Below are positions 1-40,333 of a DNA stretch of 40,333 nucleotides, in pieces. The notes under the pieces are model-generated. The model made no database searches. It saw only the letters and a program-made list of their open reading frames with translations, and was not told where the DNA came from. The DNA lies in contig MGTJ01000129.1 of the NCBI GenBank assembly GCA_001799395.1, positions 1 to 40,333 on the forward strand, in the 5' to 3' direction. Each line of letters opens with the position of its first letter. The first letter of the stretch is position 1. Made by a program: the position numbers and the translations under genes. Origin of the DNA: Desulfobacterales bacterium RIFOXYA12_FULL_46_15 (GTDB lineage Bacteria > Desulfobacterota > Desulfobacteria > Desulfobacterales > Desulfobacteraceae).

Positions 1-1
1 G

Positions 2-163
2 CAAATGAATGACTCAGGCATCATTTCCATTCCAGGGTTCAAGGATGCCGTGCAGTATGATTTTCGGAACAGGGAAATGACGCAGATCAAGTCATATATC
101 AGGCCACGGGAGAACACAACAGGTAATTCCTCTTTTTTTACAGGTGTTTTAAAGTTTTTTTAA
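2..163 (+). CDS. C-terminal fragment of an unidentified protein (partial, 5' end outside window)
   Basis: An open frame runs from the left edge to a TAA at 161-163 and encodes 53 residues. The fragment is rich in polar and aromatic residues and ends in a hydrophobic stretch closing with Phe, a pattern compatible with the last strand of an outer-membrane protein but not diagnostic. I do not recognise a family. It could also be a chance open frame, since only the tail is visible. The following 120 bases up to the vapC stop hold no feature I can name. Confidence 0.3.
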   Translation, partial: QMNDSGIISIPGFKDAVQYDFRNREMTQIKSYIRPRENTTGNSSFFTGVLKFF

Positions 164-282
164 GGAAGAGGTAGATGCGTCTTCCCTGGAAATGTCGGGC
201 CTGTAGCATTTTTTCTGGCTTTTCCTGTCTGATGGATCCGGTGATGCATAACGACAATTTTCCCCGAATCATACCCCAAACT

Positions 283-654
283 TTATTTTGGGAAAAATTT
301 TACACCCGGTAAATTTTCAAAATCCGAATCTTGTGTCCAGATCAGGCATTCATAAGATTGAGCGGTAGACAGAATAATGCTGTCAGCCATGGGAAGCTTA
401 TACTGCAAGCTCAATTTCGAAGCCTTCATGGCAATATCTGAAGTAAGGTCTATAACCGTGCCTTTCTGCATTGCCGCTACGACTTGAAGGGCCTCATTTT
501 CACTGGATTCGCGTAACACTACTTTGAATACTTCATATATGGTAATGACCGGTACGATTAACGATGACGGATCTTGAAGCGGGATTGCGAATGGGTCTGA
601 ATTTGGGCCTTCTGAAAAATATTCAAGCCATCCCGAAGAATCGACAATATTCAT
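283..654 (-). CDS. vapC: VapC-type PIN-domain ribonuclease toxin
   Basis: This 123-residue protein has the full PIN-domain acidic set: an N-terminal Asp in the VDSSGW stretch, a Glu in IYEVFK, an Asp in MADSII and a late acidic pair in TQDSDF. PIN-domain toxins are Mg2+-dependent endoribonucleases that usually cleave tRNA or rRNA. Its ATG overlaps the stop of the upstream antitoxin gene by four bases (ATGA), the usual arrangement of a translationally coupled toxin-antitoxin pair. Family and role are secure from motif and context; the RNA target cannot be read from sequence. Confidence 0.88.
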   Translation of the reverse strand: MNIVDSSGWLEYFSEGPNSDPFAIPLQDPSSLIVPVITIYEVFKVVLRESSENEALQVVAAMQKGTVIDLTSDIAMKASKLSLQYKLPMADSIILSTAQSYECLIWTQDSDFENLPGVKFFPK

Positions 655-857
655 AGCCTGTCGCCTTCGCGTATGAAGCCTATATTAATGCCTTTCAGGA
701 ATCCTCTTAACTCGGATATGTCCCGGTCGGGTATCATTTCTATTCGCCCATTATATTCGATAACCGTCATTTTCTGGCCTGGCCGAAGCTGGAGAGAGTC
801 TCTAATTCTTTTTGGGATGACAACCTGGTATTTAGGTGAAACAATAACAGTATTCAT
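651..857 (-). CDS. vapB: AbrB/MazE-type antitoxin (VapB-like)
   Basis: This 68-residue protein begins with a SpoVT/AbrB swapped-hairpin DNA-binding fold, visible as VSPKYQVVIPKRIRDSLQLRPGQK around residues 6-29. The C-terminal 30 residues would wrap and inhibit the neighbouring PIN toxin. A near-perfect Shine-Dalgarno sequence (AAGGAGG) lies about five bases before the ATG. It is first in a two-gene operon with vapC and is expected to autoregulate through the palindrome in its promoter. Confidence 0.88.
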   Translation of the reverse strand: MNTVIVSPKYQVVIPKRIRDSLQLRPGQKMTVIEYNGRIEMIPDRDISELRGFLKGINIGFIREGDRL

Positions 858-884
858 AACGACCTCCTTATCGATAGCATTTAG

Positions 885-919
885 GTATTACAATACTATT
901 ATCGTTATCGCTCTGTCAA
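885..919 (-). promoter_or_regulatory. Predicted vapBC promoter with palindromic operator
   Basis: On the minus strand TTGACA (919-914) is followed after 18 bases by TATTGT (895-890), a plausible sigma70 promoter. A perfect inverted repeat, GTATT-AC-AATAC (885-896, plus strand), covers the -10 box. That is where an AbrB-type antitoxin would bind to repress its own operon. The elements are seen directly; the binding is inferred. Confidence 0.5.
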
Positions 920-961
920 TCATCCGGTTCCGGGATTTTTTCATATCCGCCATAAACCCTG

Positions 962-1546
962 TTATGAGTTCCGACCTTTCCGAAGGACTTCCAGTAAGCC
1001 ATATGTAGCATTTTCCCATTTTTCTGTTGGGCCTACTGTGCTCCAACTTGCGCCATTGTTCAATTGACTCTCCAACTCTTCCATTAGCTCGGCGAGAGTA
1101 ACCAGTAGCTCTTTGATATCGTCAGGCTTTATTCCGTGCTTCTTATACAGCCCGGAAGGTTCAACTCCTGACTCTTTATGCGCGATTAGCTTTGAGCGCA
1201 CTGTGAGAATATTCGATACCAGGGTTTTGTACGGCTTCAGGCGATCTCTAAATTTGTCAGATAATCCGCTTAAGCCATTTTCATCCATAAATTTCTTTAA
1301 TCGCCGAAATCGATCTGTGCGATCATCTGTGTCGAAAATACATCCAGTTTCAATGAACATCAATTTATAGTGGGCGATGTTGGCGGCTCGAAAAAAGTCG
1401 ACGTACCGACGGTCATTCATGTCATCAAGGTATTCGTCGATAGCCTTTCCTTTACCCTGAAGAGTAAACCATATTTGATAGTGCCCCAAAGCAGCGTTCA
1501 CACTGTCTTTTACGTTATCGAAACACTCTTGAAATTTTTGATCCAT
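962..1546 (-). CDS. HEPN-domain protein, AbiU2-like
   Basis: This 194-residue, mostly alpha-helical, highly charged protein carries an RSKLIAHKE stretch near residue 115. It fits the R-x4-6-H signature of HEPN ribonucleases, which are often effectors of toxin-antitoxin or phage-defence systems. The general look, including the GLYKKHGIKPDDIKELL region after the motif, resembles AbiU2-type HEPN proteins. It stands alone beside vapBC, with no obvious nucleotidyltransferase partner. The family call rests on the motif and overall composition; defence activity is inference. Confidence 0.55.
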   Translation of the reverse strand: MDQKFQECFDNVKDSVNAALGHYQIWFTLQGKGKAIDEYLDDMNDRRYVDFFRAANIAHYKLMFIETGCIFDTDDRTDRFRRLKKFMDENGLSGLSDKFRDRLKPYKTLVSNILTVRSKLIAHKESGVEPSGLYKKHGIKPDDIKELLVTLAELMEELESQLNNGASWSTVGPTEKWENATYGLLEVLRKGRNS

Positions 1547-1570
1547 GCCTTGCTCTATACGTACTCATAA

Positions 1571-2077
1571 CGGCTATCAAGTAATTAACCGGTTGTCCGC
1601 ATATCTTTCATTAAGAAGTTTTACGAGTTGACAATTACCAGGTTCCATTTTATTTTTCAGCCGCATATCACTCATTTCAATTTAATATTAATTTTTGGAT
1701 ATCATGATGGAAAAAATATCTCAATAATAATGACGGCAATTTGACGCATGTTTAATAAAAAGAGAGGTTTTGGAACAAGATCATAATCTCTTCAGAAAAT
1801 GGTTGCAGCAGTATTATTTGGATTTTTGTTTTAAATAGGGTCATGACCCAAAGGATCATGGCTGAAAAAGAGGCGGCAGATTTCCGCCGTACAGATGAGT
1901 TCTCCGGGCTTGCCTGAGACTCTGATCTTTTCATCCCGGGCAATTTTCCATAAGGCCCCGGGTCCGGGGTATGAAAATTTCTTATGGCAAGTATCCGGTT
2001 ATGGCTTGAAATGGTTGCAGATCCGGATAAATTCCGGTATCTTTCAGGGCTGTTTATATATCTACAGGAGTTTTTTC
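1571..2077. other. Intergenic region, AT-rich, no gene seen
   Basis: About 500 bases separate the HEPN gene from the tauE-like gene. Open frames here lack ribosome-binding sites and protein-like composition. The one distinct structure is a GC-rich hairpin at 1942-1979, listed separately. Confidence 0.6.
1942..1979. repeat. Strong inverted repeat / hairpin upstream of tauE-like gene
   Basis: The CCCCG / CGGGG arms (1956-1960 and 1965-1969) enclose a GGTC loop. They are flanked by further complementary blocks, CATA/TATG and AATTTT/AAAATT, giving an almost continuous stem interrupted by small bulges. There is no clean T-tract after it on the plus strand. It may be an attenuator, mRNA leader element or bidirectional terminator; sequence alone does not decide. 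Confidence 0.4.
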
Positions 2078-2875
2078 ATGTTAACTGTTCTTCTTACCTA
2101 TTGCGGTGCAGGAGCCATTGCAGGATTTCTGGCAGGGCTTTTCGGGATTGGCGGCGGTATTGTGATAGTTCCCATGCTGATCTATGTCATGGGCGCCCAG
2201 GGGGTATCTGATGGTGTTCTCATGCATATGGCCCTTGGTACTTCCATGGCCGGCATCATGTTTACATCGGTTTCCAGTTTCATGGCACACCACCGGAGGG
2301 GAGCGGTCCGGTGGGAAGTGGTCCGCGGCATTATCTTCGGCATCTTTACCGGCACTTTTCTGGGGTCCTGTTTTGCAGCAGCCATGCCCACCGGATTTTT
2401 AAAAGGGTTCTTCTGTGTCTTTCTTTATATGGTCGCCACCCGGATGCTCATGAACAAAAAATCAAAGGCACTGAGGGAATTACCAGGCACCCTTGGCATG
2501 TTTGCCGCAGGAAATATCATCGGCGGGGTATCAAGTCTTGTGGGAATAGGCGGAGGCACCCTGTCAGTCCCTTTCATGGCCTGGTGTAATATCCCCATCC
2601 ATCATGCCATAGGCACCTCTGCCGCCATTGGTCTGCCCATTGCCGTGGCCGGTACGGCCGGTTATATTTATAATGGGTTGGGGATGGCTTCCCTTCCTGC
2701 CTATTCCATTGGTTATATCAATCTGCCGGCGCTTTTCGGAATCGCCGGCGCCAGTATTTTGACAGCCCCGCTGGGTGTCAGGCTGGCCCACAGGCTGCCT
2801 GTTGAAAGGCTCAAACAGGTTTTTGCCGTGCTGCTCTATATTGTTGGGACAAAAATGCTGACAGGACTCATCTGA
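2078..2875 (+). CDS. TauE/SafE family permease (probable sulfite/sulfonate exporter type)
   Basis: This 265-residue integral membrane protein has about eight hydrophobic segments. It carries the two family repeats, each with a Gly-rich motif: GLFGIGGGIVIVPML near residue 20 and SLVGIGGGTLSVPF near residue 150. TauE/SafE proteins move sulfite, sulfoacetate or related anions. In a sulfate reducer a sulfur-anion role is attractive but not shown. The open frame extends upstream to 1895, but the ATG at 2078 is preceded by CAGGAG at 2065-2070 and begins directly with the first membrane helix, so I chose it. It converges on plsC with a five-base gap. Confidence 0.85.
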   Translation: MLTVLLTYCGAGAIAGFLAGLFGIGGGIVIVPMLIYVMGAQGVSDGVLMHMALGTSMAGIMFTSVSSFMAHHRRGAVRWEVVRGIIFGIFTGTFLGSCFAAAMPTGFLKGFFCVFLYMVATRMLMNKKSKALRELPGTLGMFAAGNIIGGVSSLVGIGGGTLSVPFMAWCNIPIHHAIGTSAAIGLPIAVAGTAGYIYNGLGMASLPAYSIGYINLPALFGIAGASILTAPLGVRLAHRLPVERLKQVFAVLLYIVGTKMLTGLI

Positions 2876-2880
2876 TGATT

Positions 2881-3603
2881 TCACAAGGCATCGGAAATGA
2901 TCCTGCGGGTGGTGGTGATGACTTCATCCAGGCGGGCCAGGTTGTAGTCCGACATATGGATGGGTCTGTGGACCATAACTTCTACGGTCCCGGGGGTAAG
3001 GTCAAGGGAATCGGAAGGAAGAATCCGGTATGAATTTCTGATGGTCAAGGGCAGGATGGGAAGATTTGTTTCATGGGCGAACCGGAAGGCTCCTTTCTTA
3101 AAGGGCATGACTTTCCCGTCCCGGCTTCTGGTTCCTTCTGCAAAAAAAAGCACACAGGCTTTATCGGACAGTGTTTTTTTTGCAGCCTCAATGGATTGAA
3201 TGGCAGCCTCGTGATTGCCCCGGTCCACCGTGATGCAGCCCAGATGGCGACAGGCTGCCCCGAAAATGGGGATTACCCCCAGCTCTTTTTTCATGATCCA
3301 TTTGATATCCAGACCAAGGTGGCCGTGGAGAACCGGGATATCAGCCATGCTCTGGTGGTTTGACACAATCACATAAGCTGTATTCCGGGTATAGTTTTTT
3401 GTTCCCCTGATATTGACTTTCAGGGGAACAATGGCACAGCAGAGTTTGGCCCAGGTTGCAGCAATGATATTAACGGCATCCTGGCCGAGGATGATGCCGG
3501 TCAGGATGGCGATCAACCCAAAGACAAACGTAAAGGCAAAAACGAGCGGAATGACAAAAAACCATTTATAGGGTTGATAAATCAGTTTTAAAAACGGGTT
3601 CAC
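2881..3603 (-). CDS. plsC: 1-acyl-sn-glycerol-3-phosphate acyltransferase (PlsC family)
   Basis: This 240-residue enzyme has an N-terminal membrane segment at about residues 15-40. The NHx4D acyltransferase motif is SNHQSMAD (His83, Asp88), and the substrate-binding FAEGTRSRDG motif is also present. It transfers an acyl chain to lysophosphatidate in the inner membrane during phospholipid synthesis. The GTG start overlaps the stop of the DUF4340 gene (GTGA), so it is the last gene of the Gld-like ABC operon. That coupling is unusual for a housekeeping lipid gene and may only reflect shared transcription. Confidence 0.87.
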   Translation of the reverse strand: MNPFLKLIYQPYKWFFVIPLVFAFTFVFGLIAILTGIILGQDAVNIIAATWAKLCCAIVPLKVNIRGTKNYTRNTAYVIVSNHQSMADIPVLHGHLGLDIKWIMKKELGVIPIFGAACRHLGCITVDRGNHEAAIQSIEAAKKTLSDKACVLFFAEGTRSRDGKVMPFKKGAFRFAHETNLPILPLTIRNSYRILPSDSLDLTPGTVEVMVHRPIHMSDYNLARLDEVITTTRRIISDAL

Positions 3604-4541
3604 TCTTTCTTTTTCTCGTCCTTTTGTATTCCTAATAATTTCTCAACATCGGATATGATTTGTTCACCATTGAACCGGCTGAGTTCAAAGACATAATTGT
3701 TCATGGAAGAAATTCCATTGATTTTTTCTTCTGTATCTCCCTTGAACAGGATTAACTCAAGATTTGCCTCATTTTCAAGAATTATTTTGCACAAGGGTTT
3801 ATCTTTTTCAAGATCTGTCCTGGCGGGCGAATCCGGGTATTTCTGGCATTTCAGGAAGGCAAGCGTGGATAAAAGCTCTGTAACAGCCTTATGGTCTACT
3901 GAAACACCATCTTCGGAAGACCAGACGGTTTCGGTTTTTTCCTTATCTTTTTTCCCTTCCTTGGAAATCAGGGTTTTAGATTTTCCGTCTTTTTCAAGTG
4001 TCACTTTTTTTAAAGAGCCGTCTTTGAATTCCAGGACTTTCTTATCTCTGAAGTCTTCAGCCGTCCGGTCAAAATGGGATTTTAAATCACCTCCGGCATG
4101 ATAGATGTTTTTATCCTCTTTGATCATTACAAAGGTATGGTTCCTGGTCGGCGCTGTTTTGCCAAGGGAAAATTCAAAAACGGTTTCATCATTTTTCATG
4201 GCCTTGACCAAAACCCGGTTTTCATCATCCAGTTCGTATCGCTTCAGGTCCTGTTTCTCAGACACAAGGGCAGAGAGTTTCAAGGTTTTTAAGGTATTCA
4301 GCATGGTTTCAACCAAAGCCGGATCTGCCGGATATTCCTTGTCCGTGAGAACCCATTGCTTCTCTTTTTGGGTAAACTGCACGGTCCTGTCTTTTTTTTC
4401 CAGGATCAGGCCCGTCACCTGTGCAGTATCAATTGTTTTGATTTCCGGCAGGGTGTAGGTATTTTTATTTTCCTTATGAAGGAAAAGATAGGCACTGAAT
4501 AAAAGGATGAGTACGATCAGTATCAGGTATTCTTTTTTCAT
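3600..4541 (-). CDS. DUF4340 domain-containing protein
   Basis: This 313-residue protein has one N-terminal transmembrane helix (residues about 5-20) followed by a charged extracytoplasmic region. The repeated beta-rich pattern (for example VTGLILEKKDRTVQFTQKEKQWVL near residue 43) is typical of DUF4340. In many bacteria this family sits directly next to GldG-type auxiliary proteins of ABC systems, as here. Its precise function is unknown; I infer a periplasmic accessory subunit. The ATG has a GAGGA ribosome-binding site. Confidence 0.8.
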   Translation of the reverse strand: MKKEYLILIVLILLFSAYLFLHKENKNTYTLPEIKTIDTAQVTGLILEKKDRTVQFTQKEKQWVLTDKEYPADPALVETMLNTLKTLKLSALVSEKQDLKRYELDDENRVLVKAMKNDETVFEFSLGKTAPTRNHTFVMIKEDKNIYHAGGDLKSHFDRTAEDFRDKKVLEFKDGSLKKVTLEKDGKSKTLISKEGKKDKEKTETVWSSEDGVSVDHKAVTELLSTLAFLKCQKYPDSPARTDLEKDKPLCKIILENEANLELILFKGDTEEKINGISSMNNYVFELSRFNGEQIISDVEKLLGIQKDEKKKE

Positions 4542-4550
4542 GGGGTCCTC

Positions 4551-6740
4551 TTATATATTAAAACGGTTGGCAATTTTCTTTTTTCTGGCGCGTCTTTTGA
4601 CAAGGACGCCGAGACCGAAAAGGATTACCAGGATAGGCAATCCGATGATATTGGCCACCTTGATCACTCCCCTGTCAAAGGGCGTGGTTCTGACAACGGG
4701 ATTTAACATCTGCTGCTTGCTGCGCACCACGGCAATATCATCTTCGCCGTTCAAATGATCAATGGTGTTAAGAATAAACATGGCGTTGGTGGATTGTCCT
4801 TCAGGATCGAGCATATTATCCTGGAGCATCTGGGAAGAGGGAAGAACAAACAGCTTTACCGGCCTGGATGTCTCAAGAAACCCGTAACTGGCCTTGGTGC
4901 CTTCAAGAATGCCTTCAGGTTTTTTTGCAGTCTCTTTAGCTTTTTCCCCGTCTTTTTCATCGTTTATGTCCTTTTCCTCCAATTCCTTTTCAGGAATGGG
5001 TTTCCCTTTGAAATAGCTTGTGAATGTCCCGGAGAGAAGATAGGCAAGATCATAGGATTTCATTGCATCCTTTGCCTCAGGCGGGTGGATGAACATGGGG
5101 TTTAAATTGATCATGTCTTCCATGAGCCAGGATTCTTCTGACGAAGAAAGAATCTTTGTGACCATGATTTTTTCCTTATCAATATTTTCCTCCACCAGCT
5201 CAAGGGGAGAGATCTGCATGGTAATCAGGCCTTTGATGTTTTTCATGAAATCAGGTTTTGTATTGATGGAGGATTCTTTGAGCATGGGGGCAAAATAGAT
5301 GCTCTGCTCCCCGCCGCCCATTTCCTTGGGTGCCTGATGTTTGTAACATTGCCTGTCCAGTACATAGGCTTTTTTAATATTGATGCCGTAATGATTTATG
5401 AGTTTTTCAAGACCGGTATCAATGGGGAGCTGGGCCGGCGGCATTCCCATGCCGCCGGCATTGGCCTCATTAAAGGAATCTGAAATAAAGGCAAGATTGG
5501 TTCCCTTCATCAGGGCCTGGTCGATCTGGAATAATTCATAATCTGAAAATTTTTCAGTGGGTCTTGCAATGATCAGGCAGTTCAATCCATCCGGGACAGC
5601 CCCGGTTTTAAGATCAACCGGTTTGATGGAATACCTTGAAGACACAAGGGTATTGAATGCCTGAAGGCTTTCAGACGGCCTTCCCTGCATCATGGCCAGC
5701 TGGTCCGGCATCAGGGAGAGAGCGCCGTGACCGGAAAGAACCCCCAGATCCTTATTGATATGGATGAGTTTTTCCACAACTGAATTAATATCACCTTCCA
5801 GCACAGCCGGGTCGGCCATCTGATAGGTGGTTCCAATGACGGGAAGATTAACGGCCTTGATCAGAGGGATGGTTGCCGTTTCTCCTTTATATGAAATAAC
5901 AATCCCGGCTGCACCGCTGCCTCCGGCAATATTTTTATCCGGCAGGGCCGGCCATGAGAGGGCCATTAATTCATGTTTTTTTCCAACAGCCTCCAGTTCG
6001 GCTTTGTCGGAAATATCAAATTTCTTCAAGTCCAGAACTCCCAGGCTTTTTTCATTGAGCCGGCCTATGGTCTCAGTCACGGCTTTTCCCAGTTCAGGCA
6101 GTTCATCCAGCCCGATGAGGGGTGCAATGGTGTTGAGGGAAGAGGATAAATACATACTGACCGATACTTTTTCATCCAGCCGGGAAAGGACACTGACTTT
6201 TTTATTCATCTTCTGGATGGCAGTAGTGAGCTGGTATTCAAGCCCCTGGGTTGAAGTGACAGCCTCAATTTTTTCAATAAGATCCCCATGTATGATGACA
6301 ATCCCCATATAGGCATTTTTAAATTTGATCTCATCGTTTTCCATGATCCTGATCTGGACCGGCTGGATACCATAGCTTTTTGCCATATCCCGGTTTTCAT
6401 CGGCCTTCTGGGTCAGGGTGCCTTCCTCGGCAGAGACATTATAAAAGGTATAATTAAAATATTTATCCCCCTTGCTTGCATATTCTTCCAGAAGATCCCG
6501 AAGATACCTCTCTGTATTGTTGTGGGGGGCCGGAAGGTCTTTTGAAAAAAAGACTTTGATGCTTAAAGGTTCTGACAGGGTTTCGACCACATCAATGCTG
6601 GCAGGCGAAAGTGAATAGAGTCTGCCGCGGGTCAGATCGAGCCTGAAAAAGAGTGTAACCCCGGCAATATTGATCAATATGATGACCAGAATGTATAAAA
6701 TGAATTTGAAATATTTTTCTTTTAAAGAAAAAGTGCCCAT
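4551..6740 (-). CDS. GldG-like ABC-system auxiliary protein
   Basis: This 729-residue protein has an N-terminal helix at about 14-33 and a C-terminal helix (ILVILFGLGVLV) followed by a basic KRRARKKK tail. Between them is a large extracytoplasmic domain of the GldG / ABC-type uncharacterised transport type. The early text (RLDLTRGRLYSLSPASIDVVETLSEPLSIKVFFS) is typical of that family. Gld components were named from gliding Bacteroidetes, but relatives occur widely in non-gliding bacteria and their substrate is unknown. It lies ten bases after the permease gene and ten before DUF4340, in one operon. A Lys/Glu-rich stretch near residue 600 is probably a disordered linker. Confidence 0.85.
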   Translation of the reverse strand: MGTFSLKEKYFKFILYILVIILINIAGVTLFFRLDLTRGRLYSLSPASIDVVETLSEPLSIKVFFSKDLPAPHNNTERYLRDLLEEYASKGDKYFNYTFYNVSAEEGTLTQKADENRDMAKSYGIQPVQIRIMENDEIKFKNAYMGIVIIHGDLIEKIEAVTSTQGLEYQLTTAIQKMNKKVSVLSRLDEKVSVSMYLSSSLNTIAPLIGLDELPELGKAVTETIGRLNEKSLGVLDLKKFDISDKAELEAVGKKHELMALSWPALPDKNIAGGSGAAGIVISYKGETATIPLIKAVNLPVIGTTYQMADPAVLEGDINSVVEKLIHINKDLGVLSGHGALSLMPDQLAMMQGRPSESLQAFNTLVSSRYSIKPVDLKTGAVPDGLNCLIIARPTEKFSDYELFQIDQALMKGTNLAFISDSFNEANAGGMGMPPAQLPIDTGLEKLINHYGINIKKAYVLDRQCYKHQAPKEMGGGEQSIYFAPMLKESSINTKPDFMKNIKGLITMQISPLELVEENIDKEKIMVTKILSSSEESWLMEDMINLNPMFIHPPEAKDAMKSYDLAYLLSGTFTSYFKGKPIPEKELEEKDINDEKDGEKAKETAKKPEGILEGTKASYGFLETSRPVKLFVLPSSQMLQDNMLDPEGQSTNAMFILNTIDHLNGEDDIAVVRSKQQMLNPVVRTTPFDRGVIKVANIIGLPILVILFGLGVLVKRRARKKKIANRFNI

Positions 6741-6749
6741 TGTTTCTCC

Positions 6750-7454
6750 TTAATTCTTTTCATGCATGACAATATAGGTTGAAAATATGGAAATGAAGAC
6801 AACGCTTACAAAATACAGAATATCCCTTGAATCAATGATTCCCTTTGAAATGGTTGCAAAATGGGAACTGGCCCCGATGAACTCAATGACGGGAAGGATT
6901 GCCGACGGCATGAAAAACAAGAGTTTGTCAAGAATGGTGAGGGTAAAACATAAAGCCGTGCCAATGATAAAGGCCACGATCTGATTCCGGGTCAGGGAGG
7001 AAGCAAATATGCCAAGGGAACAATAGGCGGCTGCAAGAAAAACAGAACCGATGTATCCGCCGATGACGGGTCCGGGGTCAACCTGCCCGATAAGAGAAAT
7101 AAACAAGGGATAGGAAAGGGTCGGGATCAGCATGGATGCGGTGAACATTGTTGCTGCAAAAAATTTGCCCAGGGCAATATCTGTAAAAGATAACGGCATG
7201 GTTAACAGAATTTCATATGACCCGATGTTTTTTTCTTCTGAAAACAGCCTCATGGTAACGGCCGGGATGATAAAGGAAAAAATAATGGGCAGAAGGGAGA
7301 AAAAATCCCTCAGGTCTGCCCGGTCAAAAATGAAAAACGTTGAAAAGAAAAACCATCCTGTTACAATCAGGAAAAGTGATATCACGATATAGGCGACGGG
7401 CGAGATGAAATAGTCTTTAAATTCTTTAATGGCTATGGTTTTGATCTGTTTCAT
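6750..7454 (-). CDS. ABC transporter permease, GldF-like
   Basis: This 234-residue membrane protein has six predicted helices. It contains the ABC-2-type permease segment TMRLFSEEKNIGSYEILLTMPLSFTDIALGKF (about residues 66-97), in which the EExxxGTxELLL-like helix contacts the ATPase. It sits three bases downstream of the ATPase gene and just before the GldG-like gene. Predicted to form the inner-membrane channel of this Gld-type exporter; the substrate is unknown. Confidence 0.87.
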   Translation of the reverse strand: MKQIKTIAIKEFKDYFISPVAYIVISLFLIVTGWFFFSTFFIFDRADLRDFFSLLPIIFSFIIPAVTMRLFSEEKNIGSYEILLTMPLSFTDIALGKFFAATMFTASMLIPTLSYPLFISLIGQVDPGPVIGGYIGSVFLAAAYCSLGIFASSLTRNQIVAFIIGTALCFTLTILDKLLFFMPSAILPVIEFIGASSHFATISKGIIDSRDILYFVSVVFISIFSTYIVMHEKN

Positions 7455-7456
7455 GT

Positions 7457-8401
7457 TTATGCAACCTCTCTTGTCAGTTCCCGGAATATTTTTTCAAGGG
7501 CCTGGGATTCTTTGGCCAGTTGTACGATGATCCAGTCTGTTTCTTTGATTTTCAGGTAAATTTCGGATCTGAAATCCTGATCTCCTGAACTTTGAATTTC
7601 AAACGAGATAAGATCTTCTTCAGAAGGTTTAACCGCCTCTACATCAAGCATAGGGTCAATGCTTTTCAACAGGGACAGGGCATTTTCCTTATCAGCCCCT
7701 TTAAGGGACAGCCGGATCAGACTGTCAGCCTGGACCCGCTTTTTTAAATTAAGTGTGGTGTCATCGGCTACCACTCTGCCGTTGTTGATAATGGCAATCC
7801 TGTCACAGGTGGCCTCGGCTTCGCTCAGGATGTGTGTGGAAAAAATAATGGTTTTTTCCTTTCCAATGCTTTTGATGATGCTCCTGATTTCGGCAATCTG
7901 GTTAGGGTCAAGGCCGGAGGTAGGTTCATCCAGAATCAGGATTTCAGGGTTTGTCATCATGGCATGGGCCAGCCCCACTCTTTGTTTCAATCCCTTGGAA
8001 AGATTGCCGATCGGTTTGTCCATGATGCCGGAAAGGCCGCAGAGATCGGAAAGTTTCAGAAACCGGTCGTAGCGGGCCTCCTTGTCTTCAATCCCTTTTA
8101 TCCTTGCCACATAATCCAGATAGTCATACACCAGCATATTGTGATATAGCGGGGCGGATTCAGGCAGATACCCGATAAGGGATTTGATTTTTAATACGTC
8201 TTCAGGCATGTTGAAATCATTGACGTGAATCGTGCCTGAAGACGGCCTCAGATATCCGGTCAGCATTCTCAGTGTGGTTGTCTTGCCGGCCCCGTTGGGG
8301 CCTAAAAGACCTAGAATTTCACCTTTCCGGATGGTTATGCTGATATTGTTGACAGCACAGAAGTTTTTATAATACTTGGTCAGATTTTTAACTTCAATCA
8401 A
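7457..8401 (-). CDS. ABC transporter ATP-binding protein, GldA-like
   Basis: This 314-residue ATPase has a Walker A motif (GPNGAGKTTTLRM, near residue 35), a signature motif LSKGLKQRVGLA, a Walker B motif ILILDEPTSGLDP and the switch His in FSTHILSEAE. An extra C-terminal domain of about 90 residues is common in ABC-2 exporter ATPases. Translation probably starts at TTG (8401-8399), which has a strong GGAGG five bases or so upstream. It is the first gene of a five-gene operon with the permease, GldG-like, DUF4340 and plsC genes. Confidence 0.9.
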   Translation of the reverse strand: MIEVKNLTKYYKNFCAVNNISITIRKGEILGLLGPNGAGKTTTLRMLTGYLRPSSGTIHVNDFNMPEDVLKIKSLIGYLPESAPLYHNMLVYDYLDYVARIKGIEDKEARYDRFLKLSDLCGLSGIMDKPIGNLSKGLKQRVGLAHAMMTNPEILILDEPTSGLDPNQIAEIRSIIKSIGKEKTIIFSTHILSEAEATCDRIAIINNGRVVADDTTLNLKKRVQADSLIRLSLKGADKENALSLLKSIDPMLDVEAVKPSEEDLISFEIQSSGDQDFRSEIYLKIKETDWIIVQLAKESQALEKIFRELTREVA

Positions 8402-8434
8402 CGTTTCCTCCTAATGATCTGTATGGTTGTTTTA

Positions 8435-9010
8435 TTAAAATCCTTCTAGAATTTTACTTTTTTCCAGAAACTCATTGATATCTTCTTCTGTTTTTTGGCA
8501 GGCAAGAAGTGCTTTTTCGATTCTCCGGCAGAAGGGGTCGTCTTCCCCCAGAATCGCAACCGCTTTTTCATAGAATAATTTTCCATGGTCAAAATGATCT
8601 GTCATTTCCTTTTTCAGGTTTTTTCTTTCCTCATGTTTCAGTTTTTCTGAACTGATAATGGATTCAAGTTTTTGTACGGAATATTCAACCAGGGCATCCC
8701 GGGGCATGCCATAGGCCTCTGAAATTGCTTCAAGAGCTTCGATGGTTTTCCGGCTTAAGACATAGGTTTTCTGTCTTCTCTGGATTTCTCTGAATTTCCT
8801 GATTTGAATGGTCTGGGCCAGGGTGTCAAGGGCTTCCAGGTCTTCAATAATATGATCAAACAGGGATTTCTGTTTGATTCCCATGTGAACGGCAACCAGC
8901 CCGATGGCGTCAATGGCCTTCTGGGAAAGCTTGAACGTTGCTCTGACAGATTGTTTCCCTCTCAGGTTGAACATGGTTGACCCGGGAAACGGATCTTCAA
9001 TTTTCGGCAT
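8435..9010 (-). CDS. Hypothetical protein with two ribbon-helix-helix-like repeats
   Basis: This 191-residue protein contains two similar modules. The first (SVRATFKLSQKAIDAIGLVA and following, about residues 20-60) and the second (RQKTYVLSRKTIEALEAISE and following, about 77-118) each read as a beta strand followed by two helices, like ribbon-helix-helix DNA-binding folds. The C-terminal 70 residues are charged and helical. The ATG at 9010 has GGAGG six to nine bases upstream; an upstream in-frame ATG at 9061 has none, so I chose the shorter form. It is 33 bases upstream of the Gld-like operon and might regulate it. No exact family is recognised. Confidence 0.65.
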   Translation of the reverse strand: MPKIEDPFPGSTMFNLRGKQSVRATFKLSQKAIDAIGLVAVHMGIKQKSLFDHIIEDLEALDTLAQTIQIRKFREIQRRQKTYVLSRKTIEALEAISEAYGMPRDALVEYSVQKLESIISSEKLKHEERKNLKKEMTDHFDHGKLFYEKAVAILGEDDPFCRRIEKALLACQKTEEDINEFLEKSKILEGF

Positions 9011-9153
9011 GACACCCTCCTTTGACGGAGTTTTTTTTATTATCGATTCAATTTCATTCAAAATAGTAATGGGAATCTATTGTGGACCGGATTTTACTCT
9101 AAAAGGGCCTGATGAGCAATGGGAAATATGAATGATGACCGAAATTTAATCTT

Positions 9154-9912
9154 TTATGAAAAAATAAAAAAGCATAGGGAAACCATGATGCTTCCCAGGA
9201 GAAAAAATTTTTCTTTGCCCGATGGTTTAAATTCAGAATCGGTCCTGTCATTACTGTAGCATCTGGATTCCATGGCAAGAATAAGATGATCGGCAGACAG
9301 AAAGGTTTTTTTGAGCAAAGGCAGAACAAGACCCATGGTTTTTCGAACCGGGTTTTTCCTAAGATTCGCACACCTGGCCTTTTGGGCATCGGACACTTCT
9401 TTTGCCTGTCTTAAGATGACAGGGATAAAACACAGTGCAAGACTGATCATGACGGCTACCCGGTTTTCAGGAACAAAGGGGACAGGTTTTAAAAACCATT
9501 GGACTGCGGTTTTGACAGATGAGGGCCGGGTTGTTGAAGAAAAAATGAGACCTGTCAACATGACCAGAAAAAATTTGAGAGCCACCAGGGCCCCTTCCGT
9601 CAGCCCTTGTTCAGTGGCTTCAAGACCGTAAGCTGAAAAAATGAGATCCCCTTTTGTGGTCAGGGCCCTTGAAAGGAAAACAAAAAAGAGCAGGATCAGA
9701 AATGATTTAATCTGGCCCAGCATTGAAAACAGGGGAAGCTTGGATTTTTTAAAGAAAAAAATAAGAATCAGGCAATAAAGCCAGCAGGAGATAAATCCGG
9801 CCGGCAGCAGGGACAGGCACAGAAGACAGGTGATAAAAAATTTAAGCCGTGTGTCCAGGAAGTGGAGAACCGAATCTCCCGGCCGGTAGGCAAATGGTGT
9901 TATTTCTGCCAT
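9154..9912 (-). CDS. bioN: ECF transporter transmembrane subunit EcfT (BioN/CbiQ type)
   Basis: This 252-residue protein has four to five hydrophobic segments. A cytoplasmic coupling region (VSDAQKARCANLRKNPVRKT, near 178-197) and a later AMESRCY segment correspond to the two Ala-x-Arg-Gly-like coupling motifs of EcfT that bind the ATPases, here with Cys in place of Gly. It overlaps the ATPase gene by 13 bases and is the last gene of the bio operon. Together with BioY and the ATPase it forms an ECF biotin importer in the inner membrane. The ligand is inferred from the BioY and BirA neighbours. Confidence 0.85.
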   Translation of the reverse strand: MAEITPFAYRPGDSVLHFLDTRLKFFITCLLCLSLLPAGFISCWLYCLILIFFFKKSKLPLFSMLGQIKSFLILLFFVFLSRALTTKGDLIFSAYGLEATEQGLTEGALVALKFFLVMLTGLIFSSTTRPSSVKTAVQWFLKPVPFVPENRVAVMISLALCFIPVILRQAKEVSDAQKARCANLRKNPVRKTMGLVLPLLKKTFLSADHLILAMESRCYSNDRTDSEFKPSGKEKFFLLGSIMVSLCFFIFS

Positions 9913-10655
9913 GACTCAGGTTTCATGTTGAATTTTGAAAAGCAGGGCTCCCTGACACCGCAGGGTTCAAGCCGTCCGACAAGAGCCATGGGATTACCGT
10001 CTTCCATGATGCTTCCCTTTTTCATGATAATCATCCGGGTGGCTTCAAAAATAACGGGTTCGATATCATGGGTGGCAATGATGACGGTCTGGCCGGACCG
10101 GTGCAGATCCATGATGGTGGACAGGACCTGAAGAATTCCTGGGTAGTCCAGGTTTGAAAAGGGCTCATCAAAGACAATGACCTCAGGGTCCATGGCCAGT
10201 ATCCCGGCAATGGCCACCTTTCTTTTTTCCCCTCCGGAAAGCGTGGACGGATTCCGGTCCCTGAGATGAAAAAGATTCAGGGTTTTAAGAATCCTTGTAA
10301 CGGTTTCATTGATGAGTGCCCGGTGTAATTTGAGATTTTCCGGGCCAAAAGCGACCTCGTCAAAGACCGTATCCCCGACCATCTGGGTATCCGGGTCCTG
10401 GAATACCATGCCCACCGTCTTCCTGGTTTCAATGAGATGCTTTGAAACTTGTTTTCCATTCACCCGGATCATTCCTGATGTCGGTATCAAAAGTCCGTTG
10501 AGATGTTTTAGAAAAGTGGTTTTGCCTGATCCGTTTTTTCCGGCCAGGATGATGAACTCCCCTTTGTCAATGGACAGGGAGACATGATCCAGCCCCGTAT
10601 ACCCGTCGTCAAAGACAAAAGAGAGGTCTTCTATATTTATGATTGTTTTTTGCAC
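9900..10655 (-). CDS. bioM: ECF transporter ATPase (BioM/EcfA)
   Basis: This 251-residue ABC ATPase has Walker A (AGKNGSGKTTFLKH, about 33-46), the Q-loop in VGMVFQDPDTQ, signature LSGGEKRKVAIAGIL, Walker B VIVFDEPFSNLD and the switch His in IATHD. The QDPDTQ form of the Q-loop is typical of CbiO/EcfA proteins. A single ATPase gene is present, so it probably acts as a homodimer. It starts at GTG, lies 31 bases after bioY and overlaps bioN. Confidence 0.9.
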   Translation of the reverse strand: MQKTIINIEDLSFVFDDGYTGLDHVSLSIDKGEFIILAGKNGSGKTTFLKHLNGLLIPTSGMIRVNGKQVSKHLIETRKTVGMVFQDPDTQMVGDTVFDEVAFGPENLKLHRALINETVTRILKTLNLFHLRDRNPSTLSGGEKRKVAIAGILAMDPEVIVFDEPFSNLDYPGILQVLSTIMDLHRSGQTVIIATHDIEPVIFEATRMIIMKKGSIMEDGNPMALVGRLEPCGVREPCFSKFNMKPESWQK

Positions 10656-10686
10656 AATATCTTTTTCCCCAGGGTTTCCCCGGGGA

Positions 10687-11217
10687 TCATAATTTGATCA
10701 CAGGTCTGAGAGTTTTTGCAATAATGGCAGCAGCCACAATTTTCAGGGCATCCCCGATAAGAAAGGGATACATCCCGACGGCCAGGGCCTTTTTTAATGG
10801 CATGGAGGTCACAGCCATTAGCCAGGGGACCCCTGCGGCATAAACAATCAGGGAACCGATGACCATGGCAATTATATCGGAAGGCATTTTTCTGCCAAGA
10901 CCTTTTGAAATACTTGCCGTGACAAAGACACAGGGCAGGTATCCCAGGAGATACCCGCCTGTGGGTCCGAAAAGTTTGCCTATCCCCGAGGTTCCTCCTG
11001 CAAAGACCGGAAGCCCGGCAAGACCGATGAGAAGATATACGGCCACGCAGCCCAGTCCCCAGACCGGTCCCAGGATGAGTGCTGCCAGGAGCACAAACAT
11101 GTTCTGAAGGACGATGGGGACAGGCCCTATGGGGATGGAAATAAATGCGCCGATGGCGATAAAAGCCACCAATAAAGAGGAATATACGGTCATTTTAAGC
11201 TGGTATGATGAGTTCAT
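10687..11217 (-). CDS. bioY: BioY biotin-binding S component
   Basis: This 176-residue membrane protein has six hydrophobic segments and the conserved BioY text PVPIVLQNMFVLLAALILGP near residue 33 and LFGPTGGYLLGYL near residue 83. BioY binds biotin with high affinity and, with EcfT and EcfA, imports it at the cost of ATP. The gene sits 31 bases downstream of birA. The window contains no biotin biosynthesis genes, so uptake may matter to this organism, though such genes could lie elsewhere. Confidence 0.93.
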   Translation of the reverse strand: MNSSYQLKMTVYSSLLVAFIAIGAFISIPIGPVPIVLQNMFVLLAALILGPVWGLGCVAVYLLIGLAGLPVFAGGTSGIGKLFGPTGGYLLGYLPCVFVTASISKGLGRKMPSDIIAMVIGSLIVYAAGVPWLMAVTSMPLKKALAVGMYPFLIGDALKIVAAAIIAKTLRPVIKL

Positions 11218-11248
11218 GGGTTTGATTCCTTTGTTAAGGGGTTAAATA

Positions 11249-12196
11249 TCAGGTGTGAAAACAGTCTCCATAAATTATTGTTTTGATTTCACCGGCCCTG
11301 TCCCGGATGATCAGGGCGCCGGATTCGTCCACGTCTACGGCAATGCCTTCAAAAATTTCACCAAAGGTTTCTATCCTGACCCGGCTTCCGATGGTGGAGG
11401 TCTGCTTTTTCCAAAGCCCGATGATATGCCTGCAATTTATGATCCGGGTCTGTTCCTCAAAATCGGCAAGAAAGGTTTCAAGGATAAGACGCCGGGATAC
11501 TTCCTTATCCAGGATATCTTTGATGGAAACCGCTTTGGGTTCATACTGCCTGGGCATATTATTCACATTCAGGCCAATCCCGATATTGATGAATTCGGCC
11601 ATATCCCCTTTTGTTTCCATTTCCGAAAGCAGGCCGGCAAGCTTTTGCCCCTCCAATAGGAGATCATTGGGCCATTTGACTTTGACATCGAGATCAAACA
11701 GACGGTTTAATGTTCTTGAAAGGCAGAGGGATGCGGAAAAATTATAAATATAGGAAAGAACCGGCGGGATTTGAGGCTTTAAAATCAGGGTAAACCAGAG
11801 TCCCCCCCTGGATGAAAACCATTTCCGATAGAGCCGTCCCCGTCCCATGGTCTGGTTTTCTGCAATCACGACACTCTGGTGCGGGGCATTGCTTTTAGCC
11901 AGCAATTTTGCCTGATCCATGGTGGATTCAAGTTCCTGGAAATGAAAAATCCTGTTTTCAAATCCAGGCCCAAAACAAAAGGGCAGAAGAAGATCATCCG
12001 GGTTGAGAAGGACATAGCCCCTGGGCCGGGATTCTATCCCGAATCCGTTTTCCTTTAAGGCAGAAATATGTTTCCATACAGCCACCCTGGAAATATCCAG
12101 CATTTCACTGAGCCTGACGCCGGACAAAGTTTCTCCGCTTGCCTGAAACAGAATTTTCAGGATGGAGTCTTTAATATTTATTTCTTTGTTAACCAT
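11249..12196 (-). CDS. birA: Bifunctional biotin-protein ligase / biotin operon repressor BirA
   Basis: This 315-residue protein begins with a winged helix-turn-helix (about residues 8-65, with LSEMLDISRVAVWKHISALKENG). The ligase domain follows, with GRGRLYRKWFSSRGGLWFT (the GRGRxxxxW biotinyl-AMP loop) and KWPNDLLL, and then a small C-terminal domain. It activates biotin with ATP and attaches it to carboxylase carrier proteins. The DNA-binding domain means it can also repress transcription when biotinyl-AMP accumulates. It is the first gene of the uptake operon, and a matching operator covers its own start codon. Confidence 0.93.
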   Translation of the reverse strand: MVNKEINIKDSILKILFQASGETLSGVRLSEMLDISRVAVWKHISALKENGFGIESRPRGYVLLNPDDLLLPFCFGPGFENRIFHFQELESTMDQAKLLAKSNAPHQSVVIAENQTMGRGRLYRKWFSSRGGLWFTLILKPQIPPVLSYIYNFSASLCLSRTLNRLFDLDVKVKWPNDLLLEGQKLAGLLSEMETKGDMAEFINIGIGLNVNNMPRQYEPKAVSIKDILDKEVSRRLILETFLADFEEQTRIINCRHIIGLWKKQTSTIGSRVRIETFGEIFEGIAVDVDESGALIIRDRAGEIKTIIYGDCFHT

Positions 12197-12218
12197 TTCA
12201 GGATGGTATAGTTAACAG
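12186..12218. promoter_or_regulatory. Predicted BirA operator over the birA start
   Basis: TTGTTAACC (12186-12194), a 15-base spacer and AGTTAACAG (12210-12218) match the known bipartite BirA consensus TTGTAAACC-N14/15-GGTTTACAA, with one mismatch on the left and three on the right. The site overlaps the birA start codon (12196-12194) and lies just downstream of a possible minus-strand -35 box, TTGACC (12237-12232). This implies autoregulation of the whole uptake operon by biotinyl-AMP-bound BirA. The match is seen; repression is inferred. Confidence 0.65.
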
Positions 12219-12305
12219 AAGATAAATCCAAGGTCAAGAGAAAAAAAATAAGACAATATTTGATATCCAGATTCGGATTAAAGGCAAAGCCAAGTGGTGA
12301 TTTTT

Positions 12306-13574
12306 TTAATAGCTGAAATCAAAGGACATGGAGACGTTGCTGGCTTTTGAATCCATGATAAGAGAATCACCCGGCATTCCAAAGGCAGCGGATCGCTGAT
12401 CATGCTCTCCCATGATGGAGAACTGAAGGCTGTCGGTAATATTGACGCCCAGCTTGACGGCCAGGTCAAGAGAGCTGAACCTGCTGTATGGGGATGTAAT
12501 GTCTTTAAAATCATCTTTTTCCGAATACTGCAGGAGCATGGATAAGGACCATTGTTTATGGGCGGGCAGTAAAACCGTATTCAGACCGAATAACCATTCC
12601 GGCGCATTTAAAATGTCTTCATTTTCTTTGGAATAGTCAAAATAGGTGATGGATGGAGTTATGCTGAGCCAGTTGCTCGGCTGGAAAGCGCTGGCCAGTT
12701 TAAACCCAAGCCTGTCAGCCGTACCGGATAAAGATTCATTGGACACATAATTGATATGACCGGAATTTGCATTTAATTCCGTCCATGCGGTAAAAGTATC
12801 AAAATTTTCATGGATGGCACTCACATTGACGGCAAATCCATTAAACATTGAATGGGCATAGCCTATTTCGTGCAGGTGAATCCGGGAATCACTTAAACCG
12901 GCAATTTCGAAAGCAGGGTTGTCTAAATTATCCGTGCCGTTCTGCTCTTTCAACGCATTCTTGCTGAAATCATCCCGTCTGTAGCTGATGATGCTGCCGT
13001 TTTCATTGACCGGGATTTGCAGTGAACTTTCAAACCGTATTCTGTCTGTGTTGAAACCGGAAGTCAGGTCCTCATGCCGTTTGGTTCCCACAAATCTTTT
13101 TTTCCAGTAACGCTCATCCAAGTGGGATACTTTGATGCCGTCGCTGCTGCTGGCATGAATAAATTGATTATCCGATATATAAACCCCGACATGATTGATC
13201 CTCTTTTTTCCTTTATTCCCGAAAAAGATCAGGTCACCCGGTTGCATATCATTTCTATCGATTTTTTTCAGATCGGAAAATTTGAACTGGGCAACAGAGC
13301 TATGGGGAAGATCAATACCAAATATCTCATCATAAACCAATCTGACAAAACCGGAGCAATCCAGGCCGTTTGTCGTGGTTCCCCCTTTGCGGTAAGGGAT
13401 GCCCACATATTGTTTTAATTTATTTTCAAACTGCTGATTGGTCAGATCGACCGCAGACAGCGGGGAATGAATCTTGCTTTCCACACCAAAAGCAATAGAC
13501 GCCGACATGATGACCACGCAAAAAATAAACCGGATACAATTTTTCAGAAAAACCGCTTGGAGCTGTCTATGCAT
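12306..13574 (-). CDS. NlpC/P60 family peptidase with C-terminal beta-barrel-like domain
   Basis: This protein of about 422 residues starts with a Sec signal peptide (cleavage near residue 30, after IAFG). Residues 52-150 form an NlpC/P60 cysteine peptidase with Cys73 (LDCSGFVRL), His128 (INHVGVYI) and His140. Such enzymes cut peptide cross-links in peptidoglycan. The remaining 260 residues are not a usual SH3 or LysM domain: they alternate polar and hydrophobic residues in strand-length blocks and end in FDFSY. An aromatic last residue of that kind is typical of outer-membrane beta barrels. I chose ATG 13574; a TTG three codons upstream is possible. It may be a hydrolase anchored in the outer membrane. 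Confidence 0.78.
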   Translation of the reverse strand: MHRQLQAVFLKNCIRFIFCVVIMSASIAFGVESKIHSPLSAVDLTNQQFENKLKQYVGIPYRKGGTTTNGLDCSGFVRLVYDEIFGIDLPHSSVAQFKFSDLKKIDRNDMQPGDLIFFGNKGKKRINHVGVYISDNQFIHASSSDGIKVSHLDERYWKKRFVGTKRHEDLTSGFNTDRIRFESSLQIPVNENGSIISYRRDDFSKNALKEQNGTDNLDNPAFEIAGLSDSRIHLHEIGYAHSMFNGFAVNVSAIHENFDTFTAWTELNANSGHINYVSNESLSGTADRLGFKLASAFQPSNWLSITPSITYFDYSKENEDILNAPEWLFGLNTVLLPAHKQWSLSMLLQYSEKDDFKDITSPYSRFSSLDLAVKLGVNITDSLQFSIMGEHDQRSAAFGMPGDSLIMDSKASNVSMSFDFSY

Positions 13575-13817
13575 TATTTCCAATCAGTGTAGGGTTGCTT
13601 GCATGAGGCAGTATTATTTTTATCCTGTTCTGCCGCTCTGGCCGAAAACTATAACTCCTGTCTTTTTTCCATCTTTGGTCTCACCGGCATAATGACCGAC
13701 TCTCCGGAAATCTTTCCGGTTTCAATGGGAAATAGACTATTTTCATCGTTCTTGTCAACCCCAAAATTTATGCTTTTGAAAAATTGCCGGATGAGTTATT
13801 CATAGGTAGCGATAAAA

Positions 13818-14375
13818 ATGAGACATGATTTAAAGATGAGTAATGATATGCTGAAAAGGCAGGTGCTTTCGAACTCGGATGAATTCAAGCAGTTCTGGGA
13901 AAAACAGGGACCGTTTAAATTCGTATTGACCAGCAGGGAATTTCCCCCTGTTTTGCTGGAGCCGGAGGAATGGATTTTTTCCGACAATATTGAGGTCCTG
14001 TTAAAAGGGTTAATGCAATTTGAAAAGCGGAAAATGGAAATCATCAGCTCTCCGTTTAATTCTTTGAATAAAACGATATTAAGGCCTGAAATTTTGATTC
14101 CATGGAAGATTGTAAATTTTCCGGATGAATGGAATACGTGTGTCTGCGACTGCTTTATTCCGGAAGGACATTTAACCCGGTATATTTTTAAAGGTATCTT
14201 CCTGCCTGAAGAAAAACCGGACTTTGTTGAAAAAGCGTTTTTCAATTGCCTTGCCGGTTGTACAGAACAGCTTGGGTATATTTTGTTCAAGCCCCTGGGA
14301 AATTCAAAGGTAGCTGATATTAAAAAATACCTTACCGAATGGGAAGAAGACGACCTGGATTCAGGTCTGGTGTAG
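13818..14375 (+). CDS. Conserved-looking hypothetical protein, Cys-rich
   Basis: This 185-residue soluble protein has no recognised domain. It carries a Cys-x-Cys-x-Cys run in the NTCVCDCF segment (about residue 111) and a second Cys-x3-Cys in FNCLAGC (about 151), which together could bind a metal or cluster. There is no signal peptide or membrane helix. Composition is protein-like and the frame is open throughout; an alternative ATG seven codons in is also possible. It is divergent from the NlpC/P60 gene and convergent with the ATP-grasp gene, so context gives no partner. Function unknown. Confidence 0.6.
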   Translation: MRHDLKMSNDMLKRQVLSNSDEFKQFWEKQGPFKFVLTSREFPPVLLEPEEWIFSDNIEVLLKGLMQFEKRKMEIISSPFNSLNKTILRPEILIPWKIVNFPDEWNTCVCDCFIPEGHLTRYIFKGIFLPEEKPDFVEKAFFNCLAGCTEQLGYILFKPLGNSKVADIKKYLTEWEEDDLDSGLV

Positions 14376-14378
14376 AAT

Positions 14379-15218
14379 TTAAAGTTCACCCTTCAGGATA
14401 AGCGCTGCCAGCATTTTTTTATAATCAATCCCTGCTGTTTGAAATCCTTTTGTTCCATATTTCATATTGCCTTCCAGGACATAGGGGAGGCTGTTGTGGA
14501 TCATGACATCGATGCCTACATCGTTCCAGCCGCATTTTAATGCTGTCATAAGGGCAAGATCCAGGGCTTCCCGGGGCAGGGGATCAAAACAGACAATTCC
14601 TCCCTGGGATAGATTGGTTTTGAAATTATCTGAAGCAGCGATCCGCCAGAAAGCCAGCCTTATTTTTTTACCAATGATGATGATCCGCATATCCCTGTCA
14701 ACGGGTAAATATTCCTGGATATAGGCCGGGCTGTTATCTTTAAGATAGGCAGAAAGCTCATCGGCATTGTTTATCAGGAAAATACCCATGCCTTTGGCAG
14801 AACCCCTGGCTTTTTTTGCAATAAAGGGGAAACAGAAAAAATCCAGGATGGTTTTTTTCTGTTTTTCCCCGTAAAAGACCCTGGTTTTGGGATGGGGGAT
14901 GCCAAGCATATGGAATATGGCTGTCTGTTTTATTTTATCCATGGCAAATTTATAAGTATGAAAACTTGGAAAGGTCTGTTTTCCCATGGCATTGAAGAGA
15001 TCGGCATAGAAGGCGGTCGGATAATAGATTTTTTCTGCTTCAAGAATCAGGCGTTGTTCCTCAAAGGAATAATCTTTAAAAACCGGTTTGAATCCCAGGG
15101 TATGAACGGCATCATTCCCTTTTAACCTTGCACCCAGGGCAACAGGCCTGGTGTTCAAAAAAACCATCCTTATCTTATCCAGGATTTGATCTGGCTGGGT
15201 TTTGGCGGGAACTCCCAT
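14379..15218 (-). CDS. RimK-like ATP-grasp ligase
   Basis: This protein of about 279 residues has ATP-grasp features: the ATP-binding strand FPFIAKKARGSAKGMGIFL (near 130-148), YIQEYLPVDRDMRIIIIGKKI and a late VLEGNMKYG with the metal-binding Glu-x-Asn. RimK-type enzymes join an amino acid or amine to a carboxylate, as in glutamylation of proteins or cofactors. The substrate cannot be told. The listed start overlaps the preceding gene by 49 bases; a second ATG at 15167 (MVFLNTRP), just past the upstream stop, would give a 262-residue protein and is equally likely. Probably cotranscribed with the HEAT/receiver protein. Confidence 0.8.
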   Translation of the reverse strand: MGVPAKTQPDQILDKIRMVFLNTRPVALGARLKGNDAVHTLGFKPVFKDYSFEEQRLILEAEKIYYPTAFYADLFNAMGKQTFPSFHTYKFAMDKIKQTAIFHMLGIPHPKTRVFYGEKQKKTILDFFCFPFIAKKARGSAKGMGIFLINNADELSAYLKDNSPAYIQEYLPVDRDMRIIIIGKKIRLAFWRIAASDNFKTNLSQGGIVCFDPLPREALDLALMTALKCGWNDVGIDVMIHNSLPYVLEGNMKYGTKGFQTAGIDYKKMLAALILKGEL

Positions 15219-16792
15219 ATGGTATTTACACCTGCCCGGTCCAGCTCATTTTGGAGTATGGTTTTATCAAGACCTTTCTGAAGTGCGGAAATGATGACCG
15301 GAACCTCTTCTTTTGAATAAATGCCTCTTATTTCCATGGCAAAGTCCATCCCGGTCATATCATTCAAAAACAAATCACAGACTATGGCACGGGGTTTTCT
15401 TGATAAGACGGCTTCAAAGGCATCCTGAGACCGCTGAAATGTCAGGCTTGAAAAACCGGAACTGCAAAGCAGTTTGCAATAAGTGTCCAGGACGGATTCG
15501 GAAGAGCTGATGACAATGACCTGTTCCATATCCCGGGCAGCTTTTTCTTTTCTTACATCCAGATATTTTTTTGCCGTGGATTTAAGATTCCTTTTTTCCA
15601 GGATTTCAATGAATGTGTCAAGGACTTGAAGCGGTGCCGTCCGGATAAGATAATTGGATGCCATATAGGAAAATGAATCCGAAATCATAAGGTATTCGAT
15701 GACATGTTTGGCCCTCGCGTCTAAAATGGTCTCGGCAAGGGCTTCTCCTTTTTTTGTCCCGGCTTCTATCTTGTTCTTTATCTCAGCACATACAAAATCC
15801 GACAGGTTTTTATCCAGAACTTTCATTGCAGCCAGGCGGACAGGCAGGGAAGATTCTGAAATACCCTGAACAACCGATGCGGCTGATTCAAGTTCCGGAA
15901 AAGCCTGAAGAGCACTGTAAGCTGCGAATTTGATGGTATTATCGGTTTCTTTTTGGTTGATAATGTCAAAAAGGTCATTTACGGCATCCATCGGGATAGT
16001 CCGTGAAATCAGGCGTAAAATATTGATCATCAGGTCATGGTCTATGTTTTTTTTCAAATGTTTTGCAAGGGTTGAAATACGTTTTGATCCTTTTTCCGAC
16101 AGGGCGATAAAGGCTTTGAACCTTTCATTGACATCAGCGGATGAAAGGCAGGGAAGCCCGGTTTCAACATCATCACAAGAACAAATCCCTTCAAGGACAG
16201 GATTTTCATCAATCATCTCTTTTGCCTTAAGAGCTTGAAGGGCATCCAGAATATTCTGATCGCATTTTTCAGTTTTTGAGGCTTGTTCAAGCCTCTCGCA
16301 GGCTTTAGCCGTTCCGATTCGTTCAAGGGCTTTCACAGCCTCTGTTTTGAGGACAGGGTCATCATAAAAAATAAATTCCGCAATTTCATCGGTCATGCTT
16401 TCCATCTGCAATTTGCCGCTTGTACGGATAATCTCATTTAAGAGGTCCTTATCTGTTTCGTTGGTCAGGATATGTTTTAAAAGAGGGCAGATATTGACAA
16501 CAGCATTCCGGTCAGGGGCCTTTAATAAAATCAGGACAAAATGAAAATCCAGATGAGCCCGGTCTGTGATAAGCTGGATCAACCGGTCATAAATTACAGG
16601 ATCATTGCGGGTTTCAATAATTAAAAAGGACAGAAGCTCAAAAGCTGTCTTATCAGATGCCAGTGCAAGGATTTCAAGCCCTTCTTTTTTTTCATGATCC
16701 GGCCTTGAAGAAATCTGTTCCAGAAGAGTCTTGGCCTGTCCTAGTTTGCCGGTTTTTATGCTTTTTTTCAGGTTTTGGATAAAATCATCCAT
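15170..16792 (-). CDS. HEAT-repeat protein with C-terminal degenerate response-regulator receiver domain
   Basis: This 540-residue protein has no signal peptide. About the first 400 residues are alpha-helical HEAT-like repeats (for example AEFIFYDDPVLKTEAVKALERIG), a protein-interaction scaffold. The last 120 residues resemble a CheY-type receiver: the phospho-Asp strand is IVCDLFLNDMTGMDF, the Ser of strand 4 is in VPVIISA, and a late Lys-Pro pair is in FPPKP. The usual acidic pair after strand 1 is replaced by serines (VIVISSSES), so phosphorylation may be weak or lost. A good GGAG precedes the ATG. It lies between galE and the ATP-grasp gene on the same strand, possibly one transcription unit. 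Confidence 0.77.
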   Translation of the reverse strand: MDDFIQNLKKSIKTGKLGQAKTLLEQISSRPDHEKKEGLEILALASDKTAFELLSFLIIETRNDPVIYDRLIQLITDRAHLDFHFVLILLKAPDRNAVVNICPLLKHILTNETDKDLLNEIIRTSGKLQMESMTDEIAEFIFYDDPVLKTEAVKALERIGTAKACERLEQASKTEKCDQNILDALQALKAKEMIDENPVLEGICSCDDVETGLPCLSSADVNERFKAFIALSEKGSKRISTLAKHLKKNIDHDLMINILRLISRTIPMDAVNDLFDIINQKETDNTIKFAAYSALQAFPELESAASVVQGISESSLPVRLAAMKVLDKNLSDFVCAEIKNKIEAGTKKGEALAETILDARAKHVIEYLMISDSFSYMASNYLIRTAPLQVLDTFIEILEKRNLKSTAKKYLDVRKEKAARDMEQVIVISSSESVLDTYCKLLCSSGFSSLTFQRSQDAFEAVLSRKPRAIVCDLFLNDMTGMDFAMEIRGIYSKEEVPVIISALQKGLDKTILQNELDRAGVNTIWEFPPKPSQIKSWIR

Positions 16793-16825
16793 GATTACGG
16801 CTCCAATCGGTTTTTCCGGTATCCA

Positions 16826-17839
16826 TCAGGATCGGTATCCATAAGGGTTTTTCTTCTGCCACTGCCATGTATCTTTGCACATGTCATAAAGTGTCTTTTC
16901 AGCCTTCCAGCCGAGTTCCTCAAGGGCTTTTGACGGGTCGGCCCAGCAGGCGGCAACATCCCCGGGGCGTCTTGCGGTAATTTTATAAGGGATTTTTTTA
17001 CCGCTGGCAGCTTCAAATCCTTTGATCATTTCAAGGACGGAATACCCTCTGCCGGTGCCAAGGTTGTACATAACCAGTCCCGGATGCGTAAAGAGTTTGG
17101 GAAGGGTCCTGATATGGCCTTTTGCAAGATCGACCACATGGATATAATCCCTGACGCCGGTTCCATCCGGAGTGTCATAATCATTCCCAAATACATTGAC
17201 TTCCGGCAAGGCCCCCACGGCTACCCCTGAAATATAGGGCATGAGATTGTTTGGAATGCCGGAGGGGTCTTCTCCGATTTCACCGCTCATATGGGCTCCT
17301 ACAGGGTTGAAATATCGCAAAAGGGCAATATTCCAGTCTTGATCGGAATGGTAAAGATCCTGGAGAATTTCTTCAATCATGAGTTTTGTCCGGCCATAAG
17401 GATTTGTGGCCGACAGGGGAAAGTCCTCTTTTATGGGGAGGGATGCAGGGGCGCCGTAAACCGTGGCGGAAGATGAAAATACAATGTTTTTTACACCCAT
17501 ATCCATCATGACTTTAAGAAGGTTCAAGGTTCCGGTAATATTGTTATGATAATATTTCAATGGAATGGATACGGATTCCCCTACAGCCTTTAATCCTGCA
17601 AAATGAATAACCGCATCGATCTTATGACCGGCGAAGATATCGGCAATGCTTTTTTTATCCATCAGATCTGTTTTGTAAAACACAACCGGCCTTCCTGTAA
17701 TCCGCCTTATCCGGTTCAAGGATTCTTCCGAGCTGTTGGAGAGATTATCAAGCACAACAACCTCATGGTTATCATTTAAAAGCTCAACACATGTGTGGCT
17801 TCCGATATAACCTGCACCACCGGTAACCAGAATTTTCAT
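16826..17839 (-). CDS. galE: UDP-glucose 4-epimerase
   Basis: This 337-residue protein is of normal length for GalE. The NAD-binding GGAGYIGSH motif is at residues 7-15, the catalytic Ser lies in FSSSATVYG and the Tyr-x3-Lys pair in NPYGRTK. It interconverts UDP-glucose and UDP-galactose in the cytoplasm, supplying galactose for surface polysaccharides. AAGGA precedes the ATG. It is probably the first gene of a unit with the HEAT/receiver and ATP-grasp genes 34 bases downstream. Confidence 0.94.
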
Positions 17840-18051
17840 AAACAGTCCTTACAGGCTTTAGTTTTAAACGGTTTGTAAGTTAATATAAAAAAAAGGTCAC
17901 GGCATATCCCACAGTGCCTTTATTCTTTTTTAAAGAAGAGGTTAACATGGACAGGAATCCGGGATCAAGTTTTTTATTGTCTATACGGGCCGTAATGAAA
18001 GGACGGCAATCAGCCATGGCGCCTCTTTCAGACAAAACAGGTTTCAAAGCA

Positions 18052-18080
18052 TTGACAGACGGCATGGGTGTGTTTAGAAT
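18052..18080 (+). promoter_or_regulatory. Sigma70 promoter of the HesB-like selenoprotein gene
   Basis: TTGACA (18052-18057), a 17-base spacer and TAGAAT (18075-18080) make a near-consensus sigma70 promoter. Transcription would start near 18087, giving a leader of about 50 bases before the ATG at 18137. Its quality supports that the TGA-interrupted gene downstream is live. Confidence 0.7.
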
Positions 18081-18136
18081 TATGGCATTCAGGCAGAGAT
18101 CTTCCTGAAAAAATTAAATATAAGGAGAGATATAAA

Positions 18137-18454
18137 ATGATCGATTTGACAGATCCTGCAAAAACGCAGATTGATGACTATTTCCAGGGAAGGACACCGA
18201 CCCCGATTCGGATTTTTCTTAATTCAGGCGGCTGAGGTGGCCCATCTCTTGCCATGGCTCTGGACGAGCCTAAAGATACGGATGATACCTTTGATGTAAA
18301 AGGCCTGAAATTTGTTGTTGACAAAGAATTCATGGAAAAAGCGGAGACAATAAAAATTGATTTTACAGGTATGGGATTTCACCTTGATTCCAACCTTGAG
18401 CTTGGACAATCCGGTTGCGGTAGCTGCGGTTCCGGCGGCTCCTGTGGGGATTGA
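18137..18454 (+). CDS. HesB/IscA-like selenoprotein (in-frame TGA = selenocysteine)
   Basis: The frame from ATG 18137 (AAGGAG at 18122-18127, nine-base spacing) to TGA 18452-18454 encodes 105 residues if the internal TGA at 18233-18235 is read as selenocysteine (codon 33). The local text LNSGG-U-GGPSLAMALDEP matches the A-type Fe-S scaffold/carrier family (IscA, SufA, HesB), where the U position is the first cluster-binding Cys. The C-terminus ends in a Cys-rich tail (Cys94, Cys97, Cys103), as in the known HesB-like selenoprotein family. It has its own promoter and terminator. A conventional gene finder would keep only the fragment from about 18254. Role inferred: Fe-S or redox/selenium chemistry in the cytoplasm. 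Confidence 0.88.
18236..18259 (+). promoter_or_regulatory. Candidate bacterial SECIS hairpin
   Basis: Directly after the TGA, CCAT (18242-18245) pairs with ATGG (18254-18257) around an eight-base loop. GG (18239-18240) can extend the stem against CT (18258-18259) with one bulged base. Bacterial SECIS elements lie just 3' of the UGA inside the coding region and are variable, so this is suggestive only; no folding was run. Confidence 0.35.
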
Positions 18455-18469
18455 CATTCCTTTGGTTTT

Positions 18470-18510
18470 GAAAGGGTAGGTATAATATCTTACCCTTTCA
18501 CCCCCTTTTT
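18470..18510 (+). terminator. Rho-independent terminator after the selenoprotein gene
   Basis: A perfect nine-base-pair stem, GAAAGGGTA (18470-18478) with TACCCTTTC (18491-18499), is followed by ACCCCC and a T-tract (18506-18510). It lies 15 bases after the stop codon, so the selenoprotein gene is probably a single-gene transcript. Confidence 0.8.
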
Positions 18511-18562
18511 GATTTTGCCTGCCTGAAGAAAGTCCCATCCGTGGCTTGACCGTGACCAGCCA

Positions 18563-18588
18563 TCATGATAGCCTGATATTTATCATGA
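18563..18588. repeat. Perfect 8-bp inverted repeat upstream of the FliL-like lipoprotein gene
   Basis: TCATGATA (18563-18570) and TATCATGA (18581-18588) are perfect inverted arms separated by ten bases, 28 bases before the ATG. It may be an operator or an mRNA hairpin. The arm with its flank (TATCATGAAA) recurs at 20141-20150 upstream of lptF. Confidence 0.4.
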
Positions 18589-18615
18589 AAATTTAAGAAT
18601 TGTCAGGATGCCATA

Positions 18616-19497
18616 ATGAAAAAGCGCTCCATTGGTCTGTTTATCGCATTTGCCGGTATTGTTACTGCAATTTTTATCACCAGTTGCGGAGAAAAAAAGA
18701 AATCCCAGGCCGAGCTTACCGTAGGAAACTGGTCGCAAGAGAAAAACAGGGCCTATGTCCTTTTGTATGCCAATTCAAAAGGAGAATGGAATTCGTCTGT
18801 CAAAGTTTCCGAGGCAACCTCCAAAGTCGTCAAGACCAAGGGAAAAGCCAAAGGCCTGTGGCGCATTGAAAAAAACCAGATGATTTTTACGGTTATGGAA
18901 TCGGATATCGAAGATGTCTGGGAAAAGAACAGTACTGTATTTTATGATATCCTTGACCTGACGGAAAATAAAATGCAGCTCAAGGATGAACAAGGGGACG
19001 TGACGGCCTGGTCCAGAACTAAAATAGGAAAATCCACTGAATCAGAAGCTGATCTTGCCCTTGTCATACCCATGGCCCCGGTTGTCGTGAATTTAAACAA
19101 AGACAGGTCAAATGATAAAGACAGATACCTGTGCCTGAAAATGAATTTTATCCTCAAAGAACTGATGCCGGGGCAGCAAGTCCCTCCTGTCCACCCCAAG
19201 GTTGAGGATGCAATCGTCATTTTTTTCAGTTCCCTTGTATTTGAGGATGTAAAGGATTTTGACGGCATCAGGAGTCAGGGCCAAAAGCTGGTCAATATAT
19301 TAAATCCGTATATGGAGGGAATGATAAAGGAAGTTGCAATCGAAAATGTAATTGTTGCAACTGAAATTGAAAAAGTTGAAGAATTTTTAATTGAACATAC
19401 CCCGCCGGCAGATTCTGCCCCTGAAGAAGGTAAACAGGCAAAGGATGAAAAAAAGAAAAAAGACGGCAAAGAAAAACCAAAGGATAAAAAGGGTTAG
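18616..19497 (+). CDS. Lipoprotein with C-terminal FliL-like domain
   Basis: This 293-residue protein begins with a lipoprotein signal (lipobox FITSC, Cys24). Residues about 30-140 form a small beta-rich domain in which LTVGNWSQEK and TKGKAKGLWRIEKNQMIFTV suggest a lipocalin-like barrel. Residues about 150-260 look FliL-like: VVNLNKDRSNDKDRYLCLKMNFILKE, then VEDAIVIFFSSLVFEDVKDFDGI. The tail is Lys/Glu/Asp-rich and likely disordered. FliL proteins surround flagellar stators, but canonical FliL has a transmembrane helix rather than a lipid anchor and sits among fli genes; none are here. AGGA precedes the ATG. Predicted to be membrane-anchored in the periplasm; function open. Confidence 0.7.
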   Translation: MKKRSIGLFIAFAGIVTAIFITSCGEKKKSQAELTVGNWSQEKNRAYVLLYANSKGEWNSSVKVSEATSKVVKTKGKAKGLWRIEKNQMIFTVMESDIEDVWEKNSTVFYDILDLTENKMQLKDEQGDVTAWSRTKIGKSTESEADLALVIPMAPVVVNLNKDRSNDKDRYLCLKMNFILKELMPGQQVPPVHPKVEDAIVIFFSSLVFEDVKDFDGIRSQGQKLVNILNPYMEGMIKEVAIENVIVATEIEKVEEFLIEHTPPADSAPEEGKQAKDEKKKKDGKEKPKDKKG

Positions 19498-20129
19498 TCT
19501 TTTGCCTGAAACACCATCAAGATCCCTTCCCTGACTGAGACGGATGCTGTCGTTTCTTTGAAAACATTGCTGACGCCTAAACCGGACCCCATTTCAATAG
19601 TCGCATCCACCAACGGATATTCGAGCCCTTTGAGGGTTATCCCTGCGGCTTTTTCCGTGATGGGAAGAATGGATAGAAATTCTCCGGGCCGGCCTTTTAT
19701 TTCAATATGGCTGGTGACTATATGAATTGTATTGTTTTTATTGATGATCCTTGAAGGGATACCCAGTCCTGCAAGTTTTTTTAAGAGGAAAATGTTGGCA
19801 AGGGTATGATCCAGTCTTGTGCCGGTAGCTCCTAAAAGGGTTATATCCGTTGCACTGTTTAAAACTGCCCATGATATGCAGAGTTCTGAATCGGTCTCAT
19901 TTTTTCGTGAAGGATGAATAATGGTTTTTATTTTTTTTTCTTCAAAAAAGAGCCTGTCTTCAATGGAAGCAGAGTCAAAATCACCGATAATGACGTGGGG
20001 CAGGATATTGAGTGCTTTCAGATGTCTTGTTCCGCCGTCGGCACAGATAATCATCCGGGCCTGCCTGATTATACCGGCCATATCCGCTGAATATTCAAGA
20101 TCCCCGTTGGCTATAATGACACAGTCCAT
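19494..20129 (-). CDS. thiN: Thiamine pyrophosphokinase
   Basis: This 211-residue protein carries the family motifs ICADGGTRHL, VIIGDFDSAS, NETDSELC and LLGATGTRLDHTLANI in order. It transfers pyrophosphate from ATP to thiamine, making thiamine diphosphate in the cytoplasm. The length is normal. It converges on the lipoprotein gene, overlapping by four bases at the stops, and diverges from lptF. No other thiamine genes are visible. Confidence 0.92.
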   Translation of the reverse strand: MDCVIIANGDLEYSADMAGIIRQARMIICADGGTRHLKALNILPHVIIGDFDSASIEDRLFFEEKKIKTIIHPSRKNETDSELCISWAVLNSATDITLLGATGTRLDHTLANIFLLKKLAGLGIPSRIINKNNTIHIVTSHIEIKGRPGEFLSILPITEKAAGITLKGLEYPLVDATIEMGSGLGVSNVFKETTASVSVREGILMVFQAKD

Positions 20130-20140
20130 GAAGGATTTAT

Positions 20141-20159
20141 TATCATGAAATTTATGATA
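20141..20159. repeat. Inverted repeat in the thiN-lptF intergenic region
   Basis: TATCAT (20141-20146) and ATGATA (20154-20159) are inverted arms around a seven-base AT-rich loop. It lies 12 bases upstream of the thiN start and about 25 bases before the lptF -35 box, so it could serve either gene. Confidence 0.3.
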
Positions 20160-20184
20160 TGAAAATCGAATCTTTTGTCTTGTC

Positions 20185-20213
20185 TTGACTAATTTGCCGC
20201 TACCTTATATTTT
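20185..20213 (+). promoter_or_regulatory. Predicted promoter of the lptF-lptG-waaA LPS operon
   Basis: TTGACT (20185-20190), 17 bases, then TATTTT (20208-20213; an overlapping TATATT lies at 20206-20211). Transcription would begin about 20218-20221, right at the lptF ATG (20222), so the message could be nearly leaderless. No Shine-Dalgarno sequence is visible before that ATG, which fits. Confidence 0.5.
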
Positions 20214-20221
20214 CCCATGAA

Positions 20222-21403
20222 ATGAAATCTTTAAATATTATAAACCAATATATTTTTAAAGCGCTTTTACCGCCTTTTATCATCAGCCTGCTCTTTCTGA
20301 CCTTTGTATTTCTCATGATACGGATACCTGAAATCACCAATAAGGTTGTGAATTACAATGTGGATATTTCAGCCGTTATTCTTTTGATGGTATATATGCT
20401 GCCCCAGTTTATGGAATTTACCATTCCCATGTCGGTCATGATTGCCATTCTTCTCACATTCATGCGCATGTCAGGGGAAAATGAGCTGATTGCCTTGAAG
20501 GGTGCAGGGGTTTCCCTTTACAGCCTGCTTCCCCCGGTATTTGTTTTTTCTTTCATCGGTGTTCTCCTGACATCCATGGTTACCATTGCCGGAGTTCCCT
20601 GGGGAAAGCTCTCTTTAAAAAAAAAGACCATTGAGCTTGCAAAGTCCAATATGGATATGGCGCTTCAGGAAAGACGGTTCAATTCAGAAATTGAGAATGT
20701 CATGATGTATATTTCCCAGGTGGATATAAAAACCAAAAAATTAAAAGATATTTTTATCGAAGACCGAAGGACAAAAGGGCTGGTCAGTATTTCCATCGCC
20801 CCTTTGGGAGAGCTGATCCGCTCTGAAGACGCCATATACACCATAAGGCTCTATGACGGAGTGATCAATCAGGTCAATGCTGAGGAAGGTTCCGTCAATA
20901 GTATCCATTTCGGGAATTATGATATGAATATTGATTTAAATGACATGGCAGGCCGGGGGGGAGGGCAAATCGTAAAAAAAATCAGCGAGGAACGCTTTTT
21001 TGACCTCATCCGGATCATCAAGACCGGCACTAATGATAATAAGCTTTTCAGAACTGCCCTGATGCAGCTTCATGAAATTTTTTCAATTCCGTTTGCCTGC
21101 ATTTCCTTAGGCTTGCTTGCATTTCCCCTGGGGGTTCAATCCAATTCCCTGCAAAAATCATCAGGTTTCGGGCTGGGAGTTTTCTTTTTCCTGCTGTATT
21201 ATTTCTTCCTGGCATTCGGATGGTCGGCCGGACAGACAGGAAAATTCCCTCCCGGTCTTGCCATGTGGCTGCCCAATATCATTATGGGAGGGGCCGGGAT
21301 TTTTCTTCTTATAAGAAATGCTAACGAGAAACCGGTACGGGTGCCGATGTTTTTAAAAAAAAACATCACGGCAATCAAAAACAGCATCTTAAAGAAAGCA
21401 TAA
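20222..21403 (+). CDS. lptF: LPS export ABC transporter permease LptF
   Basis: This 393-residue inner-membrane protein has three N-terminal helices, a periplasmic beta-jellyroll (about residues 130-260) and three C-terminal helices. The opening (IINQYIFKALLPPFIISLLFLTFVFL) and FMRMSGENELIALKGAGVS, the cytoplasmic coupling segment, are typical of LptF. With LptG and LptB it extracts LPS from the inner membrane and passes it to the periplasmic bridge. The matching lptB, lptA and lptC genes are not in the window. It is the first gene of the LPS operon. Confidence 0.92.
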   Translation: MKSLNIINQYIFKALLPPFIISLLFLTFVFLMIRIPEITNKVVNYNVDISAVILLMVYMLPQFMEFTIPMSVMIAILLTFMRMSGENELIALKGAGVSLYSLLPPVFVFSFIGVLLTSMVTIAGVPWGKLSLKKKTIELAKSNMDMALQERRFNSEIENVMMYISQVDIKTKKLKDIFIEDRRTKGLVSISIAPLGELIRSEDAIYTIRLYDGVINQVNAEEGSVNSIHFGNYDMNIDLNDMAGRGGGQIVKKISEERFFDLIRIIKTGTNDNKLFRTALMQLHEIFSIPFACISLGLLAFPLGVQSNSLQKSSGFGLGVFFFLLYYFFLAFGWSAGQTGKFPPGLAMWLPNIIMGGAGIFLLIRNANEKPVRVPMFLKKNITAIKNSILKKA

Positions 21404-21407
21404 TGCC

Positions 21408-22484
21408 ATGACCTGCTTTAACAAATACTGGCTGAAAGAATTTATAAAATTTTTTTTTATTATTCAATTGATCATTCTTGTGATGTTTGTCTTTATCGAC
21501 TATCTCTCCAGGATGGAAAGATTTTTAAAATCCGATATTTCCATGCTCGCTGCCCTGAATTATGTCCTTTTAAAACTGCCTTTCATGTTTGTCCAGTTGA
21601 CACCGGCCGGTATCCTTTTGGCAACCATTGTGGTTTTCGGGCTCATGAACCGGAATAATGAACTTTTGGCTATCCGGTCCAGCGGTATAAACGCTTATTT
21701 CCTCATAAAACCGGCTGTGGGCGCTGCCCTCATGTTCAGTTTCATCATGTTTTTTTTAGGGGAAACCCTTATCCCGGTCTCTATGTCAAAGGTATATGAT
21801 ATCGAAAACAATGTGATACGCAAACGGCATAATATGTCTGTGGCGAGGGAGGATATCTGGATAAAAAATGAGAACAGGCTGATTCATATTAATTATTACG
21901 ATCCTGTCCAAAAATCGGTTTCAGGCGTGACCATTACATCAATGGGAGAAAATTTCGGGCTTGAATCACGCATAGATGCACAGAAAGGATATTACACAGA
22001 GGGAGAATGGATTTTTGAAAATATTATAGAGCAGGTTCATGCAAAAGATTCAATTGACTATGATGTCAAGACCTATAAAAAAAAGAACATCCTGCTGACA
22101 TTCAAACCCGATGATCTTGGAGCGGTTGTAAAAAGATCTGAAGAGATGGGGTTTTCCGAGTTGAGAAAATATGTCAAAAAGATCAAAGCAGAAGGCTATG
22201 ATGCAACATCCTATGAAGTGGATCTGAACGGGAAAACAGCCTTCCCCTTTATTTGTATCATCATGGCCCTGACAGGAGCGGCCACGGGGATGAGATCCTT
22301 TGCAAAAGAGAACCTTGCCGTGACCATTGCCCTTGGCGTTGCAATTGCATTCCTGTACTGGATCATGTACGGATTCTGCATTTCACTGGGGTATGGGAGT
22401 ATTCTTCCGCCCATTCTCAGCGCATGGATCACCAATGTGTTTTTTTTCTCCACAGGTGTCCTTTACCTGATGTATTCAGGATAA
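21408..22484 (+). CDS. lptG: LPS export ABC transporter permease LptG
   Basis: This 358-residue protein has the same six-helix plus periplasmic-domain layout as LptF. The N-terminal MTCFNKYWLKEFIKFFFI and the coupling segment VVFGLMNRNNELLAIRSSGIN are present. It is the partner of LptF in the LptB2FG extractor. It starts five bases after the lptF stop and is cotranscribed. Confidence 0.92.
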   Translation: MTCFNKYWLKEFIKFFFIIQLIILVMFVFIDYLSRMERFLKSDISMLAALNYVLLKLPFMFVQLTPAGILLATIVVFGLMNRNNELLAIRSSGINAYFLIKPAVGAALMFSFIMFFLGETLIPVSMSKVYDIENNVIRKRHNMSVAREDIWIKNENRLIHINYYDPVQKSVSGVTITSMGENFGLESRIDAQKGYYTEGEWIFENIIEQVHAKDSIDYDVKTYKKKNILLTFKPDDLGAVVKRSEEMGFSELRKYVKKIKAEGYDATSYEVDLNGKTAFPFICIIMALTGAATGMRSFAKENLAVTIALGVAIAFLYWIMYGFCISLGYGSILPPILSAWITNVFFFSTGVLYLMYSG

Positions 22485-22502
22485 AAAGATAAAGAAATCC
22501 GG

Positions 22503-23801
22503 ATGATTATTTTTTACAATATAGTGATGAATCTTTTGCTGGTTGTTTTTATCCTCATTTTCCCGGCTGTCTGTCTGTTTTCAAAAAAAAGAAGATCGAA
22601 CCTGGTATCAAGATTCGGTCTGTCTACAGCCTGGAAGCCGAAACAACCGGAAGAAAAAAGAATCTGGATACATGCGCTCTCTGTTGGAGAGGTCAAATCG
22701 GTTGTCCCGCTTGTGAAAATATTAAAAGACCGGCATGGGGAAGTAAAGATTGTTTTTTCGACTTCCACAAGGACCGGGTTTGAGACGGCCGGCCGGTATT
22801 TCTTGACGCCGGGAATGGAAAACGTGGATCAATTGGGGTATTTTCCCCTTGATTTCAGCTGTTCCGTACAAAAAATCAGCACATTGATCGGGCCTGACGC
22901 TGTTATCATTGTTGAAACCGATATCTGGCCCAATTTTTTATATGAGATGAAAAAAAGGCGGATTCCGGTTGTACTGATCAATGCAAGACTGTCAAAAGGA
23001 TCATTAAACGGGTATTTGCGGTTTAAAGGCTTTTTTTTATCTGTTTTTTCTTGTTTTACACAGATCATGGTCCAGACCCGGCTGGATGCTGAAAGGTTTC
23101 TGGCTCTCGGCATCGGGAAAGAGAAAATTCAGGTCACAGGGAATATGAAATTTGATCATGCCGTTGAAGACAGCGAAGACTCCTTTGCCCGGGAAATGAA
23201 AAAGCTCTTAAATATTCAAGGGGGAACCCTGGTCCTGGTCGCCGGTAGCACCCATGAGGGTGAAGAAAAAATTCTGTGCAGGGTATATGAAAAACTGTTG
23301 AAAAAATATCCCGGGCTGGTGATGATCCTTGCGCCAAGAGACCCGGGACGATGCCGGGCTTTGCTGCCGGATATCTCCTTTGCCGGCATCCCGGCATTCC
23401 TGATGTCTGGGATAAAAGAGCCCCTGCAAAGGAACGGGGTTGTCCTGGTGGATAAAATGGGTGTGCTCTCAAGGCTTTATGGTCTCTGTCATGTGGCCTT
23501 TATAGGGGGGTCCCTGGTAAAAGAGGGGGGACACAACCCCCTGGAACCGGCAGCTTTTTCAAAACCCATTCTCTTTGGGCCGGATATGTCTGATTTTATG
23601 CTGATTTCCAAATTGCTCAGGGATCATGGGGGTGCAAAACAGGTGGATTCTGAAAAAGAATTGCTGCATGAGCTTGATACCCTGTTGGAAAAGCCCCAGG
23701 TTCAAAAACAGATGGGCCAATTAAATCAGGAGGTTTTTTTATCCAATTGTGGTGCTGCAGAAAATATTGTCACAAACCTGGAGGCCCTTCATATTGTTTG
23801 A
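22503..23801 (+). CDS. waaA: 3-deoxy-D-manno-octulosonic acid transferase
   Basis: This 432-residue GT-B enzyme has an N-terminal membrane anchor (about 7-24) and the acceptor-side motif IHALSVGEVKSVVPLV. It also has ETDIWPNFLYEMKKRRIPVVLINARLS and the donor-side GGSLVKEGGHNPLEPAAF. It transfers Kdo, or here probably Kdo8N, from the CMP-sugar to lipid IVA on the cytoplasmic face. Slightly longer than the typical 425. The next gene starts within its last codons. Confidence 0.93.
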   Translation: MIIFYNIVMNLLLVVFILIFPAVCLFSKKRRSNLVSRFGLSTAWKPKQPEEKRIWIHALSVGEVKSVVPLVKILKDRHGEVKIVFSTSTRTGFETAGRYFLTPGMENVDQLGYFPLDFSCSVQKISTLIGPDAVIIVETDIWPNFLYEMKKRRIPVVLINARLSKGSLNGYLRFKGFFLSVFSCFTQIMVQTRLDAERFLALGIGKEKIQVTGNMKFDHAVEDSEDSFAREMKKLLNIQGGTLVLVAGSTHEGEEKILCRVYEKLLKKYPGLVMILAPRDPGRCRALLPDISFAGIPAFLMSGIKEPLQRNGVVLVDKMGVLSRLYGLCHVAFIGGSLVKEGGHNPLEPAAFSKPILFGPDMSDFMLISKLLRDHGGAKQVDSEKELLHELDTLLEKPQVQKQMGQLNQEVFLSNCGAAENIVTNLEALHIV

Positions 23802-24930
23802 TAAATGGCTGAACAAAATAGAGAACCGGGTGGTTGAAATTTCAGGACAGGAGTATATCCCGGCCCTGTTTTCCCTGGAATGGGTCCTGGTTGGTCTGTC
23901 ACGTCTATATGGGGCAGGCGCCGGGATCAGGCAGTGGCTGTATCAAAAAAATATCTTCCGTAAAAAAGAGCTGCCCTGTTTTGTGATCTCCATTGGCAAT
24001 ATTGTGGCAGGCGGAGCGGGTAAAACCCCCATGACCGATTATGTGGCCGGGCTTTTAAAAAGGATCGGGAAAAAACCGGTTGTCATCAGCAGGGGGTATA
24101 AGGGGAATTATAAAGGGGATTCAATCATTGTTTCAGATGGTCAAAGGGTTTTTGCAGATGTACGGGAATCCGGTGATGAGCCCTTTATGATGGCAAGCAG
24201 GCTCTTATTTCCCGTGGTTGTCGGAAAAGACAGGTTCAGTGCCGGAATAAAAGCCCTTGATTCCTTAAAACCCAGGCCGGATGTGGTTGTGCTGGATGAC
24301 GGATTTCAGCATTTAAAACTGAAAAGGGATCTCGATATTCTCCTGTTTGATTTTCAAAATCCATTGGGAAACAACAGGTTCCTTCCTGCCGGCCGTTTGA
24401 GACAGACTCCGCAAAGCTCGGGCAAAAGAGTCGATGCCGTTATTTTTACAAGATGCTCTGGGAAAAATGATAACAAAAGCCGGATGGATGCAATAATGCA
24501 GTATTACCCGGGCTGCCCCTTTTTTAAAACCTTTCATAAGCCTTTTATCAGCCAGGGGATCAGCATTGGCGGGGGATACTGGAAAATTGAATCCGACGCC
24601 GTTATCTTAAAGGATAAAAAAGCAGTCCTTTTTTCAGGGCTTGCCGATAATCGCTCGTTTTATGATTCAATGGCGGGTTTTGATGTAAATATCCTTCATC
24701 ACCTTGAATTTCAGGACCATCACAGGTATAAGACATCTGATTTTGTAATGATAAACAGGGTGGGCAAAGAAAAAAAGGCTGATTTTATCCTGACCACGGA
24801 AAAAGACTGGGTAAAAATCGGCCGGAATTTCAAATGGGAGACGGATTTTTTGGTGATCGGCGTCCGGATGGAGTTTGAATATCCGGAAAAATTTAAAGAA
24901 TTTTTAGTCTCTAAGATGGAAGAAAAATGA
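23794..24930 (+). CDS. lpxK: Tetraacyldisaccharide 4'-kinase
   Basis: This protein of about 378 residues has the lpxK P-loop in GNIVAGGAGKTPMTDYV and the DDGFQHLKLKRDLDILLFD motif. It phosphorylates the 4' position of the lipid A disaccharide at the inner membrane. The frame is open from GTG 23749, but that codon has no well-placed ribosome-binding site. TTG 23794 has GGAGG nine bases upstream (23780-23784) and overlaps the waaA stop by eight bases, so I prefer it. Somewhat longer than E. coli LpxK. Confidence 0.9.
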   Translation: MFDKWLNKIENRVVEISGQEYIPALFSLEWVLVGLSRLYGAGAGIRQWLYQKNIFRKKELPCFVISIGNIVAGGAGKTPMTDYVAGLLKRIGKKPVVISRGYKGNYKGDSIIVSDGQRVFADVRESGDEPFMMASRLLFPVVVGKDRFSAGIKALDSLKPRPDVVVLDDGFQHLKLKRDLDILLFDFQNPLGNNRFLPAGRLRQTPQSSGKRVDAVIFTRCSGKNDNKSRMDAIMQYYPGCPFFKTFHKPFISQGISIGGGYWKIESDAVILKDKKAVLFSGLADNRSFYDSMAGFDVNILHHLEFQDHHRYKTSDFVMINRVGKEKKADFILTTEKDWVKIGRNFKWETDFLVIGVRMEFEYPEKFKEFLVSKMEEK

Positions 24931-25826
24931 GCAATGACAGGATATTCAGATTTTTAAAGCTGATGGTAACCCTTATGGGGAGGCTGCCCTGGACGGTTTT
25001 AAAATTTTTTTCAAATCTCTTCGGACTGATCTGGTATAAAGCGGATAAACGCCACAGGGCAGTTGTTCTTGAAAATATCAAGCTGGCTTATCCGGGCCGG
25101 TTTTCTTTGGCTGAGTCGGAAAGGATGGCCATCCGGATTTTTAAAAATACTGCCGGAATTCTTTTTGAGGTGATCTGGGCCTATAAGAAACCCAGGGATG
25201 AATTGTTTGCCCATTTTACGGTAAAGGGAGCCGGGTATTTGGAAAATGCCCGGAAAAAAGGAAGAGGGGTTATCCTTTTAACCTGTCATATGGGAAATTT
25301 TGAGCTCCTTGTGGCTGCCCTTCCAAAGGCAGGGTTGAAAAAACCCTATGGGATTTACCGGAAATTCGATTTTAAGCCCCTGGAGCGTCTGATGCGGGAA
25401 ATGAGGCAGCGATTCGGGGCCATACTGATTCCCATGCGCGGGGCATCTGAAAAAATTGATGCCATATTGCGTGAAGGCGAGGTGATGGGCACTCTCCTGG
25501 ATCAGAATGTAGACTGGTACAAGGGTGTATTTGTGGATTTTTTCGGAAGGCCTGCCTGTACCAACAGCGGTCTTGCCAAACTGGCCCTGAGAAGCGGATC
25601 ACCGGTGATCCCCATGTATACGGTCCGCAAAGACAGGTCTTTTTTTATCGAATTTTTACCTGAAATTCCTTTGTGTGAAACCGGTGACACCATAAAAGAT
25701 ATTGAAATCAATACCCAGAATTATACCTCTGCTGTGGAATCCATGGTTCGCAGGTATCCGGACCAGTATTTCTGGGTTCATAACCGCTGGAAAACAAAAC
25801 CCTATTGCCCGTATCCAAGGGCATGA
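24927..25826 (+). CDS. lpxL: Lipid A biosynthesis lauroyl/myristoyl acyltransferase (LpxL/HtrB family)
   Basis: This 299-residue protein has an N-terminal hydrophobic segment and the family His-x4-Glu catalytic motif in LLTCHMGNFELLVAAL. Also present are IYRKFDFKPLERLM and the substrate loop LLDQNVDWYKGVFVDFFGRPA. It adds a secondary acyl chain to Kdo-lipid IVA at the inner membrane. The ATG overlaps the lpxK stop (ATGA). Confidence 0.9.
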   Translation: MSNDRIFRFLKLMVTLMGRLPWTVLKFFSNLFGLIWYKADKRHRAVVLENIKLAYPGRFSLAESERMAIRIFKNTAGILFEVIWAYKKPRDELFAHFTVKGAGYLENARKKGRGVILLTCHMGNFELLVAALPKAGLKKPYGIYRKFDFKPLERLMREMRQRFGAILIPMRGASEKIDAILREGEVMGTLLDQNVDWYKGVFVDFFGRPACTNSGLAKLALRSGSPVIPMYTVRKDRSFFIEFLPEIPLCETGDTIKDIEINTQNYTSAVESMVRRYPDQYFWVHNRWKTKPYCPYPRA

Positions 25827-25830
25827 CGCC

Positions 25831-26919
25831 ATGAAAAAAATCCTGTTAAAAGACAGCGAAAAAGCCAGGATACTGATCCGGGCTGCCAACTGGGTCGGTG
25901 ATGCCATTATGACAACCCCGGTTGTCCGGGCCGTGCGTAAAAATTATCCAAAAGCCAGGATAACGGTCCTGGCCAAACCATGGGTCATCCCGGTCTATGA
26001 AAACAATCCGTACATAGATGAAATCATGGTCTATGACAATGGAGGCCGTCATAAAAAAGGGATGGGAGTCCTGCGGCTTTCACAGGATATCCGGAAGGCC
26101 GGGTTTGATCTGGCCATTCTCATGCAGAATGCCTTTGAGGCAGCCCTCCTGGCATTCCTGGCCGGAATCCCCGAAAGGGCGGGATATAACACCGATGCCA
26201 GAACCCTTTTGCTGAACCGGAGTGTCCCCATGAACCCGGCTTTGAAAAAAAAACATCTCATTGCATATTATATAGGCATCATAGAAGGAGTAGGGATGAG
26301 GCCTGACGGTATGGATCAGGATCTTATGATTTCAGATCAGGATTGTCACTTTGCAGGGCAGTTGCTCCATGAACAAGGACTGGGTCATGGAAAACCTGTA
26401 ATCGGCATCAATCCAGGTGCAACCGGCGGCACGGCCAAACGCTGGTTCCCAGAGCGTTATGCAGAACTGTGCAGGCTTCTGGCAAACCGGTACCAGACAA
26501 AAATCCTGGTTTTCGGTGGGCCGGCCGACCATGACCTGGGGGAGAAGATCGCTGGTATGGCGGCCGGCTCCTGTATCAATATAGCCGGGAGAACAGGTCT
26601 GTCACAAGCATTTGCCCTGATCAGGGCCTGTGATTTGTTTGTGACCAATGATTCCGGTCTCATGCACGCAGCAGCAGCCCTTGGCACCCGCCAAGCAGCC
26701 CTCATCGGGTCAACCGACCCTGTTGCCACAGCTCCTTTCAGTGACAGGAGCACCATGGTAAGAATGCCTGTCCCGTGCAGCCCCTGCCTGAAAAAAGAAT
26801 GCCCTGTTGACCATAAATGCATGGATCTTATCGGTGTTGACAGGGTTTTTCAAATCTGCAAGAGTATCCTGGACAACAACACATCAACTGATTCTAACGG
26901 AGAAACAAATCCTGTTTGA
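25831..26919 (+). CDS. waaF: ADP-heptose:LPS heptosyltransferase II (GT9)
   Basis: This 362-residue GT9 enzyme has RAANWVGDAIMTTPVVRAVR at its N-terminus and NPGATGGTAKRWFPERYAEL in the donor domain. The nucleotide-sugar motif is VTNDSGLMHAAAALGT, and a Cys-rich PCSPCLKKECPVDHKC segment lies near the end. It transfers L,D-heptose to the inner core. The frame is open from 25702, but ATG 25831 starts at the conserved N-terminus five bases after the lpxL stop, so I chose it. Confidence 0.9.
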   Translation: MKKILLKDSEKARILIRAANWVGDAIMTTPVVRAVRKNYPKARITVLAKPWVIPVYENNPYIDEIMVYDNGGRHKKGMGVLRLSQDIRKAGFDLAILMQNAFEAALLAFLAGIPERAGYNTDARTLLLNRSVPMNPALKKKHLIAYYIGIIEGVGMRPDGMDQDLMISDQDCHFAGQLLHEQGLGHGKPVIGINPGATGGTAKRWFPERYAELCRLLANRYQTKILVFGGPADHDLGEKIAGMAAGSCINIAGRTGLSQAFALIRACDLFVTNDSGLMHAAAALGTRQAALIGSTDPVATAPFSDRSTMVRMPVPCSPCLKKECPVDHKCMDLIGVDRVFQICKSILDNNTSTDSNGETNPV

Positions 26920-27928
26920 AAACATCCGCCATATTCTCATCGTAAAGCCCAGTGCCCTGGGAGATATCGTTCATTCCCTGCCGTTTCTGCATGCCTTGAG
27001 AAGGGGATTCCCCGAAGCCTGCATCGACTGGGTTGTGGCCCATGGCCTTCATACCTTTCTTGAGGGGCATGGACTGATCAATAAGCTCTGGGTCATAAAA
27101 AAAGACCAGTGGAAGGATATGGGGCGGCTGTCTCTTACCATCCGGGAATTAAGGGAACTAAAAAAGGGACTGGGGCAGACCGGCTATGATGTATGCATAG
27201 ATCTGTCCGGGATCTTCAGATCCGGGGTCATTACCTGGTTTTCAAAGGCTGGTGTAAAACTGGGGTTTAAAGAATCCGATGAAGGCAGCCCGTTCTTTTA
27301 TACCCACAAAATTCACGGCAGCATGGACATCCATGCCATTGACCGGTATCTCAAAATCGCCGCATTCATGGGATGCCCGGTGGACGAGATCGTTTATCCC
27401 TTTGCACCCTATGATCCGTGCCCAGCCATATTAAACGGCCTGCCCCGTGACTATGTCGTCATGAGCCCTTCGGCCGGTAAACCCGCCAACCGGTGGCCTG
27501 CCCGTAAATTCGGAGAGCTTTCCGCCCGGCTGCCGCTGCCGTCGGTGATCATCAGTTCTGCTGCCGAAGCAGATATAGCTGGCGAGACGGTCCGGTATTC
27601 CAGGGGAAAAGCAATTTCTATTGCCGGTAAAACAGGTCTCAAGGACCTTTTGGGCATCATTGGAAAGGCCCGGTTTTTTGTCTGCAATGATACCGGGCCC
27701 ATGCATATGGCAGCAGCCTTGAATATCCCGGTGTTTGCAATTTTCGGCCCGGCCAACCCTGTCCGGACAGGCCCTTACGGCAGTATCCATACTGTGATTC
27801 GAAAAGATTTGCCCTGTTCTCCCTGTTATGCGCAGACCCCTTGTAAGAAATTCAAGTTCCAGTGCATGGAGAAATTGAGTGTAGAGGATGTCTATAGGGT
27901 TATTGATCAGAAAATGGGGCTCTTGTGA
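26912..27928 (+). CDS. GT9 heptosyltransferase (WaaC-like, heptosyltransferase I family)
   Basis: This protein of about 338 residues opens with RHILIVKPSALGDIVHSLPFLHAL, typical of heptosyltransferase I. It also has VMSPSAGKPANRWPARKFGEL and the GT9 motif VCNDTGPMHMAAALNIPV. It probably adds the first heptose to Kdo. The frame is open back to ATG 26807, which would overlap waaF by 113 bases with a non-homologous extension. The only well-spaced Shine-Dalgarno (GGAG, 26899-26902) points to CTG 26912 as the start, a rare start codon; this is uncertain. Confidence 0.83.
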   Translation: MFENIRHILIVKPSALGDIVHSLPFLHALRRGFPEACIDWVVAHGLHTFLEGHGLINKLWVIKKDQWKDMGRLSLTIRELRELKKGLGQTGYDVCIDLSGIFRSGVITWFSKAGVKLGFKESDEGSPFFYTHKIHGSMDIHAIDRYLKIAAFMGCPVDEIVYPFAPYDPCPAILNGLPRDYVVMSPSAGKPANRWPARKFGELSARLPLPSVIISSAAEADIAGETVRYSRGKAISIAGKTGLKDLLGIIGKARFFVCNDTGPMHMAAALNIPVFAIFGPANPVRTGPYGSIHTVIRKDLPCSPCYAQTPCKKFKFQCMEKLSVEDVYRVIDQKMGLL

Positions 27929-28713
27929 AGGTTTCAGTTATTGTCACCACCTATAACCGGCCAGATGCCCTGAAAAAAGTGATCACCGCACTCTTAAGCC
28001 AGACCCGGCCGCCTGACGAGATCCTGGTAGCCGATGACGGGTCCGGACCCGAAACCCGGGAGCTTATAACCTCATTTAAGAGTAACCCCGGGCCGCCCCT
28101 TTGCCACGTCTGGCAGGAGGATGAGGGGTTCAGGCTCTCCCGTATACGGAACAAGGCTGTTTTAAAATCAAAGGGGGACTATCTGATTCTCCTGGATGGG
28201 GACTGCATCCCAGCCCGGTTTTTTGTGGCCGATCACCTGGCTCTGGCAGAGAAAGGGTGCTTTTTCCAGGGCAAACGGGTTCTGGTGAACCGGAAACTTG
28301 CTCCAGGGTTTGATTTCAGAGACACGGCCTCCTTTGCCGGATTGATCTGCCAAGCGCTTTTTGGATCCATTTCCAATGCCCATCATATTATCCGGATTCC
28401 TTTTTTCCCCAGTTCCAGGAATAGAAAAATGTCTGGGGTCCGGGGGTGCAATATGGGGTTTTTCAAACAGGATGTGGAAGCAGTGAACGGATTCAATCAT
28501 GAATTTACAAGCTGGGGCAGGGAGGATTCGGAATTTGTAGCCCGTCTTTTCAAATATGGGATCAAACGGAAAGAGAACCCGTTTCGCGCCGTCTGCTTTC
28601 ATTTATGGCACAGGGAAAATAAGGGGATCTGTCCGGAAAAAAACGAAGAACTGCTGAAACAGGCCCTTGCCACCGATGCCTGGTCTTGCGCCAATGGACT
28701 TAAAGAGCTGTAA
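27925..28713 (+). CDS. Family 2 glycosyltransferase (LPS core type)
   Basis: This 262-residue GT-A enzyme has VIVTTYNRPDALKKVI at the start, VADDGSGPETREL and the metal-binding LLDGDCIPARFF. A C-terminal segment, GCNMGFFKQDVEAVNGFNHEFTSWGREDSEFV, is like the galactosyltransferase-type tail of GT2 enzymes acting on LPS cores. GTG start overlaps the preceding stop (GTGA). Last gene of the LPS operon; sugar and linkage unknown. Confidence 0.86.
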   Translation: MKVSVIVTTYNRPDALKKVITALLSQTRPPDEILVADDGSGPETRELITSFKSNPGPPLCHVWQEDEGFRLSRIRNKAVLKSKGDYLILLDGDCIPARFFVADHLALAEKGCFFQGKRVLVNRKLAPGFDFRDTASFAGLICQALFGSISNAHHIIRIPFFPSSRNRKMSGVRGCNMGFFKQDVEAVNGFNHEFTSWGREDSEFVARLFKYGIKRKENPFRAVCFHLWHRENKGICPEKNEELLKQALATDAWSCANGLKEL

Positions 28714-28717
28714 GAAT

Positions 28718-29881
28718 TCAGTCCTGGTATGAGGGCCTGGACCGCCGGATCTGGTGAAGGCTGTAAATCCGGATGATATCCCTGCCTAGCGTATCCATGG
28801 TATGATGTTTTTTTACAAAGTCCCGGGCAGCTTTTGTTCGGCTCATGGTTGAATTTTCATCCTGAAGGGTCTGGATGATTTTATCGGAAAGATCGGAAGG
28901 GTTGAATTCTTCATGGACGAGCCCGGTTTTTTCATGGACCAGGACATCAGCGGCAAGATCCGTTCCCGGACCAATGACCGGGGTTTTGCACAGCATGGCA
29001 CAAAGAAGCGATTGGCGTTTTTGCACGAAATCCTCATCCTTTATGTGAAGACTTGGCAGGACATGGCACTCCAGTGCCCGGAGAAACAGCCAGGAGTCTT
29101 CTTCCAAGCTTGTGAAATGAGTTGAATTCTCGATTCTCAACCCCATGGCCAGGGCTTTTGCCATGCTCACAGATTCGCTTGTCCCTTGTCCTGAAATCAC
29201 CAGATGATAACCGGGCAGCCTTGCCTTTACGGTTTGAAAAGCCCCCAGAAGGGTGGATAGGCTTTTCCCCTTGGAGGGATTGCCTGATACACCGATGAAT
29301 TTTGTTTCCGGGTCAAGGCCAAGCTCCAGGGCGAGCATTTTTCTTGCTTCGGTTTTTTCAGGAAAGGTCTCAGGTTCGATAATTCCGGCGGCCATGGTAA
29401 AGGCCCGCATATCTTTGAGTTTGAAGAGTTTCTGCAGATAGCCCGTGGTATAGCGGGAAGCCGTAAAAATATAATGGCAAAATCTTTTACAGATGATCCG
29501 GTTCCAGGGGGTTTTTCTTATCCTGTAATTGTTGTGAAAGGACAGGATTCTTAAGGGGATTTGCAGTTTTTTGGCTGAATAAAGGGCTATCTGCGTATCA
29601 TATTTCCCGTGGGTATGAATAATGTCCGGTTTTTCATTGTATAAGAAATTTTTCAAAAGATTATAATTTCTAAAGATCGAAAACGGTTTGAAATCAATCC
29701 CGTAAACCTTGATCCCGTTTTCCTTTGCCTTTAGAAAAAGAGGACTGTCTTTTGGGCAGACCAGGATCAGGTTATGCCCTTTTTCCTTCATCCAGGAAAG
29801 TTCATTATAAATCCGTTTTTCAATGATGCCCCAGCGGGTTTCGCATGTTGTGTGCAGTATTTTATAAAACGTTCTCATCAT
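28718..29881 (-). CDS. Family 4 glycosyltransferase
   Basis: This 387-residue GT-B protein has an N-terminal acceptor domain (THGKYDTQIALYSAKKL near 91-107), the donor motif GVSGNPSKGKSLSTLLGAF and a late PVIGPGTDLAADVLVHEKTGLV nucleotide-binding region. Its ATG overlaps the kdsB stop (ATGA), so it belongs to the Kdo8N operon and probably decorates the same inner core. It converges on the GT2 gene with four bases between stops. The exact sugar cannot be told. Confidence 0.85.
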   Translation of the reverse strand: MMRTFYKILHTTCETRWGIIEKRIYNELSWMKEKGHNLILVCPKDSPLFLKAKENGIKVYGIDFKPFSIFRNYNLLKNFLYNEKPDIIHTHGKYDTQIALYSAKKLQIPLRILSFHNNYRIRKTPWNRIICKRFCHYIFTASRYTTGYLQKLFKLKDMRAFTMAAGIIEPETFPEKTEARKMLALELGLDPETKFIGVSGNPSKGKSLSTLLGAFQTVKARLPGYHLVISGQGTSESVSMAKALAMGLRIENSTHFTSLEEDSWLFLRALECHVLPSLHIKDEDFVQKRQSLLCAMLCKTPVIGPGTDLAADVLVHEKTGLVHEEFNPSDLSDKIIQTLQDENSTMSRTKAARDFVKKHHTMDTLGRDIIRIYSLHQIRRSRPSYQD

Positions 29882-30621
29882 GATATCAGCTTATTAAGAA
29901 GTCTTGTTTCAATTCTTTTTAAATCTATTGGGAGGTCGATTTCAGGAGAATCATGGGGGGTGATCACCACCTTGATCCTGTATCCGTATTCAAGAACCCG
30001 CAACTGTTCAAGTTTTTCAATATTTTCACAGACACCGGTGGGAAGGCTGACAAGGGTGTCCAGGAATTTTTTCTTATAGGCATAAAAGCCAAGATGCTTA
30101 TAAAAATCCGCTTTTGTTTCCCTGTCCCTGGGAAATGGGATCTGGGCCCTTGAAAAATAGAGGGCAAACCCGTTTTTGTCAAAGGTGACCTTGACATCTT
30201 TGGGGTCTTTGATCTCCCTTTCATCCACAATTTTAAAGGCAAGGGTGGACATCAGAAGGTCAGGGTCACAGGCAAACGGGGAAAGAAGCTCATCAATGGT
30301 CAGTGGGTTGAAGAAAGGCTGGTCCCCCTGGATATTGATGATGATGTCATCGGGCTGAAGCCCGAGTATCCCGGAAGTCTCGGCCACCCTGTCGGTCCCG
30401 GACCGGCAGTTTGCCGACGTCATGACGGCATGCCCGCCAAAGCCTGTAACGGCGTTGGCGATCCTTTCATCATCGGTTGCAACGACCACATGTGTAACAA
30501 CGGCAGATTTTTTGGCCTGTTCATACACTCTTTGTATCATGGGCTTTCCGGCAATCATGGCCAGGGGTTTTCCTTCAAACCTGCTTGATCCGTACCGGGA
30601 GGGGATGACTGCAAGGGTCAT
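29878..30621 (-). CDS. kdsB: 3-deoxy-manno-octulosonate cytidylyltransferase (likely Kdo8N-using)
   Basis: This 247-residue enzyme has VIPSRYGSSRFEGKPLAMIAGKP at the N-terminus, NIQGDQPF for nucleotide/metal binding and HLGFYAYKKKFL. It activates Kdo with CTP to CMP-Kdo in the cytoplasm. Directly behind kdnA and kdnB, it most likely acts on 8-amino-3,8-dideoxy-Kdo, as the corresponding enzyme does in Shewanella. Preference for Kdo8N over Kdo is inference from context. Confidence 0.9.
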   Translation of the reverse strand: MTLAVIPSRYGSSRFEGKPLAMIAGKPMIQRVYEQAKKSAVVTHVVVATDDERIANAVTGFGGHAVMTSANCRSGTDRVAETSGILGLQPDDIIINIQGDQPFFNPLTIDELLSPFACDPDLLMSTLAFKIVDEREIKDPKDVKVTFDKNGFALYFSRAQIPFPRDRETKADFYKHLGFYAYKKKFLDTLVSLPTGVCENIEKLEQLRVLEYGYRIKVVITPHDSPEIDLPIDLKRIETRLLNKLIS

Positions 30622-30632
30622 GGGGATCTCTT

Positions 30633-33263
<2,631 letters not shown>

Positions 33264-34301
33264 ATGCATACCTTATATACAATTTCGGAAAATGAGCGGC
33301 CTGTTGAAAAAGTCATTTTGAATGCCAGTCCCCAGATTCATTCATGTGATGGAGCTGGGGTTGGAACGATTCATCACCCCCTGTACCCCCATGAAAAGAT
33401 AGATCTCTATACAAAAATAAAAGATCATATTGCCCTGATGAGGCCAAAACAGTATTTAAAAAATTGCTTTGTTTTTGCGCCGCTGTTTTTTGCCATGCCG
33501 ATCGATCATCCGGAACTGCTTATCCGCTCTTTGCTTGCTTTTCTTGTGTTCTCGATAACGGCAAGTGCTGTTTATATATTAAATGATTATGGCGATATTG
33601 AAACCGACCGGCTGCACCCCAAAAAAAAATTCAGGCCCCTGGCTGCCGGAAAGGTATCCGGAATAAGCGCCCTCTTCCTGTCAGCAGGATTATTGCTGAC
33701 CAGTGTGGCAATCTGTCTTGCTTTTTTAAATACGCAGGTATTGGCGCTGATCCTGTTATACCTTGTCATCAATGTCATATATACATTAAAACTCAAGCAT
33801 ATCAGTCTTATCGACATATTTATCATTTCAACAGGGTTTGTTATCCGGTTGTTTGTCGGAAGCTATGCGTCAGGATTGGATCTGTCCTATTCCATCATCC
33901 TCATGACGTTTCTGCTCTCTTTATTTCTGGCCTTTGCCAAAAGAAGGGATGATGTGCTCATCCTTATGGAAACCGGGCATAAGATGAGAAAAAACATCAG
34001 CGGCTATAATCTGGAATTCATTGATTCAGCCATGAGCATGGTCTCTTCCATTATTCTGGTAGCCTATATCATGTATACGATTTCTCCGGAAATCATTGCA
34101 AAACATCATACCGATAAATTGTATCTGACCAGTGTGTTTGTCATCCTGGGGATACTCAGATATAAACAGATTACCCTTATAAACAAAAACAGCGGGGTTC
34201 CGACGGAAATCCTGATGAAGGACAAATTTATCCAGCTGAGTATTGCATTCTGGATCACTTCTTTTTTACTGATCAAATATGCTGCGCGATGGTTCATATG
34301 A
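33264..34301 (+). CDS. UbiA-family prenyltransferase, polyprenyl-phosphate phosphoribosyltransferase-like
   Basis: This 345-residue integral membrane protein carries the metal-binding motif NDYGDIETD (Asn107-Asp115) and a second acidic segment in ISLIDIFIISTGFVIRLFVG. Its opening after residue 58, MRPKQYLKNCFVFAPLFFA, is typical of decaprenyl-phosphate phosphoribosyltransferases (Rv3806c type), which attach phosphoribose from PRPP to a polyprenyl phosphate. A 50-residue N-terminal extension of unknown role precedes it; the start is well supported by AGGAG at 33253-33257. It is the first gene of a cassette with an SMR-like transporter, a GT-C-like protein and a HAD phosphatase. Confidence 0.82.
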   Translation: MHTLYTISENERPVEKVILNASPQIHSCDGAGVGTIHHPLYPHEKIDLYTKIKDHIALMRPKQYLKNCFVFAPLFFAMPIDHPELLIRSLLAFLVFSITASAVYILNDYGDIETDRLHPKKKFRPLAAGKVSGISALFLSAGLLLTSVAICLAFLNTQVLALILLYLVINVIYTLKLKHISLIDIFIISTGFVIRLFVGSYASGLDLSYSIILMTFLLSLFLAFAKRRDDVLILMETGHKMRKNISGYNLEFIDSAMSMVSSIILVAYIMYTISPEIIAKHHTDKLYLTSVFVILGILRYKQITLINKNSGVPTEILMKDKFIQLSIAFWITSFLLIKYAARWFI

Positions 34302-34663
34302 GCCATTATTATTACCTGCTCATATCCGTTCTGCTGGGTGCTGCTGCCCAGGTGGCATTGAAAAAAGGGGTGCAGACCATCGGGCAGATGTCCATTGCAA
34401 CCTTTATCCCCAATATTGAAAGAATTTTTTTTTGCCCCTATATCATAGGCGGAATCCTTTTATACGGGTCAAGTTTAATTGTCTGGCTTATTGTCCTGTC
34501 CCGGATGGAATTAAGCAGGGCTTATCCCTTTGTGAGCCTTGGCTATTTGATTACCTTTGCCTCTGGGATCGTTCTCCTGGACGAAAAAATGTCATACTGC
34601 AAAATCTTGGGTCTGATGTTTATTATCGGCGGAATATTCATCATGTCACGGGGGGAAATATAA
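34298..34663 (+). CDS. EamA/SMR-type small membrane transporter, candidate lipid-sugar flippase
   Basis: This protein of about 121 residues has four hydrophobic helices and the family text AAAQVALKKGVQTIG near the start. The late LSRAYPFVSLGYLITFASGIVLLDEKMS resembles ArnE/ArnF-type and other small flippases. ArnE/F move undecaprenyl-phosphate aminoarabinose across the inner membrane. Between a phosphoribosyl-lipid synthase and a GT-C-like protein, a flippase for the polyprenyl-phosphate pentose is a reasonable inference. The ATG at 34298 overlaps the ubiA-like stop; an upstream ATG at 34289 is also possible. Confidence 0.75.
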   Translation: MSHYYYLLISVLLGAAAQVALKKGVQTIGQMSIATFIPNIERIFFCPYIIGGILLYGSSLIVWLIVLSRMELSRAYPFVSLGYLITFASGIVLLDEKMSYCKILGLMFIIGGIFIMSRGEI

Positions 34664-34664
34664 G

Positions 34665-36377
34665 GTGAGGACGTTCAAAGACTATATCTTTTCAGGGATC
34701 AATTCGTATATATTTTACGGCACCAACCTTTTGCTGTTTTCTTTTTTCAGGATCTTTAATATCCTTTCCGTTAAGGAAATTTTCATCATCAGCCTTATCT
34801 GTACCGGCCTCATCAAATATTTGCTTTATAAAAAGGAAGCAAAAGGCTTTTCCATTAAAAAAATCATTACCATAGAAGCGGTTTATCTTGTCCTGTTTTT
34901 TATCACCGTGGGTGTCTCATCACAATTATATGACACCACCTATGACGGGAGAGCCTACCATCAGGAAGCCATTATCCTGATAGCCGACGGATATAACCCG
35001 TTTTATCGGCAATTGGATGAAGATAAAGTCTTGCATTCGCTCTGGATCAACCATTATCCAAAAGCAATGGAGATTGTTTCCGCAGCATTATATTCATTCA
35101 CAGGAAATATTGAAACCGGCAAAGCATTTAATATTTTGTTCATGATTTCAAATATATTCATGGGCATCGGATTATTTTTAAGATGGGGAAAACTCTCTTT
35201 TGGCCCAGGCTTGCTGTTCAGCATCATCATAAGCCTGAACCCGGTGGCAATCTGTCAGTCTCTAACCTATTATGTGGATGGACAGATCTGGTCTCTTTTG
35301 CTTGCTGCATTTTATCTGGTCCTGCTCTATACCTTTGAAAAAAGATCTGCCTGGAATTTGATGCTGGCTTTGGTCATTGTTTCTCTTGTCAATATCAAAT
35401 TTACCGCCCTGATTTATCTCTTGGTGATGATGGCGGTTTATTATTTCAGCCTGCTCTGGACCGGTTCAAAGAAAGAGCTGTTTAAAACCGGCATGATTAC
35501 CGGGATATCCATCATTGTTGCTGTTTTTTTTATCGGGTTTAATCCTTATATCACCAATACGATGATAAATGGCCATCCGTTTTACCCGATCTACGGGGAA
35601 AATAAAGTGGATATTATTACCGGTAATTCTCCCCATGAGTTTAAAAACAAAAACCGGTTCGAAAAATTCTATCTGTCCTTTCTGGGCCGGACCGGCAATA
35701 TCATGTCATGGTGGTCCGAAGAAAAAATTGAACTTAAAATTCCGTTTACCTTTGATTTAGAAGAAATAAAAGCCATGGCCGGTTGTGATATCCGGGTCGC
35801 AGGGTTCGGCCCTTTCTTCAGCGGGATATTCCTGGTCAGTGCTGTTCTTTATTTGCTGAATAAGATTGCTGCGCTGAGAAGGCAGCCTGACGACAAAAAA
35901 AACATGAGATTTTTAATCAGCGATGCCTGGATCGATCTGATATTGTTTTTCGTCGTTTTTTCAGTCGTGGTCAACCCGGAATTCTGGTGGGCAAGATATG
36001 TCCCGCAATTATGGGCTGTTCCTGTCCTTATGCTGCTAAGCTCAGGAGTTACCGTCAAATGGGGCAGATTATCTTTTATACCGGTCTCATTTTATATAGT
36101 GTCGGTTTTCATCATTTCCACTGTCTATGTTGGGTCCAACATCAAAGAGACCATCGCCCTGAATCGCGAGCTGGACCTGTTATCTGAAACTGATCAGAAA
36201 ATTCAGGTTTATTTTGAAAATTTCCGCAGTGACCGGTTGAAACTGTTGAAAAAGGGCATCGCTTTCAGTGAAGAGGGTTCCGAGGTGGATTATGCTTATG
36301 AGAATACCCTGCTGGGGCATGGGTCTGTCCGGCATAATGATCCGTCACTCTATGAAGCCTTGAATGCAATCAATTAG
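34665..36377 (+). CDS. Multi-spanning membrane protein, GT-C glycosyltransferase-like
   Basis: This 570-residue protein has about 10-12 transmembrane segments. After the second or third helix comes an extracytoplasmic loop, YDTTYDGRAYHQEAIILIADGY (about residues 89-110), with the acidic residues expected of GT-C catalytic loops. A C-terminal periplasmic tail of about 85 residues follows the last helix. GT-C enzymes use polyprenyl-phosphate sugars on the periplasmic side. GTG start, with a G-rich ribosome-binding region, two bases after the transporter stop. Acceptor unknown; the fit with neighbouring lipid-pentose genes is inference. Confidence 0.7.
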   Translation: MRTFKDYIFSGINSYIFYGTNLLLFSFFRIFNILSVKEIFIISLICTGLIKYLLYKKEAKGFSIKKIITIEAVYLVLFFITVGVSSQLYDTTYDGRAYHQEAIILIADGYNPFYRQLDEDKVLHSLWINHYPKAMEIVSAALYSFTGNIETGKAFNILFMISNIFMGIGLFLRWGKLSFGPGLLFSIIISLNPVAICQSLTYYVDGQIWSLLLAAFYLVLLYTFEKRSAWNLMLALVIVSLVNIKFTALIYLLVMMAVYYFSLLWTGSKKELFKTGMITGISIIVAVFFIGFNPYITNTMINGHPFYPIYGENKVDIITGNSPHEFKNKNRFEKFYLSFLGRTGNIMSWWSEEKIELKIPFTFDLEEIKAMAGCDIRVAGFGPFFSGIFLVSAVLYLLNKIAALRRQPDDKKNMRFLISDAWIDLILFFVVFSVVVNPEFWWARYVPQLWAVPVLMLLSSGVTVKWGRLSFIPVSFYIVSVFIISTVYVGSNIKETIALNRELDLLSETDQKIQVYFENFRSDRLKLLKKGIAFSEEGSEVDYAYENTLLGHGSVRHNDPSLYEALNAIN

Positions 36378-36395
36378 CGGATTTTTGATATCTTT

Positions 36396-36989
36396 ATGAC
36401 AAACCGGCTGGCCATATTTGATTTTGACGGAACCATCACCCGGCGTGATTCATTTTTTCCTTTTCTTGTCTTCTGTTTTGGCTATTATCAGGTGTTTCGT
36501 GTAGGAATAACCATGTTGCCTGTCCTGATAATGTATAAACTAAAGCTTATTTCCAATTCAAAAGCCAAAGAAATAGTGTTTGAAAATTTTTTTAAAGGAA
36601 TGCCGCAAAAAGATTTTAATCAGCTCTGCAGAAGATATTCTCTCAAAAAAATAAGTCCCATGGTAAGGATAAAAGCCCTTGAAAAAATTATCCGGCATAA
36701 AACCGGGGGGGATAAGGTGATTATTATATCCGCTTCCGTTGAAAACTGGATCAGGCCCTGGGCTGATTCTCAAGGGATTGATGAGGTCATCGGAACCACG
36801 GTTGAGATAAAGGACAGGGTCTTGACCGGGAAATTCAAAATGCCCAATTGCCATGGAAAAGAAAAAGTCCGAAGGCTGGTTGAAACATACAAAAATCTTG
36901 ATTCATATTATATCTTCGCTTACGGAGACAGCAGGGGTGATAAAGAGCTGCTGGCCATATCAAATGAGTCTTTTTACAGATTATTCTGA
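36396..36989 (+). CDS. HAD-IB family phosphatase
   Basis: This 197-residue soluble protein has the HAD motifs: motif I FDFDGTITRRDSF with Asp9 and Asp11, motif II IISASVENW, and motif III/IV in YGDSRGDKELL. It is of the phosphoserine-phosphatase-like type. Placed after the phosphoribosyl-lipid cassette, it may remove the 5-phosphate from polyprenyl-phosphoribose; HAD domains are also found fused to UbiA proteins in other bacteria, which supports that link. A housekeeping phosphatase is the alternative. Eighteen bases follow the GT-C stop. Confidence 0.8.
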   Translation: MTNRLAIFDFDGTITRRDSFFPFLVFCFGYYQVFRVGITMLPVLIMYKLKLISNSKAKEIVFENFFKGMPQKDFNQLCRRYSLKKISPMVRIKALEKIIRHKTGGDKVIIISASVENWIRPWADSQGIDEVIGTTVEIKDRVLTGKFKMPNCHGKEKVRRLVETYKNLDSYYIFAYGDSRGDKELLAISNESFYRLF

Positions 36990-37092
36990 TCTTTACGATT
37001 CTCTCACAACACACAAACATTTTTTTGCAAATATCTGCCTGTAGCAAATTGTTTCAGAAAAATTAAAAAACTAAAAATAACAGGAGATCAAC

Positions 37093-38673
37093 ATGAGATT
37101 CATCTCTTCCTTCATTCCCCTGACAGACCGGTATCAGTTTCTTATCCATGTGTTCTTTTGGGTGTGGATGATTACCGGGATTATTGTAGTACCGGTTTAT
37201 GCCGGGGTCCCTGCCGGAGCAAAAGCCGGTAGAGCAGTCCCTAAATGGCCGTCATGCGACGGACATTGCGCAACCCAGAATATTTCATTTGTCCATGTTT
37301 CGGATCTGCATGCCCAATATAACCCGGATCAAAACGGCTCCACTCCGGTAGGGCGTATCCGGGGGTATTATGAACAGGTAAAAAAAGAAAATCCTTTTAC
37401 CCTTTTTACCAATGCGGGTGATGACTATGAAAAAGGCTCCATAGCTGAAGAACTCTCAGAAGGGAAAACAACAAGGGAGGTTGTGCATGCAATGCGCTAT
37501 GATGTCCGAACCCTGGGTAACCATGATTTCGCCTGGGGAATTGAGGAATTGCTGAAATTCAGCAATGACCCATCTGCCGTAGTCATCGCGTCAAATGTCA
37601 AATTGAATCCCGGGGATAAACATCTTTTTCCGGATAAGGGGCATGGCTGGACTGATTTTTCGGTTTTAACGGTCGGATGTGTCAGAATCGGTTTTTTCGG
37701 CCTTGTAACAAAGCCCCTGAGAGAAAATGACCAACCCTATGACGGGCCCTATTACAGCGAACACCCCGAACTACAGTCGGATTTCAATTTTATTGAGCTT
37801 GCCAAAGACCTTATTGCCCGTCACCGGGCAAAAGTGGATATCCTTGTCCTGGTAAGCCATCTGGGATTGGAGGAGGATACTATTCTGGCAGAGCGGACCA
37901 GCGGCATTGACCTGATTCTTGGGGGACACACCCATTCCACGACAAAAACCCCGCTGCGCGTAAAGGACACAACCATTGTCCATGTCGGTTCCTATGGTGA
38001 GACTATCGGCAGAATGGATATGGAATATGATATTCTTAACAAATGCATTAAAGAGACTCATTTTAATCTTATTGCCAACCGGCCAGGGGAAATACCGGAT
38101 GATCCATACACCGAAGATCGGGTGGCGGCCATACTCAGCCCATACCAGCGGGAACTCGGGGAAACCGTAACCCGTGTCACTCAGGATCAGAAAAAAGGCG
38201 ACATGGCACTTATTGCGGCCCGAGCAGCAGTTGAAACATTGAAAATCGATGCTGCCATCGTGAGTGAACAGATGGTATGGCAGGAATGGCCCCAGAGCAA
38301 ATTGACCCGACAAGACATCCTGGACGCTTTCAGGGTGGAACGGCAGCCTGCCGCAAGCCCGGGACACAGCAGCCTTTATCTCATTGATGTTCAAGGCAGG
38401 GATTTGGCCCATGCCGTTTCCGTATTAAAAGATTCCGCCTACTGGGGTCCGTCACGGATAAACCCGAAAGCCTTTTACACCATTGCCGTCCAGAAGGTAC
38501 CGGCCCTTAATCAGAAAGAATATTTTGGAAGAACCATAAGCTGTTCAGAGCCAAAACCATGCACAGAGGTATGGGAGACCGTGGTGTCATTTGCCCGTGC
38601 ACAGAATTTTGCCGGGTTTTCCCTGAATCATGGATTAGCGGCAAATATCAGGCTTTATGCCAGGTTTCCCTGA
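37093..38673 (+). CDS. Periplasmic 5'-nucleotidase/metallophosphatase (UshA-like)
   Basis: This 526-residue protein has an N-terminal hydrophobic signal/anchor at about residues 16-37. The calcineurin-type metallophosphatase motifs follow: VHVSDLHAQYN, NAGDDYEKGS, LGNHDFAWGI, LVSHLG and GGHTHS. Then comes the 5'-nucleotidase C-terminal domain (about residues 350-520). Such enzymes hydrolyse nucleotides or UDP-sugars in the periplasm. In the second metal motif the usual Gly-Asp-x-x sequence is AGDDYEKGS, still with Asp. AGGAG precedes the ATG. It follows the lipid-pentose cassette by 103 bases and may be separately transcribed. Confidence 0.87.
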   Translation: MRFISSFIPLTDRYQFLIHVFFWVWMITGIIVVPVYAGVPAGAKAGRAVPKWPSCDGHCATQNISFVHVSDLHAQYNPDQNGSTPVGRIRGYYEQVKKENPFTLFTNAGDDYEKGSIAEELSEGKTTREVVHAMRYDVRTLGNHDFAWGIEELLKFSNDPSAVVIASNVKLNPGDKHLFPDKGHGWTDFSVLTVGCVRIGFFGLVTKPLRENDQPYDGPYYSEHPELQSDFNFIELAKDLIARHRAKVDILVLVSHLGLEEDTILAERTSGIDLILGGHTHSTTKTPLRVKDTTIVHVGSYGETIGRMDMEYDILNKCIKETHFNLIANRPGEIPDDPYTEDRVAAILSPYQRELGETVTRVTQDQKKGDMALIAARAAVETLKIDAAIVSEQMVWQEWPQSKLTRQDILDAFRVERQPAASPGHSSLYLIDVQGRDLAHAVSVLKDSAYWGPSRINPKAFYTIAVQKVPALNQKEYFGRTISCSEPKPCTEVWETVVSFARAQNFAGFSLNHGLAANIRLYARFP

Positions 38674-39360
38674 CAAGCCGGGCTGTGGTTTTAAAATCAC
38701 CGCCCATGACCCAATCTGCAATATGGCCTGCGACATCCGGATATGTTCTTCTTCTCTTATCTCTTCCCCCTGACTCTGGGCATAAACGGCAAATCTGAAT
38801 TTTGTAAAGGGAAGAAGCAGGTCCCGGATATGATCCTTGCTTTCAAAGGGAAGATAAACAAGGATCAGGGACTCGTCCATAGTATCCGAAGAGGCAATGC
38901 CGGCGGGGATGACCGGGGGCACAATGGGTTGATCAAAATGGTGCCAGTGCATCCCGATGGAAATATCAGCCGGTGCAAAATATTTGATGATCCATCTTGA
39001 CAAGGGGTTGGAACGGTCCATGGGCACATCGTGCAAAAACGAATACTGATGACCGATTCCAATGCAGGGACATTTGATCTTCCGGGCGATCCATGCGCTT
39101 ACAGGTTCAAAATCCGTAATTACAAGGTCATAGGATTTTGCATCAAAGGTTTTCACATCGTTTAAAAATTGTTTCAGGGAAAGGTCTTTTATTGTGTTCA
39201 ACAATTGGATACGGCCGTTTTTCACAGAAAAGGTAAACCCTTTGTAAAACCCCGGCGTTTTGATGATGGAGGGATCATACACCTTATCTCTTTTGCAGCC
39301 GCTGAAAATAACGTCCACTTCCAAACCCCGCTGTTGAAGCATGCCGTAAAGAATTTTCAT
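38635..39360 (-). CDS. MJ1255/VC2487-like glycosyltransferase, internally deleted and frame-altered
   Basis: The 241-residue frame matches the middle of the MJ1255/VC2487 glycosyltransferase family (GHQYSFLHD, FAPADISIGMHWHHFDQPI) but is about 100 residues too short. After the first six residues, MKILYG, the text jumps to MLQQRGLEVDVIFSG. The family's Gly-rich loop with its GHxxR-type motif is absent, about 20 residues. After FRFAVYAQ the family text is lost. A different frame carries a plausible native C-terminus (YPDVAGHIADWVMGGDF) ending at TGA 38650-38648. I read this as a gene with two internal deletions, one out of frame. It overlaps the 3' end of the UshA-like gene. Confidence 0.6.
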   Translation of the reverse strand: MKILYGMLQQRGLEVDVIFSGCKRDKVYDPSIIKTPGFYKGFTFSVKNGRIQLLNTIKDLSLKQFLNDVKTFDAKSYDLVITDFEPVSAWIARKIKCPCIGIGHQYSFLHDVPMDRSNPLSRWIIKYFAPADISIGMHWHHFDQPIVPPVIPAGIASSDTMDESLILVYLPFESKDHIRDLLLPFTKFRFAVYAQSQGEEIREEEHIRMSQAILQIGSWAVILKPQPGLSGKPGIKPDICR

Positions 39361-39373
39361 TTGTCATCTCCTT

Positions 39374-40333
39374 TCAGGCAACGCCTTTAAAAGATTCTTC
39401 ACCATAATTTATTATAGGGTCCGGCACATTGTCCCATTTATTGAAAGCTCCTGAAAATCCTTCGCCCAAAAGGTCGTCAAAAGCCTGGCCCCAGGAATAG
39501 TTATCCCTGACATGATTCCTGCAGGTATCCCTCATCAGATTGAATTCATTGGGCTGCTCCGTTTTCAGAATATGGATCTCCTGAATTTTCTTTACCCACG
39601 TCTCTTTATCAGACAGGCTTAAAATATGTCCCATCCTGTCGTCTTTAATCATTTCCCGCGACCCCCCCCACATCGGAAATAAGGACGGGGAGGCCCTGTG
39701 ACCAGGCTTCAAGGATCACCATGCCAAAGGTATCTGTTGCGCCGGGAAAGACAAAAAGATCTGCTGTTTCACAGTATTGCAGAAATTCCCGGTTATCCAC
39801 CATTCCCATGAAATGAATTCTTTCATGGGCGCTGCATTCAATCTTGTAAACATCAAGTTCAGGGCCGTCACCGCAAAGGACAAGGTTTAATTCACGGATG
39901 GTTTTACGGGCTGTCTGGTAAATATCCAGTAAAAACTCAATGTTTTTGTCACGGCTCATCCTTCCGGCCCACAAAAGGGTGGTTCCGCTTTGAATCCCTT
40001 TTTCATCCAGAAACCGTCTTTTCCTTGCAAGGTCGGCGATAAGGGGTTCGGCAACCATGCCACATTTGAACAGGCTCATCTTCTCCCGGTCCCTTTCATC
40101 CTTATTCTCAATACAGGTTACAAATAGGATGTTGAGGTTTCTTTTCAGGCTTTCACGCCTGAAATTTTCAAGGATTATGGAAACCCCGTTCAGATCATTG
40201 AAGGTATCGCTGAACCAGAGCACTTTTTCTTTTGCTATACTGTCTTTACCGTTATATTTCTGCTTGAGAGTGATCATCAGTTCCCTGTCCCGGGACAAAT
40301 GACTTAAAGATGAGAAAAAGGGAATACTGATGA
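39374..40333 (-). pseudogene. GT4 glycosyltransferase, frameshifted and internally deleted (5' end outside window)
   Basis: The frame is open to the right edge, so the N-terminus is not visible. Recognisable GT4 parts are VLWFSDTFNDLNGVSIILENF, then EKMSLFKCGM, LLWAGRMSRDKNIEFLLDIY, CGDGPELDVYK and ATDTFGMVILEAWSQGLPVLISDVGG. Between NILFVTCIEN and EKMSLFK roughly 100 residues expected of the acceptor domain are missing. In a run of eight G (minus strand of 39662-39669) the frame slips. The first frame stops at about 39645, while the correct C-terminus (SREMIKDDRMGHILSLSD onward) continues in another frame to 39374. Seven G would restore it. This may be decay, slippage-based switching or a sequencing error. 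Confidence 0.65.

Follow-up and report, generated by a model that had tools for sequence, protein, structure and literature searches.

An IscA/HesB-type gene with an in-frame TGA, probably read as selenocysteine, in a Desulfobacterales bacterium

HesB-like selenoproteins and the gene at 18137-18454

HesB-like proteins containing selenocysteine (Sec) were tabulated for Syntrophobacter, Desulfovibrio, Geobacter and others in a 2006 survey, which, in its treatment of these proteins, counted two Sec-to-Cys events and illustrated a SECIS remnant in a Desulfitobacterium Cys form (PMC1794560). They are also included in reviews of 2022 (PMC9312934) and 2026 (PMC13188914), the latter assigning the profile TIGR01911 to the HesB-like family. 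A HesB-like selenoprotein of Methanococcus maripaludis came to light through mutagenesis and 75Se labelling, and its function is called not clear in the passage concerned (PMC11097638). Both the selenoproteins and the switches from Sec to Cys were already in print by 2006, and the gene described here is not new in kind.

The gene was found in a contig of Desulfobacterales bacterium RIFOXYA12_FULL_46_15 (MGTJ01000129.1), assigned to the Desulfobacteraceae, whose members are anaerobic sulfate reducers. The window, i.e. the whole stretch of DNA analysed, is 40,333 bp long, and the features assigned in it are as follows.

18052..18080, forward strand: promoter-like site TTGACA-17-TAGAAT, count of such sites not above chance
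18122..18129, forward strand: Shine-Dalgarno-like AAGGAGAG 5' of the ATG, from the sequence
18137..18454, forward strand: putative IscA/HesB-type selenoprotein gene, 105 residues with Sec at position 33, from the frame, profile matches and homolog alignment
18233..18235, forward strand: TGA probably read as Sec, aligned with the first conserved Cys of A-type proteins
18256..18270, forward strand: candidate SECIS-like hairpin GGCUC-UGGAC-GAGCC with GG in the apical loop, from RNAalifold and codon bias
18416..18445, forward strand: codons of the C-terminal Cys94, Cys97 and Cys103
18469..18500, forward strand: terminator-like stem-loop of 12 pairs with a T tail

With its single in-frame TGA decoded, the frame translates into the 105 residues MIDLTDPAK...LNSGG-U-GGPSLAMALDEP...SGCGSCGSGGSCGD, the final codon being a second TGA at 18452-18454. 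The original prediction had placed the internal TGA exactly at the first conserved Cys of an A-type protein, and both the frame and the homolog alignment bear this out. The ribosome-binding site and the downstream terminator that it described were likewise recovered, terminator-like sites in the region numbering three against a mean of 0.9 in shuffled sequences. Its strong promoter is not established, as the site matches at 11 of 12 positions and the scan returned two sites against a mean of 1.6 in shuffles. As it also foresaw, standard ORF rules yield only a fragment, the 66-aa remainder 18254-18454 being the sole entry in the mechanical ORF list. This is in keeping with the TGA being a real stop, either in a broken A-type gene or ahead of a gene starting at 18254, a reading considered below.

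With Cys placed at the TGA, the read-through protein scored 114.2 bits on NF038090 (IscA_HesB_Se; cut-off 85), matching positions 1-101 of the 101 in the profile. Sec falls in a conserved Cys column, and there was no difference from this family among the features tested. The 66-aa fragment alone reached 63 bits, below the cut-off, and all 25 members of alignment A1 matched NF038090 at E 0.001. The cut-off of the A-type superfamily model PF01521 was also exceeded (30.4 bits against 26.3, again with Cys at the TGA). The predicted fold and the place of the first conserved Cys are shared with the A-type carriers IscA, SufA and ErpA; however, the protein carries Sec for Cys, tails in its family are mostly CxxC, and its scores lie far under the three equivalog cut-offs (32.8 against 150.6, 32.3 against 136.2 and 23.5 against 117 bits, respectively). 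The HesB-like selenoproteins of TIGR01911 (HesB_rel_seleno) belong to the same superfamily and have their Sec in a UxGP motif (PMC13188914), which here reads U-G-G-P, but the TIGR01911 score of 32.2 bits is below the cut-off of 66.35. Across 59 genomes of the phylum, 25 matched TIGR01911 at E 0.001 and only one did so over the cut-off.

The earlier assignment to the HesB-like selenoprotein family stands in that a known selenoprotein family is matched, but the closest model is NF038090 and TIGR01911 falls short. As judged by sequence comparison, the gene almost certainly encodes a selenoprotein of the NF038090 subfamily of A-type proteins. It is an ordinary member of an already named family, and the surprise is smaller than the original prediction supposed. 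Neither the name nor the number of NF038090 was found in a literature search, and the main text of the 2026 review (PMC13188914) does not include it; papers use the term 'HesB-like', so the subfamily may have been published.

The nearest solved structures by sequence are AQ_1857 (1nwb) and Escherichia coli IscA (1s98, 1r94). An AlphaFold model, computed from the protein with Cys for Sec together with 22 homologs, all but one of which are Cys forms, has a mean pLDDT of 82, with residues 90-102 of the Cys tail under 50. A structure search with this model returned IscA 1s98 (Z 12.3, 91 residues aligned, rmsd 2.9) as well as SufA and DsrR. An IscA/SufA fold is predicted.

Conservation and decoding of the TGA

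In a class-wide profile search, NF038090 was matched in 260 of 291 genomes, 254 of them over the cut-off. No match was found in the other 31, so the gene is not strictly essential unless these are assembly gaps. Two of the 31 belong to the same genus (G145 and G223, 90 and 92% complete), in which either sequence is missing or the gene was really lost. The genome studied here (4.74 Mb, 96% complete) has a single NF038090-type gene. By hand count, 137 of the 150 matches listed contain exactly one internal TGA and 13 contain none, the position of the TGA being verified only for those members that were extracted.

Extraction covered 90 loci, drawn from the own locus, the 30 best matches and 60 further chosen regions (L094 duplicates L031), and yielded 92 distinct members, two loci having a second copy. 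All 13 Cys rows were included deliberately, and the ratio of Sec to Cys in this set is therefore no frequency. The residue at the site is Sec or Cys in 92 of 92; the original prediction would have been refuted by homologs all having a different residue or a gap there. The motif pattern used was Sec or Cys followed by x-G-P, so that other residues would be flagged as lacking the motif. Only L066, a Cys member with a one-residue shift, was flagged and dropped, leaving 91 aligned members, of which 79 have TGA, nine TGC and three TGT. Ala8, Arg25, Asp43, Asp49 and Phe81 are invariant among them, and most retain the tail cysteines: Cys94 in 87 members, Cys97 in 89 and Cys103 in 87. A separate contig scan used a Cys-codon pattern and is uninformative on the frequency of Sec; of its 22 loci, 21 gave matched stretches without a stop, and the match in L128 is a Sec copy.

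The genome encodes the machinery for Sec incorporation for which the original prediction had suggested looking, and whose absence it had named as a refutation. A tRNA-Sec scoring 76 bits exceeded the cut-off, unlike ten weaker matches, and was also called by ARAGORN as tRNA-SeC with anticodon tca; SelB (341 bits), SelA (609) and SelD (373) each passed their cut-offs. Among 14 control genomes, the cut-offs were passed by tRNA-Sec in five, SelB in two, SelA in one and SelD in two. Weaker matches were common there, and only matches over the cut-offs were therefore counted. An in-frame TGA also interrupts selD of the same genome (locus L020 on contig C57, where the gene lies on the minus strand); its context reads GAG-U-ASK, and a predicted hairpin follows it. 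SelD is unrelated to the IscA/HesB-type protein and is likely a second selenoprotein.

A candidate SECIS element was obtained when the region past the TGA was folded, as had also been proposed. For the Sec genes, RNAalifold of the 63 bases from the TGA gave one structure, of five pairs at +23 to +37, which corresponds to 18256-18270 and begins 20 bases past the TGA. All 79 Sec genes form at least four of the pairs, 74 of them the full five, while none of the 12 Cys genes reaches four. The loop is UGGAY throughout the Sec genes (UGGAU in 67, UGGAC in 12). As the residues encoded by the hairpin are partly conserved in the Cys proteins too, codon choice is more telling. Of the 79 Sec genes, 76 use GCT for Ala41, a codon found at 81 of the 457 other Ala positions in those genes, and 75 use GAG for Glu44, a codon found at 174 of the 516 other Glu positions; in the 12 Cys genes, each of these two codons is used at its site three times. 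The sequences are related, and neither the hairpin nor the codon counts represent independent events. In the gene itself, 51 bases fold at -19.1 kcal/mol (z -2.31), with 5 of 200 shuffles equally good. Rfam RF00031 (SECIS_1), a model of eukaryotic SECIS elements, had no match in this or the 14 control genomes and is uninformative on bacterial SECIS; a permissive Rfam scan of 17600-18700 gave four matches, all far under the gathering scores.

Both parts of the gene are under purifying selection, the median dN/dS being 0.13 before and 0.08 after the TGA (12 same-genus sequences, 66 pairs each, 60 codons after the TGA). Together with the identically placed TGA in 79 extracted Sec relatives across the class, the hairpin kept in TGA genes and absent from Cys genes, and the full Sec machinery, this makes a real stop very improbable, whatever the ORF rules yield. 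The conserved TGA, the hairpin tied to it and the low dN/dS speak against both a pseudogene and a start at 18254, and these two candidates were rejected.

If general suppression inserted a different amino acid at the TGA, for instance Cys or Trp, this would agree with the existence of homologs with Cys at the site. However, the genome encodes SelB and a tRNA-Sec with anticodon tca, and the hairpin with GG in its loop accompanies the TGA. The frame itself ends in TGA, where 10 of 12 same-genus sequences (this one included) end in TAA or TAG, which makes general readthrough unlikely, and suppression has scarcely any probability as an explanation. Decoding as Sec is preferred: SelB carrying Sec-tRNA would bind the candidate hairpin at 18256-18270, and the UGA at 18233 would, on the basis of comparison, be decoded as Sec to give the 105-residue protein.

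Sec and Cys copies and their neighbours

A tree of the 91 members needs four changes between Sec and Cys labels, three of which are forced by well supported branches, though the alignment has few positions and many forks are unresolved. On a provisional root, the tree is read as showing that Sec is probably old and that Cys arose at least three times.

A Sec copy with one internal TGA accompanies a Cys copy in seven of eight named genomes chosen for their Cys copy, namely Desulfospira joergensenii, Desulfoluna limicola, Desulfoluna spongiiphila, Desulfamplus magnetovallimortis, Desulfobacter latus, a Desulforapulum bin and a Desulfobacula bin. The eighth, Desulfobacter vibrioformis, has two Cys copies only. 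At L031 (1323-2092) and L070 (1560-2388), the Cys copy is followed by the Sec copy on one strand. The tail of the Cys paralog in L070 is rich in His and Cys, which hints at metal binding.

A conserved operon was sought in the 89 loci of the 91 members, with neighbour frames clustered by single linkage, and no universal neighbour was found. Upstream, macro-domain-like genes occur in 31 of 89 loci, zinc-ribbon genes in 24 and relatives of the galE-like gene of this locus in 16, and relatives of its FliL-like lipoprotein lie downstream in 20. The Pfam check covered a single member from either of the macro and zinc-ribbon clusters, plus the two neighbours in this locus. These macro-domain-like and zinc-ribbon genes lie upstream in loci of other families of the order, e.g. 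L106 and L110. The frame 3' of the gene, at 18616-19497, is lipoprotein-like with a FliL domain match.

Possible function

Sec33 would take the place of the first conserved Cys of IscA, and Cys94, Cys97 and Cys103 lie on a tail that is unordered in the model. Sec33 and the tail cysteines would together bind iron or an Fe-S cluster, and the protein would serve as A-type carrier in an anaerobic lineage that yielded no canonical IscA, SufA or ErpA; such a role is given roughly an even chance. PF01521 had no match in the search of this genome, and one of 38 relatives (this genome included) exceeded the cut-off (26.6 against 26.3 bits). Three of the 38 relatives reached E 0.001, two of these carrying TGA, and nine of the 14 control genomes had a match. 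The read-through TGA lowers the PF01521 score of the Sec protein itself, so that this search informs on canonical carriers only. The lack of a match in this genome fits a statement in a 2009 study that A-type carriers are absent in many Delta-Proteobacteria (PMC2682760). The Sec protein may be the sole A-type protein of the cell.

Canonical A-type carriers have CxC as their tail motif. Only five of the 91 members have CxC in the tail, whereas 79 have CxxC (two have both, nine neither), which counts against a carrier, as does the disorder of the tail in the model, where ligand geometry is conjecture. The M. maripaludis disruption mutant was unimpaired in nitrogen fixation, according to an unpublished observation cited in PMC11097638, and thus lends no support to an Fe-S role.

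The same selenoprotein might instead use Sec33 as a redox catalyst, in which case a substrate would oxidise Sec33, a tail Cys would resolve it as a selenenylsulfide and CxxC would bring about release. The predominance of CxxC over CxC and the three to five tail Cys in 91 of 91 members agree with such chemistry, and the 2026 review (PMC13188914), in the passage concerned, deems redox roles likely for most uncharacterised selenoproteins. However, the structural matches of the model are proteins of Fe-S biogenesis, none of the matches listed being thioredoxin-like, and the His-rich tail of one Cys paralog suggests metal binding. A selenol redox enzyme is the less probable of the two, though it retains an appreciable share, and a metal or Fe-S carrier with a Sec ligand is favoured at about even probability.

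The Sec A-type protein could, tentatively, have replaced the canonical carriers in this anaerobic class, so that iron or Fe-S would be trafficked via a selenium ligand, the Cys duplicates serving as selenium-independent stand-ins. The gene is of value as part of a large natural series in which Sec is the common form (137 of the 150 matches listed) and changes between Sec and Cys are repeated. With Sec/Cys pairs from one organism, the role of selenium in an Fe-S-carrier-like protein would become testable.
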